A DNA stretch of 64,000 nt from contig JABLUY010000098.1 of assembly GCA_013306675.1 (NCBI GenBank), forward strand, positions 1 to 64,000, read 5' to 3'. The stretch comes from Thraustochytrium sp. TN22 (lineage: Eukaryota; Sar; Bigyra; Thraustochytrida; Thraustochytriidae). The notes under the pieces were generated by a model. It saw only the letters and a program-made list of their open reading frames with translations. It was not told the origin of the DNA and did no database searches. Both the position numbers and the translations under genes were made by a program. The stretch's first letter is position 1. Each line of letters starts with the position of its first letter. Shown here in pieces: positions 1 to 64,000 of this stretch.

Positions 1-1493
1 TTGGGATATGGCTATCCTGATTAAACTCCGTCTAGGGCGATGGGATTGGGATATCGCGAGGCCGACATCATGATGACATGCATGAACGGGGAGGCGAACT
101 TGAATCAGGTCGGGCTTGGCGTGGCGATGACGCCGTCGCCGTTACCCCTCCCGCCACTCTGCCAAGGGCCGAGCGGCGGCGCGTCGACGGCAATGGCACT
201 GCAAGCGGTCCGAACTGTGAAAGCGGAGATCGCAAAAGGCGGCCGTACGGTGCGGCCGTCCTTGCGCGTCAACCCAGGGCTCGCATTGTGCAAAGACTTC
301 AAGAGAGCCGAGGCTGCAAGGCAGTGCAAGCCTCGAGCCTGCCGCCGCCTACAAGCTAGGGAGTCGTGCGTGCACAAGCCTTGCAGGACGGCCCGTGCCA
401 GGCTGTTCACTGGTAGACTGGCCAGGAAGCCTGCTCCGCCTCAAGCTGGCTGACTGACCGGCTGCACAGCGCCGTGAGCTTCTGCTGCCGGCTGCTAGCC
501 TACAAGGAATCAAGGATGGGTGGGTCTGGCTGCAGTGGGTGGCCGCGCCTGCGTCGAGCCTAAGCGTGCTGCTTGCAGTGGCGGGCGCGGTCAATCACGT
601 GAGCGCCGCTGATGGAGAGCATCAACGCCCACCGACTCGGTCAGAGGCCGGCCGGAAGTAACTAACGCTATGATCAGCACTGCAGTGCCGTGCACTCACT
701 GTCAGCAGCGATGACGGCTCGAACCTGACTCGGACCCGAAGGGTGGGTACTGCCGTCGCCTCCGGGGCAAATTTGATCTGATTGATCATTCGCGACTCGC
801 CGACCGCAACGAATAGCGGCGGCGGCATCGCGATTAAGGGCTTACCTGGCGGGCCGGCATGCCAGCCCTCCTCCGCCGCGGAGCAGCGCTCTAGCTAGCT
901 AGGAGAGACCTTGGTGAATGCTTGCGCTCCCGGCCGGGCTCGTCAGGTCTAACTCCTAGCACGCTCGGCTCCTCTCGCCATGGTCGCTCCCCGCTCGGGT
1001 CCCAATACGCTCTACTCGGCGCCCGCCCGCCGTGACCAGCCTGCACTGGCGCCACAGCTTGCAAAATCAGCGGCAACCAGCGCATCCATGATCATGATCC
1101 AGCCGCGCCCAGCACTGACCCGTTCTCCTTCTCCGCTCCGCCAGGCCGCTGGTCGCTCCTCGGCCGCTCGGCGCTCCTCGCACGATCGTGACGATCCTTG
1201 TGCGCTCTCCTACTCGGGGGTACTCCAGCGAGCACGGCCTGCGCAACGCAAATTTGCGCATGTTGCAGCAGTGGCAAAACCGGGCACGTGTCTGACAAGA
1301 CTTCCATTCTAGCCTGCGGCTGCGATCTCGGCAGACGACTTGGGAGCCGCGCGGGAGCGCAGGCGTCCTGGCAGACGGCCAGCCAGCCAGCCGCATCGCG
1401 GGCGGGCGCGGCGGCGCAGCAGAACCGCTACCCAGCAAGAAGGAGAGCAAGACAAAAGCAGCAAGAGGCACGCGAGAGAGAGCACGAGCTAGG
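1..1493. other. Intergenic, no gene seen
   Basis: Short frames on both strands here lack the G/C third-position bias and domain content of the real genes, and none resembles a known family. Composition is more mixed than in the coding blocks. Nothing firm is seen; the last few hundred bases presumably hold the promoter and leader of the ARM-repeat gene that starts at 1494. Confidence 0.5.
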
Positions 1494-2951
1494 ATGCTGG
1501 ACATGTTCGCGACCCAGGCAAGCACCTCGGCGACGCCGGAGGACAGCTTCCTGAAGGCGGCGATGCTCGCGTACCTGCAGGACGAGGACTTCGTCAAGGA
1601 GGCGCGGCCCGAGGAGCAGCAGGGCGCGGGCGACATCTTGGCAAGGATGCGCGGGAGCATGGCCGACGCCGCCGCGCAGGCGGCGGCGTGCAGAGAGCTG
1701 GCGGAGCTGGCGCAGGGCGACGAGGTGGACTTTGACGCCGTTGCCTGCGTCGTGACGGCCATGCGCTTGCACAGGCACGATAGGGCCGTGCAGCTGCACG
1801 GGTGCGCGGTGCTGGCGCATCTCGCGCTTGACGAAGGCAGGCGGCTGAGGATTGCGCTCGACGCGTGGGCATGCGCTGACGTGCTCGCGGCCATGGCGGC
1901 GCATACGACGGACGCGGGCGTGACGGCCAGCGCGCTGGCGGCGCTTGAGAACCTCGCGACGAGTGAGCCCGTGGCCGCTCTCCTGGAGCAGGAGCTACGT
2001 GCCGGCCGTGCCGTGGTTGCGGCAATGCGCGAGCACGGCACGAACGCGAACGTGCAGGCCAAGGCTTGCGCCTCGCTCTGGAATCTGGCGTGCGTCGACC
2101 GCAACGCCAGGATCCTCTTTGACGACCTGGGCGCAGCTGAGGCCATCATCGCGGCCATGAAGGCACATCAGGAGGACCCTGCCGTCCAGGCGGACGCCTG
2201 CGGCGCGCTGGCCACCCTGGCTGCCAGCGACCCGCCCCGCGCCAAGGCCCTGTGCCAGCGGCTCGGCGCCGGCAGCTCCGTCCTCGCGGCCATGGAGACG
2301 CACGTGGAGAACAGCGAGGTGGTGGCGAACGCACTGAAGGCCGTCACCAGCCTGGCCGCCGTGACGCGGAACGAGACCCTCCTCGTGAGGGACCTGCGCG
2401 CCGGAGACGTGATCCTCGCAGCCATGCGAGCGCACGCGGAGGACAGCCACGTGCAGGCGCATGCCTGCACCGCGCTCTGGTCGCTGTCCTGCGACGACCG
2501 CAATGCGGAGGTGCTGGAGCAGGAGCTTCACGCCAGCCATGACCTCCTTCTCGCCCTGCGCGGCCACCTCGGGTCCGCCAAGGTGCAGTCCAGCGGGTGT
2601 GCCGCGCTGTGGAGCCTGGCCAAGAACGAGTGCAACCGGGCAGCCTTTGGGCGCGAGATGCGCGCCGGCGCCGACATTGTCGCCGCCATGCGCGCGCACT
2701 CCGGCGACACCGAGGTCCAGGCCCACGCTTTTGGCCTCCTGGACGCGCTCTCCCGCTCCAGCAGCTTCGTCAAGCAGCCTGCCGGCCTTGGCGCCCGCGC
2801 CGACTCGCAGCCGCTGCAGCCACCCGCACATTCCGGACACAACCGCACCCGCGTTCGTTGCGGCGGCGAGCCCGTCGCGACATCTTCAGCGTGGCGCATC
2901 ACCGGCCGCCCTCCCCGCTCGCGCGGCAGCTTGAAGATTTGCGCCAAGTGA
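1494..2951 (+). CDS. Armadillo-repeat protein
   Basis: Single-exon frame of 485 residues starting at an ATG. From about residue 80 to 430 it holds eight degenerate repeats of roughly 43 residues, each with a helix of the type 'xxAAMxxH', a short loop, then 'VQxxACxALWxLA' and a polar turn with Asn or Asp. This is the armadillo (ARM) pattern, an alpha-solenoid used as a protein-binding surface. The first ~75 residues are acidic and Ala-rich without a recognisable domain; the last ~50 residues are Ser/Pro/Arg-rich and probably disordered. There is no signal peptide or membrane segment. Similar ARM-only proteins are common in protists and their partners cannot be predicted from sequence. The repeat assignment is firm, the function unknown. 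Confidence 0.85.
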   Translation: MLDMFATQASTSATPEDSFLKAAMLAYLQDEDFVKEARPEEQQGAGDILARMRGSMADAAAQAAACRELAELAQGDEVDFDAVACVVTAMRLHRHDRAVQLHGCAVLAHLALDEGRRLRIALDAWACADVLAAMAAHTTDAGVTASALAALENLATSEPVAALLEQELRAGRAVVAAMREHGTNANVQAKACASLWNLACVDRNARILFDDLGAAEAIIAAMKAHQEDPAVQADACGALATLAASDPPRAKALCQRLGAGSSVLAAMETHVENSEVVANALKAVTSLAAVTRNETLLVRDLRAGDVILAAMRAHAEDSHVQAHACTALWSLSCDDRNAEVLEQELHASHDLLLALRGHLGSAKVQSSGCAALWSLAKNECNRAAFGREMRAGADIVAAMRAHSGDTEVQAHAFGLLDALSRSSSFVKQPAGLGARADSQPLQPPAHSGHNRTRVRCGGEPVATSSAWRITGRPPRSRGSLKICAK

Positions 2952-3310
2952 GCAAGCTCCTGAAGAAAACTTGCATTGTACTTACTGTTTCAAAGAAAAA
3001 GACTGACGCAAGCCTTCTTGCCCGGGCTGGACTGCGGCGCCGGACTGGACATGGACATGGACCCAAGCGGCGCCCCGGCGGATTATAGAGGGGCGCGCAC
3101 GGGGGTGCGCGTGGCGCGGGCTCGCGTTTTCCCTGAGACGAAAGCGAACCAAGCCTCATTGTCCGCACAAGCGCGTGGGCGCGCTCCTGGCTGGCGGCGC
3201 GCAGGCGGCGCGCAGGCGGCGCGCTGGCGGCGCGCTGGCGGCGCGCTGGCGGCTGAGGTCAAGCGCGAGAGCGCGAGGGAGAGAGCCTCGCAGACGTGGA
3301 GGCGAGAACG
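2952..3310. other. Intergenic spacer with 5' leader of next gene
   Basis: 359-bp gap between two co-oriented genes. It presumably contains the 3' end of the ARM gene and the promoter and leader of the coiled-coil gene. The only clear structure is the 11-bp tandem repeat at 3191-3253. Confidence 0.5.
3191..3253. repeat. 11-bp GC-rich tandem repeat, about 5.7 copies
   Basis: Copies of the unit CTGGCGGCGCG (two copies have CAGG instead of CTGG) lie head to tail, ending about 58 bp before the ATG of the coiled-coil gene. They would sit in its promoter or 5' leader and could fold into stable GC hairpins. Confidence 0.85.
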
Positions 3311-4987
3311 ATGGCCGCGGGCAAGGCGAGCGCACGCAAGGTGAGCGCAGCGACAGCACGCGGGTCGACGGCGCGCAGCGGGACGCAGCGGCTGAGCAGC
3401 GCGACGGCGCCGCTGCGACGTGCCACGACGGTGAGCTCGCTGAGCAGCAGCGGGACCGGCACGCGAAGGCGCGTGTCGACGGCCCAGAGTAAAGGCAAGG
3501 GCGGCGGCGGCGGCGCCGGCGGCGCGCGCAAGACAGAGCAGGCGGCGCTGCAAGACGCCAAGGAGGAGGCGCTGCGGCGCGCAGAAGCGGCCGAGGCGCT
3601 GGCCGCGGAGCGCGCGCAGGAGGTGGAGCTATCTCGCATGGTCATGGCCGACATGGAGGCGCTCCTGCTGCGCGAGCAGCTGCGCGCCGCGGCGGCCGCG
3701 GCGGCGCGCAGCAAGGCGGAACGCGAGCTGCGACGGCGCGAGCGCGAGCAGGACGCTCTCGTGCAGCGCGCAAACGAGGCCGAGGCCGAGGCTAAGGCGA
3801 CGCAGCTGGAGCGCAAGGCCGCAGAGGAGGCGCGCGACGCGCTGGCGGCCGAGCGCGACGCGGCCTTGGCCCGCGCGCAGGACGCTGTGGCGCACGCAGA
3901 GGCCATGGAAGCGCAAGCATCCATGGCACACGCCGCCAACGACGCGGCGCAGCGGCTCATGGAGGAGGCCATGGCGCGCGACCGAGAGCGCGAAGTGCGC
4001 GTGGTGGAGGTGCAGCGCAAAGCCGAGGCACAGGCGGCGCGCGCGAGCGAGGCCGGCGCCACGGCAGCGCATCAGGTCGGCGAGGTGCGCGCGCGCGCAG
4101 CAGCGGAGCGCAAGGCGCTCGAGGGCAAGCTGGCGCACGCCCGGGACGAGCTGGCTTTGGCGCGCGACCGGCTCGCGGCGCGGGACGCCGAGGTGGAGGT
4201 GCTCGGCGAGAAGCTGCGGCGGCCCAAGCCGGCGCTGGAGCAGGTGCGCGACGAGATGCGCGAGATCATCGGCTTCTTGCTCCAGGCGCTGCGTGAAAAG
4301 GTTTCGGAGAGGGACGCGCTCAAGGGCGGCGAGTCCTTGCGCTGGAAGATCATTCGCGCAAAAATGGAGACGCTCACGGACCAGATCGGCCGCATGTTCG
4401 ACATCTTCTCCTCGCGCGTGTACGCGAGCGAAGCGCAGGTGTCCGCCCTGCGCGCCGACCTAGAGCAGCAGCGGTCCGCGCACGACGAGACCAAGCAGGA
4501 GGCTGCGCGCGCCTGGACCGAGCGCGGCATGCTCACGAAGCTCTTCCACCCGGAGCCGGACCTGGTGCTGCGCGCGGGCTACCACCCACGAAGCGGCGCG
4601 GCGCGTTTCGGCGACCTTGTGGCCAAGCCCCGGCCAGGGCCGCGCCACAACCAGCTCAAGCGGCTCGGGCCAGCATCCGCGGCAGCGGTCGACGCACCGT
4701 CCAGGCCAGTGCCGATGCGCGCGCGGCTCCTCCTCAGCGCCACGCGCGCCGACGAGGTTGCGCGCATCATCGAGCGCAACCGCACATGGGACGACGCGAG
4801 CTCGACGCTGCTGCTCTCATGCTGCATGCACTGCGGCGCGTTCTTCCTTGACGCCGACATGGCTTGGCCCTGTGCGTGCGCGTCGACTTCGGCGCTCTCC
4901 AGCGAGCACCGTGAGTACGCGGTGTTGCTGGAGGACCTGCCACGCTCACCTTGGGTCGACAGCCCCCTGCCAGCGCTTCGCGACTAA
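3311..4987 (+). CDS. Coiled-coil protein with C-terminal Cys-rich segment
   Basis: 558-residue single-exon frame; I use the ATG at 3311 because the longer frame begins at GTG. Residues 1-70 are basic, Ser/Thr/Gly-rich and likely disordered. About residues 75-330 form a long, highly charged Ala/Glu/Arg coiled coil. Residues 330-420 continue as helical, less biased sequence ('LTDQIGRMFDIFSSRVYASE'). The last ~60 residues are different in character, with 'CCMHCGAFFLD' and 'WPCACAS', suggesting a small Cys-rich, perhaps zinc-binding, module. No family is recognised. It is likely a structural or scaffolding protein, by composition only. It converges on the formin gene with a 244-bp gap. Confidence 0.8.
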   Translation: MAAGKASARKVSAATARGSTARSGTQRLSSATAPLRRATTVSSLSSSGTGTRRRVSTAQSKGKGGGGGAGGARKTEQAALQDAKEEALRRAEAAEALAAERAQEVELSRMVMADMEALLLREQLRAAAAAAARSKAERELRRREREQDALVQRANEAEAEAKATQLERKAAEEARDALAAERDAALARAQDAVAHAEAMEAQASMAHAANDAAQRLMEEAMARDREREVRVVEVQRKAEAQAARASEAGATAAHQVGEVRARAAAERKALEGKLAHARDELALARDRLAARDAEVEVLGEKLRRPKPALEQVRDEMREIIGFLLQALREKVSERDALKGGESLRWKIIRAKMETLTDQIGRMFDIFSSRVYASEAQVSALRADLEQQRSAHDETKQEAARAWTERGMLTKLFHPEPDLVLRAGYHPRSGAARFGDLVAKPRPGPRHNQLKRLGPASAAAVDAPSRPVPMRARLLLSATRADEVARIIERNRTWDDASSTLLLSCCMHCGAFFLDADMAWPCACASTSALSSEHREYAVLLEDLPRSPWVDSPLPALRD

Positions 4988-5085
4988 GTGTGCATGCATA
5001 GCCACACCACCGTGGGGAAGAACTGTAAATGCACACAAACCGAAACAGCAATTTTTGGTCATTATCATCATCAGCAGAAGCATCA

Positions 5086-5120
5086 TCATCGTCGTCGTCG
5101 TCGTCGTCGTCGTCGTTGTC
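5086..5120. repeat. CAT/TCG trinucleotide microsatellite
   Basis: A run of CATCATCATC passes into about ten TCG units. It lies in the 244-bp gap between the convergent coiled-coil and formin genes, so it would be in one or both 3' UTRs. Confidence 0.9.
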
Positions 5121-5231
5121 GGCGGCGGCCGCGGAACCAGCATCGTTCGAATGTATCACAGGGGCGGCGCGCGCGCGCACGCACGCACACACAGATGCAC
5201 TGCACGCGCGGACTCGGAGGTCCCTCCTGAC

Positions 5232-8200
5232 TTAGGCCATGTCAAAGTCAGCGTTCGGGGCCGAGGGCGCGGCGGCCTTCTTCTTCTTCTTGAGCTTAAT
5301 CTTGCGCACGATCACCTCGCCGTCGGGGCCGATCTCGCGCACGATCTTGACCTTGGTCTTCTTCTTGGGCGCGCGAGGATCCTTCTTGGAAGCGGAAGAC
5401 GTGCTGCGCACCAGCTCGCGGCTGGAGCCCGTCTGATTCCGCTGGCGGAAGCCCTGGACGATATCCTGCGCGTTGCCAGCATTGGCGCGCTGGTAGGCGG
5501 CAAAGACGCCTTCGTCGCCGGACTGCTGCTCACGCAGCTTCTTGAGCGTGACGCGGCGCTTCTTCTCTTCCGCCAGACGCTGCGCGCGCTCAGCGCGCTC
5601 CTTCTGCTCCTCAACGATGCGGCGCGAGCGCTTGAGGCCCATCTCGAACTTGACGAACTTGGAGAAGAAGGACTCGGGCTCCACGGCAGCGCCGGTCTCG
5701 GCGTACTCCCGCGCGAGCTTCTGAAAGTCCGTGCGCGTCTTCTCGAAGGCGGTCTGGAGGTCGGCAACGACCTGCGCAGCCCGGACCTCAAAGCCGCTCA
5801 TGGTCTTGTTGAAGCGATCACGCTTGTCGGCCGGCGGCTGCGCCAGCTCGGTTTTGATGGCGCGCACCTGCGAGGCCAGCTGATTGAGCTCGCTCATGGA
5901 GTCCGTGAGCGAGACGTCCATGGCCTCCTTGCAGGCGGGCAGCTCAAAGTCGCAGAGATCCGGGTAGTTCCTCTCAAGGAGCGCGTAGAGAAAGTCCATG
6001 AGCGTGGACTTGCCCGTGTTGTCCTTGATGGTGTCGAGCTTGCCCAGGGCGTCCAGCTTGTAACCCCAGGCGCCGCCGCGCGGCGTGTCGCCGTTGAGAT
6101 GGTTGCCGATGGCCAGCACGATCTCCAACAGACGCGAGAGCGCCTTGGACCTGCTCAGCTCGCGGCAGGCATCGCGCACGAGCGCGGTCTTCTCCTCGAT
6201 GCGCGCAGCGTCGGCGTCGAAGTTATGGCGGCACGCAACGGCATCGAGGCGCGTCTTGAGGCGCGGGATCTCGGCCATGTGCATGAGGAACTGGTCCTCG
6301 CGCGCCAGCTTCCGCACGTCGCCGTTGGTTTCCTGAAAGTTGCGAATGAGCTCGATCTCGTCCTCCGTCGGCACGGCCGTGAGCAGAACGACCGTGTGCT
6401 CGGGCGTGAGCAGGGTATCGTCCATGGTGAGGATGGCCTCGGCGATCTCCTTGTCGCTGGCCCGGATCTTGGACAGCGCAATGCCGACGTTCTGCTGACG
6501 CTTGCCCGTGACAAGGTGCACCTTGCCGAGCGACTTACGCTTGGCGCCCACCTTTTCGGCTGCCGCCTTCTCGGCCTCCGGGTCCGTGCCGAACTTGCGC
6601 TCCAGCTTCTTGAAGTCGTACTTGATGCCCTGGTCGCTCAGCTCGGGCCAGACCGTGCCCTCGAGCTTCTCCACGGGGATGGGCGTCCAGTAAATGTGCT
6701 TCATCTTGACCGACGGGTGGATGGCCTTCTTGCGCGGCAGCTTGAGCCTCTTGCGAATATCCGCCTCGGTCTCGGCGGGCGTGGGCGCCGCGGCAGGCAC
6801 CGCAGCGGCGGCGGCACCGGCGGCGCCGCCACCGCCGCCTGCGGCGTCCCCAGCGCCGCCCACGGCTGCGGCGCGTGCCGCAAAGAGGGCGCCGAGCGAG
6901 GGCCCGCCGGAGGCCGCGGCCGCGGCAGGGGCGCCACCGCCGCGCTTGGCGGCGGCCGCGGCCGCGGCGGCCGCCGCAGCGGGGCCGCCGCCACGGCCGC
7001 CGCCAGACGAGGCGGGCGCGGGCGCGGCCGGACCGGACTTGGTGGGCTGATGCTTGGTCTTGGCGCCGCTCTTGGCCGGGATGGGTGCGAGCTCGAGCGA
7101 GCCGGGCATGTTGGGCAGCGGGCAGGCCGGGATGGGCACCGCCTTGACGCCGGGGGCCAGGCCGGCCGGCGCCAGGCCGGTCGAGTCGAGCTCGCCCGTG
7201 TAGGTGATGGCTGCCGAGGCCGAGGGCCTGTCGGCGTCCTCGACGTCATCCTCGACGGGGCGGCCCTTGTGCGACTCGGCGAGCTTGCGCTGGAGCGCAG
7301 AGATCTCCTCGCGCAGCTTACTGATCTGGCCCTGGAGAATGGTCACCTCCTCGGACTCGGGCGAGGAGTCAGCCTCGGCCGAGGGAACGCGCTTAATGCT
7401 GCTGCCCTTGCTGGCGCGCTTGGCGCCCTTGGCGGCCTCCTTGACCTTGGCCTCAAGGTCCTTGATCTTGGCGCGCTGCTGGCCGATGATGTCCTGGCCG
7501 GAGCTGAGCTGGCCCAGGCGCTCGTCGAGCTCGGCGCGCTTGTCCAGGAGCTCCGAGAGAATCTGATAGTTGAGGCGCAGGCCCCGGCCCGTGCCGGAGC
7601 GCCGCGCGTAGTCCGTAGCCTCCGACACAAAGCGCGCCACGCCCTCCCAGGTGGGCTTGGCCAGCGTGCGCTCGGACGGGATGAGCAGCAGCGTCTGCGA
7701 GGTCTCCAGCAAGAGGTCGGCGCAGCCGGCCGCCTGCGCGGACCGCAGCAGGTAGTCGAAGACGTCGGCCTGGTTGCTGAGGTCAATCTCGGCGTCGTCG
7801 AGGCTCGAGGTGCCGGCGATGAGCGCAAAGGTGACCTCCTTGTGATCCTCGGCCAGCATATCCTCGAAAACCTGGAACTGCGTCGCGATGGTGGCGTACG
7901 ACTCGTCGTCCTCGTCGCTGGCCTCCTGCAGCACGCGCTCGAAGGTGCCCATGATGTCGAGCGCCAAAAAGTCGTTGCGCACGCGCACGCGGTCCTCGAC
8001 GTGCGAGGCCGAGTTGACCACGGTGGTGATGAACATGGAGACCGAGGCCCGGAACTCGGTGTCGCTGCAGTCCGCGAAGGTCTCCACGAGCGTCTGGAAG
8101 CGGTGCTTCTCGCGCCAGCGCAGGCGCAGGTCGTCCATGGCGCGCACGACCTGTTCGCGGCCCTCGGGCGAGTAAAAGCACGTGACGGCCAGCAGCATGA

Positions 8201-8840
8201 CGACCTCCTGCGCCGTCTGCAGGTTGGTCGGGTCGCTGAGGTCCATGCCGAGCGCGAAGGTGGTGATGGCGTCCTGGATCGCCAGCACAGCCTCCATGCC
8301 GACGCTGTTGTTCATGAGCGCCTTGTAGCAGCTCATGATCTGCGGCAAGATGTCGTTCTCCCGCTGGTTGCGCTCCGCGCGGCCCGTGTACCAGCGCGTG
8401 AGCTCCGTGAGCGTGGCCACGCCCTCGGCATCGATAAAGTCCGTGAGGAACTGCTTGTGCGCGGTGCGCATGACGGCGTGCAGCTCGCTGGCCTCGCCCG
8501 GAGTGATGACGGGCTCGCTCGTGCCCCCGCGCCGCCGCGAGATGAGGTCCACCCAGTACGAGGCGGCCTGCTTCTCCGCGCCCACGCCGGTGCGCCGCTC
8601 GGCCGCCTGCGAGGTCACCATCTTCTTGTGCGCCTTGATGAGGTCCCACTTCTTGGCGTCGCTCTGGTCGCGCATCATCGTGGCGCGCGTCGCCTCCGGC
8701 AGCGCCATGGCCTCGAGCGCCTCGGCGAACTGCCGGTTCAGCTCCTCGCCCTGCGGCCGCTCCTCGTCATCGTCCACGGACGTCGTGCGCGTCGTGCGCC
8801 TGCTCGCGGTCTTGGACAGCGTGCCGCGCCGCCCGAACAT
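5232..8840 (-). CDS. Diaphanous-type formin (GBD/FH3 plus FH2)
   Basis: 1202 residues, one exon, clear ATG. Residues ~60-430 resemble the GTPase-binding/FH3 armadillo region of Diaphanous-related formins. Two coiled-coil stretches lie near 427-473 and 497-525. The FH2 domain spans about 700-1090: the lasso has 'MKHIYWTPIP' with its Trp, followed by 'LDAVACRHNF', 'LEIVLAIGNHLNG' (the GNxxN signature near 910) and a C-terminal 'GLKRSRRIVEEQKERAERAQ' helix. A short acidic/aliphatic stretch ('GDEGVFAAYQ') then Lys-rich tail could be a degenerate DAD. FH2 dimers nucleate and elongate unbranched actin filaments in the cytoplasm. Odd point: the FH1 position (~590-695) is Ala/Gly-rich and lacks polyproline runs, so profilin recruitment may be weak. 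The family call is certain; regulation by Rho GTPases is inference. Confidence 0.95.
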   Translation of the reverse strand: MFGRRGTLSKTASRRTTRTTSVDDDEERPQGEELNRQFAEALEAMALPEATRATMMRDQSDAKKWDLIKAHKKMVTSQAAERRTGVGAEKQAASYWVDLISRRRGGTSEPVITPGEASELHAVMRTAHKQFLTDFIDAEGVATLTELTRWYTGRAERNQRENDILPQIMSCYKALMNNSVGMEAVLAIQDAITTFALGMDLSDPTNLQTAQEVVMLLAVTCFYSPEGREQVVRAMDDLRLRWREKHRFQTLVETFADCSDTEFRASVSMFITTVVNSASHVEDRVRVRNDFLALDIMGTFERVLQEASDEDDESYATIATQFQVFEDMLAEDHKEVTFALIAGTSSLDDAEIDLSNQADVFDYLLRSAQAAGCADLLLETSQTLLLIPSERTLAKPTWEGVARFVSEATDYARRSGTGRGLRLNYQILSELLDKRAELDERLGQLSSGQDIIGQQRAKIKDLEAKVKEAAKGAKRASKGSSIKRVPSAEADSSPESEEVTILQGQISKLREEISALQRKLAESHKGRPVEDDVEDADRPSASAAITYTGELDSTGLAPAGLAPGVKAVPIPACPLPNMPGSLELAPIPAKSGAKTKHQPTKSGPAAPAPASSGGGRGGGPAAAAAAAAAAAKRGGGAPAAAAASGGPSLGALFAARAAAVGGAGDAAGGGGGAAGAAAAAVPAAAPTPAETEADIRKRLKLPRKKAIHPSVKMKHIYWTPIPVEKLEGTVWPELSDQGIKYDFKKLERKFGTDPEAEKAAAEKVGAKRKSLGKVHLVTGKRQQNVGIALSKIRASDKEIAEAILTMDDTLLTPEHTVVLLTAVPTEDEIELIRNFQETNGDVRKLAREDQFLMHMAEIPRLKTRLDAVACRHNFDADAARIEEKTALVRDACRELSRSKALSRLLEIVLAIGNHLNGDTPRGGAWGYKLDALGKLDTIKDNTGKSTLMDFLYALLERNYPDLCDFELPACKEAMDVSLTDSMSELNQLASQVRAIKTELAQPPADKRDRFNKTMSGFEVRAAQVVADLQTAFEKTRTDFQKLAREYAETGAAVEPESFFSKFVKFEMGLKRSRRIVEEQKERAERAQRLAEEKKRRVTLKKLREQQSGDEGVFAAYQRANAGNAQDIVQGFRQRNQTGSSRELVRSTSSASKKDPRAPKKKTKVKIVREIGPDGEVIVRKIKLKKKKKAAAPSAPNADFDMA

Positions 8841-10708
8841 CCTTCCCGGTCCGAGCCGCCTGTCCGGGCCGCTTGTCCGAGTCGCTTCCCGTCAGGCTTT
8901 CCTTGACCGCGCCGCGGCCCGCGCCTGCGCCGCTGGGCTCAGCGCGTGCCGCGCCTTCCGGCGTGAGGCCGCCCGCCTCCGAGCAGCTCGCTCGCTCGCT
9001 CGCTCGCTCGCTGGCTGGCTGACCAGCCGGCGCCCGCGCGCTGGCGCGGCCTGGCCCGTCTCCCGGGCGCTTTACGCTGCGCCGCGCTGGTCGCGCGCGC
9101 GAGGGACCCTCGCGCGCGAAGGAGGGAAGGAATGGATGGAGCGAGGGAAGACGGATGCAGGTGAAGACTCCCTCCCTCCCTCCTCCCGGATCGTGTCGGA
9201 CCCCGCCGCGCCAGCGCCACGCCGCGCCCGCGCTGCGCTGCGCTGCGCCGCGCTGCGCGGCGCCCGCCGCCGCCGCCGCCGCCCGCGCGCGCCGAGCGCC
9301 GAGCGAGCGAGCGAGCGCGCCTAGCGCGAAGAGGGTTTGATTCAAATTCGTGCACTCGCTCGCCCACTATCGCCCAGCGTGGCCGCACTGCAACTTTGCG
9401 CAATCCACTGGCACAGTGCACGCGCCGCGCCCGCCACTTTTCGCCGGCCCCTTTCCCGCCTTTCCCCTCGCCCGGCGCAAGGGCGCAACCTGAACTTGAA
9501 CTCAGCTTCAAGTTGAAGAGGCGTCGGCCACAGTGCCAGCCACCAGGCCGAGCAGCCTCGCCGCAGCGGGAAGCTGGGCAGCGCGGGGCAGCTTGGCGGC
9601 AAGCTGGCGGAAGCAGGACTGTGGGGGTTGCCCCGGCGCGGCCCACTTGCTGGGTCGGAGCTGGACTTGTAGCGCGGGCTCGGGCGCCTTTGTGGCGCGC
9701 AGCGCCGCGCTGGCCAGCGGCCAGCGCACCGCCGCACGCGCCTCGCGGCACTCGCGCACACGCGGCGAGGGGCCGGGCCGGGCCGCCCTCCCTCGCGGCG
9801 CAGCGCGAGGCCTGGCGCGCAGGCCGCGCGGAGCTGGCTGAGCCTGTCTCGCGCCGCGGCTGGCAACGAGCAAACAGCCGCGGGCTTGTAGGGCCTGGCC
9901 CGCGGCAGATTCTCGACTCGGATGAAATCTGGCTTAGAAGATTGGGGAATGAGGCCTAAATGGGCGATGGGCCGGTTGGCGCTTGGGCCAGTTCTTAGGG
10001 CGCGCAAGGGGCGTGTTTAGAACACCCACATTGGCTTTGCAGGGCTTTGCAGGGCTTTGCAGGCCAAGAAAGTGAACACATTCTAAACACACGCCTGCAA
10101 AGCCGTGTTTACATTCTAAACGTGTTTACATTCTAAACACGGCCTGCAGTAAGCAGTGTTTAGACAATCACATTCTAAACACGGCTCTGCATGCCGAGAA
10201 AGTAAACACATTCTAAACACACGCCTGCAAAGCCGTGTTTACATTCTAAACGTGTTTACATTCTAATTAAACACGGCCTGCAGTGTTTAGACAATCACAC
10301 ACGCCTCTGTAGGCCGAGAAAGTAAACACACGCCTGCAAAGCCGTGTTTACATTCTAAACACGTCCTGCAGTAAGCAGTGTTTAGACAATCACATTCTAA
10401 ACACGGCTCTGCAGGCCGAGAAAGGAAACACTGGCCATGGTGGCCGTGCTTGGACAGTCGCGGACAGTCACACAAGGCCATGTTCTAAACACCGCGACCG
10501 TGACCGCTCAGAACTTAGTTAGAGGCCGCGAGGCCCTACGATGGCGTGCACCCTAAAGTAGACACGCGGCGGCGAGATGCTGTGACGGAGCGCCAAGACG
10601 CGGCGCGGCCAAGGGGCGCGGCGCGGCCGAGGGGCGCGGCGCGGGCAGACGCGCAGCGGGAGGCGGCGGTCTGCGAGCAGAGCGGCGGGCCAGGGAAGCG
10701 TGGAGGCC
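8841..10708. other. Intergenic region with tandem-repeat island
   Basis: About 1.9 kb between divergent genes (formin - and TrmL +). The first ~1.1 kb is extremely GC-rich, with CTCG and GCGC simple repeats around 8990-9010 and 9240-9310. From about 10020 the composition drops sharply into an AT-rich array listed separately. No convincing gene was found on either strand. Confidence 0.6.
10018..10500. repeat. AT-rich satellite-like tandem array with internal inverted repeats
   Basis: Three to four imperfect units of about 100-130 bp. The unit can be tracked by 'CCGAGAAAGT' or close variants at about 10064, 10194, 10314 and 10415. Each unit contains several copies of CATTCTAAACAC and its complement-like partner GTGTTTAGA, plus 'CTGCAAAGCCGTGTTTA', so single strands could form multiple hairpins. 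Units differ by internal deletions. A short 10-bp repeat (CTTTGCAGGG, three copies) borders the array at about 10035-10062. The block is conspicuously AT-rich compared with its surroundings. It has no coding potential. Confidence 0.85.
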
Positions 10709-11200
10709 ATGCTGGACATTGTGCTGGTGGCGCCGGAGATCCCAGGAAACACCGGGAATGTGATGCGGCTGTGCGCCAACACGGGCGCACGGCTGCACCT
10801 GTGTGAGCCGCTCGGGTTCGACCTGGACGAGAAGGCGGTGCGGCGCGCAGGGATTGACTACCACCGAGAGGTGGTGGGCAAGGTCCGCGTGCATGACGGG
10901 CTGGAGGCGTGCCTGCGCGACGGCGTGCCGGAGGCGGCGGCGGCGGGGCGCGTCTTCGCGCTGTCCGCGAGGGCGGAGCGCAGCTTGTACGAGACGAAGC
11001 TGCGCCCCGGGGACTGCGTGGTCTTCGGCTGCGAGTCGCGCGGGCTCCCAGCGGAGGTGCAGACGCGCTTCGCCGCGCAGAGGCGCCTCCTACGCATCCC
11101 CATCTTGCGCAGCACGCGCAGCCTGAACCTCGGGAACGCCGTCGCCGTGGTGCTCTTCGAGGCGCTGCGGCAGAACTCCTTCCCGGGCTTCGAGGTGTGA
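10709..11200 (+). CDS. trmL: TrmL-type tRNA (cytidine/uridine-34 2'-O) methyltransferase, SPOUT fold
   Basis: 163 residues from the ATG at 10709 (the longer frame starts at GTG three codons earlier). It aligns end to end with bacterial TrmL (YibK). Motif 1 is 'VAPEIPGNTGNVMRLCANTG', motif 2 'VVFGCESRGLP', and the C-terminal trefoil knot is 'LRIPILRSTRSLNLGNAVAV' followed by 'VLFEALRQ'. SPOUT enzymes of this group use S-adenosylmethionine to methylate the wobble ribose of certain leucine tRNAs. The protein has the minimal bacterial length and no obvious transit peptide in this frame, so cytosolic versus organellar location is open. A bacterial-type gene in a nuclear genome suggests organelle ancestry or horizontal transfer. 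Family call is very secure; tRNA target is inferred from the family. Confidence 0.93.
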   Translation: MLDIVLVAPEIPGNTGNVMRLCANTGARLHLCEPLGFDLDEKAVRRAGIDYHREVVGKVRVHDGLEACLRDGVPEAAAAGRVFALSARAERSLYETKLRPGDCVVFGCESRGLPAEVQTRFAAQRRLLRIPILRSTRSLNLGNAVAVVLFEALRQNSFPGFEV

Positions 11201-11308
11201 CGAAGGAGTAGGAGAGGTGCGGGACGTGGTGCGTATCTGTGTCGTGGAGTCAAGGACAAAGCAAATCAGTTCGAAGAGGGTTTGTACTCTTCGCCGAGTG
11301 TGCTTCGC

Positions 11309-11680
11309 CTAAGTCTCGTCCTCGGTCGTTTGCGCTGGTGCCTGCCCCGGCGCCGGTGCCGGCGCTGCATCGTGCGCCTGCGACGTCATGGCGAACATCT
11401 TGGCCTTGGCGACGAGCGAGTCGTCGCCGTACCGACTGATGAGCACCAGGCAGCAGCAAAAGTGCTGGTCCATCTGCTCCAGGCGCGCGTATGCGAGGTC
11501 CGCAACAGACTGCTCGACCGTGGGCTGGAAGTTGAGGTCCGTGATGAGAGCCTGCGCCGACGCGTCATCAACCACCGTGGAGCACTTCTCGCACGGCTGG
11601 CAGGTCCCGACGGTCACCCGAATCGTCCCGTCCGTGGTCAAGGCGCCATCTTCGTACGCGGCTATCTTGTGCGTAGCCAT
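11309..11680 (-). CDS. Small protein of unknown function, Cys-containing
   Basis: 123 residues from the ATG at 11680; a 20-codon upstream extension begins at GTG and is less likely. The body looks like a compact alpha/beta domain: 'MATHKIAAYEDGALTTDG', a Cys pair in 'CQPCEKC', a helix 'TVEQSVADLAYARLEQMDQ' and a hydrophobic strand 'FCCCLVLISR' followed by 'DDSLVAKAKMF'. The last ~25 residues are Ala/Pro/Gln-rich and acidic. Codon use is G/C-biased as in neighbours. I do not recognise the family. It converges on the trmL gene, whose stop is 108 bp away. Confidence 0.65.
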   Translation of the reverse strand: MATHKIAAYEDGALTTDGTIRVTVGTCQPCEKCSTVVDDASAQALITDLNFQPTVEQSVADLAYARLEQMDQHFCCCLVLISRYGDDSLVAKAKMFAMTSQAHDAAPAPAPGQAPAQTTEDET

Positions 11681-13543
11681 CGGCCCGTGCGACGTGGCGC
11701 GAAGGGTTGCTGTGCGGGCGGGCGGGCGGGCGAGCGACACGTCTAGTGACTGGTCGAGCGAGAGGTTGAGCGAGAGCGTGTGCTGGTGCGCGGCGAAGTG
11801 ATTGGCCGCAGGCTCGGTAAAGGGTCTGCTTGATGATGCACGCGACCTTCCAGGAGGTCTTGCCTCGATCGTATTTCCTAGCCGCAGTGCTCGCTCACAA
11901 TCTCGCCTCGGCGCACCGCTAGGAAGGTTGCCGCCGCGCGCGCAGGAAAGCTTGGCCGTATCTCTCGGCCGCCCTCGTTCTTCTTCGCTTCCTCTAGGGT
12001 CTGCTAGGACGCCGGGTATCTCTCGGCCGCCCTCGTTCTTCTTCGGTTCTTCAAGGGTCTGCCAGGACGCCGGGGTCTGCTATTTGATGCTCTCTCCCCG
12101 CTGGTGATCCGCCTGTGAATACAAGTGGCCCGTCTGGCGAGACGCTCCCTCCGTGCGGACCGCTGGCTTCCTGGTGTCTGCCGCTGCGTAGGTAACCTCG
12201 CCACGAGACGGCTCGGGTCGCGTCGCGGTCCAGCTCTGTGCTCGCCTCTCGCCCTCCGCTCCGCCCCCGTGGTCGGCGGCCGCGGCGCCGCTCTCGCCGT
12301 TCGCTCTCGCTGCCTGGCTGCGGAATCAACCCAATCCACTTCGATTCCGCCCGCAGCAGGCAGGAGCGGGACTGCTGTCAGGCGCCGAGGCAGCGGCCAG
12401 GCGGGCTTCGCTCAGCTAAGCTCGGCTCTGCTCGGCTCGGCTCGCGTCAGCGCGCACTCGCTGCGCTGCACCGCGCGCTTCTGCGCCACGCCCGCGCAGG
12501 CCGGGTCCTGGCCGGCTGGCTTGCTTGCGCTGCGTCAGAGCTCGAACGTCAGGAGAACTGCTGCTTGCTGGCTAGGCGACAAGCAGGAGTAGCGGAGTCG
12601 TGCACGATGCCGCTGATCGATCCCATCGCGATCCACGTTAACTCGCGTGGACGTTCCTCCTTCAACCCCTGCCTCGGCGGCGCGCGCAGAGCGCTGGCCA
12701 GCTAGCCAGCTAGCCACGCATGCAATCGAGCGCGTCTGCCCACCTCTGCACGGGTAGAACCCGATAGCGATGGCCGCTGGGTGGTGGCAGTGGCACCTAC
12801 TACCGTTCTCCAAGGCCGGGCAGAGGAGGCCGACGAGGGCGCTCGCTCGGAGTCGCTCCCCGCCCGCCTCGCCGCTCTCCAAGCGCCTCGCTGTCAGCTG
12901 AGGCGGCATTGGGTTCCGCTCGGACGTAAGTTAAGTACGGGAGTGCGGCGCTCTTCGTGGCGGTCAAGCCGGCGCTGCCGCCTGGCAGAGTGCATACTGT
13001 CACGCAACTCACGCCGTCACAAGTTGGAGTTGGCTCTCGTTCTTCGCGCCGAGGCCGGCAGGCCGCTGCTCTACCAGGTTAGACAACGAGCGAAGAACCG
13101 CTGGCGTGCGATTGTTGCAGCAGCACGGCGTTGGCAAGCCGCGAGCGGCGACGAGCAGCGGCGAGCGGCGACGAACAGCGGCGAGCAGCGGCGAGGGCGT
13201 GCAAAGTGCCAAGCGCTCGTTCCTCAACAAGCAACCAAGTGCTCGCTCGCGACTCACTGTCACCCAGAGCCAGCTGGCTACCTAGTTGGAGCCTGGCTCT
13301 CCTCACGGCCACGTTCTTCTGGCGGCTGAGCAGCACTGCACTGCACTGCACTGGGCAGCGCGCTGGCTCATGGGGCGGTTCCCGCTTTCCCCTTTGGCTG
13401 GCTGGCGAAAGGTGAGGGCCACGGAGACGTGCCATGACTACGTAAGGACAAGCGTTCGCCGCTGCTGAGCCAGTGAACTGGGCCGTGAATGGAATGGAAT
13501 GTGGGCAATCTGAAGTTGTGTTTTGTGCTTTGTGCTTTGGGGT
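11681..13543. other. Intergenic region, no gene seen
   Basis: About 1.9 kb between the start of the small unknown gene and the 3' end of the F-box gene. It holds the exact-length 58-bp tandem duplication at 11958-12073, several short CTGG/GGCT and GAGCGGC simple repeats (for example 13140-13200), but no frame with convincing protein character and no RNA gene that I could recognise. Confidence 0.5.
11958..12073. repeat. 58-bp tandem duplication
   Basis: Two adjacent 58-bp copies, 11958-12015 and 12016-12073, both beginning GTATCTCTCGGCC and ending GGACGCCGG. They differ at only a few positions, so the duplication is fairly young. Confidence 0.92.
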
Positions 13544-16261
13544 CTACTCCTTGGCCAGGTCCTCGCGAACGAGGCTCTCCAGGACCTCACGTACAGGGAG
13601 ACGGAGCCCGAGGCAGGCGGCGGCGTCTTGCCAGCGGCCTTGCGCTGCGGCCTGCGCGGCGTCGGCAGCGGCAAAGGCTTCCACCTTTTGGGCCACGAGG
13701 AGGTCGGCATGCAGCTGCACAAGGGTGGCGATTGTCGTCTCTGTAGCCGCCATGGCCAGGTAGCGCTCGCGCGCGGGTGCAGGGCAAGGGCCAAGGGCGC
13801 TCCATGTGGCACTGTCCAGGTCGGCGAGCGCCAGGGCCAGCTTGGCGCGCAGGTCGTCGTTCTTCTTCCACCATGTGATCGCCTTGATGCACCCGAGTCC
13901 ATCGCGCATGAGACCCTGCGCGTAGCGAACGTCCGGGTGGTCCTCTTTGCTGGCCTCGAGACGCTGTAGCGTATCTATGTGTTCGCGAAGCCACAATTCG
14001 GCTTCGCGTGGAGTCTTCGTGCGCAAAAGCTGCTTTACAACGCGCGTCTCGACGTTCTCCTCCTGCAGAGATACGTCCGTGGGGCAGAGACGTCCGTACG
14101 CCTCGAGGTTCGCGTCCAGCTTCCAGCTTATCTCGCACAAGTCGTGACCTTTGTTGAGTTTTGCGCGCAGTGCAGCCCGGGTCCTCTGCAAGAGGACCGG
14201 AGTGACCCCGATGAGGGGTTTGTAGTTACCAGAGAGCAGCGGTACTAGTTGCGTCGCTAGCTGGACACGTGAGGTATGGCGCTTAATCATCGGGAGTGCC
14301 GCGTCGAATACGGCGCGATCTGTGGCATCAAGCCCGTTCGCAGCGGCGAGCAGTTCGGGGGGCGTAGGAGCCGCCGCGCGCGCCTCCTCCTCTTCCATTT
14401 GTGCCTTCTTCCTTGCCTCCTCCTGGGCCTGTTTTCTTTCCAGCTTCGCACGGTCTCGCTGCGCCGCCGCGTTCCGGTGGAAATTCGCTACCGAAAAGCC
14501 GCGAGTCCCGATGATGGCGTAGTACGCACAGTAGTCCGCGTCCACGTCGCCCATCTCGTCCGCGACGGCCTCGCCACTCTCGCGCAGGTGCGCGAGGAGG
14601 GACGCCGCAAGCTTGACGCGGGCTCGGCCCTTCTCCACATTCGTGGGCAGGCCCTCGCCGAGGGGCCTGCCGTCCAAGAAGCCGTAGCGCCTGCGCAGAA
14701 GGCGGCAGCAGTCCTGGTAGAATGCTGCATCTTCGCCTGGGACTTCGCCCGCCGCCGCGCGAATCCAGGCCTCGGGGACTGGGTCCGAGGACGGCAACAC
14801 GTCCTCCGGAGGGACCTCCTTGATGAGAGGTGGCTGCTCGTTGATGTTGCCGAAGATCCACCTCAAGAGGCGGCCTTGGTCCGGTAGCTTCTCCGGGAGC
14901 GGGTCCGGCAGCCCGTGGGTGCGGTCCGCGGCGCCCTCAAGGTCGAGAGAATCGCCAACCATGAATCGGGCTCCCTGCACCAGCATGCCCAGCTCACACA
15001 CGCGCGCCGGGAGACCCAGCTTATGCTCCGCGGCCCAAGCCAGCCACCGCTCGAGGTCTGGGGACGGGAGGCGGCGCGCGGCGCGGCGCGCGAGCACGAG
15101 CGGCTCGAGCTTGAGGCTACTCGAAGTCAGGTCCTCTTCGACTTGTGGAAGCGACCAGTCCTCGAGCCTGTACAGCATGATGCTCACCGTCTCGCACTTG
15201 CGCTCGAAGTCGCTCATGGCGCGTTTGCTCACCTTGGGCGTCCACTTCTTGCGGTCCGCAACCTTGTTCAAGAGCGCGACCGTGTCCACAAAACCTCCCG
15301 TGCTAGGATGCAGCTTAGCCAGCTTGCCCGTCACTTGTTTGTGAACGCTCCCCACCGACTTGAGGGTGGCCTTGAGCAGCGCCTCGTCCCGCTTCAGCTT
15401 GAGCCTACCTTTGGCCACGAGGTCCACCAGCGGGAGGCCCTCCAACCAAGGTGGTGCCGTCTTGCCACCGGCCAGCTCCGCGAGCCCGGTGAGCGCTTGA
15501 GAGGTCTTCTCCTCGCGGGCGCGCGACCTGCGCCCGTCCAGCTTCGCCTTGGCCGCCTCCTCGGGACAGTCCCGCACGGCCCAGTCCACGTCAAGCTTGG
15601 CAACGTAGCTGCCGAGCCGCGGCATGCGCTCTTTGGAGAACGCGCGCCGCTTCGGCAACACCTTGACGGGCACACCGATCTCTTCCACGCGCTCCTCGCA
15701 TTCTCCGCACAGGCGCGACCAGAGCGTCCGTTTCCCGCCGTCCAAACGTCCTCCGAGGGTCGCTTTGCAGATCCAGCACTCGGTGCAAACACGCGCCAGA
15801 AACTCCATGCACGTCATTCCGGGCGCCGGCAGCCGCACTGGCAGATTCCCGCGCTCCTCCATGAACTCTTGCACCTGCACCGAACGCGGAAAGATGACCA
15901 CCTCGCACAGGTCTTCCAGCTGCTTTCGCAGCTTGCGACTTGCACCGCCCAGTGACACGATCGTACTGGAGTCGAGGAACTCGACCACTCTGGACAGCAC
16001 TGCATCGGGCAGCGCCGACAAGCTTGCCCGCTCTTGCGGCTGCAGCGTACCACCAGCACCAGCGGCAAAAGCAGAAGAGGGTGAGGACGACGACGACGAC
16101 GATGATGATGATGATGATGGGCGAGCTGTAGAGTTTTTGGTCGAAGAGCGATGGAGCGAGGAGCGAGGCTTCTTCCTGGACCCAGTCTGCAGCTCCTGCT
16201 CGATGCAAAGTTTCCTTTTCGATCGCTGCGCCGCAGGCCGCGTGCTGCGACGGCCCGCCAT
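13544..16261 (-). CDS. Large F-box protein
   Basis: 905 residues from the ATG at 16261; upstream in-frame sequence starts at GTG and is low-complexity. Order: basic, Ser/Arg-rich N-terminus with a poly-Ser run near 45-58; an F-box-like helix set at ~80-125 beginning 'LSALPDAVLSRVVEFLD'; a Cys cluster at ~157-197 with the pairs 'CTECWIC' and 'CGEC' that could bind zinc; a long helical region; a charged coiled coil near 600-630 ('RAKLERKQAQEEARKKAQ'); then more helical sequence to the end. F-box proteins usually recruit substrates to SCF (Skp1-Cullin) ubiquitin ligases, which would be the expected role. No LRR, Kelch or WD repeats follow the F-box, so the substrate domain is unrecognised. The F-box call is moderately sure. 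Confidence 0.8.
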   Translation of the reverse strand: MAGRRSTRPAAQRSKRKLCIEQELQTGSRKKPRSSLHRSSTKNSTARPSSSSSSSSSSSSPSSAFAAGAGGTLQPQERASLSALPDAVLSRVVEFLDSSTIVSLGGASRKLRKQLEDLCEVVIFPRSVQVQEFMEERGNLPVRLPAPGMTCMEFLARVCTECWICKATLGGRLDGGKRTLWSRLCGECEERVEEIGVPVKVLPKRRAFSKERMPRLGSYVAKLDVDWAVRDCPEEAAKAKLDGRRSRAREEKTSQALTGLAELAGGKTAPPWLEGLPLVDLVAKGRLKLKRDEALLKATLKSVGSVHKQVTGKLAKLHPSTGGFVDTVALLNKVADRKKWTPKVSKRAMSDFERKCETVSIMLYRLEDWSLPQVEEDLTSSSLKLEPLVLARRAARRLPSPDLERWLAWAAEHKLGLPARVCELGMLVQGARFMVGDSLDLEGAADRTHGLPDPLPEKLPDQGRLLRWIFGNINEQPPLIKEVPPEDVLPSSDPVPEAWIRAAAGEVPGEDAAFYQDCCRLLRRRYGFLDGRPLGEGLPTNVEKGRARVKLAASLLAHLRESGEAVADEMGDVDADYCAYYAIIGTRGFSVANFHRNAAAQRDRAKLERKQAQEEARKKAQMEEEEARAAAPTPPELLAAANGLDATDRAVFDAALPMIKRHTSRVQLATQLVPLLSGNYKPLIGVTPVLLQRTRAALRAKLNKGHDLCEISWKLDANLEAYGRLCPTDVSLQEENVETRVVKQLLRTKTPREAELWLREHIDTLQRLEASKEDHPDVRYAQGLMRDGLGCIKAITWWKKNDDLRAKLALALADLDSATWSALGPCPAPARERYLAMAATETTIATLVQLHADLLVAQKVEAFAAADAAQAAAQGRWQDAAACLGLRLPVREVLESLVREDLAKE

Positions 16262-17022
16262 CGATGACCGGGGCACGAGCAGGCGCGAGCAGGCGCGAGC
16301 AGGTGCAGGTGGTGCGAGCGCTGCAGCCGCGCGGGACAGGACGGGCCCAACGCCGAGCGAAGGCGTCCTGGTGGTTGTGGTTTTGCTCACTGCAAGAGGA
16401 GCCTGACGACACTGGCGCTGCGTGCCACGCAGTGCACGGACTACTGGTGGCAGTGCGAGCGCCGCCACTGCACCGGCGAGACCTGGACAAACGAGCGGCA
16501 CTTGCACTGGCAGTTAGATCGCCAGTGGTCATGGTCGCAGAACAGAACTTGTCGCCCCCGCAAGCCCCGGAATCGTGACTTGCGGTTCCCATCCTCGACG
16601 AACGCTGCAATCAATCACTGCAGCCACTGCCAGCCAGGCCCTGGCTGCCCGGCACCCTCTGAGCGTGACGTGCTCAAGGCCGCAAGGCGCCGAAGGGATC
16701 GTAGCAAAGCGCAGCCTGAGCCGCCACTGAGTCACTGACCAACTTGGCTGTGATGATGGATGATGAACAACCAAGTCGAACCGGGAACCCGAGCCCCGGA
16801 GAAATCGACGGCGAACCCGTTCTGAAACGTTTCGTTCTCGTCCAAAATTTGGAACACTTAATCACCTCTCGGTTGGGTCCTGCCCTAACCCTAGCTATGT
16901 ACCACGAATGCGGACCTTCGGGCGGGGTGGATGGCGGCGGTGGCGGGGGTGGTGGTGGCGCGCGCGCAGTTGGTCTTCGCGCGCGCAAGTCGTGAAGCAG
17001 ATCGAGAGTTCGCTGCCTTCAG
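16262..17022. other. Divergent promoter region of the F-box and uS10 genes
   Basis: About 760 bp between divergently transcribed genes. It probably holds both promoters and the undetected first exon of uS10. A short frame starting at 16753 ('MMDDEQPSRTGNPSPG') ends in Gly-rich sequence and a stop at 16993; I could not connect it to uS10 with confidence. Confidence 0.45.
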
Positions 17023-17682
17023 GTTATCGTCCTCGGCACGTCCGAGGCCCTCGAGGCAGCGCTCTCCACCCACTTCAAGGAGTCCGGCAGCGGCGAGGAG
17101 AAGTCGATCGACATCAGCAAGGCTAGCAAGATGGAGAAGGGCGGCAAGCTCGCGGGCATGGGCGGCGATGCGGAGATGTACCGCATTCGCATCACGCTGA
17201 CCAGCCGCAACGTGCGCAACCTCGAGAAGGTCTGCACGGAGATCAAGCGCAGCGCCACGGACAAGAAGCTCCAGGTCTCCGGCCCGGTGCGCCTGCCCAC
17301 CAAGGTCCTGCACCTGACCACCCGCAAGTCCCCGTACGTTTGAGCATTGTAGTTGCAGCAGCCGCAGCAGCAGCCGCAGCAGCAGCAGCCGCAGCAGCAG
17401 CGGCGGCAGCAGCACCGGCAGCGGCAGCAGCAGATTTGCAGAGAGAGAGAGAGAAGAGGCAGCGGGGTGGCAGATGACAGGAGAATCAACATGAAGACTA
17501 ACCATACGCGCTCGCTCGCGTCCGTGCTACACAGCTGCGGTGAGGGTACCAACACGTGGGATCGCTTTGAGATGCGCATCCACAAGCGTGTGATCGACCT
17601 CGTTTCCCCCCAGGAGGAGGTCAAGCAGATCACCTCCATCTCCATCGAGCCGGATGTCACCGTCGAGATCTACTTCAAGTAA
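17023..17682 (+). CDS. RPS20: 40S ribosomal protein S20 (uS10), at least two exons
   Basis: Coding exons 17023-17333 and 17535-17682 splice in frame (CC|C codon), using donor GTACGT and acceptor CACAG. The protein carries the full uS10 core: '[20 protein letters not shown]', '[18 protein letters not shown]', then after the intron '[18 protein letters not shown]' and '[20 protein letters not shown]'. It is a small-subunit ribosomal protein. The intron (201 nt) has a CAG repeat and CTAAC at 17498-17502, 32 nt before the acceptor. The start is uncertain: an ATG exists at 17131 ('[17 protein letters not shown]'), but 36 upstream codons from 17023 ('[20 protein letters not shown]') have coding-like bias and follow a TTCAG acceptor, so a first exon upstream is likely. 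Family certain, 5' end unresolved. Confidence 0.93.
17350..17430. repeat. CAG/CCG repeat inside the uS10 intron
   Basis: Imperfect run of CAG units interrupted by CCG and CGG, lying entirely within the 201-nt intron of the uS10 gene. If the intron were retained it would read as a Gln-rich stretch. Confidence 0.85.
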
Positions 17683-18118
17683 ATCCTCATATTGCCGGTT
17701 CTCCGCTCCGTGTCGCTCTGTGATCTCCTTGATGCCTTTTGGCGGATGACGCGGCTCTGCGTTCGAAGTTTGTGCAGCTTGTGTCCAAACGCGCGCTTTT
17801 TCTTGGCACCGCCGAGATCAAGTAGATCCTCATGTTGCTGGTTCTCCGCTCCGTGTCGCTCTGTGATTTCCTTGATGCCTTTTGGCGGATGGCGCGGCTC
17901 TGCGTTCGAAGTTTGTGCAGCTTGTGTCCAAACGCGCGCTTTTACTTGGCACCGCCGAGATCAAGTAGATCCTCATATTGCCGGTTCTCCGCTCCGTGTC
18001 GCTCTGTGATTTCCTTGATGCCTTTTGGCGGATGGCGCGGCTCTGCGTTCGAAGTTTGTGCAGCTTGTGCCGCCTCGGTGTGATCTTGTGTTCAAATGCG
18101 CGCTTTTTCTTGGCACCG
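17665..18118 (+). repeat. 143-bp tandem repeat containing the 3' end of the uS10 gene, three copies
   Basis: Copies begin at about 17683, 17826 and 17969 with ATCCTCAT(A/G)TTG and run through 'GTTCTCCGCTCCGTGTCGC' and 'GCGTTCGAAGTTTGTGCAG' to 'CTTGGCACCGCCGAGATCAAG' plus a stop triplet. The spacing is exactly 143 bp twice; the third copy has a ~22-bp insertion. The junction 'ACCGCCGAGATCAAGTAG' of each downstream copy matches the last uS10 codons 'ACCGTCGAGATCTACTTCAAGTAA' with five bases missing, so the repeat arose by duplicating the gene's end with its 3' UTR. Confidence 0.9.
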
Positions 18119-18712
18119 CCTCTGGGCCTTTGCAACAGTGCTGCGAGGCTCCTTGCTCAGGCTTGGACAGAGGAGATGGAGGAGAAGCGGAGCACGCATC
18201 ATCCTGGTTGATCATTTCGTTGGAGACGCAGCTTGCCTCTCCATGAGCTAGCTAGCTAGCTAGCTAGCTAAATTGTGACGTGGATGCGCTGCTCGTCTTG
18301 TTGCTCTCTCGACGATAGATTGGAAAATATGAATTCAGAGACATCTGACTAACACTGCTGGGTCACCGCGGCCAGCAAGACCACGGATTCCGCAAGATTG
18401 TTTACAGACAGGCGCTCACACATGTCGAGCCGACCCCGTGCCGGCCCGGCGCCAGTGGAAACCTTCGTAGTCTTTGGAGGATTTGTCCTTGGTCAAAGCG
18501 ACCTCCGCTCGCGAGCACGCGCGCTCGGCTCGGCCCTGTCCTGTGCCGTCATCATCGTGAGATGCGCAACGCCGATCGCAGCCCACACTGCGCAAAAGCT
18601 GGGTCTTAGGGGTGAGGCAGGTACAGTCCAGTCGGAGCGCCCTGCGCCGTTGCGCGCCAGCCCCCCCGCGCGCGCGTGTTGTTGTGTGACGTGGTATTTT
18701 TTCGCGCCAAAT
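18119..18712. other. Intergenic spacer, no gene seen
   Basis: About 590 bp between the uS10 repeat array and the 3' end of the MGC protein gene. It includes a perfect GCTA tetranucleotide run at about 18246-18270 (self-complementary) and otherwise nothing recognisable. Confidence 0.5.
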
Positions 18713-19399
18713 TTAGCTGGCGGAGCTCTCCGGCTCGAGGTCCTCCTCTTCAAGATCGTCGACCTCGCGGAAAGGCGCACGGGTCTTGCTGTTGCGGCGA
18801 AGCATGGATTGGCGCGTGCGCTGGCGCAGGGACTCCTTGGCGATGGAGAGGCGAGGGCGCAGCTTGCTCTCGCGGCGCTCGCCCTTGGAGCTGGGCGGGT
18901 CGTCCACGAACTTGTCGACGAAAAACTCGAGCGGGATGTCGTCCCAGGCGTAAAACTTGCGCATCATGGCGAGCTGGCCGTTCCAGACGCCGTCCGTGCT
19001 GCCGCCCGTGGCAGAGCGCTCGCGGCCCAGCTCGTGCTCGTGCTCGTGCTCATGTTCATGCTCGTCGTCCTCGTGCTCTTGCTCGTGCTTGTGGTGCTCG
19101 TGCTCCTCCAGCTCCATGACCTCGTCAATGGCGGCTGCCGCGCGGATGGCCGCGGAGGCGCCCACGGACCTGCGCTGCGCCGACGTGCGCTGCGCCGAGG
19201 CGCGCTTCTTGCTGAGCCGCTTGAGCATCCTGTCCTCCCCCGCGTCCTCTCGGCGCGCGCCAACGAGGACCTCGCCGCTGCTCCCGCGTGAAGACGAGGC
19301 TCGCGAGACCGCCGTGGAGACCGTGGACGCCCGCGACCGCGCCTTGCCGCCGCCGCTCCTCGCGCCCGGGCTCGCCTCCGCCGAGCTCGCGCAGCCCAT
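18713..19399 (-). CDS. Small protein with N-myristoylation-type MGC start and His/Glu repeat
   Basis: 228 residues from a good ATG. It begins 'MGCASSAEASPG': Gly2 with small residues at 5-6 fits the N-myristoyltransferase consensus and Cys3 is a typical palmitoylation site, so the protein is probably lipid-anchored at a membrane. Residues ~100-125 form a Glu/His alternation ('EHEHEHEHEHE') that could bind metal ions. The C-terminal third has 'MMRKFYAWDDIPLEFFVDKF', a Ser/Arg-rich basic stretch and an acidic end. The middle is disordered and basic. I recognise no catalytic or known binding domain. The lipidation reading rests on the motif alone. Confidence 0.75.
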   Translation of the reverse strand: MGCASSAEASPGARSGGGKARSRASTVSTAVSRASSSRGSSGEVLVGARREDAGEDRMLKRLSKKRASAQRTSAQRRSVGASAAIRAAAAIDEVMELEEHEHHKHEQEHEDDEHEHEHEHEHELGRERSATGGSTDGVWNGQLAMMRKFYAWDDIPLEFFVDKFVDDPPSSKGERRESKLRPRLSIAKESLRQRTRQSMLRRNSKTRAPFREVDDLEEEDLEPESSAS

Positions 19400-22363
19400 G
19401 CACGTCTGCCGCCGCCGAGGCGTAGCGCAGCGTCGCGCAGCGGTCGCGCGCGCTGCGCTGTGGCTGGTGGGCCCTCGTGTGCGGCCCGGCCGCGGCCCGG
19501 TCGGTCCCGAGCCCGACCTTCAACCTTGCACTGTCTGGCAGCGCCGCCCCCGGCACCTGGTAGCGCCGCGCGCGCGCCGTCGCCACCCACGCCACCGAGG
19601 TGACTGCCCGCCTGGCCGAGCGCGCGCCGCGATCGATGGCCCGGGATGCGAGTTGCAGTGCTGCGCTGCTCGCGCGAGCCTAGCTAGCTCGAGGCGGCGA
19701 GGCGATTGATGGTTTGTTTGCCCCTCGAGGCGAGTCTCGCCGAGGCCGCCGGCTGTCTGGGCTAGATGAGCTGTAGCTAGGAGAGCAGAGTGCGGTACGG
19801 GACGGACGACGGCCTGGCGGATGGGATGATGTGGCGGATGGCCGTCTGTCCTGGCGTGGGTTGGGAGATTGCTGGCCTGGCCGAGCGGACGCCAGGCCGC
19901 GGCCCGCTGCGCGCCGCCAGTGCCGGGCCTCCGCGTGCGGTGCTGTGCAGTGCAGTGCCAGTGCGTGCAGCGCACCGCGAGCGGTTGGTCGCCTCTGCCA
20001 GTACAGGCCGGCGAGCAGCGCGCAAACATTGCAAGCGAGCCAAAGCTTGCAGCGCCTCGTGAGCGACGCCGCGCGGCGGGTGGTTGCTTGCAGACGCGCT
20101 TGAGGCTCTCTCTCTCGCTCTCTCTGGCTGGCCAGGGAGCAAGCCCAAGACTGCCTGCAGCGCGAGCCCGCGCGCCGCGAGACTCGGCGCGGCTCGCTCG
20201 AGCGGCGAGCGGCGAGCTGAGCGCTTCACTCACGCGCCGCCGAGGCCGAGCGGAGCGGACGCAGGAATCGGGGCGCAGCGCGGCGACCAAAGCGCAGCCG
20301 CGAGACACTGATGGCACCGGCAGCGCGCACGGCCGGGGCGCCGCCGAGACGGGCGAGACGCGGCGAGACGGACGAGACGGAGGGTGTTGTGCCTGAGTCA
20401 GCCTGCCAGTGATCATGACGGCCGCGGCGCACCGGTGCGCCGCCGGTGACGGCCGGCCGGGTGCGCCCGGGTGCGCCGCCGCGCGTGCGCCGGGGAGCCT
20501 TACTCGCTAGGAGGCGATGCGAGGCGATCGAGGCGTGGCGCGCGCGGCAAGCGAGCGCGGGAGCGAAGCGAGCCAAGAGGCCTGGCCTGGCTGGCCGCGA
20601 GGCGGATTCGAGCCAAGCGAGCGCCGCCTCTGACAGTGATGGCAGGCTGATCAGGCTGGGCTGGGCTTCCCGCTGCGGCTGGGCGCCGCCGCGCAGCCTC
20701 GTCGGCTTCCTTGGCGGTGCCGGCGCGCTGCGCGGCTGCAAAGTCGGGTGACCTCCCGCACGCCGGCAGCACGCAGAGTCGAGGGCCCCGACGAGGGGCT
20801 GCAACGCTGCGGCGATCGAGCGAGCCCTGCCAGCTCCTGCTCGAGGTTGTCCATTCGGGTTGGCAGCCCGTGTTTGGAATCACCACCGCCAGGCCGGCGG
20901 GTTTGCTGGTGCTCGGAGAGGTCCAACAGGGCCGAAACAGGCAGTTCATCAGTTGGCGTCCCGGCGCGAGCGAGCCGTAGCCGCCGATCGCCTGGGAAGA
21001 AAGGCGCACGGCAGTCGACAGCCGACCAGGCTCCGCTTCCTGCGCGCTTGTACGATCACGAGCTTGGTGACTTGGTCCAGGGCCGGTCAGGCCTCCTACT
21101 GGACGGGAGCGGCGCTCGCGGCGTCGTTCGCCCGGCGCTTCATCAGGCCCTCCTCCTCCTCCCCGGCGCCCGGCAGCCCGGCGGCCGCCAGGTCGGCTCG
21201 CGCTCTCCGCGGATCGATCCAACGATCGCCAGATCGATCGATTGATCTCCCGCGTGTTCGACGGCCAGCACCGGCCACCGGCCGGCCGCCCGGCCTGGGC
21301 CGGGCCAAGTCGCGACGACGTCGGAAACGGCCTTGCTTGCGTGCTGTCCTGCGTGCTACGAAGCTGATCTAAGTTAGCTTCTTGCGCTCGCGCGTCCTAG
21401 ATTCGTCGCCTTCATTTGGCAGCCAGCGCTTGGCCTGCCTGCTGCGCCCTCATCAGGCTGCCACGGAAGGACGGTGGTGCTCGAGCGGTGCTCGCGCGGC
21501 CGCGGAGCTCCCGGTCGTGCAGTGCGGCAGCGGCGTGCTGCCAGTGGCAGCCTGTGGCTGGCTGGGTGCGTTGCAGACGACCTGCGCCTGCGAGCCTGGT
21601 TGCCAGTGCACGACGCTGACGACGCTTGCGCCGCGACTCGAAGTGAGCAGGTTCGAGCGACAAGTACTGTCCGAGCGACAAGAGAGTTTTTCAACAGCCT
21701 GAGCCAGATTTGAGGTCATTCATTCTTGACGCAGCCAGTGATTGCGCCGCCGCTGCGCTTTGCTCGCACTGGCCGCTGAAAGAGCCTGGCGGCGAGAAAG
21801 CGCAGCCCAGGGCGACGCGACCGCCAGGGCGTCGTTGTGCGCCACGCAGCGCAGCGCAGCGCAGGCGCAGCGCAGCACAGCACACAGCACAGCTCGCTGT
21901 GTCTTTGCGAGCCTGGCTGAGGCGGCCAGGAATCCTGCACGCGCGGGCTGCACGCGCTGACGCGCGTTCCCCGCGTTCGCCGTGAATATGGTTCGTGTTG
22001 CGAGCACTATGGAGGTCTCATGGACACCGCGGGACGAGTATTGCGCCTCGCTTGCGCGCCGCGCGGCGGCGTGCGTGCGTGCGCGCGGGCGCGCTGGCGC
22101 GCCTGTCTGTGGAGCAGCTGCGGAGCAACGGCGAGCCCGGCGCTGCACCGGCAGAGCAGGGCGCTGCGCGGCCAGGACAGTGGTGGCGCGAGGCTGGTCT
22201 GGAGAGTGCGTGCCCTGTCCCGCGGTGCAAACGCTTGCGAAAGCAGCGAAACAGAGGTGACCATGATGAGGCGCAGGGCTGCCAGTGCCAGCGGGCTTGG
22301 TGAGGACCAGGTGAGGCTCACTTTTTCCATCTCATTTGTCCCTGGCTCCTGCGGCCTACTTAC
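19400..22363. other. Long intergenic region, no gene seen
   Basis: About 3 kb between two minus-strand genes. It is rich in short GC-rich direct repeats, CTAG and CGATCG palindromes (for example 21220-21250) and CT runs (20105-20130). Every frame on both strands is Arg/Ala/Pro-rich without G/C codon periodicity. No RNA gene was recognised. Confidence 0.5.
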
Positions 22364-23881
22364 TCACTCATGCGCCTCGCAAAAGGCAAGGAGGTCGTCG
22401 AGTGACGCGCAGCGGTCCTGGTCGCCCGACTCGAGATGCTTGAGTGTGAGGCAGGAGGCGCCGCCGCGCAGCTCCTCGGCGCCTGCGAAGGCGATAAAGT
22501 TGGCCTGCAGCTTGTCCGCTGCGCGAAAGGCCTTGCGCATCGAGAAGCGCGAGGGCTCGTCCGCGTCCAGCGCCTCGTGCCACGTGTGGACCGCGAGGTG
22601 CGGCGCAGCACGCCGCAGCGCCGCGGCGGCGCGCCGCACGTGCGCATGCACCGCGCCAGCCGGCTCGCCGGCCGCCACGATGGGCGCCACCAGCAAGATG
22701 GGTGCGCGCTCTCCACCCCCGGCCGGCAGCTCCCGCCGCGCGCGCTCGAGCACCAGGCGCTCCACGCCGGCGGCCCAGCCCACGCCGGGCACTGCGTCCT
22801 TAAAGCCGAGCTCCTTGGAGAGGCCGTCGTAGCGGCCGCCCGCCAGAATCGCCGACGGACGCTGCGCAGCGTGCGCAGGGACCACGAACTCGAAGATGGT
22901 GTGCGTGTAGTAGTCGAGCCCGCGCACGAGCAGCGGGTCCACTTCGTAGGCCAGGCCGGCCAGCTCCAGCGCCTCGCGCACGCGCTCGAACCGCCGCCGC
23001 GCCGCATCCGTGAGCGAGTGCTCCAGCAGCGGCGCAGTCCGCACCGCCTCGTCGTCCGCCTCGTGCTTGGAGTCCAGCACGCGCAGGTGCCGGCCCTCGG
23101 CGACCCGCCGCTCGCTGTCCGCCGAGAGCCGACCGCGGAAGCTCTCCAGGTGTGCCGCCAGCTCCACCTGGTACGCCGCGCGGCTCTCGGCGTCGCCCAG
23201 TGTGTTCACCAGCAGCCGGGTGTCGCCGCCGCTCGCACCCGCGCCGAAGAGCCCCAGACGCTCCAGGAAGAGCGCTGCCAGCTCCAGCACGTCCGCGTCC
23301 ACGCTCGCTCCGTCCGCGCCCAGCACCTCCACGCCCAGCTGCGTGAACTGCCGCTGCCGCCCGTGCTGCGGTCGCTCGTACCTGAACATGGGCCCCTGGT
23401 AGTACAGCCGCTGCACGCCGCCGCCACCATCCTTGCGCGACAGCGCCGCGCGGCACACGCCTGCCGTGCCCTCGGGCCGCAGCGTCAGCGAGTGCTGCGA
23501 CCTGTCCTCGAAGCTATACATTTCCTTGCTCACCACGTCCGAGCCGGCGCCCAGCGACCGCGCGAAGACCTCCGTGAACTCGAAGATGGGCGTGCGCACC
23601 TCCTCGAACCCGAAGCTCGCCGCTGCGCGCCGTCCCTCGCGCTCCACCAGCGCGTGCTCTGCGCACTCCGCCCCGAAGACGTCCGCTGTGCCGCGCGGCC
23701 GTCCCAGCCGCGCCGCGCTGCTCAGCCCTCGTCGCACGCTCAAGCTCGCGCTCATGCTCGTGCTCCAGCACTTGCTCCGGCACTTGCCGTCCCTGCCGCT
23801 CCTGCTGCTACCGCCGCCGCCGCCGCTGCGCAGTGCCAGGCGTACCGCCGCGGGCCGCGCGTGTCGCGCTGCGCTCTGCAT
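22364..23881 (-). CDS. hisS: Histidyl-tRNA synthetase, bacterial/organellar-type, with likely presequence
   Basis: 505 residues, one exon. A Ser/Arg-rich, acid-free N-terminus (1-55, including 'SMSASLSVRRGLSSAARLGR') looks like a mitochondrial targeting peptide. The class II core begins 'RPRGTADVFG'. Motif 2 is around 155-180 ('MFRYERPQHGRQRQFTQLG'), the histidine-binding HisA motif 'LVRGLDYYTHTIFEF' around 315-330, and motif 3 'GVGWAAGVERLVL' around 364-378. The C-terminal ~110 residues form the anticodon-binding fold. The enzyme charges tRNA-His with histidine using ATP. Only one HisRS is visible here; whether it serves mitochondria only or both compartments cannot be told. The two HisRS hallmarks are intact, so an active enzyme is expected. 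Confidence 0.96.
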   Translation of the reverse strand: MQSAARHARPAAVRLALRSGGGGGSSRSGRDGKCRSKCWSTSMSASLSVRRGLSSAARLGRPRGTADVFGAECAEHALVEREGRRAAASFGFEEVRTPIFEFTEVFARSLGAGSDVVSKEMYSFEDRSQHSLTLRPEGTAGVCRAALSRKDGGGGVQRLYYQGPMFRYERPQHGRQRQFTQLGVEVLGADGASVDADVLELAALFLERLGLFGAGASGGDTRLLVNTLGDAESRAAYQVELAAHLESFRGRLSADSERRVAEGRHLRVLDSKHEADDEAVRTAPLLEHSLTDAARRRFERVREALELAGLAYEVDPLLVRGLDYYTHTIFEFVVPAHAAQRPSAILAGGRYDGLSKELGFKDAVPGVGWAAGVERLVLERARRELPAGGGERAPILLVAPIVAAGEPAGAVHAHVRRAAAALRRAAPHLAVHTWHEALDADEPSRFSMRKAFRAADKLQANFIAFAGAEELRGGASCLTLKHLESGDQDRCASLDDLLAFCEAHE

Positions 23882-24898
23882 TCTCCCTCGCGTCGCGCTC
23901 TGCTGCCCGAGCGCCTCGACTCGGACTCGGAGTCGAGTCTGGCGAGGTCGTGGCTGTCCTGTCGGCGGCAGCGCTTGGACACAGCGGCGCCACGAGCGCC
24001 ACGAGTGCCGCGAGCGCCGCGAGCGCCGCCGCCGCGGACTCGACAGGTTTGCGCGAACCCGCTTGCAGTGCTTCGCTCTGCCTTGCGGCCGTTCGTCAGA
24101 GTGCTTTTGATCGACGCCGTGGAATAACTACTGCGAGCTTGACGCGCGAGCCAGGGTCTGCAGCAAACTCGAAGAGCTCCGGCGGCTCTTGTGCGCTCTG
24201 CCTTGCAGCAGCAGAGGAAGAATAACTTGCGAGTCCGGACGAGTCCGCAAGCGCAGCTTCGAAGCAATCTCGCTCTGGACCGGTCGTTTGCTTGCTTTGT
24301 TTACGACGACTCCGATGTCACGACCTCGTCTTAACTGAGATACTGCTCCTTGTGGTGGTGATGGTGATGGTGGTGGTGGTGGTGGTGGTGGTGGTGGTGG
24401 TGGTGACACGATGACACGCTGCCACGCTGCCAGCCAGGTACGCGCTCATGCTCATGGCCTCGCGGCTGGGCACTGGCACTGGCACCGGCGCGAGTGATAG
24501 AGCGCCACGTCAGCGACAAAGCGCGGCCAGAAAGTAAACTTTAGAAGCGCAAGTGCAGTGGAGGGCGGAATAGGCGCAGTTGCGCGCGCAGTATACGCGA
24601 CTTGCGGCGGCTTGCGGAGCGAAGCTCGCAAGGAAGCAAGCAGGCAAGCAATCAAATCCATCCCCTGCGCAGCGCGCGGCGGCCAAGGCGCAGGCACGGA
24701 CGGGCGGCGGCGCGCGCGGCGGCGGGCGGCGGCGCGGCGCGGCGGCGGCGGCAGCAGCAGCGCGCAGGCGCGGCGGCAGGCGGCGTAGCGGGCCTCGCTC
24801 GCGGCGGCAACGGCGGCGGCAAGCCGCAAGGCCGTTTGAAAAGCAGGAGCAGCGCCGCAGCGAGCAAGGCGAGGCAGTGCGAGGCAAGGCGAGGCAGG
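23882..24898. other. Divergent intergenic region of HisRS and Sec13 genes
   Basis: About 1 kb that should contain both promoters. The clearest element is the TGG/TGA microsatellite at 24352-24405. The part just before the Sec13 ATG is GC- and CAG-rich leader; in-frame sequence upstream of that ATG is Arg/Ala-rich and not conserved, so I treat it as untranslated. Confidence 0.5.
24352..24405. repeat. TGG trinucleotide microsatellite
   Basis: About 18 units of TGG with a few TGA interruptions near the left end. The strand has regularly spaced GG pairs and could form two-tetrad G-quadruplexes. Confidence 0.92.
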
Positions 24899-26392
24899 AT
24901 GGCGACGCCACTGCTGGACATCGACACGCAGCACGTGGAGATGATCCACGATGCGCAGCTGGACTACTACGCGAAGCGACTGGCGACGTGCTCGTCGGAC
25001 ACGACTGTCAAGGTGTACGATATCCACGGCGACCAGCAGTACCAGTTCCTTGCGGACCTCAAGGGCCACGACGGGCCAGTTTGGGAGGTGGCGTGGGCGC
25101 ACCCGAAGTTTGGCGTCGTGCTGGCGTCGTGCTCGTTCGACGGCAAGGTGATCGTGCACCGCGAGCAGCCGGCCGGCCAGTGGCAGCAGATCTACACGTA
25201 CTCGGAGATGCGCAGCTCGGTGAACTCGCTGGCGTGGGCGCCGCATGAATACGACCTGTGCCTGGCATGCGTGAGCTCGGACGGCAAGCTGGCCATCCTG
25301 CAGCACAACGCCAACGACATGTGGACGCCCAACGTCGTGGACATGGACTCGCACCTCGGGCTCAACGCCGTCTCTTGGGCGCCCTACGGCGCGAGCTCCT
25401 CGAACAAGGAGCGCCGCCTTGTCACGGGCGGCTGCGACAACCTCGTGCGCATCTTCGTCTTTGACGAGAACATGCAGGGTCGCCAGGAACAGGTGCTGCA
25501 GGAGGACGTGCATGCCGACTGGGTGCGCGACGTCGCCTGGGCGCCCAGTATTGGCCTGCCCTGCAACACCATCGCCAGTTGCTCCGAAGACGGCAAGGTG
25601 GTGGTCTGGACGCAGAGCGAGAGCGGCGCGCCCTGGAGGCCCTGCGTGGTGCGGGAGCCTTCCGACACGCCCGCCTGGCGCGTGTCCTGGTCCATGACCG
25701 GCAGTGTGCTCGCCATCTCATCGGGCGACTCCGAGGTTACGCTATGGAAGGAAGCCGCTGACGGCAACTGGGTGCAGATTAGCAACCTCAACGAAGCCGC
25801 CACCGCGCCGCCCTCTGCACAGCAAGAGGAGCCTCAGGACCACCAGCCGCAGCCGCAGCAGCCGCAGCAGCAGCAGCAGCAGCAGCAGCCCCAGCAGCTC
25901 CAGCAGCAGCAGCAACAGCAGCCGCTCCAGCAGCCGCCCCAGCAGCAGCAGCAGATGCAGCAGCAGCCTCAGGGTGGCTACGGCGGCCCGTCCTCGTACA
26001 TGCAGCAGCAGCAGCCGCCGCCGCCGCAGTCACAGCAGCAAATGCCGCCGCAGCCTCAAGGCCAGATGGACTACGGCAGTCAGTACGGCGCGCCGCCCGG
26101 CTCCTCCGGCGGCTACCCATCGCAGGGGCCGCCGCCGCCCCAGTCCGGCATGGGTCAGTACGGCGCCCCGCCGCCCATGGGCGGTGGCGGTGGCGGTGGC
26201 TATGGCCAGCCGCCGCAGCAGCAGGGCCCGCCGTCCATGCAACAGGGCCCGCCGCCGATGGGCGGTGGCGGCTTTGCGCCGCCGTCCGGCCAGGGTCCGC
26301 CGCCTCCGGGCCCCGGGGGCTACGGCAACTATGGCTCTCAGGCACCGCCGCCCTCGGGCAGCAACATGTACGGCGGCTACCACCAGCAGTAA
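24899..26392 (+). CDS. SEC13: Sec13, COPII/nucleoporin WD40 protein with Q/P/G-rich tail
   Basis: 497 residues from the ATG at 24899. Residues 1-~297 are a six-bladed WD40 open propeller matching Sec13 throughout: '[20 protein letters not shown]', '[20 protein letters not shown]', '[20 protein letters not shown]' and '[11 protein letters not shown]'. Sec13 pairs with Sec31 in the COPII coat at ER exit sites, and also sits in the nuclear-pore Y complex and the SEA complex. Usual length is about 300-320 residues; here a ~200-residue low-complexity tail follows, first Gln/Pro-rich (poly-Q encoded by CAG), then Gly/Pro/Tyr-rich with repeated 'PPMGGGG' and 'GYG' units. That tail is unusual for Sec13 and resembles the disordered proline-rich part of Sec31. 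Propeller identity is certain; tail function is unknown. Confidence 0.96.
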
Positions 26393-26664
26393 ACAGACAC
26401 AACACACACAATAGCAACCGCAACCGCAACAGCAACAGCAACGACAAGGTAGTCGGAGACGGTGCGACGGAGCGCGCAACTAGGGAAAATGAACAGCGAC
26501 ACGATTGCATTCTCGTCTCACTTTTTCTTTGCACGTTCCGCATGCGGCAAAGGAAAAGTCTCTTCACAGTTCACGTCACATTCTTAGTTTGCACGTTCCG
26601 TGATTGTCCACAGCTATGCATGGTTCCTTCTTCTTCTTCTTCTTGTTCTTCATCTTCTGAATCT
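26393..26664. other. Convergent 3' spacer with TTC microsatellite
   Basis: 272 bp between the convergent Sec13 and CEP164-like genes. It has an imperfect CAACCG/CAACAG run just after the Sec13 stop and a TTC run at about 26626-26650. No gene. Confidence 0.6.
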
Positions 26665-27633
26665 TCATCGACGATACGCGCTCGCCGTAGCGCGCAGCAG
26701 GTCCGCGGCCACCTCCTTCGTTCGAGCTTCGCTCGCACGCGCCTCTCGCACGTGAGCTTGCAGTTCGGACGCCTGGCTTGCGCTTCGCCGCAGTCTCAAA
26801 CGCTCCACGCAGACCTCCGAGTCCGAGGAAGCCCCCTCGTTAAGTTGCGGAGTACCAGGGACCAAGCCGCGGGGTCCAGAGCACGAGCACGCCTGCGCCT
26901 GCGCCAGAAGCAAGCCCTCCACGTGCTGGCGCTGATCCACGGCCGTCCGTGCCCGACGGCGCGCGGTCGCGCCTGCGCGCTCCGCAACGGCCAGGCGGGT
27001 CTGCAGGTCTGCGCACGATTCTTGAGCAGACTGCAGCGCTGCCTCGAGTCCCTTCGCACGGGCCCGCTCAGCGTTCACCATCGATTCGTCCTGTGCACGC
27101 GCCGGCTTGCCCCGCAGCTGCTCTTGCAGAAGCTCCGCGTTCTCCGTGCGCAGCTCCTGCAGGCTCTCGCGCGCCAGCTCCAGCTCCAAGTTGGCCTTTT
27201 GCAGGCGCTCGCGCTCCGTCTGCAACGCGCGCTCATGCTGCTCCGCCACAGTCGCCAATTTGTCCAGGTTTTGCAACAGCCTGTTCTTGCTGTCCTCCGA
27301 GGCGGCCAGACGCGTTGCGGCGTCCGCAAGGTCGCACTTGAGCTGTGCAGTCGTCGCACGCAGCTCCTCCAGCTCCGTCGCTGGCGGCGCCGCCGTGGCC
27401 CGCTCCAGCGACGTGCACCGCGCGCGCCAGCTATCGCGCTCCTTGCGAAGCTGTGTCATCGTCGCGCGTACCTCTTCGAGCTCCTCTGCGTGTCGAGCGC
27501 CCGTTGTGCGCACCGCCTCGAGCTCCTCGGCCGCAGCATTTGCCTTGGCACGCCATGCATCTCGATCCTTGCGCTGCTGCGAGACTGTCGCACGGAGCTC
27601 CTCCAGCTCTTCAGACGAGATGGACGGCTGCTG

Positions 27634-27681
<48 letters not shown>

Positions 27682-28409
27682 ACGTTGCTCGAGCTCCTCA
27701 AGCCGGGCTCGTAGCGTATCGCGTTCCTCACGGAATTGTGCTTCGCGCCGCTTCGCCTGTCGAGTGATGCGCTGCTCACGCTGTGCCCACTCCGCCTTTT
27801 TGCGCTGAGGTACTCGCGCTCGCGCTCCAGCTCGCGCCGCAGCCTCCGGTGTGACGCCGAGGCCGACCCGGAGCGCGAATCCGCTGACTCCGACGGCTGG
27901 CGCTGCTGATTCGCAGACGGCAAGACCTCGTCATCCTCCTCCACACCCTGCTGAGGCTGCAAATGCATCGGCTGCAAATGCATCGGCTGCCGCTGGCGTT
28001 GCGCCTGCTCCTCCTTGCGCCGCATGTCACGCTCGTTGCGCAGCTCCTCGTACATTTGGCGGTAATGCGCGTCAAGAGGGCTCTGCCAGGTTGACTCGTG
28101 CGTCTCCTCATTCAAAAAGTACGTCTTCTTGGTGGCCTGGTCCACAATCTCCACCCACGGATATGCCAGCTCTGCGACGAGCGCCTCCTCGGCGATCCAC
28201 AAGAACTCCCGGTCAAGCGCAGGGTCCATGCCCAGCATCTGCGCGTGGTCGATGACGGCCTGCTCCATCACGCGCGGCGCCTCCCCCTCCGGGATGTGCA
28301 GCTTAAGCTTGCGCGGGTCCGCAAACCTGTCGGCGCTTCGCTCCAGCGACCTGCGCCGAAGTGCCTCCAGCGAGTAGCTCGGAATGCCGTCGTCCCCGTC
28401 CGAAGCCAT
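26665..28409 (-). CDS. CEP164: CEP164-like WW-domain coiled-coil protein, frame interrupted
   Basis: Start ATG at 28409 ('MASDGDDGIPSYSLEALRRR'). Residues ~50-115 match the CEP164 N-terminus: 'VIDHAQMLGMDPALDREFLW', then a WW domain with 'YPWVEIVD' and 'KTYFLNEETHESTWQSPLD' followed by 'HYRQMYEELRNERD'. The rest is long coiled coil with a poly-Gln run (CAG, about 27635-27682 on this strand) and a helical C-terminus ending at 26665. CEP164 is a distal-appendage protein needed to dock centrioles at the membrane for cilium formation. The coding signal changes frame at about 27805-27812: N-terminal codons reach 'LEREREYL', and the coiled coil resumes in the next frame as 'RKKAEWAQREQRITRQAKRR'. 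One missing base (CTCAG for CTCCAG), or less likely a small intron, would explain it. Sequencing error or pseudogenisation cannot be separated here. Confidence 0.8.
27610..27690. repeat. CTG/CAG repeat in the CEP164-like coding region
   Basis: About 16 CTG units on the plus strand, read as CAG (poly-Gln) in the coding frame of the minus-strand gene. One alternative frame reads it as poly-Ser, which creates a misleading longer ORF. Confidence 0.9.
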
Positions 28410-29103
28410 CCTTGCGGCGCACTGCAGCGCGCCCTGCCCGCGTCGCCGTCGGCGCTGCGCTGCAGCACACCCACCTCGAGCGTCTCGAGTCTGCCTCGTT
28501 CTCCTCGCGCTCGTCTCCAACACGGCCTGGAAAGGACCCGGACTCCAAGACTCTGCACGCGCACGCACCGTGACTGCCACGCAGCAACGACGGTTGACCC
28601 ATGAGTTGATACTTGCCAAGTAGACCCAAGCCTTCGTCGTGCCTGCAGCGAAAGATGATGGAAGCCACGCAAGCGCGCTGCGTCTCGCCAGGCTGCGACG
28701 CCAGGCAGGCGCGCCGTCCACCTCGCTACGGCGCGGCCTGCCACCACTTGATTGCCAGCGCACGCTCGTAGCTATGACTTCGAGCCAAGGCGAACCACCT
28801 TCGCAGGGGTGTGCGGCGGGCAAGTCATGATCACCGCGACTGGCACTTGAATAGGCACTTGTATGCTCACGCACCCCGGTCCGCGCGTACCCCGCGCGCC
28901 TAGGGAAAAATTATCGCCGAGACTCGAAGCCAAGGCGGGCGAGGCGAGGCGGCAGAGCGCGAGAGAGCGCAAGAGATCAGCTTGGCGCGCGCGCGCGGCG
29001 GCGGCGGCGGCGGCGGTAGCGAGGGGAGGGGACGAGGCGCGAGAGAGTGCGTGAGCACGGGCCTGCGCCGGGACGCAGCGACGCAAGGGCGGAGCACGAC
29101 GGG
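28410..29103. other. Divergent intergenic region
   Basis: About 690 bp separating the CEP164-like gene (-) from the first Cys/His-repeat gene (+). It should include both promoters. This upstream sequence is not shared with the other two Cys/His-repeat paralogues, which have a common promoter block instead. No other gene seen. Confidence 0.5.
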
Positions 29104-30642
29104 ATGGCGCGGCGAGGACTGCTAGCGTGGCTGCGCGAAGGGCGCAAGGACTCGCCTCGCGGGGTGAGTAGCGGCGGCGGCGACGGCAAGAGCGGCGGCA
29201 GTAGCGCTGCACGCAGTGCCTCATCGAGCCACGATGGCACGCAGAAGGCCTTCTTGAACACCAAGATGGACGAGGAGGCGGAAGAAGAGGTTGTTGACCT
29301 TGTCAGCGACACCGAGGACGCCAGCCTCCATGGGATCGTGCAGCAGAGCGGCACCATGTGCCGCCATGAGACCAAGCGCGCCCGTGCAGACCACAGCGAA
29401 GCCCTCAAGGACGCTGTCGAGCCAGCAAGCCGCGAGTTCCCAGCCAGCAAGCGTGCTCGAGTTTCCTTCGACACAGCAGCAAGTGGGAGTGCCCCGGTCG
29501 AGGTGGAGCTGAAGTTAGAAGAGACGGCGTACTCGAGCCAGTTCGTAGACGCGTCCGAGCTAGACCTGTATGCGAGCAACTTTGTCAAGGTCGAGGAGCT
29601 TTCGGCTTTGTACGATGCCGAAACCGAGCCGAGGGATTTGGCAAGAAGAAACCCGGGCGCCTCACGTGGCGCGACGAGAAGCGCAAGGCCGCGTTGGCAC
29701 TGTATGCAGGTGGGCTGCTTCAAATGGGCTGTGAGTGGTGGAAGCCGTCGACTTTGCGTCGCGCATGGTGGCGGGCGACGCTGTCAGCATGCAGACTGCG
29801 ACAAGGGTGCCCTGGCTGGTGGTCTTCCCATGTGCGTCGCGCACGGAGGCGGGAGGCGCTGTGAGCGTCCAGGCTGCGACAAGAGTGCCCTGGGTGGTGG
29901 TCTTCCCTTCTGCATCGTGCACGGAGGTGGGCGACGCTGTGAGCGTCCAGGCTGCGACAGTGGTGCCCGGGGTGGTGGTCTTCCCTTCTGCGCTTCGCAC
30001 GGCGGCGGGCGGCGCTGTCAGCATGCAGACTGCGACAAGAGTGCCGGGACTGGCAGTCTTCCATTCTGCATCGCGCACGGAGGCGGGCGACGCTGTGAGC
30101 ATCCAGCCTGCGATCTGAGTGCCAGGGCTGGTGATCTTCCCTTCTGCATCGCGCACGGTGGCGGGCGACGCTGTGAGCGTCCAGGCTGCGACAAGAGTGC
30201 CAAGACTGGTGGTCTTCCCATGTGCGTCGCGCACGGAGGCGGGCGGCGCTGTCAGCATCCAGACTGCGACAAGAGTGCCGGGACTGGCGGTCGACCCTTC
30301 TGCATCGCGCACGGAGGCGGGTGGCGCTGTGAGCGTCCAGGTTGCGTCAAGAAGGCCCAGGGTGGTGGTGCTCCCTTCTGCATCGCGCACGGAGGCGGGC
30401 GACGCTGTGAGCGTCCAGGTTGCGACAATGGTGCCAAGGCTGGTGGTCTCCCCTTCTGCTTTGCGCACGGAGGCGGGCGGTGCTGTCAGCATCCAGACTG
30501 CGGCAAGGCCGCGCGTGGTGGCGGCCTTCCCTTGTGTTTTGCTCACGGTGGCGGCAGGCGTTGTGGGCGCTCAGACTGCGCTCGTGTAGCTGCTACGCGA
30601 AGCCTCCACTGCGCTTTGCACAGCAAGGGTCCGAGGCCATGA
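29104..30642 (+). CDS. Cys/His tandem-repeat protein, paralogue 1 (12 units)
   Basis: 512 residues from the ATG at 29104 (GTG upstream rejected). N-terminus 'MARRGLLAWLREGRKDSPRG', then Gly/Ser-rich linker, an acidic segment 'EEEVVDLVSDTEDAS' that fits a SUMO-interacting motif (hydrophobic core VDLV flanked by acids), a basic KRAR patch that may be an NLS, and a perfectly conserved block 'LEETAYSSQFVDASELDLYA'. From ~residue 200 follow twelve 26-residue units of the form C-x4-C-x11-C-x2-H-GGGRR, for example 'CERPGCDKSALGGGLPFC', with degenerate first and last units. The regular C-C-C-H set suggests one zinc ion per unit. Such repeats are annotated in stramenopiles as 'WRKY19-like', without a true WRKY domain. 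Role unknown; a nuclear, SUMO-linked function is inference. Confidence 0.9.
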   Translation: MARRGLLAWLREGRKDSPRGVSSGGGDGKSGGSSAARSASSSHDGTQKAFLNTKMDEEAEEEVVDLVSDTEDASLHGIVQQSGTMCRHETKRARADHSEALKDAVEPASREFPASKRARVSFDTAASGSAPVEVELKLEETAYSSQFVDASELDLYASNFVKVEELSALYDAETEPRDLARRNPGASRGATRSARPRWHCMQVGCFKWAVSGGSRRLCVAHGGGRRCQHADCDKGALAGGLPMCVAHGGGRRCERPGCDKSALGGGLPFCIVHGGGRRCERPGCDSGARGGGLPFCASHGGGRRCQHADCDKSAGTGSLPFCIAHGGGRRCEHPACDLSARAGDLPFCIAHGGGRRCERPGCDKSAKTGGLPMCVAHGGGRRCQHPDCDKSAGTGGRPFCIAHGGGWRCERPGCVKKAQGGGAPFCIAHGGGRRCERPGCDNGAKAGGLPFCFAHGGGRCCQHPDCGKAARGGGLPLCFAHGGGRRCGRSDCARVAATRSLHCALHSKGPRP

Positions 30643-31286
30643 AGCACAACATCGACTTGATCGTTTTTCAAATAGATCCATTGCGTGTTGACTGCTTGAC
30701 CCCCTCGTGAGAAGGCTTGAAAGAAACGAAGAGGTTAGGATCGTTGCGGCATCCATTCTTTCTGACGAGAACTCATCAAGTGGCAACGACTAAAATGTTG
30801 GCACTCTGGACTTGCTCTCATCTTCGTAGCCGGGTCAGCCATCCGTGGTGACGGTGTGGCGCCGGCGGTCAGGAGGTCCGAGTGAGAACTGACGCAGCTT
30901 GACAGGCGCCGCCAACTACTACCACAAGCTCCGATGATGTGGCGGCGCTGCGGCGATGTCCAAGCGTACACGAAGGCTTCCGTGTCTAGGCTAGCTAGAT
31001 TCACTGTCAGTCCAAGCCCGCGGGATTGCGACCTGGCCTTGGAAGCGGCGGCGGCGACCCGCGGGAAAAATCCATCCGGCCCTTGGCTGCCGCGACCTAA
31101 CCGCCGCAGGCGGCCTGCGGTGCTCCGCGCCAGTGCCGCAGCGCACAACGCAAGGCGACGCGACGCGACACACGGTGCGGCGGGTCGAGCGAGGCGTGGG
31201 CGCGAGGCGCGAGGCGCGAGGCGAGGAGGCACGCAGCGCAGCGCCCTGTGGTAGCGGCACACGCAGGCCGGTGCGGTGGCGCCGAG
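30643..31286. other. Intergenic block duplicated before paralogues 2 and 3
   Basis: This ~640-bp block (first copy) and 32619-33268 (second copy) are nearly identical, sharing for example 'CTCGTGAGAAGGCTTGAAA', 'AGCCGGGTCAGCCATCCGTG' and 'GGGAAAAATCCATCCGG'. It therefore carries the 3' flank of one paralogue and the promoter of the next. Differences are small indels and substitutions. Confidence 0.85.
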
Positions 31287-32618
31287 ATGGCGCCACGGGG
31301 GCTGCTGGCGTGGCTGCGCTTTGGCCGCGAGGGCCCGCCTCGACGGGAGAGCGGCGGCGACAGCGGCGACAGCGGCGACAGTGGCGTGGCGCGCACCGCG
31401 TCGCCCGACCATGGCAGCTCGCAGGAGGCCATCTTGGACACCAGCATCGAGCACGAGGAGGTGGTCGACCTTGTCAGCGACACCGAGGACGCGAGCCCTG
31501 CTGAGCCTGTGCAGCAGAACGGCCGCCATGACCTCAAGCGCGCCCGTGCAGAGCCATCAAGGCGGGAGATCCCCGCCGGTAAGCGCGCTCGAGTCGCCTT
31601 GGACACCGCAGCAAGCGGCAGCGCCCCGGTCGAGGTGGAGCTGAAGCTAGAAGAGACGGCGTACTCGAGCCAGTTCGTAGACGCGTCCGAGCTAGACCTG
31701 TATGCGAGCAACTTTGTCAAGGTCGAGGAGCTTTCGGCTTTGTACGATGCCGAAACCGAGTCCAGGGATTTGGCAAGAAGAACCCCGGGCACCTCACGTG
31801 GCGCGACGAGAAGCGCAAGGCCGCGTCGGCACTGTATGCAGGTGGGCTGCTTCAAATGGGCTGTGAGTGGTGGAAGCCGTCGACTTTGCATCGCGCATGG
31901 TGGCGGGCGACGCTGTCAGCATGCAGGCTGCGACAAGAGTGCCCTGGCTGGTGGTCTTCCCTTCTGCATCGCGCACGGTGGCGGGCGGCGCTGTGGGCGT
32001 CCAGGCTGCGACAAGAGTGCCAATGCTGGTGGTCTCCCCTTGTGCGTCGCGCACGGAGGCGGGCGACGCTGTGAGCGTCCAGGCTGCGATCTGGGTGCCA
32101 AGGCTGGTGGTCTTCCCTTCTGCATCGCGCATGGAGGCGGGCGGCGCTGTCAGCACCCAGACTGCGACAAGGGTGCCAACGCTGGCGGTCGGCCCTTCTG
32201 CATCGCGCACGGTGGCGGGCGGCGCTGTCAGCATCCAGACTGCGACAAGAGTGCCGGGACTGGCGGTCGACCCTTCTGCATCGCGCACGGAGGCGGGCGG
32301 CGCTGTGAGCGTCCAGGTTGCGTCAAGAAGGCCCAGGGTGGTGGTCTTCCCTTCTGCTTTGCGCACGGCGGCGGGCGGCGCTGTCAGCATGCAGACTGCG
32401 ACAAGAGTGCCGGGAGTGGCTGTCGGCCCTTCTGCATCGCGCACGGAGGCGGGCGGCGCTGTGAGCGTCCAGGCTGCGACAAGGCCGCGCGTGGTGGCGG
32501 CCTTCCCTTGTGCCTTGCTCACGGTGGCGGCAAACGCTGTGCGCGCTCGAACTGCTCTCGCAACGCTGCTGCTCGAAGCCTTCACTGCGCTTTGCACAGC
32601 AAGGGTCAGAGGCCATGA
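31287..32618 (+). CDS. Cys/His tandem-repeat protein, paralogue 2 (10 units)
   Basis: 443 residues from the ATG at 31287 ('MAPRGLLAWLRFGREGPPRR'). Same architecture as paralogue 1: acidic SUMO-interaction-like 'EEVVDLVSDTEDAS', basic patch 'GKRARVALDTAAS', the invariant block from 'VEVELKLEETAYSSQFVD' to 'FVKVEELSALYDAETE', then ten Cys/His units of 26 residues, starting 'CMQVGCFKWAVSGGSRRLC' and ending with a degenerate 'CSRNAAARSLHCALHSKG'. It has two fewer units than paralogue 1, so the array has expanded or shrunk by whole 78-bp steps. The invariant N-terminal block shows that this half is under stronger constraint than unit number. A GDSGDS triplet repeat follows the first 25 residues. 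Function unknown. Confidence 0.9.
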   Translation: MAPRGLLAWLRFGREGPPRRESGGDSGDSGDSGVARTASPDHGSSQEAILDTSIEHEEVVDLVSDTEDASPAEPVQQNGRHDLKRARAEPSRREIPAGKRARVALDTAASGSAPVEVELKLEETAYSSQFVDASELDLYASNFVKVEELSALYDAETESRDLARRTPGTSRGATRSARPRRHCMQVGCFKWAVSGGSRRLCIAHGGGRRCQHAGCDKSALAGGLPFCIAHGGGRRCGRPGCDKSANAGGLPLCVAHGGGRRCERPGCDLGAKAGGLPFCIAHGGGRRCQHPDCDKGANAGGRPFCIAHGGGRRCQHPDCDKSAGTGGRPFCIAHGGGRRCERPGCVKKAQGGGLPFCFAHGGGRRCQHADCDKSAGSGCRPFCIAHGGGRRCERPGCDKAARGGGLPLCLAHGGGKRCARSNCSRNAAARSLHCALHSKGQRP

Positions 32619-33268
32619 AGCACAACATCCACTTGATCGTCTTTCAATTGCATGTTTTCTGGTTCACCCCCTCGTGAGAAGGCTTGAAACGAAGAGGTTA
32701 GGATCAGCAACCGTTGCGGCATCCGTTCTTTCTGACGAGAACTCATCAAGTCGATATTTGCAGCGACTAAAACGTTGGCACTCTGGACTTGCTGTCATCT
32801 TCGTAGCCGGGTCAGCCATCCGTGGTGACGGTGTGGCGCCGGCCATCAAGAGGCCCGCGTGAGAACTGACGCAGCTTGACAGGCGCCGCCGACTGCTACC
32901 ACAAGCTCCGATGATGGCCTACCTTGTGGCGGCGCTGCGGCGCTGTCTGAGCGTACACGAAGGCTTCCGTGTCTAGAGGCTAGCTAGATTCACTGTCAGT
33001 CCCAGCCCGCGGGATTGCGACCTGGCCTTGGAAGCGGCGGCGGCTCCCCGCGGGAAAAATCCATCCGGACCTTGGCTGCCGCGACCTAACCGCCGCAGGC
33101 GGCCTGCGGTGCTCCGCGCCAGTGCCGCAGCGCACAACGCAAGGCGACGCGACGCGACACACGGTGCGGCGGGTCGAGCGAGGCGTGGGCGCGAGGCGCG
33201 AGGCGAGGAGGCACGCAGCGCAGCGCCCTGTGGTAGCAGCGCACGCAGGCCGGTGCGGTGGCGCCGAG
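32619..33268. other. Second copy of the duplicated intergenic block
   Basis: Near-identical to 30643-31286 (see that entry), with scattered substitutions and short indels. Contains no separate gene. Confidence 0.85.
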
Positions 33269-34525
33269 ATGGCGCCACGGGGGCTGCTGGCGTGGCTGCG
33301 CTTTGGCCGCAAGGGCCCGCCTCGACGGGAGGGCGGCGGCGACAGCGGCGACAGCGGCGACAGTGGCGTGGCGCGCACCGCGTCGCCCGACCATGGCAGC
33401 TCGCAGGAGGCCATCTTGGACACCAGGATCGAGCACGAGGAGGTGGTCGACCTTGTCAGCGACACCGAGGACGCGAGCCCTGCTGAGCCCGTGCAGCAGA
33501 ACGGCCGCCATGACCTCAAGCGCGCCCGTGCAGAGCCATCAAGGCGGGAGATCCCCGCCGGTAAGCGCGCTCGAGTCGCCTTGGACACAGCAGCAAGCGG
33601 CAGCGCCCCGGTCGAGGTGGAGCTGAAGCTAGAAGAGACGGCGTACTCGAGCCAGTTCGTAGACGCGTCCGAGCTAGACCTGTATGCGAGCAACTTTGTC
33701 AAGGTCGAGGAGCTTTCGGCTTTGTACGACGCCGAAACCGAGTCGAGGGGCTTGGCAAGAAGAACCCCGGGCACCTCACGTGGCGCGACGAGAAGCGCAA
33801 GGCCGCGTTGGCACTGTATGCAGGTGGACTGCTTCAAATGGGCTGTGAGTGGTGGAGGCCGTCGACTTTGCGTCGCGCACGGTGGCGGGCGGCGCTGTCA
33901 GCATCCAGACTGCGACAAGAGTGCCAAGGCTGGTGGTCTTCCCTTGTGCGTCGCGCACGGAGGCGGGAGGCGCTGTGAGCGTCCAGGCTGCGACAAGAGT
34001 GCCAATGCTGGTGGTCTTCCCTTCTGCTTCGCGCACGGTGGCGGGCGACGCTGTGAGCGTCCAGGTTGCGACAAGGAGGCCCCAAAGGGTGGTGGTCTTC
34101 CCTTCTGCATCGCGCACGGAGGCGGGCGGCGCTGTCAGCACCCAGACTGCGACAAGAGTGCCAAGACTGGCGGTCGACCCTTCTGCATCGCGCACGGTGG
34201 CGGGAGGCGCTGTGAGCGTACAGGTTGCGACAAGAGTGTCAAGACTGGCGGTCTTCCCTTCTGCATCGCGCACGGAGGCGGGCGGCGCTGTGAGCGTCCA
34301 GGCTGCGATATGGGTGCCAAGGCTGGTGGTCTTCCCTTCTGCATCGCGCATGGAGGCGGGCGGCGCTGTCCGCATCCAGGCTGCAGCAAGGCCATGTGTG
34401 GTGGCGGCCTTCCCATGTGCTTCGCTCACGGTGGCGGCAGGCGTTGTGCGCGCTCAGACTGCGCTAGTGTAGCTGCTACGCGAAGCCTCCACTGCGCTTT
34501 GCACAGCGAGAATCCGATGAGCTGA
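33269..34525 (+). CDS. Cys/His tandem-repeat protein, paralogue 3 (9 units)
   Basis: 418 residues from the ATG at 33269. N-terminal ~200 residues are almost identical to paralogue 2, including the GDSGDS repeat, the acidic 'EEVVDLVSDTED' motif and the invariant 'LEETAYSSQFVDASELDLYA' block. Nine Cys/His units follow; one carries an extra residue ('CDKEAPKGGGLPFC'), the only break in the strict 26-residue period, and the last full unit has 'CSKAMCGGGLPMC' with an extra Cys. It ends in the same degenerate half unit 'RSLHCALHSENP'. Its 3' flank differs from the other paralogues, marking the right edge of the segmental duplication. Paralogues 2 and 3 look like the youngest pair. Confidence 0.9.
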   Translation: MAPRGLLAWLRFGRKGPPRREGGGDSGDSGDSGVARTASPDHGSSQEAILDTRIEHEEVVDLVSDTEDASPAEPVQQNGRHDLKRARAEPSRREIPAGKRARVALDTAASGSAPVEVELKLEETAYSSQFVDASELDLYASNFVKVEELSALYDAETESRGLARRTPGTSRGATRSARPRWHCMQVDCFKWAVSGGGRRLCVAHGGGRRCQHPDCDKSAKAGGLPLCVAHGGGRRCERPGCDKSANAGGLPFCFAHGGGRRCERPGCDKEAPKGGGLPFCIAHGGGRRCQHPDCDKSAKTGGRPFCIAHGGGRRCERTGCDKSVKTGGLPFCIAHGGGRRCERPGCDMGAKAGGLPFCIAHGGGRRCPHPGCSKAMCGGGLPMCFAHGGGRRCARSDCASVAATRSLHCALHSENPMS

Positions 34526-34853
34526 TTTGAACGATTTTTGGGTGGGACCACATTGAGTTGTCCAAGGCTCCCAGCGTAAGATTATCATGTGGGACGAAAA
34601 ACAGGAGCCCGGTACAGGATTCTTTCCCTTCTGATCGGCCCTTGTCGAGGCGCAGACTGCCGTGGACGTTGGATTGTAGTTTCAAGGGGTGCCACACACA
34701 AACATCAAGGTTTTGTCGACTTATTCTCACCTACGGAGTAGAGCCAAGCCAATCACCCGAGATTCAACAGCGTGGTCATCATCAGTCTCCCTGGCGTGAC
34801 CTGTAATTAGGGGCCAGCAGGAAGCCCTCAAACCACCAAGTGGCGCTCTCAAC
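34526..34853. other. Convergent spacer, nothing seen
   Basis: 328 bp between paralogue 3 and the 3' end of the PPC decarboxylase gene. Composition is clearly less GC-rich than the coding parts. No gene or repeat recognised. Confidence 0.5.
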
Positions 34854-35522
34854 TTAGTGGCCGCCACCAAGGCTTCCCTGGTCTAAGGCGTCACGCACGG
34901 CTGTGAGAATTTCGTCGACCGAGGCAAGTGCTCCCGAGCCTAAGGTAGGTGTTCGGGCCATTGCGGTTAGCCTGTGTTGGCAAAATACCCAAAGGGAGGT
35001 TATAGCAAACCTACCGACGTCGCCGCATGCGAGCTTTTTGCTCATGGGCGCAACAACAGTGGCACCCAACCCCGTCATCTTGCCGAGCTGCTCCGCAGTG
35101 AGTGGGTGATCCCACATGAAGGTGTTCATCGCGGGCGAGAGGAGCAAGGGCTTGCCAAAGTCCCAGGCGCGTACGACGCTGGTAAGTAGATTGTCGCAGA
35201 TGCCGTGAGAGATCTTGGCGAGAGAGTTGGCGGAGAGCGGCGCGAGGAGGAAGACATCGGCCCACTTGCGCAGCTGCATCGCGATTGCGCGTTGAGTGAG
35301 GAGGGGGCAAGGTTCTGGCGCCGCAGGCGCTGTAACTCACCTCAATGTGAATCACCGGGTCCTTGCCAACGAGAGTGTAGTTGCCCCACTCGTCGGCGTC
35401 TACGACGGACCTGATGGTCTGATTGTCGATGGCCTCTCGCAGACCGGCGAATGTCTCGCCGTTGTACTTGCGTGCGGCCTCATCGAAGAGCCGCGCGTGC
35501 TCTGTCCACACGACGCAAACCT

Positions 35523-35553
<31 letters not shown>

Positions 35554-35791
35554 CGGCGGGACGCGGCGGGACGCGGCGCATTCTGCGTCAGCGCGGCGCG
35601 CTTCATCCTCGCTCTGCGACCTCCCCCCAACCTACCTCGGCGTGCAGCTCTCGCTGCAGGCGCAGCGCGATCTCCGGCACCTTGACCACGGCCACCGACC
35701 CGCTCGCGCCCACGAGCACGCGCGGCCTGCGCTGCGCGGCCGCCGCGGCCTCCCCGCGCCCGTCGTCATCCTGCGCCGCCCTCGCCTCCAT
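34854..35791 (-). CDS. PPCDC: Phosphopantothenoylcysteine decarboxylase (HAL3/PPCDC), four exons
   Basis: Exons on the minus strand: 35636-35791, 35341-35520, 35015-35273 and 34854-34939, joined by introns of 115, 67 and 75 nt with GTAGGT, GTGAGT and GTAGGT donors; total 226 residues in one frame. The FMN-dependent flavoprotein fold is complete: 'RVLVGASGSVAVVKVPEIAL', 'VCVVWTEHARLF', the active-site His in 'DPVIHIE|LRKWADVFLLAP', the substrate signature 'SPAMNTFMWDHPLT' (PxMNxxMW) and the clamp Cys in 'KKLACGDVG'. The enzyme makes 4'-phosphopantetheine from phosphopantothenoylcysteine in coenzyme A synthesis. ATG 35791 gives a short Ala/Arg/Glu-rich leader; longer upstream frame is low-complexity. 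It is head to head with the Bap31-like gene, 247 bp apart. All key residues are present. Confidence 0.95.
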
Positions 35792-36038
35792 CCCGCCCGC
35801 AGGCCCTCCGCCTCGCGCCGGACGCCGCGCCGCCGAGCGAGCGGGCGAGCGCGCCGGGCGGTGCCGCCGTGAGGCTCTTGGCCGACTGCCACGTGGGCGC
35901 GGCGGCCCGGCTGCTCGGGCTCGGCTCGGCTCGGAGGGGACTTGGCGGTCGGAGGAGGGAGGGCCGCCATGCTGGCCGGCCATGCCGGGCCGGGCGGCAG
36001 TCGCGCAACTCGGCAGCTCGCGCGCGCAGCCCGGCTGC
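35792..36038. promoter_or_regulatory. Short divergent promoter of PPCDC and Bap31-like genes
   Basis: Only 247 bp separate the two start codons on opposite strands, so both 5' leaders and core promoters must fit here. It is very GC-rich; I see no TATA box. Confidence 0.55.
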
Positions 36039-36798
36039 ATGCAGGACGCGGACCTCGTCACGATGATCTCGCTGGTCAAGGTACGTGCGCCGCCCGCGCG
36101 GCCCCGCGCGCGCCGGCGCCGCGCCGCGAGGCGGCGGGCATGGGCATGGGAGGGGCGGGACGAGGCTCAGGGCCAAGATAGCGACGGAAGGTGCCGCGGT
36201 GCCGCGAGGCGCGGCGAGGGCGCGGCGGGGGCGCGGCGCGGGAGGGACGAGGACTGACGAAGGGGCGCGCACGCGCGATGCAGTTTTTCGTGGGCACCAT
36301 GGCGGTCCCGGCCGTGCTGCTGCTGCTGCTGCTGCTGCCGCTGCCGCGGCAGGTGCAGAACGCGCTGGTGACCATCACGGACCGCATCCTCTTCTTCAAG
36401 CCGCACCCGTACGTGAACCTGACGCTCTTTTGGCTTTTCCTGGGCACTTCCATCATTGCCTTCGGGACGGCCGCGTGGACGATGCAGCGGGCGCGCGAGA
36501 CCTACGACAACGTCAAGGGCATTAGCGGCAACGCGCTCGAGCCGCGCGTCAAGCTCCTGGCTGGTACGTTTCCGCGGCGCGCTCGCGAGAGGGAGGGAGG
36601 GGGAGGAGGAAGCACATCATGACTAATGTTGCACGTGTACGCGCACGCCGGTGCTTCGCAGCGGAGCGCAACCTGTGGATCACGGGCAGTGCGTGCGCGC
36701 TGTGGATCCTTCTGCACCGCTTCCGCAGCCTGGAGAAGCAGTGCAACCTGTACTACGCGCAGCTCACCGACAAGACCAAGGAGCCCAAGAGCGAGTAG
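36039..36798 (+). CDS. BCAP31: Bap31/Bap29-like ER membrane protein, three exons
   Basis: Exons 36039-36080, 36284-36563 and 36662-36798 give 152 residues in one frame. Donors are GTACGT in both introns; branch-like CTGAC (about 36253) and CTAAT (about 36622) lie 30-40 nt before the acceptors. The protein starts 'MQDADLVTMISLVK|FFVGTM' and has three hydrophobic helices: about 8-30, 55-75 ('LTLFWLFLGTSIIAFGTAAW') and 112-128 ('NLWITGSACALWILLHRF'). The order and the 'RVKLLAAERNLWITG' segment match the Bap31 N-terminal domain. Bap31 proteins act in ER quality control and cargo export. The family's cytosolic coiled coil is nearly absent; the chain stops soon after TM3 ('KTKEPKSE'), so this is a short member. 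Copies of this last-exon end recur downstream. Confidence 0.85.
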
Positions 36799-37092
36799 GC
36801 TGGAACCGGCCGGCGCGTCACCTCGTGGCCAAGGTAGTCGTGGTCCCACATGTACTACGACCCAAAGAAGAGCTCTGTTTCGATGATGCTCCCAAAGAAA
36901 CACTACGCGCAGCTCACCAACAGGATCAAGGAGCCCAAGAGCGAGTCGTAGCTCACAAACAGGACCAGCGAGCCCAAGAGCGAGTCGTAGCTCACCAACA
37001 GGACCAAGGAGCCCAAGAGCGAGTAGGCTGGAGGCGACTGGCGCGTCACCTCGTGGCCAAGGTAGTCGTGGTCCCACATGAACTACGACCCA
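36799..37092 (+). repeat. Repeated 3' end and flank of the Bap31-like gene
   Basis: The last codons of the Bap31-like gene ('CAGCTCACCGACAAGACCAA' through GAGCCCAAGAGCGAGTAG) recur at about 36902-36950, 36951-36990 and 36991-37026, each ending in a TAG. The ~65-bp stretch after the stop ('GCGTCACCTCGTGGCCAAGG' and on) recurs at 37027-37092. The layout points to nested tandem duplication of the gene's end. Confidence 0.9.
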
Positions 37093-37365
37093 AGGAAAAG
37101 CTCTGTTTCGATGATGCTCACAAAGGAAATCTCTCTTTCGATGATGCTCACAAAGAAAAGCTCTGTTTCGATGATGCTCACAAAGAAAAGCTCTGTTTCG
37201 ATGATGCTCCCAAAGAAAAGCTCGGTTTCGATGATGCTCGCAAAGAAAAGCTCTGTTTCGATGATGCTCCCAAAGAAAAGCTCTGCTGCGATGATGCTCC
37301 CAAAGAAAAGCTCGGTTTCGATGATGCTCCCAAAGAAAAGCTCGGTTTCGATGATGCTCATGGTA
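37090..37365. repeat. 30-bp minisatellite, about nine copies
   Basis: Units of AAAGAAAAGCTCTGTTTCGA plus TGATGCTCMC, differing by point changes (for example CTCGG for CTCTG). One frame reads KKSSVSMMLP repeatedly and the opposite strand also stays open, but this follows from the 30-bp period and is not evidence of a gene. The seed of the unit is visible once at 36862-36896. Confidence 0.92.
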
Positions 37366-37413
37366 CAAACATAGAAGAAAGGAGGAGTGAACCGGGGACG
37401 CCGCCGACTTGAA

Positions 37414-38445
37414 TCAGAGCACGCGGAAAGTGGCGGAGACGGCAAAGTGGTCGCTCGGGTAGATGCGAGGGTCTTCTGGATGTGGCTTGTGCGCCGCGAG
37501 CGCCGCGGAGCAGACTTGGAGCGGGCCGCGGAAGAAGATGTAGTCGATGCACTCCTCGGGCACAATGTCCTTGGTGGGGCAGTCGTGGAGCTGGTGAAAG
37601 GTCTTGTCGGGCTCGGCGCCGTTGGCCATCTTGTAGGCGCTCTGAAAGCCGTACTCGGCGACGAAGGAGTGCAGGCGCTCGTGCGGCTGCGCGTTCATGT
37701 CGCCGAGCAGAATAATGGCATCCTCCGGCTGCATGTTCTCGTCGGACTCGAGCCAGATGAGGATGCGCAGGAACTCGCGCGTGCGCTGCTCCTGGCAGCG
37801 TTGCACCTGCAGCGCGTCGGAGCCGAGCGGCGTGTCGGTGAGGTGCGTGTTGACGACCCAGACGTTGCGGCAGGCGCCGCTGGGCCCGCCGAGCGGCACG
37901 CGCAGCAGCGTCTTTTGCGCCACACGGTACGTGCCGCCGACGAGCAGCGGCTCGTGCGGCTGCGGCTGCAGGTCGCGGCGCGACACGGTGACGTTGCTGA
38001 AGAGCCAGGTGGACCCGAGCAGCACGTAGACCAGGTGGCCCAGGACCGGCATGTGGAAGAGCGTGGCGCCGTCCAGCACGGCCAGCACGGTCTCGAGCCA
38101 GGCGTCGTTGAAGAGGTGCCACAGGTCGCGCAGCAGCAGGCCGAGTCGGCAGCGAAACGCCCAGCGCAGCAGCGGCCCCACCACGGGCAGCGCCCCTGCG
38201 TACGAGGGCACGCAGACGTCCGAGGTGACGAGCACCTGGTCCTCTGCGCCCAAGGCCGCGGCGAAGCGCTTCTCCTGGCCCCACCACGCGCCGCCCGTGG
38301 CCACCTCCTGGAGGCCGACCACGTCGTGCCCCTGCAGCGCCTCCGCGATGAGCGGCTCGCGCTGCAGGTGGTGGTCCAGCAGGAACCGCGCGTTGAGCGT
38401 GAGCACCTTGAGCTCCGCGCCGCCGCCGCCGCCCGCCGCCGCCAT
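37414..38445 (-). CDS. Endonuclease/exonuclease/phosphatase (EEP) family enzyme
   Basis: 343 residues from the ATG at 38445 (the longer frame begins at GTG and is Arg/Ala-rich). All EEP signatures are present in order: 'LKVLTLNARFLL', the metal-binding Glu in 'DVVGLQEVAT', 'VWVVNTHLTDTPL', 'AIILLGDMNAQPHE' (GDxN), 'CIDYIFFRG' and the terminal 'YPSDHFAVSATF' (SDH). These form the Mg2+ site of a phosphodiesterase. Two hydrophobic stretches between the Glu and His motifs ('LPVVGPLLRWAF' and 'VLGHLVYVLLGSTWLFSN') suggest a lipid or membrane contact, which favours a neutral-sphingomyelinase-like or other lipid phosphodiesterase role over a DNA repair nuclease. That preference is inference; the catalytic fold is certain. 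It lies on the opposite strand to the Bap31-like gene and its repeats. Confidence 0.9.
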   Translation of the reverse strand: MAAAGGGGGAELKVLTLNARFLLDHHLQREPLIAEALQGHDVVGLQEVATGGAWWGQEKRFAAALGAEDQVLVTSDVCVPSYAGALPVVGPLLRWAFRCRLGLLLRDLWHLFNDAWLETVLAVLDGATLFHMPVLGHLVYVLLGSTWLFSNVTVSRRDLQPQPHEPLLVGGTYRVAQKTLLRVPLGGPSGACRNVWVVNTHLTDTPLGSDALQVQRCQEQRTREFLRILIWLESDENMQPEDAIILLGDMNAQPHERLHSFVAEYGFQSAYKMANGAEPDKTFHQLHDCPTKDIVPEECIDYIFFRGPLQVCSAALAAHKPHPEDPRIYPSDHFAVSATFRVL

Positions 38446-40005
38446 CGCGGCGCGCCGCCGCGCCTCCGCTTGCCGCTCTGCCGCCGCTGCCCTCGCCGAG
38501 GGTGGCGCCGTGCGCGCTCCAGGGAGGCGGATGGCGCCAGGGACCTCCGCCGCGCGCGAACCTGCGCCGCGCGCGCCGCCCGCGCGCGAGCCGCCGCGCC
38601 GCGCACGCAGCGCCGCCGCGCCGCGCCGCGCGTGCCGCTCGGGCTTTGCTTGGCTTTGCCTGGCTTGGCTTGGCTTGGCTTGGCTTGGCTTGGCTTGGCG
38701 AGGCGGCGAGCGGGCAGACACGGCAGAGGCGCGCGCGAGGGTGGCGGCGGCTCGCGCCCGAGGCCGGCGAGGTGGCGGTGAGGCGGGAAGCGCGCTGCAC
38801 GCGCTGCGCGGCCAGCCGTGGCAGGGACGAGCGAGTCGACCCGAGCTCGCTGGCCAGCGAGCGAGCTGCTGTGCCCGCGCGGGCCGGCCCTAGGAATTCT
38901 CGCGGGCGAGCGCGAGCGCGGCGACGACCACGACGACCACGACCACGACGACGATGAGCTCGGAGGGGTCTGGTCTGGCCTGCTAACGCTGATGGCCCGG
39001 CCCGGCTAGCTGGCGACGCCGCCCGCTGTGATTGATGTACTGCACCCCTGTGCTCGCGACGTCTCGCGACGTCTCACGCAGGGGCTGGGCTGGCCCAACG
39101 AGCTGTCTTCTTCACTCGCCTCGCCCCGACGCCCCGCCTTGGCAGGCTGCAGCCTGGCGCGGCCACGGTCCGGCCGGCCGGCACGTGGACTGCGAGCGCG
39201 CCGGCGCGATGCGATGCGATGCAATGCACGCTGGTGGTGGCAGTGGCAGGCTGCCTGGCGGTCCGTGAGCGCCGGTTCTTGACTCGAGTTCACGGTGACG
39301 TAGGAGCGACTTTGCTGGCCGGCCGGAGCCCTGACCTCATCGCCATCATGATGGCACCATCGTCGCGCTCGTCAATGCCACCGCGGCGAGCACCTGGCTC
39401 TGGCCAGCCCGGCGGCGGCAGCTTCGCTCGTGGCCGCTGCAGTGCAGGGGCTGAGCGGCCTGCCGGTGCCATTGCCAGCGCCAGCCAGAGGTTGCATCGA
39501 ATCGGCGGCTTGCCTTGTCATGGCATCTTGGCGCGCCGCGGCGGCACGTGCACGCGTCCACGACACGATGCAGCCGGTGGATGCACTGCAGTGCCAGAGG
39601 CGAAGGCAACCTCGGCGGGCAGCGGGCGAACTTGGCGAAGGTGGCAGTGGCGCGGGGCGGCGCGGTGGCGGCGAAGGGCGAAGCGAGCGGCCGCCGACGT
39701 GCCGAGCAGCGGAGCGGTCTCGACCTCCAAGGCAGCACTGCAGCCTGGATGGTGGCACTGACCTTGCGTCAGGCCGTGGCCGCGCCGGTCCCGACGTGGC
39801 GCAAGGCTTCATTCAAGCCTCTCTTTGTGGCGGCCCGGCTCGCCTTGACACTGCTGACTTTGATTGAGAAGGGCTCGGAAGGAGCCCGGCGGAGCAAAAC
39901 CGAGACGAGACCCGCCTCGGCGGCGCGGACTCGGACTTCGGCAAACCCGCCTCGGCTTGCCTCGGCCCGGCGCGGCGCGGCGCGGCGCGGCACGAGCCAA
40001 GCAAG
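38446..40005. other. Divergent intergenic region, no gene seen
   Basis: About 1.6 kb between the EEP (-) and AGMO-like (+) starts. It contains a GGCTT pentanucleotide run at about 38661-38699 and a CGACCA run near 38920-38960. All frames are low-complexity and Arg/Ala-rich. Confidence 0.5.
38656..38699. repeat. GGCTT pentanucleotide repeat
   Basis: Eight to nine copies of GGCTT/TTGGC just upstream of the EEP gene on its 5' side. A reverse-complement version of the same unit recurs at about 53240-53270. Confidence 0.9.
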
Positions 40006-41349
40006 ATGCTGGGCGCCCTGCGGTACTTCGTGTACGGGCTCGGCCCACGCGAGATGGCGGACAACGCCGAGACCGGCGAGCTGCCACCCTTCGTCCTGGA
40101 GGCCCTGCCGTGGTTCGTGGCGCTCATGGCGCTGGAGGCAGCGGTGGGCGCGGCCAAGGGACGCAAGCTGTACCGGTTCAACGACGCGCTGGGAAGCATC
40201 ATGCTCGGGTCGGTGCAACAGGTGATTGGGGTGTGGCTGAAGCTGCTGGACCTCGGCGTCTTCGTGCTGGTGCATGAGCGCTTCGGCGCGGTGAAGCTGG
40301 ACGTGGCGGGCTGGCCCATGTGGATCGCCATCCTGCTGGGCATCGACCTGGGGTACTACTGGATGCACCGCTACGCGCACGAGTTCCACCTGCTGTGGTC
40401 CGCGCACTCCGTGCACCACTCGGGCGAGGACATGAACCTGGCCACGGCGCTGCGCCAGGGCACCTTGCAGAGCGTGTACAGCTTTGCGTTCTGGCTGCCC
40501 GTGGCCCTCTTCGCGCCGCCGGCCATCTTCGCGCAGCACAAGGCGCTCAACACGCTCTACCAGTTCGGCATCCACACCACGCTGATCGGCTCGCTCGGCC
40601 CGCTCGAGTACGTGCTCAACTCGCCGTCGCACCACCGCATGCACCACCGGCCGCCGGGGAATTGCAACTACGGCGGCGTTCTCATCATCTGGGACCGCCT
40701 CTTTGGCACCTTTGTGGCGGAGGATGAGCAGCGGGACTACTACGGCCTGGCGAAGCAGTACGCGACCTTTGACCCGGTCTGGGCCAACGTGGAGCACCTG
40801 CGGCGCATGGTCACGCACGTGAGCCCGGGCCAGCGCCGCACGCTGGGCTTTTACCTGGGCCTCCTCTTCAAGCGTCGCGTGCACCACAAATTCGTCGTGC
40901 GGCCGGCCGCGCTCGTGGAGCCGCTGCCGCCGCCGCGCCGCTCGCTCTGGGCCGACCCGTCGCCGAACCCGCGCACGCGCTACGACGGCGCGCCGTCGGC
41001 GCGACAGCTCGCGCTGCGCCTCTACCTGGGTTCCTTGACGGTCGCCACCATCGTGCTGGCCTTCGCGTCCATTGCGGCCGAGGACTCCCTCTCTCCTTCG
41101 GAGTTGGCGGGCCTGCACGCGGCCGCGCTGATGCAGTTCGTCTGCATCGGGCGCCTGCTGGACGCGCTCTCGCCCGCCACCTCGCGGCTCAACACCGCGC
41201 GCGTGCTCGTCACGCTCTGCGTGTCCAGCTGGCTCACTGCAGCCGGGGCCGCACCCAAGTATTTGCAGTACCTGGCCGCTGGGGACGCCTTGGCGTGGTT
41301 CGCCACGCTGCGCTTTACCGTGAGCCCTGACGCGGCAAAGTCCGAGTGA
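40006..41349 (+). CDS. AGMO: Alkylglycerol monooxygenase-like fatty acid hydroxylase
   Basis: 447 residues, one exon, ATG confirmed. It has the fatty acid hydroxylase/sterol desaturase His cluster: 'HRYAHE' near 122, 'HSVHHSGED' near 135 and 'SHHRMHH' near 208, followed by 'NYGGVLIIWDRLFGTF'. The context 'HHSGEDMNLATALRQGTLQ' and 'FGIHTTLIGSLGPLEYVLN' is specific for AGMO (TMEM195). AGMO is a di-iron, tetrahydrobiopterin-dependent ER enzyme that cleaves the ether bond of alkylglycerols. Several membrane helices flank the catalytic part, and a C-terminal three-helix membrane domain follows a Pro-rich linker at ~300-330. All eight core histidines appear present, so an active enzyme is likely. 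It converges on the DUF389 gene with a 93-bp gap. Confidence 0.92.
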   Translation: MLGALRYFVYGLGPREMADNAETGELPPFVLEALPWFVALMALEAAVGAAKGRKLYRFNDALGSIMLGSVQQVIGVWLKLLDLGVFVLVHERFGAVKLDVAGWPMWIAILLGIDLGYYWMHRYAHEFHLLWSAHSVHHSGEDMNLATALRQGTLQSVYSFAFWLPVALFAPPAIFAQHKALNTLYQFGIHTTLIGSLGPLEYVLNSPSHHRMHHRPPGNCNYGGVLIIWDRLFGTFVAEDEQRDYYGLAKQYATFDPVWANVEHLRRMVTHVSPGQRRTLGFYLGLLFKRRVHHKFVVRPAALVEPLPPPRRSLWADPSPNPRTRYDGAPSARQLALRLYLGSLTVATIVLAFASIAAEDSLSPSELAGLHAAALMQFVCIGRLLDALSPATSRLNTARVLVTLCVSSWLTAAGAAPKYLQYLAAGDALAWFATLRFTVSPDAAKSE

Positions 41350-41442
41350 CGAACCCAAGTGTGTAAAATGTTTCAGCAGAAGTTTTAGTACATGAGCTGC
41401 CCGCGGCCACGGGCCAGTCCACTGCAATCCGATTGGAATTCA

Positions 41443-42597
41443 TCAGTAGGCGCCGACCGCAGCAGAGAGCTCCTCGGACGGGACGCCGTGGCCACCCCCG
41501 TCGGCCATGTGCCTGCCAGCACGCGGGTGCCGAATGGCGTGCAGCGTGGACTTGAGACCGTGGATGGGCGCCCTGGCCAAGCCCGCAAGCGAGAACTCGA
41601 CGTTGGCGCCCGAGACGCCCTTCATGCGGAAGGTGAGCACGGCGAAGACGATGATGGTGACGAGGTTGACCGCGAAGAGCGCCAGGCTGAGCAGACCGAG
41701 GCGTACCACGTGCGCGTCGAGGCCATTCGTGTCTGTTCCCGCTGTGTGGTAGATGGCGCCCATGGTGATGCAAATGGCCGAGTTGACGAGCGGCGGCAGG
41801 AGCGCGGACGAGATGGCCACGCCCACGAGCGCGCTGACGCCGGCGTTGGTGGTCGCGAGCGCCACGCCGACGCCGGACGGCAGCGCGATGAAGAATCCGG
41901 ACACAAGCGAGGCGACCTGGCCTCGCGACTCCATCTCCTGGCTGAAGAGGAAGCGGTTCCCGGTCAAGTGCGTCAGCTGCGGCAAGCCGAGCGGCAGCCA
42001 GAACAGGACCGTGACGCAGCCAATAAGCGAGCCGAGCACGTAGCAAATGAAGACTCCCCAGAGCTCGTTCCGGATGCCGAGCCGGACCAGATCGTAGCGC
42101 CCGACGGAGAGCCCAAAGGCAATACCGATGATGGGACCCATGAGCGGGCTCACCAGCATGGAAGCCACGACCGTGACGGCGCTGTCCGTGACGAGGCCAA
42201 CGCCAGCAATCATGCCTGCCACGCACGTGAGCATGACAAAGTCGGCCGTCAGGTGGAGGCCGCTGTGAATGGCATCCTCGATCTCGCGCACCGTACGGCG
42301 CTCCGTCAGCCGGTACCGGCGCCGCTTGCCGGGCGAGGGCGGTTTTTGCAGCGAAGGGATGGTCGACTCGAGCGCCAAGATGTCGATCGACCCAAATGAG
42401 GTGCCCAGCCCGGTGGCCTCCAGCGCGCGCAGCACCTCGGACGTGTGCTTGTCCGCGCAGATGAAGGACACCGTTACCTCGTCCTCCTCGAGACAAGCGA
42501 ACGACCGCACGCGCGACACCTTTTCGTGCCCGCGCAGCACTGTCTGCACGGCCGCGCGCTCCGCATTTGGCACGTGCAGCTGCACGCACCGTGGCAT
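41443..42597 (-). CDS. DUF389 family membrane protein
   Basis: 384 residues from a clear ATG. Residues 1-85 form a small soluble alpha/beta domain ('MPRCVQLHVPNAERAAVQTV'). From ~115 to 335 there are about six membrane helices with the DUF389 (TIGR00341-like) hallmarks 'ASMLVSPLMGPIIGIAFGLS' and 'SSALLPPLVNSAICITMG', where Ser/Pro/Gly-rich kinks recur. A ~40-residue cytosolic tail follows. The function of the family is not established. It is best known from bacteria and archaea, with scattered eukaryotic members, so old transfer is possible. Length and motif content are complete. Confidence 0.88.
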   Translation of the reverse strand: MPRCVQLHVPNAERAAVQTVLRGHEKVSRVRSFACLEEDEVTVSFICADKHTSEVLRALEATGLGTSFGSIDILALESTIPSLQKPPSPGKRRRYRLTERRTVREIEDAIHSGLHLTADFVMLTCVAGMIAGVGLVTDSAVTVVASMLVSPLMGPIIGIAFGLSVGRYDLVRLGIRNELWGVFICYVLGSLIGCVTVLFWLPLGLPQLTHLTGNRFLFSQEMESRGQVASLVSGFFIALPSGVGVALATTNAGVSALVGVAISSALLPPLVNSAICITMGAIYHTAGTDTNGLDAHVVRLGLLSLALFAVNLVTIIVFAVLTFRMKGVSGANVEFSLAGLARAPIHGLKSTLHAIRHPRAGRHMADGGGHGVPSEELSAAVGAY

Positions 42598-43106
42598 GCT
42601 TGCTGTCTCGCCTGATGTGCTTTGATTTGCTTGCTTTGGCTGTCAGTCTGGGTCCGTCTGAGACCGGGCAGCCTGAGGAGGGAAGGGGGGGGTTTGTCCG
42701 TTGGCCCGTGCCCACGCGATGCCATTGCTGGGACCTCCGGGCTCGTGTCAAAAAGTGCGGACGCGGCACCCAAGGTCAGTGGCCTCGGCTCGGTGAGCGA
42801 GCAAGTCAGGAAGCATGAAGCACATTCTAAGTACGAAGCTGAGGGATGAAAGGCATCGCTTCCGCCAGCGCCAGCATCGCTTTCGTCAGCTCTCGAAAGA
42901 TGTCTGCCGAAAAACAAAGGTACGAAGCTAAGGTATCACTTTTCTTTTTATAAACGAGCTCTGAAACGCTCATTCTCTCTCTCTCTCTTCTCTTCTCGGA
43001 GTCTCCTTCTTCGAAGAGGCTTGCGGTGGAGCACATCACCAAAAGACGTCGCCACCATAACTTCCGTTCATTCCGTGCATGTCATGCGTCCCGGACGTGT
43101 ACCAGG
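42598..43106. other. Spacer upstream of the DUF389 gene
   Basis: About 510 bp between two minus-strand genes. It carries a CT-rich run (about 42975-43000) that would read as GA upstream of the DUF389 start. No gene seen. Confidence 0.5.
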
Positions 43107-44140
43107 TCAGAGCTTGTTGGGCGCTGGCTTGGCAACGGGCACGACAGGCGACCGCTCTGCCTTTTGAGCCTCGTTGACCCAGTGGACGACCTGGAAGATG
43201 ACGGCCTGGCCGACGCTGATCTTGGCAATGCGCGCCGGCAAGCCGGCAAGCATGACGTGGAAGAGACCCTTGGTGCGCACGACGTTGCCAATGTAGGACC
43301 AGGACTCCGCCGAGGTGCGCACGTTCTTGGAAGCCTGCACCTCGGACTTGAGCACATCGATGGGATTGTTGAGAATGGTGCTGAGCGTGCCGACCACGGC
43401 GCCGCCGAGCGCGGCGTTGCCGCCGCAATACTTGTGCACGATGGTCTCGTAGACGTAAAAGCGCAGGGCGTTGCTGCCCGCTTGCTGTGCGTTGCGTTGC
43501 GTTGCGGTGCGACGTGAGTTTCTTGCTTGGTTTGACCTCGACTCTCGTTATACGTACGCGAATGACGGTGGGCCCGGCGCCGACCCAGAGCGTGCCAGCG
43601 CCCTCGGTGCGCAGCACGGTGCGGAAGAGCTCGGCAGGCGGCTTATCCGCGTAGCGTATCCTCAGTGTCTTGAGGCGCTCGCAAGGCGTGACCCAGAAAA
43701 GGCCCTCGACGAGGCCTGCACCGAGGCCGGCGGCCAGCTTGCCATTGTTGGTGTCGGGCAAGCGCGCAGCAAGGTTTTGGTACACAGCATAGCGAATTCC
43801 GATCTTACCGGCGTTCTGCACGATCTGCACGCCCAAGCCCGAGTACAGCCCGTGCATGCCGCCAGACGCAGACATGGCGGAGCGCATGGAGGCCAGCATG
43901 GACTCGTTCCGGCCGTACTGCTGCCGCGTCTTGGTGACCTCCATGGGCATGGTCACGCACGCCTCCACAGCACCTGCGTCGCCGAATCCCCTCGCGGAGC
44001 GCCGTCGTCAGTACCTTGCTCGCCCTGTGCGCCACCTGCCGGTGCTATGCTCTGCGCGCCGCCACTGGCGCCTCTGCACCACCGCGCCGCGCCGCGCCGC
44101 GCTGTGTCGCCGACTCACCTGCCACGATGCCAGCCATCAT
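43107..44140 (-). CDS. Mitochondrial carrier, citrate/tricarboxylate-carrier-like, three exons
   Basis: Minus-strand exons 44119-44140, 43558-43973 and 43107-43484 (introns 145 and 73 nt; donors GTGAGT and GTACGT) join to 271 residues. Three Solcar modules each have the PxD/ExxK/R signature: 'PMEVTKTR', 'PCERLKTL' and 'PIDVLKSE'. The order 'MMAGIVAG|AVEACVTMPMEV', 'GLGAGLVEGLFWVTPCERLK' and 'QAGSNALRFYVYE' resembles the SLC25A1 citrate carrier, which exchanges citrate for malate across the mitochondrial inner membrane and feeds lipid synthesis. Substrate choice is inference from overall likeness. The first exon codes only seven residues plus one base; no earlier ATG is open in frame before a stop, but another upstream exon cannot be excluded. 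Splice junctions restore conserved residues, so the exon model is firm. Confidence 0.9.
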
Positions 44141-45039
44141 GGTGCCTGCCGCCGCGCCGCCGCGCCCCGCCTGCCGCGCCCGCCGCGCCCGCCGCCCGCG
44201 CCGCGATGCCGCTCTGCCCGCGCCTCGCCTCCGCCCTTCCTGCCGCGCCTGCAGTGCCGAAGTGGCGGACGTCGGCCTTGCCCGGGCGACCTGCGTACGC
44301 CGCGGAGGCCGCGACTCCGAGGGACCGAGTCACCGAGCGAGGCGGGGGTGGCTCCAGCCCGGACCCAGCCTGAGCCGCCGCCGCCGCCGCGCGACGCCGC
44401 CGCGCGACGCGCGTGCCGAGCGCGGCCTGCGGAGTCGGCGGCCCGCGCGCGCGCTCGCCGGGCGTGGATTCGGGTTTGAACTCGAGTTCGAATTCGAAGT
44501 TGAATTCGAATTTGAATTTGAATCAACAGCCGTCGCCGGGCCTGCGCAGCTGCGGCAATGCAATTCCAAATCGCAGCGCCGCCGCGCCGCCTGGCGGCCG
44601 AGGCCGCGCGGCCCAGGCCGACCGTGGGCCGTGCCACGGTCGCGGAGCTGGAGCGGCGAGCGAGCGTGGCAGTGAGCCCCGCCTCGCCCGCCGGGCCGCG
44701 ACGACCTCGGCTCGCCGGGACTTGGGCCGCCAGCTTCGTTGGCTACTACCAGCGCAGCCCGGCGGCTCCGCCCGCGGTCACGCGATGGCGCGGGCCAGCT
44801 TGGTGCGCCAAGCAAGGCCAAGCAAGCGAGCAAGGCGTCAGCAAGCACCGGCAGAGCTGGTTAGCAAGCGCTTGCTTGGGAGCGACGTGCTGGCTGCTAG
44901 GCCTAGGCCTAGTGCAGGCAGGTAAGCTTGTAAGGCAGCACTTGGAAAGCGATCGCGGCGGCTGCTGCAGAACGACCTGGGTGCGGCCAGGAGCGCGCGC
45001 AGCGGCGCCTGCCCGTCAGTCAGGCCAGTGCCGGACAGC
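44141..45039. other. Divergent intergenic region
   Basis: About 900 bp between the carrier (-) and sirtuin-like (+) genes. It is GC-rich, apart from a small AT-richer block of GAATTC/GAATTT hexamers at about 44473-44523. No gene seen. Confidence 0.5.
44473..44523. repeat. GAATTC/GAATTT hexamer cluster
   Basis: Seven to eight near-hexamer copies (TTCGAATTCGAA, TTGAATTCGAATTTGAATTT) with partial palindromic symmetry, forming an AT-rich island within the GC-rich divergent promoter region. Confidence 0.85.
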
Positions 45040-45978
45040 ATGGAGCAGACGGCGTCGGCGGCCAGCGCGCTGCGCGGCGCGGCGCGCGTGCTAGTACTGA
45101 CCACGGACGGCGCCACCCGCGCAGACGCGAGCGCGGCGGCGGCGGCGGCGGGGTCGGCGAGGCAGGACGGCCAGGATGAGCGGCAGCGCGTCGTGACGGC
45201 GCCCACGTGGTGGCAGCGCGCGCAGGGCGCCGTGGAGGACGCCCTCGTGTGGACAGCGGTCGGCTGGAGGCTCGCGCCGAGGCTCGCGTGGGCTGCCTTC
45301 TCGGACGGCAGGCTGGGCCCCGTGAGGCTGGACTTCGAGAACGCGAGCGGGGAGCACAAGGCGAAGCTGGCCGTGCCCAAGGCGCTCCGGGAGCTGGAGG
45401 ATGCGCTGCAGGGCGGTCCGCAGCAGCGCAGGGGCTGGTTTAAGATTATCACCACCGCCATGCATGGTATGCACCAGGAGGCCGGCAGCTCGCAGGTCAT
45501 CGAGCTGCACGGGTCGTTGCGCCGCTTCCGGTGCGTGGCGCGCGGCCACCCGTTCACGCCGCGCCTCGGCGTCACCAAGAAGGAGGAGCTCGAGTCGCGC
45601 GGGCCCTTTACATGCAGCAACTACAACAACTGCGACAGCATGGTGCGCCCCGACTGCGTACTCATGGGCGAGACCGTGCCGTATGAGGACCTTGTGCGCG
45701 CGCAGCTCGCCATTTCGCAGCTTCAGGCCGGCGACGTTTGTCTTGTCCTCGGCGACCCGGAGCGATCATACCCGGCGGCCTACATGCCCGAGCTGGCGGC
45801 ACGCTCCGAGGCCACTCTCGTCTTCCTCGCCGCCACCGAGGCGGGCGTGCACCCGGTGATGGACGCCGCCAAGGACAAGGTCTTGGTCGGTAACCTGGTG
45901 GACAGCTTGTGTGCGCTCACCGAGGCGGTCCGAACAAAGATGTCTGCGTCCGCACAGGAGCCCGGGCCCGCCGCGTGA
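45040..45978 (+). CDS. Divergent sirtuin-like (Sir2 fold) protein
   Basis: 312 residues from the ATG at 45040 (GTG upstream rejected). The C-terminal two thirds follow the Sir2 order: 'IITTAMHGMHQEAGSSQVIE' (canonical TQNIDGLHxxAG), the catalytic-type His in 'IELHGSLRRF' near 154, a Cys set 'RCVARGH' and 'CSNYNNC' where the zinc knuckle should be, 'VRPDCVLMGETVPYED', and 'DVCLVLGDPERSYPAAYMPE' (canonical GTSLxVxPA). Sirtuins are NAD-dependent deacylases. Here the N-terminal GAGxS loop is replaced ('VLVLTTDGATRADA'), the QNID motif is TAMH, GTS is GDP and one zinc Cys is missing, so NAD use is doubtful. It may be a catalytically inactive relative or have a changed chemistry. Fold call fairly sure, activity unlikely. 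Confidence 0.8.
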   Translation: MEQTASAASALRGAARVLVLTTDGATRADASAAAAAAGSARQDGQDERQRVVTAPTWWQRAQGAVEDALVWTAVGWRLAPRLAWAAFSDGRLGPVRLDFENASGEHKAKLAVPKALRELEDALQGGPQQRRGWFKIITTAMHGMHQEAGSSQVIELHGSLRRFRCVARGHPFTPRLGVTKKEELESRGPFTCSNYNNCDSMVRPDCVLMGETVPYEDLVRAQLAISQLQAGDVCLVLGDPERSYPAAYMPELAARSEATLVFLAATEAGVHPVMDAAKDKVLVGNLVDSLCALTEAVRTKMSASAQEPGPAA

Positions 45979-46129
45979 GACCTCCTCCGCGCAGCGCGCT
46001 GCGGTCGGCCAGCCCTCATTCACCATTCCCCAAACTCCAGCTGCTCTCGACCACCTGTGCGCTTGCGCGCGTCCCTCGGTGCGCGCGCGCTACAAATGTT
46101 GTTCAAATTATACCATACACAAAAGGCGC

Positions 46130-46274
46130 TTCGTACAGGCGAAGGCTTGGCCTTGCGAGAACTCGCAATGCCGAGCGCCTTTTCGCAGTTGATTGCCGTC
46201 GTTCACGTCATGAAAGCTTCTGCACACGCGGAGGCTTTGCCTTGCGCTCCTGGCCTCCATGCTCGTCATGGAAG
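46130..46274 (-). repeat. Degenerate copies of the 3' end of the TBC gene
   Basis: Downstream of the TBC gene stop (at 46275, minus strand) lie two partial copies of its last coding segment. Plus-strand 'GGCGGAGGTTTGGCCTTGCG' of the gene end is matched by 'GCGGAGGCTTTGCCTTGCG' near 46229 and 'GGCGAAGGCTTGGCCTTGCG' near 46139; the latter copy also keeps 'CTCGCAATGCCGAGCGC' and 'TCGCAGT'. They are more diverged than the uS10 and Bap31-like cases. Confidence 0.75.
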
Positions 46275-48377
46275 CTATTGCACAGGCGGAGGTTTGGCCT
46301 TGCGCTGGAGGATGACCGGGCTCGCATTGCTGAGCGCGTCGTCGCAGTCGCTCGCGAACTTGCTGCTGGCCGTTCCGTCGTCGTCGTCCTCTTCGTCGTT
46401 GTTGGTTTGATGGTCGTCGTCGTCGGCGTCGGCGTCGGCGGCGGCGGCCTGCATCTGTTCCCGCGCCTGTGCCTTGCGCTCGAGGTCCGTGAGCTCGTCG
46501 TCCTCGAGGTCGTCCTCGTCGTAGATGAGGCCGGTCGCCTCGTCCGTGGCGCGGCGCGTTGGGGCCTGGCGCGAGATGACGGTGGGCGAGGCCTTGAGTT
46601 CGAGCTCATCCAGTACCAGGAGGTCGACGGGCCGCAGCGTGAGCTTGCCGTCCGGTGTGAGCAGCGCGTCGGGGGTCTCGGGGCGCGCGGGTGCCGCCGG
46701 CGTGGGCGCGGGTGACGTCGCCGCGGCAAGCGAGGCGTCCCGTTGTGCGGAGGCGGCGAGGGCGGCCGGGCGTGTGGGCGCGCGCAGAAGCGCCTGGCCG
46801 CGCTGCGTGCCGAAGACGACCTCGAGCATGCCGTGCGGCGTGGCGCGCGTTGTGCCGGAGAGCACGAGCAGGCAGGCCTCCGCGTCGCTGTTCATGAGGT
46901 GCTCCTTGACGCAGCACACGCAGGCGACGGCGATGTCGATGACGGCGTCCCAGCCCTGCGAAAGGAAGCGCAGCCACACGTTGGTGACGGAGGCGAAGTC
47001 CTGGTCCACGTAAAAGGTGAAGACCGTGAGGATCCACTTGGCCGCGTACACGGCCGCCGAGAGCCCGCAGTCCTGCAAGTGCGCAAAGAGCACGGGCTCG
47101 ACGAGTGCGATGCGGTGGTCGATGTCGGCCAGCACGTCGCGGTAAAAGTGAAAGTGGTTGTCGAAGAGCATCGACAGGCGGTAGCGTTCGTCCTCGAGAA
47201 GCTGCGCGAAGAGCACAAAGGCACGCTCCGTCTCGAGGATTATGCCCGAGGACACGCGCTCGGCGTCGGGCTCTGGCGACGAGCGCCCGGGCGAGGCGGT
47301 CACGGGCGCCTCGCTGAAGAGCAGCAGGTACTTGGCAACGCAGTGCATGCCTTGGCAATAGCCGATGGTTGGAAAGGCGAGCGCCACGTATCGCAAGATA
47401 CTGTGCAGCTGCTCCTGCGCCACGGCAGGCTCGCGGTCCACGAAGCGGTGAAAGTGCGTGCGCTGCAGGTCGCTCGTGATGGCATCGTCCCATCGCGACG
47501 GCGCCATCTCCTTGCCGCACAGGCTCCAAAAGATCATGCGATGGTCCCGCACCACACGCTGCTCGTTTAAGTCCGTGTGCGTCAGCCGCCGCGGTGGAAG
47601 ATGCTGCTGCTGCTGCTGCTGCTGCTGCGGAGGCGGCGCCTCGTGCTGCGAGACACCTGATGGAGGCGGCACGGGCGCGGACGCGCCATGCTGACCCTGA
47701 AAGCTTTGCGACTGCGGCGCGCACCGCTGCGCGCGCGAGAGCATGGGCGGCCGCGGCGAATGCAGCGGGTACTTGGCGTACTGGACGACCTCGTCGCGCC
47801 AGGAAGCAGCAGCGCTTTCACTGCCCGCGCCGGCGGAACTTGAGGGCGATCGCGGCTTGCGCGGCCGCAGCTGCGACTTGAGAGTGTCGCGCGACAGCGG
47901 CAACTCCAGCACGCCAGTCTTGAGCTGCAGGCGCGCCGGGCCCCGGTATGGGTGCACGGCGCCGTCCTCCGTCAGCACGTTGGCCTCCAGGCTGTAAATG
48001 GCCACGGGCGACTTGCTGTCTAGATCGTACTGCAGGCGCTCGAACACCCAGCGTCCGTGCACGCACTCCTCCGCGGCCGTCAAAAACGTCGCCGGCAGCT
48101 GCGCCGCTCGCTCGCCCTCGGTCGTCGTTAGCGCCTCCACCAGGTTGCACACGGTGCCCTGGAAGATGGCCCCGTTCGCGAACCGCAGGTGGCCGTAGCC
48201 GCATGCCGGGTTTGTCACCTGCGCCCCGAAGGCGTCCGTGATGCTGTTCTGCACCGAGTGCAGCTTCTCCAGCGACTGCGCCACGTGCGGGTCCAGCGCG
48301 AGCGCCTCCTCATGCTGCGGCGGCGGTGAGGGCAACAACGACGACGACGACGACGACGACGACGAAGAGGCGCCCAT
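46275..48377 (-). CDS. TBC-domain Rab GTPase-activating protein
   Basis: 700 residues from the ATG at 48377 (upstream frame starts at GTG). N-terminal half: poly-Ser, then a conserved-looking domain (~20-190, 'GYGHLRFANGAIFQGTV'), a Ser/Pro linker and a poly-Gln run. The TBC domain spans about 280-560, with the arginine finger 'ITSDLQRTHFHRF' (IxxDxxRT) near 296 and the glutamine finger 'IGYCQGMHCVAKYLL' near 336; both dual-finger residues are intact, so GTP hydrolysis on a Rab is expected. A ~25-residue Ser/Pro insert follows the Gln finger. The C-terminus is acidic with Asp repeats and ends 'LQRKAKPPPVQ'. The Rab target cannot be told. It converges on the sirtuin-like gene. Confidence 0.92.
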   Translation of the reverse strand: MGASSSSSSSSSSLLPSPPPQHEEALALDPHVAQSLEKLHSVQNSITDAFGAQVTNPACGYGHLRFANGAIFQGTVCNLVEALTTTEGERAAQLPATFLTAAEECVHGRWVFERLQYDLDSKSPVAIYSLEANVLTEDGAVHPYRGPARLQLKTGVLELPLSRDTLKSQLRPRKPRSPSSSAGAGSESAAASWRDEVVQYAKYPLHSPRPPMLSRAQRCAPQSQSFQGQHGASAPVPPPSGVSQHEAPPPQQQQQQQQHLPPRRLTHTDLNEQRVVRDHRMIFWSLCGKEMAPSRWDDAITSDLQRTHFHRFVDREPAVAQEQLHSILRYVALAFPTIGYCQGMHCVAKYLLLFSEAPVTASPGRSSPEPDAERVSSGIILETERAFVLFAQLLEDERYRLSMLFDNHFHFYRDVLADIDHRIALVEPVLFAHLQDCGLSAAVYAAKWILTVFTFYVDQDFASVTNVWLRFLSQGWDAVIDIAVACVCCVKEHLMNSDAEACLLVLSGTTRATPHGMLEVVFGTQRGQALLRAPTRPAALAASAQRDASLAAATSPAPTPAAPARPETPDALLTPDGKLTLRPVDLLVLDELELKASPTVISRQAPTRRATDEATGLIYDEDDLEDDELTDLERKAQAREQMQAAAADADADDDDHQTNNDEEDDDDGTASSKFASDCDDALSNASPVILQRKAKPPPVQ

Positions 48378-50511
48378 ATCTCCGCCGCCACGCGGCCTCT
48401 CCTCGGCCGTCCCCGCCGCCGGCGCCGCCACGCGCGCCGCCAGGCGCCGCGCGAGCCTGCCCCTGTCTGCTCTGTCTGCTCTGCTGCTAGCCTGGAAGAG
48501 GAGCGTCAAGGCGGACGACGTGGAGAAGAACTTGGACAAGGGGCCGGAAACACATACCAGCACTGCACGACGACAAGCGATGAACGGACGTCAGAAACTG
48601 TACTTGCTCGAAGGTTGCGTGAGCCAAGCATCTTGTAAGTAAAAGCTAATTCGAGACGGGGTGATGACCGTCGTCCATGTCCCGAGAGCGCAAAGAAGAA
48701 GATACCATAGGTAGCGCGCCTCTCGCGATGGCACGGCGATAGCTTTGTGTGATCAAAAACAGCGTGATGATGATCAAAAAGAAGTCACAGGCAGGCAAGC
48801 AGGGCCGGCCCGGGGGCAGCACTTCGCACAGTAGTTATGGCAGGTTCGTGCGCATGGTGCACACGTTCAAGCTGGCCATGGTTGTGGTTGGGTTCAAGTT
48901 GTGATTGATGTGGTGCACATCGATTTGGTTCAAGTTGTGGCGGCGCCGTGTGCAGCGTTTGCCTTGCAGCACAGTGCAGCACAGTGCTGCCCCGTGCCGC
49001 GTGGTGGCTAGCCGCCTGGTGCCGGCAGCCGGCCAGCCGCCGGCCCGCCGCTGTTTGCTGCGGTCGAGTTGCTCAAGTCACAAAGGAGCGGGTTTTCGAC
49101 GGCACGCTTCTCGTCGAGCCGCGCCTGACTCGGACTCGGCTCGGAGGAGCCAAGCGCTGTGGCTTTGACGCCAACGTCTCGAAGCGTAGGGGCACGCAGG
49201 GGCACGCAGGGGCACGGCAGAGCACGGCCCACGGTGCGAAAGCCTCCCAGGTTTCTTGCGGTGCCGAGGCAGCCCATCTGGTTCGATCTTGATGGCAAGG
49301 ACACGAGGGGTATGATGGGGACAGCAACGAGACTAGCTCCAGCAGAGTAGCCCCGTGCCCGTTGCTGGGTTGCCGTGCCTTGAAGCGGCCGCGCAGGAAC
49401 GGGCCACACGCAAATTGCTTCACCACCAAGGTCTCGCATGGTCGCTCGCGGCCCAGCCTCGGAGTCGGAAGAGCTCCTCGCGAGTCGCGCGCGGGCGCTC
49501 TTGCTCACCGGCGGCGTGACTGCTCTGCAGCGCGCTGTGCGTGCTGGAACGAACGACTGCACGACCACGCTCGTCCGAGCCACGGTCTTCTCACGAGACT
49601 CACGGCTCGCGGCGCTAAGCGCTTCGCAGAGCGGGCCCAGCGGCTCGCTCGCTCGCTTCAAGTTGCCGCATGATTATGGGCGCGCGCCCTTGCGCGGCTC
49701 CTTCCAAGCTGGCGCCTTCCTTGCCTTACCCTTCCGCAAAAGTTGCCAGGCTTCGCGGACCTCGAGGACCATGAAGTCGTCAGGGCGGTCCACTTTCGAG
49801 GTGACCAGAGCCCCGCAGGCGACGGCGTCATCTGCGTAATTCTGCGCTGTTCTGCGGGTAGGCGCCACGGCGTGTGCGCTGCTCGGCGGCGCTCGGCGCT
49901 GCTCGCGCCCTGGCGCCCGCGCTCGCGCTGCTCGCGCTGAGCGCGCTCTGCCTCGAGGTCGGCGCGCGCGCGAGCAGGCAGCCGGCCTTGAGGAGGCCGG
50001 CCTTGAGGCCGACCTTGAGGCCGACCTGGCCAGGCTTATTGCCTGGCTGCCTCCTGGTCGACTGCCGCTCGGCTAGCTACCAAGGTTTGCCGGCGGCGGC
50101 GCGGCGAGGCAACGCTGGTGGCTTGATGGACGGCCCGGGGCGCCGCCTTGCAGCCTTGGGTCCAAGGACCAGAGGCACCGGCCACGGCCGAACGTGCAGG
50201 CGGCTGCGTTATGATGGACGACAGGGGCACAAGTAAGACAGACGTGATGGGACGGGACAAAAGCGGCCTTGCTTGTTAAGGATGATAAATTGAACTTTAG
50301 AAGTATAGTAGCGCTCGGCCGCGCGCAGCGGCATGCGATGCGTCGGATGACGTCGGATGACGGGATGGGATACATAGGATGACAATGATCAGGAAAAGAA
50401 AATGTTCACAAAGGCAGGCTCCTGAAACCTGGGGGCATGCATATGCATTATAGGCGTGAGGCCCGTTGGCTTGCGCGGCGCGAGTCTCCACGACGAGCGC
50501 GGCGAAGCAAT
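48378..50511. other. Intergenic region, no firm gene
   Basis: About 2.1 kb. It contains a 10-bp repeat (AGGGGCACGC, three copies) at about 49188-49217 and a minus-strand frame at 49674-49868 ('DDFMVLEVREAWQLLRKGKA') that could be a terminal exon but begins without ATG and has weak codon bias. I do not call it. Confidence 0.45.
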
Positions 50512-50742
50512 TTACACGGACTTCTTCGTAAAGGAGTTCTTGCGGCAGAGCAAGAGGCGCGTGGGGACGGGCTTCTTGTGCTGCTGGTGCGGCAGGATGC
50601 CCTTGAAGCCGTCGGCCAGCTTGCTGCGGAAGGACGCCGAGCGCTTGGGCTCCGAGGTCGACCTTGAAAGCGTGCGCGGGGGCGTGGCGTCCGAGGACGC
50701 CGTGGACCGATCCGACGCGGAGCGGGCCTGGTTGAAGACCAT
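50512..50742 (-). CDS. Small basic Ser-rich protein
   Basis: 76 residues from an ATG. Codons are almost entirely G/C-ending, as in the real genes of this window, and unlike the surrounding non-coding DNA. The sequence is basic and Ser/Arg-rich ('TPPRTLSRSTSEPKRSASF') and then 'RSKLADGFKGILPHQ' and 'TRLLLCRKNSFTKKSV'. Several RxxS-type sites could be phosphorylated. No domain is recognised. It could be a complete small gene or the last exon of a longer one; I judge it more likely real than not. Confidence 0.5.
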   Translation of the reverse strand: MVFNQARSASDRSTASSDATPPRTLSRSTSEPKRSASFRSKLADGFKGILPHQQHKKPVPTRLLLCRKNSFTKKSV

Positions 50743-51743
50743 GCTGCTCGCTCCCTGCGTGCTGCTGGTACTGGCTGCTGCTCGCGCTGGTCCTGCTGCT
50801 AGGCCTGGCGCTGGCGCTGGCGCTGGCGCTGGCGCTGGCGCTGCGATGGCTGCTGCCGCTGCTCCCGCTCCGCCGCTCGGGTGCGCTGCCGCTGGTGCCG
50901 CTGCTGGTGCTGCTGCTGACGCTGGAGAGCTAGCCGGAGGGGGAGAGCGCGAAGCGCGCGGACTTCTATATACGGCCCGTGACCATGCCAGGCGCGAGGG
51001 GCTTGCCGCCGCGTTGCAGGTTTGCCTGCCTCGGCCGCCGCGCCTCGCGTCGCCGCCGCCGGCCGGCGCGCGAGGCGCCGCCAGGGGCCCCTGGCGACGG
51101 GGGGCACGCCGCGAGTCGCGCCGCGGAAGCGGGTCAACCGGGGCTCTGAATGGGCGCCTCGCCTCAGCTCCGCCGCCGACTCGCTCAACGCCTGCCGGGT
51201 CGCGTCGCGTCGCGACTCGCGCGCCGCGCCGCGCCGCGCCGAGCGGAGCCGAGCGGAGCGGAGCACGCCGGGCGAGGCCAGGCCGGCCAGGCCGTCGCGA
51301 GCGGCGTCTCGCCGGAGAAGGCTGGCTGACTGGCGAACCAGGGCTCCTCCCCGTAGTTAGGAACAGAGTGTCCGTGTGCGTGCGCTGCCAGTGCGTGCGC
51401 TGCGTGCTGTATTAGCAGCTGTAAGGCCTGTAAGCAAGCACGGCTTAGCACGCACACGGCCACGCGGCGGCGCGCAGCGGGAGGTTGGCGGCCCAATGGC
51501 GGGCGGCCGCCGCGAGCCGCGCCCGTCGTCGGGCTGGCGGCAGCCGAGCCATCACCAGGCCCAGCCGGCGAGCGGCCACTCCACTGGCTGGCTGGCGGCG
51601 CCGCGCCGGGAGGGAGGGAGGAGGCGAGTGGAGGCGGCAACCAACGGGTGACGCACACTCAACTCAACAGAGGCGGCCAGTGCCTGGCTGGTCACGCGCG
51701 CTCGCACGTACCGGCACCCACTGCCACTGGCAGGCACTGCGAG

Positions 51744-51800
51744 CCTCGCCTCGCCTCGCCTCGCCTCGCCTCGCCTCGCCTCGCCTCGCCTCGCCTCGCC
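51744..51800. repeat. CCTCG pentanucleotide repeat, about 11 copies
   Basis: Perfect head-to-tail CCTCG units, with a few more degenerate units after a short interruption at 51801-51830. Confidence 0.92.
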
Positions 51801-52292
51801 CATGCTCGCCTCGCACGGCTCGCCTCGAGGCGGCGACGGATGGAGGCGAGGCGCCGGCGAGCGCGAGAAGCGCCGCCAGGCAGCGGGATTCGCAGGGTGG
51901 CGAGCTTGGGTTGTCGTGAGCTCGGTCTTAGCTAGCTTAGCTAGCCTCGGCGCGCCTCGAGCGAACGGGACAGGAGCTTGCTCTTGCTATGTTAGGTAGC
52001 TCAGCCTGGTAGCTGGCAACTAACTAACCACGACAAGGCAGGCGTCGCCCCGCCGCCCTGCGGCGACGAGAGCGCCAGCGCGCGGCGCGATCGAGGCGGG
52101 CGGGCGGCCGGCAGCCTCGGTTGCTCGCTCGCTCCCCTCGCCAGGCTCGCCCACTCGTGCTCGCTCGCTCTCAAGCTGCGGCGCTCGGCCGCCACCACCC
52201 GTGCAGCCACCGATTGCTGAGCTTTGCTCGCGCCCGTCGAAACCGCTGCGCGGAGATGGGGGCGAGCGGGGCCTCGCCGACTTGGCAGGCAC

Positions 52293-52326
52293 TGGCAGGG
52301 CAGGGCAGGCAGGGCAGGGCAGGGCA
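52293..52326. repeat. GGGCA repeat with G-quadruplex potential
   Basis: Five GGG runs separated by short CA-type loops (and one GG variant) on the plus strand, fitting the G3N1-7 quadruplex pattern. Its position has no clear gene link. Confidence 0.8.
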
Positions 52327-53730
52327 CAACACCGCACGGCGCACGCTCGCTCGCTCGTGGTCGTCGCTCGCCCGCCTGCAACGCACAGTCGCACGCCAAA
52401 CTCTGTCAGTTGGCAGCAATGCAGTGCAAGAGTTTGGCAACAAGCCTTGGTCCCGCGGAGGGATGGGCAGATTGAACCGCGCTGCACGAGGGCGGGCACC
52501 TCGCGCGACAAAAACCGCCGACCGAGCGCCACGCGTGGTGGCTTGCTTGTCAGCCTTGGCCTGGCCTTGGCGGGAGCGAGCTCTTGCTTGGCTGCTTGCT
52601 CGCCTGGCGGCCCTGGCCTTCACAGCCAAGTTCCCCGGGCCGGCCTCAGGCTCGACGTGGTCCACGCTGCCGATCAACCGCACGTGTTTTGCTCGTGGAG
52701 TCGCAAGAACAAACAAGCTTGGCACGAGCTCTCTCTCAGCCGCTGAGCACCGCCAACTGCCTCCGCCAAGCTGCTGCCTGCCTGCCTCCGCCCGACTTTC
52801 GATCGTTGATCGTTGCGCGCAAGCAATAACTCGCACTGCCCTCGCATTTTCCCTCGCCGCGCTCTGCCTCGCGCGAGGTCCGGCGGGGGCAGCGCGCACG
52901 ACGCCGCGCGCCGAGCTCGCAGTGCGGTGTCGTCGTCGTCGACGCGCTGCCGCCACGCGCACCGCCTCTGAGCGGACCGCGCCTCCGCCCCGAGCCCGCT
53001 CGCGCCGCGCCGCCTCGCCCTGCCTCGCCTCCCGCCGCGCCGCGCCGCGCCGCGCGCAGCCACCCGCGCCGCCACCGCGCGCCCGAGCGAGGCGAGGCGG
53101 CCGCGCGGAAGGCAGGAAGGCAACTGATGTGAGGGCGGGCGCCGATTCAGAGGCGCGATTCAGCCACGGCAGCCTGCGCCTGTGGGCCGCTGGTTGGGGC
53201 CCTTGATAGGGCGCGGCGCGGCGCGCCCGCGCGCATCAAAGCAAGCCAAGCCAAGCCAAGCCAAGCAAGCGCCGCGCGGGCGGGCGAGCGAGCGCCGCGC
53301 GGGCGAGCGCCTCGCGCCGGCGGGCGAGCGCCGCGCGCCGCGGCCTCGCGGGACTGCCGGGGGGCCCGAAGGACCGCGGGGGAGGTGCGGATTTGAGCGG
53401 CACGTGCACGGCGCGCGGACCAAGGGCTTCTAAGGCGCAAGCAGGCGAACCGGGAGGAGCGCGCAAGTGTGCGCGCGAGAAGCTGGCAGCTTGGCCTAGC
53501 TTGGCTAAGTAGGCCGGTGGCTTTGGCGAGGAGTTTCGCCTGCGTGCAAGTAGGTGAGGAACCTGAAGGACCTGGCCAGCGACCAGCCCTGGCGGCTGGT
53601 GGTCGCGGCGGCGGGCAGTCGGGAGGCGCCTCGGCTTTTCGAGAGCCTGGCTTGCCGGCCTCAGCTCGCTCGACCTACGGGCGGTCAAGAGTTGCGCCGC
53701 GGCCCGCGGTCGACGCGAGCGTGACGCGGG

Positions 53731-53976
53731 TTAGGTCAGGGGGCCGAACGAACAAGCGCGCCGCGAGCGGCCGCGGGCGCGGGCGCGAGCGGCCACGGGC
53801 GGGCCGGGGCGGCCAGGGCAGCGCAGGAAGTTTTCTGAGATCGCGGTTCTCTTGTTGGAGCTCATCATGGCGGGACTCATGGCGCTCACCACTGCGCACT
53901 GAATGACGAGGTTGTGGGACTTGCTCACGTTCAGCTGCCAGAACGGCCGCGAGTACAGCGGCTGCATGGTGGCCAC
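53731..53976 (-). CDS. Possible small membrane protein or first exon
   Basis: Starts with two nearby ATG codons: 'MATMQPLYSRPFWQLNVSKS' then 'HNLVIQCAVVSAMSPAMM', a possible single membrane helix, and 'SSNKRTAISENFLRCPG'. This looks like a small single-span mitochondrial or ER membrane protein. After that the frame becomes Pro/Arg/Gly-rich and is probably intron or non-coding. A good donor (GTGAGC) follows 'LVIQCAV', so it may instead be a first exon. No family recognised; low confidence. Confidence 0.3.
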   Translation of the reverse strand: MATMQPLYSRPFWQLNVSKSHNLVIQCAVVSAMSPAMMSSNKRTAISENFLRCPGRPGPPVAARARARGRSRRACSFGPLT

Positions 53977-54994
53977 GTCCGCAGCGTACAGCGTGTCTCC
54001 CAGCTGGCTGACAGCTGTAGCTTTGGGCTGGCGCAGTTTCGGTGGATGCTGCCATTTGCGTCAGCCGAACTTTTTGCACGGTGCTCAGGCGTGGCGTGGG
54101 TTTCCTCTCCACCCTGGGCCTGCGGCCACGCAAGGCTAGTTCGACACGGGCTGCTGTGGCGTGGCGTGGCCGCGGCGTCGCGTGGGATTCCTCACCCTTC
54201 AACCCCTGGCTGGGGTCGCGCGCAAGCTTGAGCAAAATAGTTCGACACGAGCTGCTGTGACACCGCCACGCCGCGACTGCCTTGCTGGCTTCAAGTTGGC
54301 TCAGACAAACTCTTCTTCTGGCTGCTGATGACCGCGAAGGTTGCCTGCTTGTTTCCCCTGCCTGTCACTTGCTCTGACTGTGACTACTACTCGTACCACG
54401 GGCCAGCCTGGCTGGCCGACGAACCAACGAACGCCTCGGCGCTCGCGTCGATGCCCTCATCTGTTGTGAATTCTACCTTCTGCCCGCCCCTGCCCCAGGC
54501 TGCCCGCCCCTCTACGACAGCTTCCGCGGCGCGTAATTGGCTCGCGTGGCGACTTCTTTCTTTCTTGCCATGGGCTGCTTCCTCGCGAACCGAAATCTGG
54601 ATTGCTTGCCAACCTCCGAACCTACGTCCCTCGGAGGCTCGGAAGCGCCTCGATTCGAAAACACCGCTGATACGAATGCGGCCGGGACCGAATGCGGAAG
54701 CTGAGGACTTGCGCTCAAGCACCGGTGCAACTGCGCAGCGTGTTTGACTTCCGCGAGCATTCATGATCACAAAAGAAAACTGCGCGCGCGGACGGGGGTG
54801 CGCTCCTGGCGCACACTTTCTCGTGGCTCGGAAACTCGTCTTCACCAGAGAACGCCGACCAGAGCGCGGGGCGCGCGGGGCGGCGGGGCGCGCGGGGCTG
54901 GCTGCCTGGATGGCTGGCTGGCTGCCTGGCGAGTCTGCTCGCTGCGAGTCCACCACGAAGCCGCGATCGGGCGCTGCGCACGCCGGTGCCGGCC

Positions 54995-56056
54995 ATGCGG
55001 AGGGCGCGCGCCTCGGACGCCGCGCTGGACCTGGGACGGCGGCGTCGCCTTGGCGAGCTCGAGGCCCGCATCGAGCACTGCGTGGTGCGCCTGGAGGCCG
55101 CGCCCGGCGCAGCGGACGCGCAGCTGCGCCGGCGCCTGCACGCAGGAAAGCGGCCGCGCGACGCCGGCGCCAGCCGCAGACTCTTCGTGCGTCTTACCTG
55201 GCACTGCCCTCCTCTGCCAGTGGATCGCGACGTCTTCTTTCAGGTCATCGACCGCGACACGCTCCGCGTGCTGCATGTCGGCAAGGGCCCAGGCGCCGTC
55301 GTAGCCGGCGCCGTGCCAAGTGGAGAGTTCGCGCTCCACATCTCTCTCATCGTGCGGTCAGTCTGCCGCCTCGAGAACGGCGATGTAGACGCCTGCTACC
55401 AGGAAGTGCGCCACACAGTCTGCGCGCCGGCGGCGATCGATGCCGAGGCCGCCTCGGCGATCAACAGCGCCATCGACCAGGCCGACCAGGCCGACCAGGA
55501 CGGGGACGAGGATGACACAAGCCACGACTCGTCCGAGCTGGACGACCACGAAACGGGTCGTCACGAGAACGGCAACCACAAGGCCGCCATGGAGAGCCCC
55601 ACGCAATGGAGCCGCGCATTTTCGATGCGGCCGGGCGCCCCCACGGTGCGCTCGCTGGTGCGCTCGCTCGAGTCCGCGGACCGAGGCGTCTACGCTCGCC
55701 TGCGCGACGCGCTGCTCACCGACCTGCCGCGCGGCAGCACGCTGGTCTGGGCCACCAATGCGCCCGGCATGCGGCTCTGCCGCGCGCACGACTTGATGTT
55801 CTTCGAGGAGGACCGCCAGCACCGCCGCAAGCGCGCACAGCAGCCCGACTTTGCGATCCGAGATCGCCCGCCCGTTGTCCAGGCTCTGGCGACGGCCGGC
55901 CCACAACCCTGGCTCAGCATGGAGCGAGCCAGCAAGTCGCTTGCAGAGATCTACATCACCTCGGCGGTCATCAAGCACCAGGGCGCCCCACGCCCACCAG
56001 CCGTGGCGCGGCCCTCGCGGACACCCGCGCCTGTAACTGCTCGCGCGTGCAAGTGA
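54995..56056 (+). CDS. Protein of unknown function with acidic linker
   Basis: 353 residues from the ATG at 54995 (GTG upstream rejected). The first ~145 residues look like a folded domain, with 'RRLGELEARIEHCVVRLEAA', 'RRLFVRLTWHCPPLPVDRDV' and 'FFQVIDRDTLRVLHVGKG'. A linker at ~150-205 is rich in Asp, His and Gln. A second conserved-looking part spans ~210-290 ('TVRSLVRSLESADRGVYARL' then 'TLVWATNAPGMRLCRAHDLM'). The tail is Pro/Arg-rich. There is no membrane segment and no motif I recognise. Strong codon bias argues that it is real. It converges on the LIM gene with a 134-bp gap holding an ATC repeat. Confidence 0.75.
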   Translation: MRRARASDAALDLGRRRRLGELEARIEHCVVRLEAAPGAADAQLRRRLHAGKRPRDAGASRRLFVRLTWHCPPLPVDRDVFFQVIDRDTLRVLHVGKGPGAVVAGAVPSGEFALHISLIVRSVCRLENGDVDACYQEVRHTVCAPAAIDAEAASAINSAIDQADQADQDGDEDDTSHDSSELDDHETGRHENGNHKAAMESPTQWSRAFSMRPGAPTVRSLVRSLESADRGVYARLRDALLTDLPRGSTLVWATNAPGMRLCRAHDLMFFEEDRQHRRKRAQQPDFAIRDRPPVVQALATAGPQPWLSMERASKSLAEIYITSAVIKHQGAPRPPAVARPSRTPAPVTARACK

Positions 56057-56135
56057 CCCCACCATTTCTCCATCAAAGCTCACACCACTGCAAGAACACC
56101 ACATGTCATCCAAAACAAACGTCGTCATCATTTTA

Positions 56136-56159
56136 TCATCATCATCATCATCATCATCA
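56136..56159. repeat. ATC trinucleotide microsatellite
   Basis: Eight ATC units in the 134-bp gap between the convergent unknown (54995) and LIM genes. Confidence 0.92.
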
Positions 56160-56190
56160 ATCGCCGTCGTCGGCATCATAATCCTTCACT

Positions 56191-58236
56191 TCAGCTGATA
56201 ACGCAGCAGCCGCCGGCAGGCGGGGGAGGGTGCGCGTCGAGAATGGCCACCATAGGGTCCGGAGTCGGATTGGAGTCAACCTCGAACTTGCTGCGCGCAG
56301 CCTCAAAGGCACTCATGGGCGCGGGCGGCTCCGCCTCGTCAACGTCCTCGTGCGCCTCGTCCTCAGGCTTCTTCTTCCCGCGCTTGGAGGCACGCTCCTC
56401 CGCCTTCTTCTTCTTGCGCTCCTCCGCCTCGGCGCGCTTTGCCTCTTGCTCGGCCGCCACAGCGTCAGCGTGCAGCTTCTCCTTGAGCGCCGCCAGAGGG
56501 TCGGCCTGCTCCTCCTCGGCATCGGTCGGTTCGGGCCACTCGCTCAAAAAGAGCGGCGCGGCACCCTGCAACATGAGGGTGGCCGTCTCGACGTTGTACG
56601 TAAAGGGCATCACGAACTGGTGCAGCACGCCAGAGTCGATCTTGAAGAGGCGCGAAATGTACAATGTGCCGCTATCCTCGAGACCGCAGTGGTCCATCAC
56701 CGACTCAATGGCATGCTGCCAGGTGGGACGCAGGTAAAGAAAAGGCGTGCGCAGGTCGAGCACCTCCAAGTCGTCGCTGATGCGGCCATTGTCGCGCACG
56801 CGATGGCCCGTCAGCTTGAAGGCACGCGGGTCCTCCGGGTCGTCCTTGAAGACCTCCGTCTCGTCGTCCAGCGAAAGCACCAACTGCGGCTTGCGACCCT
56901 CCTGCAGGTTGCGCAGCGACCCATAGAGCGAGAAGCGCGGCTCCGGATTCGCGCTCAGGTGCGCAAACACCTTCTTGCGACCGCGCCGAAGCTCGCTGTA
57001 GAACGCCGTCGCTTTGCTCGCCGGGTGCGCCAGCCCCGCCGGGTCCTCCTCCGACATGCTCTCCTGGTTCTTGACCGTGCACGTGAACGTCAAGCTGTCC
57101 ACGTCGTCCTCCTGTGCGGAGCCGCCGCCCCTCCTCAGCGTGCGCGACACGCCGTCGTGTGACTTCGCGTCCGGCAGATACGCGAGCTGCATGGCCTCGG
57201 AGCGCTTCTGCCGCAGGGCGTTGCGCTTCGACGCCTCCATCAGCTCGAACAAAAAGGACATGGGCTGGTGCTCGCCCACGCGCAGCTGCACCACCGGCCG
57301 CTCCTCCGCCTTCTTCACAAAGTATCGTGGCGTGCGCGTCACCTCCACCGCCTCCTCCGGGCACACCTCGTGAAAGCGCTCCATACCCACAACCGTCACC
57401 TTGACCGCGCCCTCCAGCGACCCCCCGCATCGCGCGCACACCGGCACGTTGTCGCCCACGTACTCCTTGAGGTCCTCCTTGATCACCTTGTTGCGCTCCC
57501 GCAGCGACGGCCGCGCTTCCACCGCATCGCGCTCCGCGTCGCGCAGCTGCTTCGCGTCGTGGCCCAGCGTGCCCTGAATCAGCGTGCCGCGCGCACGCTG
57601 CCCGTGCCGCTCGCAGTACAGCGCGCCGTCCACCTCGCGGTACTGCGACGTCGACAGGTCCACCTGGTCGTCGTCCTCCACCAGCTGCCGCCCCACCAGG
57701 CTCTTCTTGCACGTCTTGCATCGCAGGCATAGCTTGTGGAAGACCGTCTCCACCGAGTCCGTCACCTCCTCCGTCTTGTACACCGACTTGCCGCACAGAC
57801 CGCACTTGGGGGACGCCTTCACCTGGAACGCCTTCTTCTTCTTCTCCTTCTTCTCCTCCTCCACCACCTCCTTGGGCTCCTCCGCCGTGGGCTCCTCCTC
57901 CGCCTTGGGCTCCTCGTCTTCTTCCTCCACCGCCTCCACCATCGCCTTGATCGACCTGGACGATCGTGACTTGGACGACCGGGACGACTTGGACGACCGG
58001 GACGACTTGGACGACCGGGACGACTTGGACGACCGGGACGACTTGGACGACCGGGACGACTTGGACGCCCGCGAAGACTTGGACGCCCGCTTGACCATCG
58101 GCTCCGCCGTCACCTCCTCGCCCTCGCCCTCGCCCTCGTCCTCCTCGTCCTGCTGCTCGGCTTCCTGCTGCTGCTCTTGGACCTCGTCCTCGTGCAGCAG
58201 TTCCTCGGCCTCCTCCACCTCGACTTCAATCTCGAT

Positions 58237-58272
<36 letters not shown>

Positions 58273-58461
58273 TTGCTCCTGCTCCTCGTCTTCGTGCTGC
58301 TCCTCGTCCTCCGTGTTCGCGTCGTCATCGGAGTAGCTGACGCGGCGCTCGACCTCGCCCTCATCCTCGCTCTTGCGGCGCGCCTCCTTGGCCATGGCCG
58401 CGTCGCTCATGGTCTCTTCCAGCGTCGTCGCCGCCGCGCCGCCGCCGCCCTCCTCGCGCAT
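56191..58461 (-). CDS. LIM-domain protein with C-terminal CaaX box
   Basis: 756 residues from the ATG at 58461 (upstream GTG extension rejected). N-terminal ~210 residues: very acidic with a GDGDGD run, then a basic Ser repeat (RSSKS, 15-bp unit repeated about eight times), then acidic again. A LIM zinc finger at ~219-285 has C-x2-C ('CGLCGKSVY'), H-x2-C ('FHKLC'), 'CKTCKKSL' and a final 'CERH'. A second partial Cys set ('CARCGGSL' with 'FHEVC') lies near 350. A conserved-looking ~300-residue region follows ('FLYLRPTWQHAIESVMDHCG'), then a Lys/Glu coiled coil. The last residues are 'GGCCVIS': CVIS fits a farnesylation CaaX box and the preceding Cys a palmitoylation site. A prenylated LIM protein is expected at a membrane, perhaps linking it to actin. 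The prenylation call rests on the motif. Confidence 0.88.
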
Positions 58462-59810
58462 TGCAGACTGCCGCTCGCCGCGCGCGTGCGCCGCGCCACG
58501 TCCGAGTCCGAGTCCGGGTCCGAGCAGGGCCTCCAAGAATGGCCACCGGCACAAGCAGGCAGTGGAGAGATGGATTCCGCACACCACGCGCGCGCGCCGC
58601 CCGCCGCCGCGCGCCGCCGCCGCGCCAGCCGGTGCCGCGCTGCCGCCGCCGCGCCGCTGCCTGCGCCTGCGCCTGCGCCTGCCCGCCTGGCCTGCGCGGG
58701 CCTCGCTGCGCCGTGCTCGGCGCCGGTGGCGCGGCCGCGCGCGGGGCGCCGCGCGTCGTGGGCGCCGCGGCGCACCTCAGCCGGCAGCCTGGCGCACCGC
58801 GGCGCACCCGGGCGCACGTGCTGCGCGTGCGCAATTTGAAAGGCTGCCGCCGAGGCCGCGCTGCGCGCGCGCGGCAGCAAAGCACGGCGCGCGCGGCGGC
58901 CGGTGGGCGGGCGGGCGGGCGGGCCGCGGGAGGTCGGCGCGGGGCTGGCCGGCGGCGAGCGCGCGCCGGAGAGCTAGCGAGCTAGCTGGCTGGCTGGCGA
59001 GCGGCCGCCTGGGCCAGGCGCCGGGCGCGGGAGGCTTGGAGAAGGCCGGCCTGTGGAGAAAGGAAGACAGTTCGAACCGGCTGCTCGGCGAGAAACGACC
59101 TCGGTGACGGGAGGAGGCCGCGGCTGGCGGCGCCGTGCCGCGCCGTGTCGCGCCCGAAATCGGCCAGGGCGTATTGCGAGCCCTGGGGCTGAGGCCAGGC
59201 CTCGTCGCAAGGCCAGGCGCGCTGCGTTCACGCTTGGTTGCAAAGACGAGCACGCTGCAAGGATGCGCGAGGCGACGGTGCTGATTGCTGACAAGAGACA
59301 CCTCAGGGCGGGCGAGAAGACGTCCACCACGCGCCGAGGGCACCGATGACGCAGTGGGCTTGGTGGCCCTCAGCGCTCGTCACGACGCAGGCTACTCCGA
59401 AATGTCGTCCGAGCGCGTCGGCCAATCTGATACACTTGGCGCGTATCTTCAGCAGGAAAATGAACAAAAAGGATCGGTGCCGTTCGCGGCTGCAGGCAGA
59501 CCCACGCCACAGGCGCCGTACCACGATGCCGCAAGAGCGGCCAAGAGCGGCCACTGGCAAGAGCGCAAGACGAAGCGGTGCAGTGCCAGTGCCACGGCGT
59601 ACGCGCGTGCCACAGTTCGAGGCGACGCACGCGCGACTCACGTGATGGGCGCTGATGGGCCCAAGCGGCGCGAAGCCTCTGGGCGTGGGCTTGCGGTATG
59701 GCGGCGCAATACGTCGGGGCTTGCGCAAGCCTTCTTGCAAGCCTTTTTAGATCTAAAGTCGGGTCTTGATTCAAGTTGGCTCGCCAGACCTTGACGTGCA
59801 CATCAGGAAT

Positions 59811-59864
59811 CATCTTGCCTGGCGCTCACATCTTGCCTGGCGCTCACATCTTGCCTGGCGCTCA
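59811..59864. repeat. 18-bp tandem repeat, three copies
   Basis: ATCTTGCCTGGCGCTCAC repeated exactly three times, with the last copy changing to CTCAGCAT at its end. Confidence 0.92.
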
Positions 59865-60397
59865 GCATAGTGCTCGGCAATGCGCTTGAGAGGTTGAGAG
59901 AGTGATGACGATGTTCCAGAGCCCTTGACTTCGCAGCAGCGGATGTCCAGCCACCCACCCCTGCACATTTATTTGGCGCCATTTGGCTTGTAGATTGTAG
60001 GCGCTTGCAGTGGCACTGGCAGTGGCTTACCGCTGCGCACGTGCCGGCACACCCCCCATCCGTCAGCCGAACCGGCCGGACAAAGGGCAGAGTGAGACGT
60101 CCTGCAGTTGCCTCCAGCAGGGGGCGCAAATTGATGGCGCAAAAGCCTTCTGGGCCTTTCCAAGACCCTGCGGGTTAATGCGGGAGGCGGGCACGCGCCG
60201 CGCGCGGGGCTGTGGCGAGTCGTCCGGAGCAATGAAGGCGATTCTGGTGCTTTGCTTGGAGGTTCTAACGCACCCGCGCATTATGGTGGGAGGGACGCTC
60301 GCAAGGGTCCCGAGTAAAGCAATACCAGAACCTCAGGCTGAAGACGTGCAGTACCTTGACGACGTGCAGCACCTCGCAGAGCACGAGCAGTCGCTTC

Positions 60398-60398
60398 A

Positions 60399-60429
<31 letters not shown>

Positions 60430-60430
60430 G
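60398..60430 (+). promoter_or_regulatory. TC-rich tract just upstream of the FSP1-like start
   Basis: About 13 TC units ending roughly 45 bp before the ATG at 60473. Pyrimidine tracts in such positions can be core promoter or leader elements; a similar TC run precedes no other gene here at that distance, so this reading is weak. Confidence 0.35.
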
Positions 60431-60472
60431 CTTTCCTAGCTCTAAGCTACGTCTTAAGGCTCGCATCAGACG

Positions 60473-61603
60473 ATGCGCGTCGTCATTGTCGGTGGCGGCT
60501 ATGGTGGCATGGCATGTAGTCGTGCGCTGGAAAAGGCGGGCGCAGACGTGGTGCTGGTGGAGCGCAACGAGAGCTTCTTTCACAAGATTGGCGGCGCCAG
60601 GGCGTGCGTACAGGCTGGCTTTGAGGAAGAGGTCGCCCTGCCGCTGACAAGTCTTCTGCAGCGGCCGGGCTCGCGCCTCTTGCGCGGCGAGGCGAAGCAT
60701 ATCGACCCGGAGGCCAATCAGGTCGAGGTGATTCTTGCTGACGGTACCACCTCCGAGACCGTGAGCTACGATGCCCTCGTGCTGGCCATGGGCCTTGTGC
60801 ACGGGTTTGGCCAACTGCCTGACCGCGGGCTCTCGCGAGAGGAGATGATCCAGTTCATGCGCGACGAACAAGCGCGCGTCGCCGCCGCGAGCGAGATCGT
60901 CCTGGTCGGCGGCGGCGCCCTCGGCGTGGAGGCCTCCGCCCAGATCCGCGAATGCTTCCCTGACAAGCCCGTGCACCTATACCACTCCCGTTCAAAGCTG
61001 CTCAGCTCGGCGCGCCCCAACGTCTCAGACCAGCTCTCCGACCTGCTCAAGGCCAAGCTTGAGCCCTTTGGCGTCCAGCTGCACCTCGACGAAGGCCGCC
61101 TCTCTGACGAGGAGATTCAGGCGCGTCACCCGGACGCGCTCATCATCCCAGCCGCCGGTTGCCAGCCCTCCGAGTCCTCACGCCGCCTCGTGCCGGCCGC
61201 CTGGATGGACCCGCATACCGGCGAGGTCCTCGTCGAGTCTACCATGCGCGTGCGCGGCGCGCCGCCCAACGTTTTCGCCGTCGGCGACGTCGCCGCCACC
61301 GCTGACTACAAGCAGGCGCGCTGGACGAGGCACCAGGCCAAGGTCATCGCAAGGAACGCTTTTGGCGCCTCCGTCAACTACCGCCCCATCACTCACCGCC
61401 CATGGTGGTCTCACCCGGTCTCCTACCTTGTTCCCTGTTTCGTGCGCGCTCGCGTCGACTCTGGCGCCATGATTTCGCTTTACCTCGGTCACACCGACGG
61501 CGCCGCCGAGTTCGCCGGCATTCTCTGGAACGACTTTTTCACCTCACGCAAGCTCCACAAGGACAAGCTCGTCGGCCACGCGCGGCGCTGGCTGCGTCTT
61601 TGA
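60473..61603 (+). CDS. FSP1/AIFM2-like FAD-dependent NAD(P)H oxidoreductase
   Basis: 376 residues, single exon, clear ATG. The FAD-binding motif 'VVIVGGGYGGMACSRAL' is at the very N-terminus and the NAD(P)H motif 'IVLVGGGALGVEASAQI' near 143; a third flavoprotein motif 'NVFAVGDVAAT' is near 265. Length and layout match AIFM2/FSP1 and related AMID-type type II NADH dehydrogenases, which reduce ubiquinone or vitamin K at membranes and protect against lipid peroxidation. Unlike animal FSP1 it lacks an N-terminal Gly2 myristoylation site. The C-terminal part has 'WWSHPVSYLVPCFVRARVDS', which may contact a membrane. It converges on the PH-domain gene with a 101-bp gap. Family is sure; quinone substrate is inference. 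Confidence 0.9.
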   Translation: MRVVIVGGGYGGMACSRALEKAGADVVLVERNESFFHKIGGARACVQAGFEEEVALPLTSLLQRPGSRLLRGEAKHIDPEANQVEVILADGTTSETVSYDALVLAMGLVHGFGQLPDRGLSREEMIQFMRDEQARVAAASEIVLVGGGALGVEASAQIRECFPDKPVHLYHSRSKLLSSARPNVSDQLSDLLKAKLEPFGVQLHLDEGRLSDEEIQARHPDALIIPAAGCQPSESSRRLVPAAWMDPHTGEVLVESTMRVRGAPPNVFAVGDVAATADYKQARWTRHQAKVIARNAFGASVNYRPITHRPWWSHPVSYLVPCFVRARVDSGAMISLYLGHTDGAAEFAGILWNDFFTSRKLHKDKLVGHARRWLRL

Positions 61604-61704
61604 CTTTAGACGAACAGGCAGACAGGCAGGCAGACAGGCAGGCAGGCAAACGTCCATACCTTGACCACATTGGAAAACATTGTCTTGCTCACTCACTCAA
61701 TCAC
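61604..61704. repeat. Convergent spacer of simple repeats
   Basis: Almost the whole 101-bp gap is made of CAGGCAGA/CAGGCAGG units (61616-61650) and CACTCACTCAAT/ATC units (61689-61710). Confidence 0.8.
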
Positions 61705-64000
61705 TCAATCATCATCATCCTCTTCATTGTCACTCTCGTCGTCGTCGAGCACGCCGCTCTCGCTCGCTGCCGACCGCCGCCACGAGCTGCTCTCGCCCTG
61801 TTCATCCTCGCTTTCGCTATCGCTCTCCAGCACGCGACTTGTGTCGCGCAGCGAGCTCGGCTGCGACAAGGAAACCTCCTCGGTGTCGGCGTCACGGTTC
61901 TCCATGAGCTCGGACCCCGAGTCGTCCTCCTCTTCCTCGTCCTCTTCTTCGTCCTCGTCCTCGCCCTCTTCTTCTCCTTCTTCCTCCTCCTCCTCCTCCT
62001 CCTCCTCCTCCTCTTCTTCGTCTCCCTCCTGCTCGTCCTCATCATCAGGCTCCTCGTCGTTAACCTTGCCGACACGCTTCTTCGCACGCGCCAGAACGTC
62101 GCGGGCTTCCCCCAAGGACGGCACCTTGATACCACCGTACTGACGCTCTAACTGTTGTACAAGGAAGCGGCCGCGGCCGTGATACTTGGCAAGAATGGTG
62201 TCCACCGTCTCCAGCTTCTCCGGGTTCTGCAACGTGTAGAAAGCCTTCACGCGGACGCGCAGCTCCTGCGCGTCAATATCCTCCTCCTCCTCATCATCAT
62301 CTTCTCCGTCGTCGTCGTCGTCGTCGTCGTCATCCTCGGCATCCTCGTCGTCTTCGCCCTCCTCATCGTCCTCGTCCGACGCGACGGCGGCCTCAAGCCG
62401 CCGTCGCTCCGCCGGCACGGCGTGCGAGGCGGGCGTCTCCGTGGCAGGCGTCATGGGAAGAGAGTGTGCAGTCTCTTGGTCGTCGCCCTTCGACGTGGGC
62501 GTCTCGGGCGGTACGCTGAGCGCCTGGCTCGGAACGCTGGCCAAGTGCGTGGCTGCCCGAAGGCCAGCGAGCCACCGCAAAAACTGGCGCTCCGAGGCGC
62601 GCGAAGGCTGCAGGACAATTTGCTGGTGCGGCAGCACAATCGTGTAGGCGTGCTTATGCGCCGGGCGTGCCACGAGCTCCACGTCCGTCGCCTCGCTCGT
62701 GAGCAAGACGCGCTGCATGCAGGCCTCGGCATGGTCGTCGCGGAAGACCTCGAGCTCCGTCATGCCTTGGCCGCGCCGCGCGAGCTTGCACCATCGCCTC
62801 CGGAAGCGCAGATCGCTGATGCGCAGCTTGCGTCCGCTCGGCGGCTGCGCCGGCCAGCTCGCCACGCGCAGCCAGTCGCACAGCCCGCTCTCCTCCCCGT
62901 CCTCATCTTCGGCCCCTTCGCCGCCCACGGAGTCCAGGAGAGCGCGCCACGCTGGGGCGCGTGCAGGCGCGTCCGCCACGTCGCGCCCCGCGCCCAGGGC
63001 GCACGCCCAGCGCGCAAAGGCAGAAAACGAGACGCGCTCCGCGCCCTGCAGGGCGTCCGCCGCCAGCGCATCCACGATGGGCAACACCGAGAGCATGGCC
63101 AGCACGTCTGTCTCGGAAGGCACTGCCTGGCCCTCGTACTGCTTGGACAGCTTCTTCCACAGGGTCTCCTCGCGGCCCGCATACTTGTCCAGGATGGAGT
63201 CGAGCCGTGTGAGGCGTTCCGGCGCATTCGCCAAGTAAAAGCCCTCCAGCCGGAGCCGCGGAAGGAGGCTCTCGTACGCCTGCAGCACGTGCTGGCCCTG
63301 CGGCGTGTCGATCGGGTGCATGGCGCGCCGCAGCGCCGGCGTGTGCCGCAGCACGCACTGCATGTCTGCCTTGGACGGGCCGTCCGCGTGCCCGCTCAGG
63401 TTATGCAGGTGGTACAGAACGGCAAGGCGATCCACGGGTGCCGGGCTGCGCAGGACCGCCAGCGCGCGATGCAGGTCCTCCGAGTCCTCCCCGACAAGGT
63501 CTGCGAGCCTTGCAATCAGGAGAGGGTTGCGGCCCTCCTCCACGCCGTCTGCTGATTGCGCGTCCGCCTCGTCCTCCGCCGCGCCCAAGAGGTCGGCCAG
63601 CGTGTCGTATGTGGTCTCGCCCGTCATGGCACGCAGCTGGGCGCACTCGCCCTGCGTAAACAGGCCTCTTGGTAGCCGCGCCACGGTCAGGCCCGTGCCC
63701 CTGCTCGAGGTCTCCTCGGATCCGTCGTCTGTTTCAGGCTGCGCCGGCGCCCGCGCTCTCGCGGCCGGCTCGCCGCGACGCGCACTCGTTGAACGACTGC
63801 GCATGCGCCGCAGCTTGCCCACGGCCTTGCCCGCCTTGCGCACCAGCTTCATGGGTGTGCTCTTGCGCATCGCGATTCGCCGGGACGAAGCGGCGCGCGA
63901 CGCCGCTTCCGACTTGTCCTCGTTTTCGTTTTCGTTTTCGTTTTCGTCCTCGTCCTCGTCCACGTCCGTGTCTGCGGCCGGGTTGACATTGCCGAGCGTC
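61705..64000 (-). CDS. PH-domain protein with two protist 'FY..NPEKL..V..IL.KY' motifs, 5' end beyond window
   Basis: The frame is open from its stop at 61705 to the right edge (at least 764 residues) with no ATG near the edge ('NVNPAADTDVDEDEDENENE'); an internal ATG at 63870 is possible but the upstream codons look coding, so the start probably lies outside. Order: acidic Asn/Asp/Glu repeat; basic region 'MKLVRKAGKAVGKLRRMRSR'; helical region; a ~45-residue motif 'RLEGFYLANAPERLTRLDSI' to 'KYAGREETLWKKLSKQYEG'; a PH domain ('GRKLRISDLRFRRRWCKLA' to 'ERQFLRWLAGLRAATH'); acidic linker; a second copy of the motif ('RVRVKAFYTLQNPEKLETVD' to 'KYHGRGRFLVQQLERQYGG'); then long Glu/Asp tracts. PH domains bind phosphoinositides or proteins. 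The motif flanking it is common in protist proteins and of unknown role. Confidence 0.85.
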   Translation of the reverse strand, partial: TLGNVNPAADTDVDEDEDENENENENEDKSEAASRAASSRRIAMRKSTPMKLVRKAGKAVGKLRRMRSRSTSARRGEPAARARAPAQPETDDGSEETSSRGTGLTVARLPRGLFTQGECAQLRAMTGETTYDTLADLLGAAEDEADAQSADGVEEGRNPLLIARLADLVGEDSEDLHRALAVLRSPAPVDRLAVLYHLHNLSGHADGPSKADMQCVLRHTPALRRAMHPIDTPQGQHVLQAYESLLPRLRLEGFYLANAPERLTRLDSILDKYAGREETLWKKLSKQYEGQAVPSETDVLAMLSVLPIVDALAADALQGAERVSFSAFARWACALGAGRDVADAPARAPAWRALLDSVGGEGAEDEDGEESGLCDWLRVASWPAQPPSGRKLRISDLRFRRRWCKLARRGQGMTELEVFRDDHAEACMQRVLLTSEATDVELVARPAHKHAYTIVLPHQQIVLQPSRASERQFLRWLAGLRAATHLASVPSQALSVPPETPTSKGDDQETAHSLPMTPATETPASHAVPAERRRLEAAVASDEDDEEGEDDEDAEDDDDDDDDDGEDDDEEEEDIDAQELRVRVKAFYTLQNPEKLETVDTILAKYHGRGRFLVQQLERQYGGIKVPSLGEARDVLARAKKRVGKVNDEEPDDEDEQEGDEEEEEEEEEEEEEEGEEEGEDEDEEEDEEEEDDSGSELMENRDADTEEVSLSQPSSLRDTSRVLESDSESEDEQGESSSWRRSAASESGVLDDDESDNEEDDDD

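Follow-up and report, generated by a model that had tools for sequence, protein, structure and literature searches.

What kind of protein is formed when a fixed N-terminus carrying a motif like those that bind SUMO is joined to a tandem array of small Cys/His units whose length changes from copy to copy? Three genes of Thraustochytrium sp. TN22 raise this question in the window analysed here, the whole stretch of 64,000 nucleotides under study. The open reading frame coordinates place them head to tail on the + strand, where the first-pass annotation had located them: copy 1 at 29104..30642 (512 aa, 12 units), copy 2 at 31287..32618 (443 aa, 10 units) and copy 3 at 33269..34525 (418 aa, 9 units). 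The unit count bears out these numbers of C-x4-C...C-x2-H units, and array length indeed differs among the copies by whole-unit steps. The description of the unit as 26 residues of the form C-x4-C-x11-C-x2-H holds strictly for 10 of 12, 8 of 10 and 6 of 9 units in copies 1, 2 and 3, but not for the rest, the spacing deviating in the first and last unit of every copy and in unit 4 of copy 3.

A single gene repeated by misassembly could give a similar picture, and arrays of this kind do break the assembly elsewhere, with contig ends at C66, C2 and C426 and runs of N in three other array loci (L040, L048 and L051). The window sequence, however, is free of N, all three reading frames are open, and N-terminus, unit content and intergenic sequence set the copies apart. 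Judged from the assembly sequence, their differences are too large for a single collapsed locus; the artefact is largely refuted, and we grant it next to no probability.

The three copies do not share one age. The N-terminal halves had been called near-identical, which is true of copies 2 and 3 (97% identity) but not of copy 1 (75-77% to them). With a dS of 0.038 between copies 2 and 3 vs 0.285-0.286 between copy 1 and either of them, only the second of two duplications is young, and the idea of a young triplication has to be narrowed to that event. The intergenic sequence before copy 2 (30643..31286, unstranded) matches that before copy 3 (32619..33268, unstranded) at 89%, and the duplicated block comprises intergenic sequence and gene, which corrects the first description of it. 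It does not extend to the outer flanks: a self-comparison of 28000-37000 gave no match of at least 250 bases upstream of 29097 or beyond 34517, and the 5′ flank of copy 1 and the 3′ flank of copy 3 therefore lie outside it.

The alignment suggested earlier yielded dS for all pairs and also a probable conversion tract linking copies 1 and 2 (29515..29781, +), from the end of the fixed N-terminal block through unit 1. Over amino acids 138-199 these copies show synonymous differences at 2 of 44 sites vs about 29 of 88 upstream (Fisher p 1.5e-4), and the DNA of unit 1 is 99% identical. Array units move between copies. Higher-order periods of 3 units are present in the arrays.

The array module itself is a known domain, Pfam Zf_WRKY19 (PF24906), and is not new. 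The arrays span 29701..30639, 31833..32615 and 33815..34522 (all +) in copies 1, 2 and 3, and the Pfam E-values of the three proteins are 4.3e-73, 1e-65 and 2.1e-53, low enough to exclude chance. The scores of 241.1, 217.5 and 178.2 bits exceed the curated score of 27 bits, by which the window units are members of the domain; 11, 9 and 8 stretches pass. At E up to 1, PF24906 was alone in the Pfam scan of the three proteins, with no WRKY, NLR or kinase domain, and no solved structure matched copy 1 at the same threshold. An exact-term literature search with module name and signature peptide found no open-access paper on Zf_WRKY19, and among the matches listed for broader searches none joined this module to a SUMO-interaction motif (SIM), by title or abstract. 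The C-x4-C...C-x2-H residues of the units are predicted to bind zinc; that these ligands are invariant in 215 units follows from the search pattern itself and does not support the prediction.

The other half of the architecture lies in front of the array. A SIM-like match, VVDLVSDTED, occurs at 29290..29319, 31461..31490 and 33443..33472 (+) in copies 1, 2 and 3, and together with basic KRAR patches it is present in all three, as first reported. Over the 14 codons around it, copies 1 and 2 differ at 4 of 9 synonymous and 0 of 33 nonsynonymous sites. The N-terminal block described as unchanged proves to be 53 codons long (29470..29628, 31602..31760 and 33584..33742, +), and none of the three pairs shows a nonsynonymous change there; in copy 1 it contains the psiKxE sites LKLE and VKVE.

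This plan is not confined to the window. At least 19 open reading frames of the 37.9-Mb genome, the three window genes included, share an LLAWLR-type start, a SIM-like VVDLVSDxED, basic residues and a final FVKxE block (block 5), the latter found in 16 of the 19 and missing or degenerate in L035, L044 and L053. The hydrophobic core of the SIM is kept in 19/19, and relatives within this one genome thus retain the acidic motif next to the array; the refutation proposed at the outset, in which none would do so, did not come about. Scored against the SIM consensus (a hydrophobic core with an acidic/serine flank), 17 of the 19 pass a strict test, with a shuffle mean of 0.11 (maximum 1), and none of 16 other open reading frames does so; this second group holds 13 true controls, L057 and two family-gene pieces lying out of frame (L050 and L061), and five of the 40 reading frames were excluded from both groups, their pre-array part being 60 aa or shorter at contig ends or gaps. 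L057, a partial relative, has neither the LLAWLR start nor the SIM. Sites of the form psiKxE, the consensus of SUMO substrates, are enriched (38 in 19 proteins vs a shuffle mean of 5.9, maximum 13), at least two in each of 17 proteins and one in the other two. Both motifs are short and inherited together by paralogues; the 19 rows count as about 11 independent ones. A serine/acid CK2-like pattern occurs in 12/19, and SUMO is encoded in the same genome.

The family genes lie nearer contig ends than the other array genes (15 vs 13 contigs, Mann-Whitney p 0.02, with distances rounded and entered by hand and the window contig left out). Such a location was set aside as a family trait, since the arrays themselves break contigs.

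In six sister pairs, the ratio of nonsynonymous to synonymous change is 0.00 for the start (block 1), 0.16 for the SIM, 0.08 for block 5 and 0.64 for the rest. Constraint on the SIM relative to the rest is modest (p 0.04), and block 5, which carries one psiKxE, is constrained (p 0.001); the segment of the first psiKxE, recognised in 5/6 pairs, has a ratio of 0.33 that is not significantly below the rest (Fisher p 0.36). These four segments, without the basic patch, were the ones scored separately. The start, the SIM and the final N-terminal block resist amino-acid change.

Within the array unit, replacements cluster at positions 11, 12 and 19 and, less surely, 9. Positions 9, 11 and 19 exceed the overall pS with a bootstrap interval clear of 1, and position 12 nearly so. 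Omega is 1.26 at the four positions vs 0.36 elsewhere (Fisher 3.5e-12), the positions having first been chosen on the same data that they describe; the split-half test, fair and weaker, gives a median held-out omega of 1.08 for the top four (5-95% 0.75-1.59), with position 9 among them in 51 of 100 splits. Narrower limits gave 1.83 (42 pairs) and 1.16 (77 pairs). The 24 array frames used include out-of-frame pieces and arrays without N-terminus, assigned by unit type, and multi-change codons were skipped (72 at the widest limit). These values suggest adaptive selection on unit positions; given the held-out interval, relaxed constraint could also explain them. The contrast in constraint between N-terminal blocks and unit positions bears out the proposed pairing of a fixed reader motif with a variable zinc-like array.

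These contrasts also bear on a plainer account, in which ordinary Zf_WRKY19-type regulators undergo replication slippage and concerted-evolution turnover of their arrays without selection for new targets, and the N-terminus is a normal trans-regulatory stretch that resembles SUMO-related sequences by chance. Slippage typically produces 3-unit periods and the gain and loss of units, the held-out omega is near 1, and the N-terminal plan is absent from 13 array proteins of the same genome (8/13 scanned with Pfam). Slippage alone, however, should be expected to spread replacements evenly rather than focus them on four positions, and the three constrained N-terminal blocks speak against it as well; we regard this account as rather unlikely. 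In those 13 proteins, unlike the window family, the flanks are mostly long and of low complexity and the units more varied: of 64 units caught by a 25-26-residue pattern, 61 are 25 long. A SIM is found in 0/13.

We tentatively prefer, at a little short of an even chance, to read the family as nuclear recognition proteins that are coupled to SUMO and have expanded in this lineage, similar to KRAB-ZFPs in working and not members of them. We infer zinc binding, SUMO contact, sumoylation, nuclear location, DNA binding and a silencing output. In this reading the SIM-like motif of the fixed N-terminus would contact SUMO, with CK2-type phosphorylation of the flanking serine probably adjusting the contact in most members, and one or two psiKxE lysines of the N-terminus would be sumoylated in turn. 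Basic patches would mediate nuclear entry, and the protein could then assemble with chromatin or co-repressor partners that depend on SUMO. Nucleic acid, most likely DNA, would be the ligand of the C-terminal Zf_WRKY19 array, and unit number, unit order and residues 9, 11, 12 and 19 would determine which target is chosen. Gaining or losing units, passing them between copies and duplicating whole genes would each create new specificities.

SUMO-driven condensates also use a SIM plus several psiKxE sites. Since these features are present here and unit number varies widely among the family genes, a SUMO-dependent nuclear-body protein might be considered, a multivalent protein or RNA scaffold whose avidity follows from unit number and whose variable positions are turned towards partner proteins. 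Yet in 18/18 genes whose fetched frame includes the array, the array has a net positive charge. This speaks for nucleic acid, and the module takes its name from a transcription factor; we consider the scaffold improbable.

The recognition-protein reading may be carried further, to a counterpart of the KRAB-ZFPs that a heterotrophic stramenopile evolved independently: some 20 SUMO-coupled proteins with a recombining array of non-C2H2 zinc modules and a positional code at 9, 11, 12 and 19, under pressure from a target that changes, selfish DNA or viruses for instance. To this extension we assign a low probability. Retroelements look scarce (one RVT_1 and five RVT_2 matches on 4 contigs). This makes a transposon arms race less plausible, and that variant was set aside. 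Scans of viral contigs with the N-terminal alignment, copy 2 and the unit alignment gave no relative from 189, 8 and 70 pattern stretches, and such scans, which need a short exact peptide pattern, could miss distant kin.

Among known systems, PIAS- and RNF4-type SIM proteins have a VIDL-type core followed by S/D/E and a basic patch. The window proteins resemble them in hydrophobic core, S/D/E flank and basic patch, and differ in having no MIZ or RING domain (Pfam, E up to 1). The EsV-1-7 domain has a C-x4-C...C-x2-H style of spacing with a longer middle spacing than the window unit, and Pfam (E up to 1) does not report it for the window proteins. EsV-1-7 proteins of brown algae form an expanded family of hypothesised zinc-finger transcription factors, like the window family an expanded stramenopile family of small modules (PMC12477816, PMC12629598). 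The KRAB domain and C2H2 fingers are likewise absent from the window proteins (Pfam, E up to 1), where SIM and psiKxE stand in KRAB's place, and KRAB-ZFPs number hundreds whereas the window family has about 20 genes, with few retroelements seen. Tandem-ZFP proteins carry their specificity residues at particular positions of each module, and the variable positions of the window unit, which may set its specificity, would be a likeness. Further likenesses in plan are a fixed N-terminal effector with C-terminal tandem zinc modules, and local clusters formed by segmental duplication with unit turnover (PMC4592553, PMC7289599). Fast-changing reader arrays are known chiefly from animal C2H2 proteins (PMC4592553, PMC7289599). 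If our reading is true, a different zinc module tied to SUMO would mean that such arrays evolved more than once, the Zf_WRKY19 module would gain a testable function, and the four variable positions would predict the residues setting binding specificity, which makes the idea directly testable.

Three head-to-tail genes lie on the plus strand of the window, each an open reading frame ending in an array of C-x4-C...C-x2-H units: copy 1 (29104-30642, 512 aa, 12 units), copy 2 (31287-32618, 443 aa, 10 units) and copy 3 (33269-34525, 418 aa, 9 units), in agreement with the unit counts of the first-pass annotation. Because Pfam assigns the unit to PF24906, Zf_WRKY19 (E-values 4.3e-73, 1e-65 and 2.1e-53 for copies 1, 2 and 3), the array module is already known; no other Pfam family was found in these copies at E-values up to 1.

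The same annotation had proposed a young tandem triplication, a description that fits copies 2 and 3 and fails for copy 1. Copies 2 and 3 separated recently (N-terminal dS 0.038), and the spacers 30643-31286 and 32619-33268 are 89% alike in DNA. Copy 1 is older than their split, with a dS of about 0.285 and an N-terminal identity of 75-77% to the other two. The repeated block comprises spacer and gene; when 28000-37000 was compared with itself, no match of 250 bases or more extended upstream of 29097 or beyond 34517. The copies also trade sequence with each other. Between copies 1 and 2, synonymous differences number about 29 over 88 sites in residues 1-137 but 2 over 44 in residues 138-199 (Fisher p 1.5e-4). 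In DNA, copies 1 and 2 share 99% identity over unit 1 and copies 2 and 3 share 94%; synonymous differences over the post-block segment and unit 1 stand at 1 of 39 sites for the former pair and 4 of 40 for the latter. Some units match out of order (copy 2 unit 4 with copy 3 unit 7, copy 1 unit 8 with copy 2 unit 6, both 99%), and 3-unit higher-order periods outscore the single unit in all three arrays. Taken with the synonymous drop, these patterns are read as unit shuffling through unequal exchange or conversion.

In the surrounding genome (37.9 Mb, 453 contigs), at least 150 scored Zf_WRKY19 matches came out of 430 candidates, so that family and array counts are lower bounds. Two kinds of array protein appeared among the 27 array regions fetched and 2 more from an N-terminal search. 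One, the other class, comprises 13 proteins, which mostly combine diverse units with long flanks of low complexity. The family counts at least 19 ORFs, with an LLAWLR-type motif at the start (block 1, MAPRGLLAWLRxG) and then common blocks: a block resembling a SUMO-interaction motif (SIM; EVVDLxSDxE), a basic KRA patch, a first block with the sumoylation-site consensus psiKxE (psiKxE...FVDAxELD) and a last one, block 5 (FVKMExLAAxDDA), which includes a second psiKxE. Block 5 is absent or degenerate in three of the 19 (L035, L044 and L053), L035 being an outlier overall. Its pattern gave 13 matches in the genome, 11 of them in fetched family genes, versus 2 for a reversed control. The LLAWLR motif is not diagnostic by itself, because its pattern gave 52 matches versus 24 for the control. 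A tree of the N-termini, in which several long branches are uncertain, places copies 1-3 in one supported group (99/99); it also recovers the C201 pair (100/99), the head-to-head C200 pair (100/99) and a group of the C74 pair with C233 (97/93).

Several loci have peculiarities of their own. The C200 genes (L061, C200:26500-30800) have N-termini 95% identical, and the plus-strand array is split over two frames. At L050 (C74:68500-72500), a family gene shifts frame within its array after two units, through real decay or assembly error, and is followed by a second copy. The psiKxE-FVDAxEL-FVKMEVLAA segment is doubled in one N-terminus (L048 from 1111, C331). At the end of C66 (L036), a near-identical unit run shows 10 strict 26-mers of 3 distinct DNA sequences, and the true unit number may differ from that seen. 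An other-class protein on C21 (L037 961-4734, minus strand) has 19 passing stretches and a weak PDZ-like match below cut-off.

The window has 67% G+C. In the genome, two pfaD-type PUFA-synthase genes stand above cut-off, and a search for the light-harvesting family found none, a combination that suits a thraustochytrid. For Schizochytrium aggregatum, PMC6050695 gives 38.96 Mb and a G+C content of 63%, and PMC10101102 gives 43-47% for other thraustochytrids. An 18S signature pattern had no match in the assembly. Elsewhere in the window, two short tandem repeats at 36911-37360 (39-base unit, 2.9 copies; 30-base unit, 9 copies) sit within an open frame and encode a repeated FDDAxKEKL-type peptide, and a WW-domain ORF (27456-28874, minus strand) has a poly-serine run that is encoded by a trinucleotide repeat at 27627-27681.

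The strict SIM pattern is present in 17 of the 19 family N-termini (shuffled mean 0.11, maximum 1), and the two misses, L040_953 (FVDLVSDDED) and L061_1812 (VVDLVSDTKE), keep the hydrophobic core. The same N-termini hold 38 psiKxE sites versus a shuffled mean of 5.9 (maximum 13); 16 other ORFs have no SIM and 5 psiKxE sites (shuffled mean 1.7, maximum 6). Because paralogues have common ancestry, six sister pairs were compared in addition. The nonsynonymous/synonymous ratio was 0.64 in the rest of the N-terminus, versus 0.00 in block 1 (Fisher p 7.6e-5), 0.08 in block 5 (p 0.001), 0.16 in the SIM (p 0.04) and 0.33 in the first psiKxE segment, recognised in five of the six pairs (p 0.36). A serine-acid pattern such as CK2 would recognise lies behind the SIM core in 12 of 19 members. 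The genome also encodes SUMO, in a C343 frame with VEQQGG that matched solved SUMO chains (best E 3.6e-25).

Variation within the array was assessed on 24 array frames attributed to the family, which yielded 215 strict 26-residue units; the four Cys/His positions are set by the search pattern and carry no weight. The ratio of within-array nonsynonymous to overall synonymous differences reached 1.89 at position 11 (95% bootstrap 1.58-2.15), 1.69 at position 19 (1.50-1.92) and 1.37 at position 9 (1.06-1.67); position 12 was nearly above the synonymous level (1.24, 0.97-1.58), and no other position of these units exceeded it with confidence. Among closely related unit pairs only, and with fourfold sites supplying the mutation spectrum, omega was 1.26 at these four positions versus 0.36 elsewhere (107 pairs, Fisher 3.5e-12), and 1.16 (77 pairs) and 1.83 (42 pairs) under narrower limits. 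With the top four positions picked on one half of the arrays, omega measured on the remaining half had a median of 1.08 (5-95% 0.75-1.59) and exceeded 1 in 65 of 100 splits; positions 11 and 19 were picked in all 100, position 12 in 97 and position 9 in 51. Because of this outcome, a sharp replacement-hotspot pattern is established and positive selection at the hotspots is no more than suggested. Arrays of the other class mostly have glycine at position 12 (38 of 61 25-residue units) and vary more at other positions.

The N-terminus is inferred to act as a SUMO-dependent adaptor, combining SUMO binding, its own sumoylation and nuclear location. The array would act as a nucleic-acid reader, with specificity set by the four variable residues and unit order. 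Family arrays are net positive in all 18 genes with the array in the fetched frame, the nineteenth being cut before it. SUMO-linked zinc-finger proteins acting as repressors exist, and by analogy the likeliest output would be repression; the family proteins may alternatively activate. Retroelements, one possible driver of the change, look scarce in the genome (1 RVT_1 and 5 RVT_2 matches), although repeats may be under-assembled.

The units of the family belong to the Zf_WRKY19 modules, for which exact-term literature searches found no paper; the SIM-plus-Zf_WRKY19 architecture is not described in the titles and abstracts of the broader matches listed. Three tandem Zf_WRKY19 array genes with 10, 9 and 7 passing stretches lie on a bacterial contig of a MAG labelled Zetaproteobacteria (L067 59-3259, JAPPOJ010000021.1); two of the three have, by eye, a hydrophobic, signal-like N-terminus, and a TPR gene adjoins. 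Of 149 pattern stretches in genome_contigs, this contig gave the one confirmed relative. Brown-algal EsV-1-7 proteins (PMC12477816, PMC12629598) are another expanded small-module family, to which Pfam gives the window proteins no link at E-values up to 1. Membership of the KRAB-ZFPs is ruled out, copies 1-3 having neither KRAB nor C2H2 in Pfam; as that system is outlined in PMC4592553 and PMC7289599, the family proteins are similar to it in plan.
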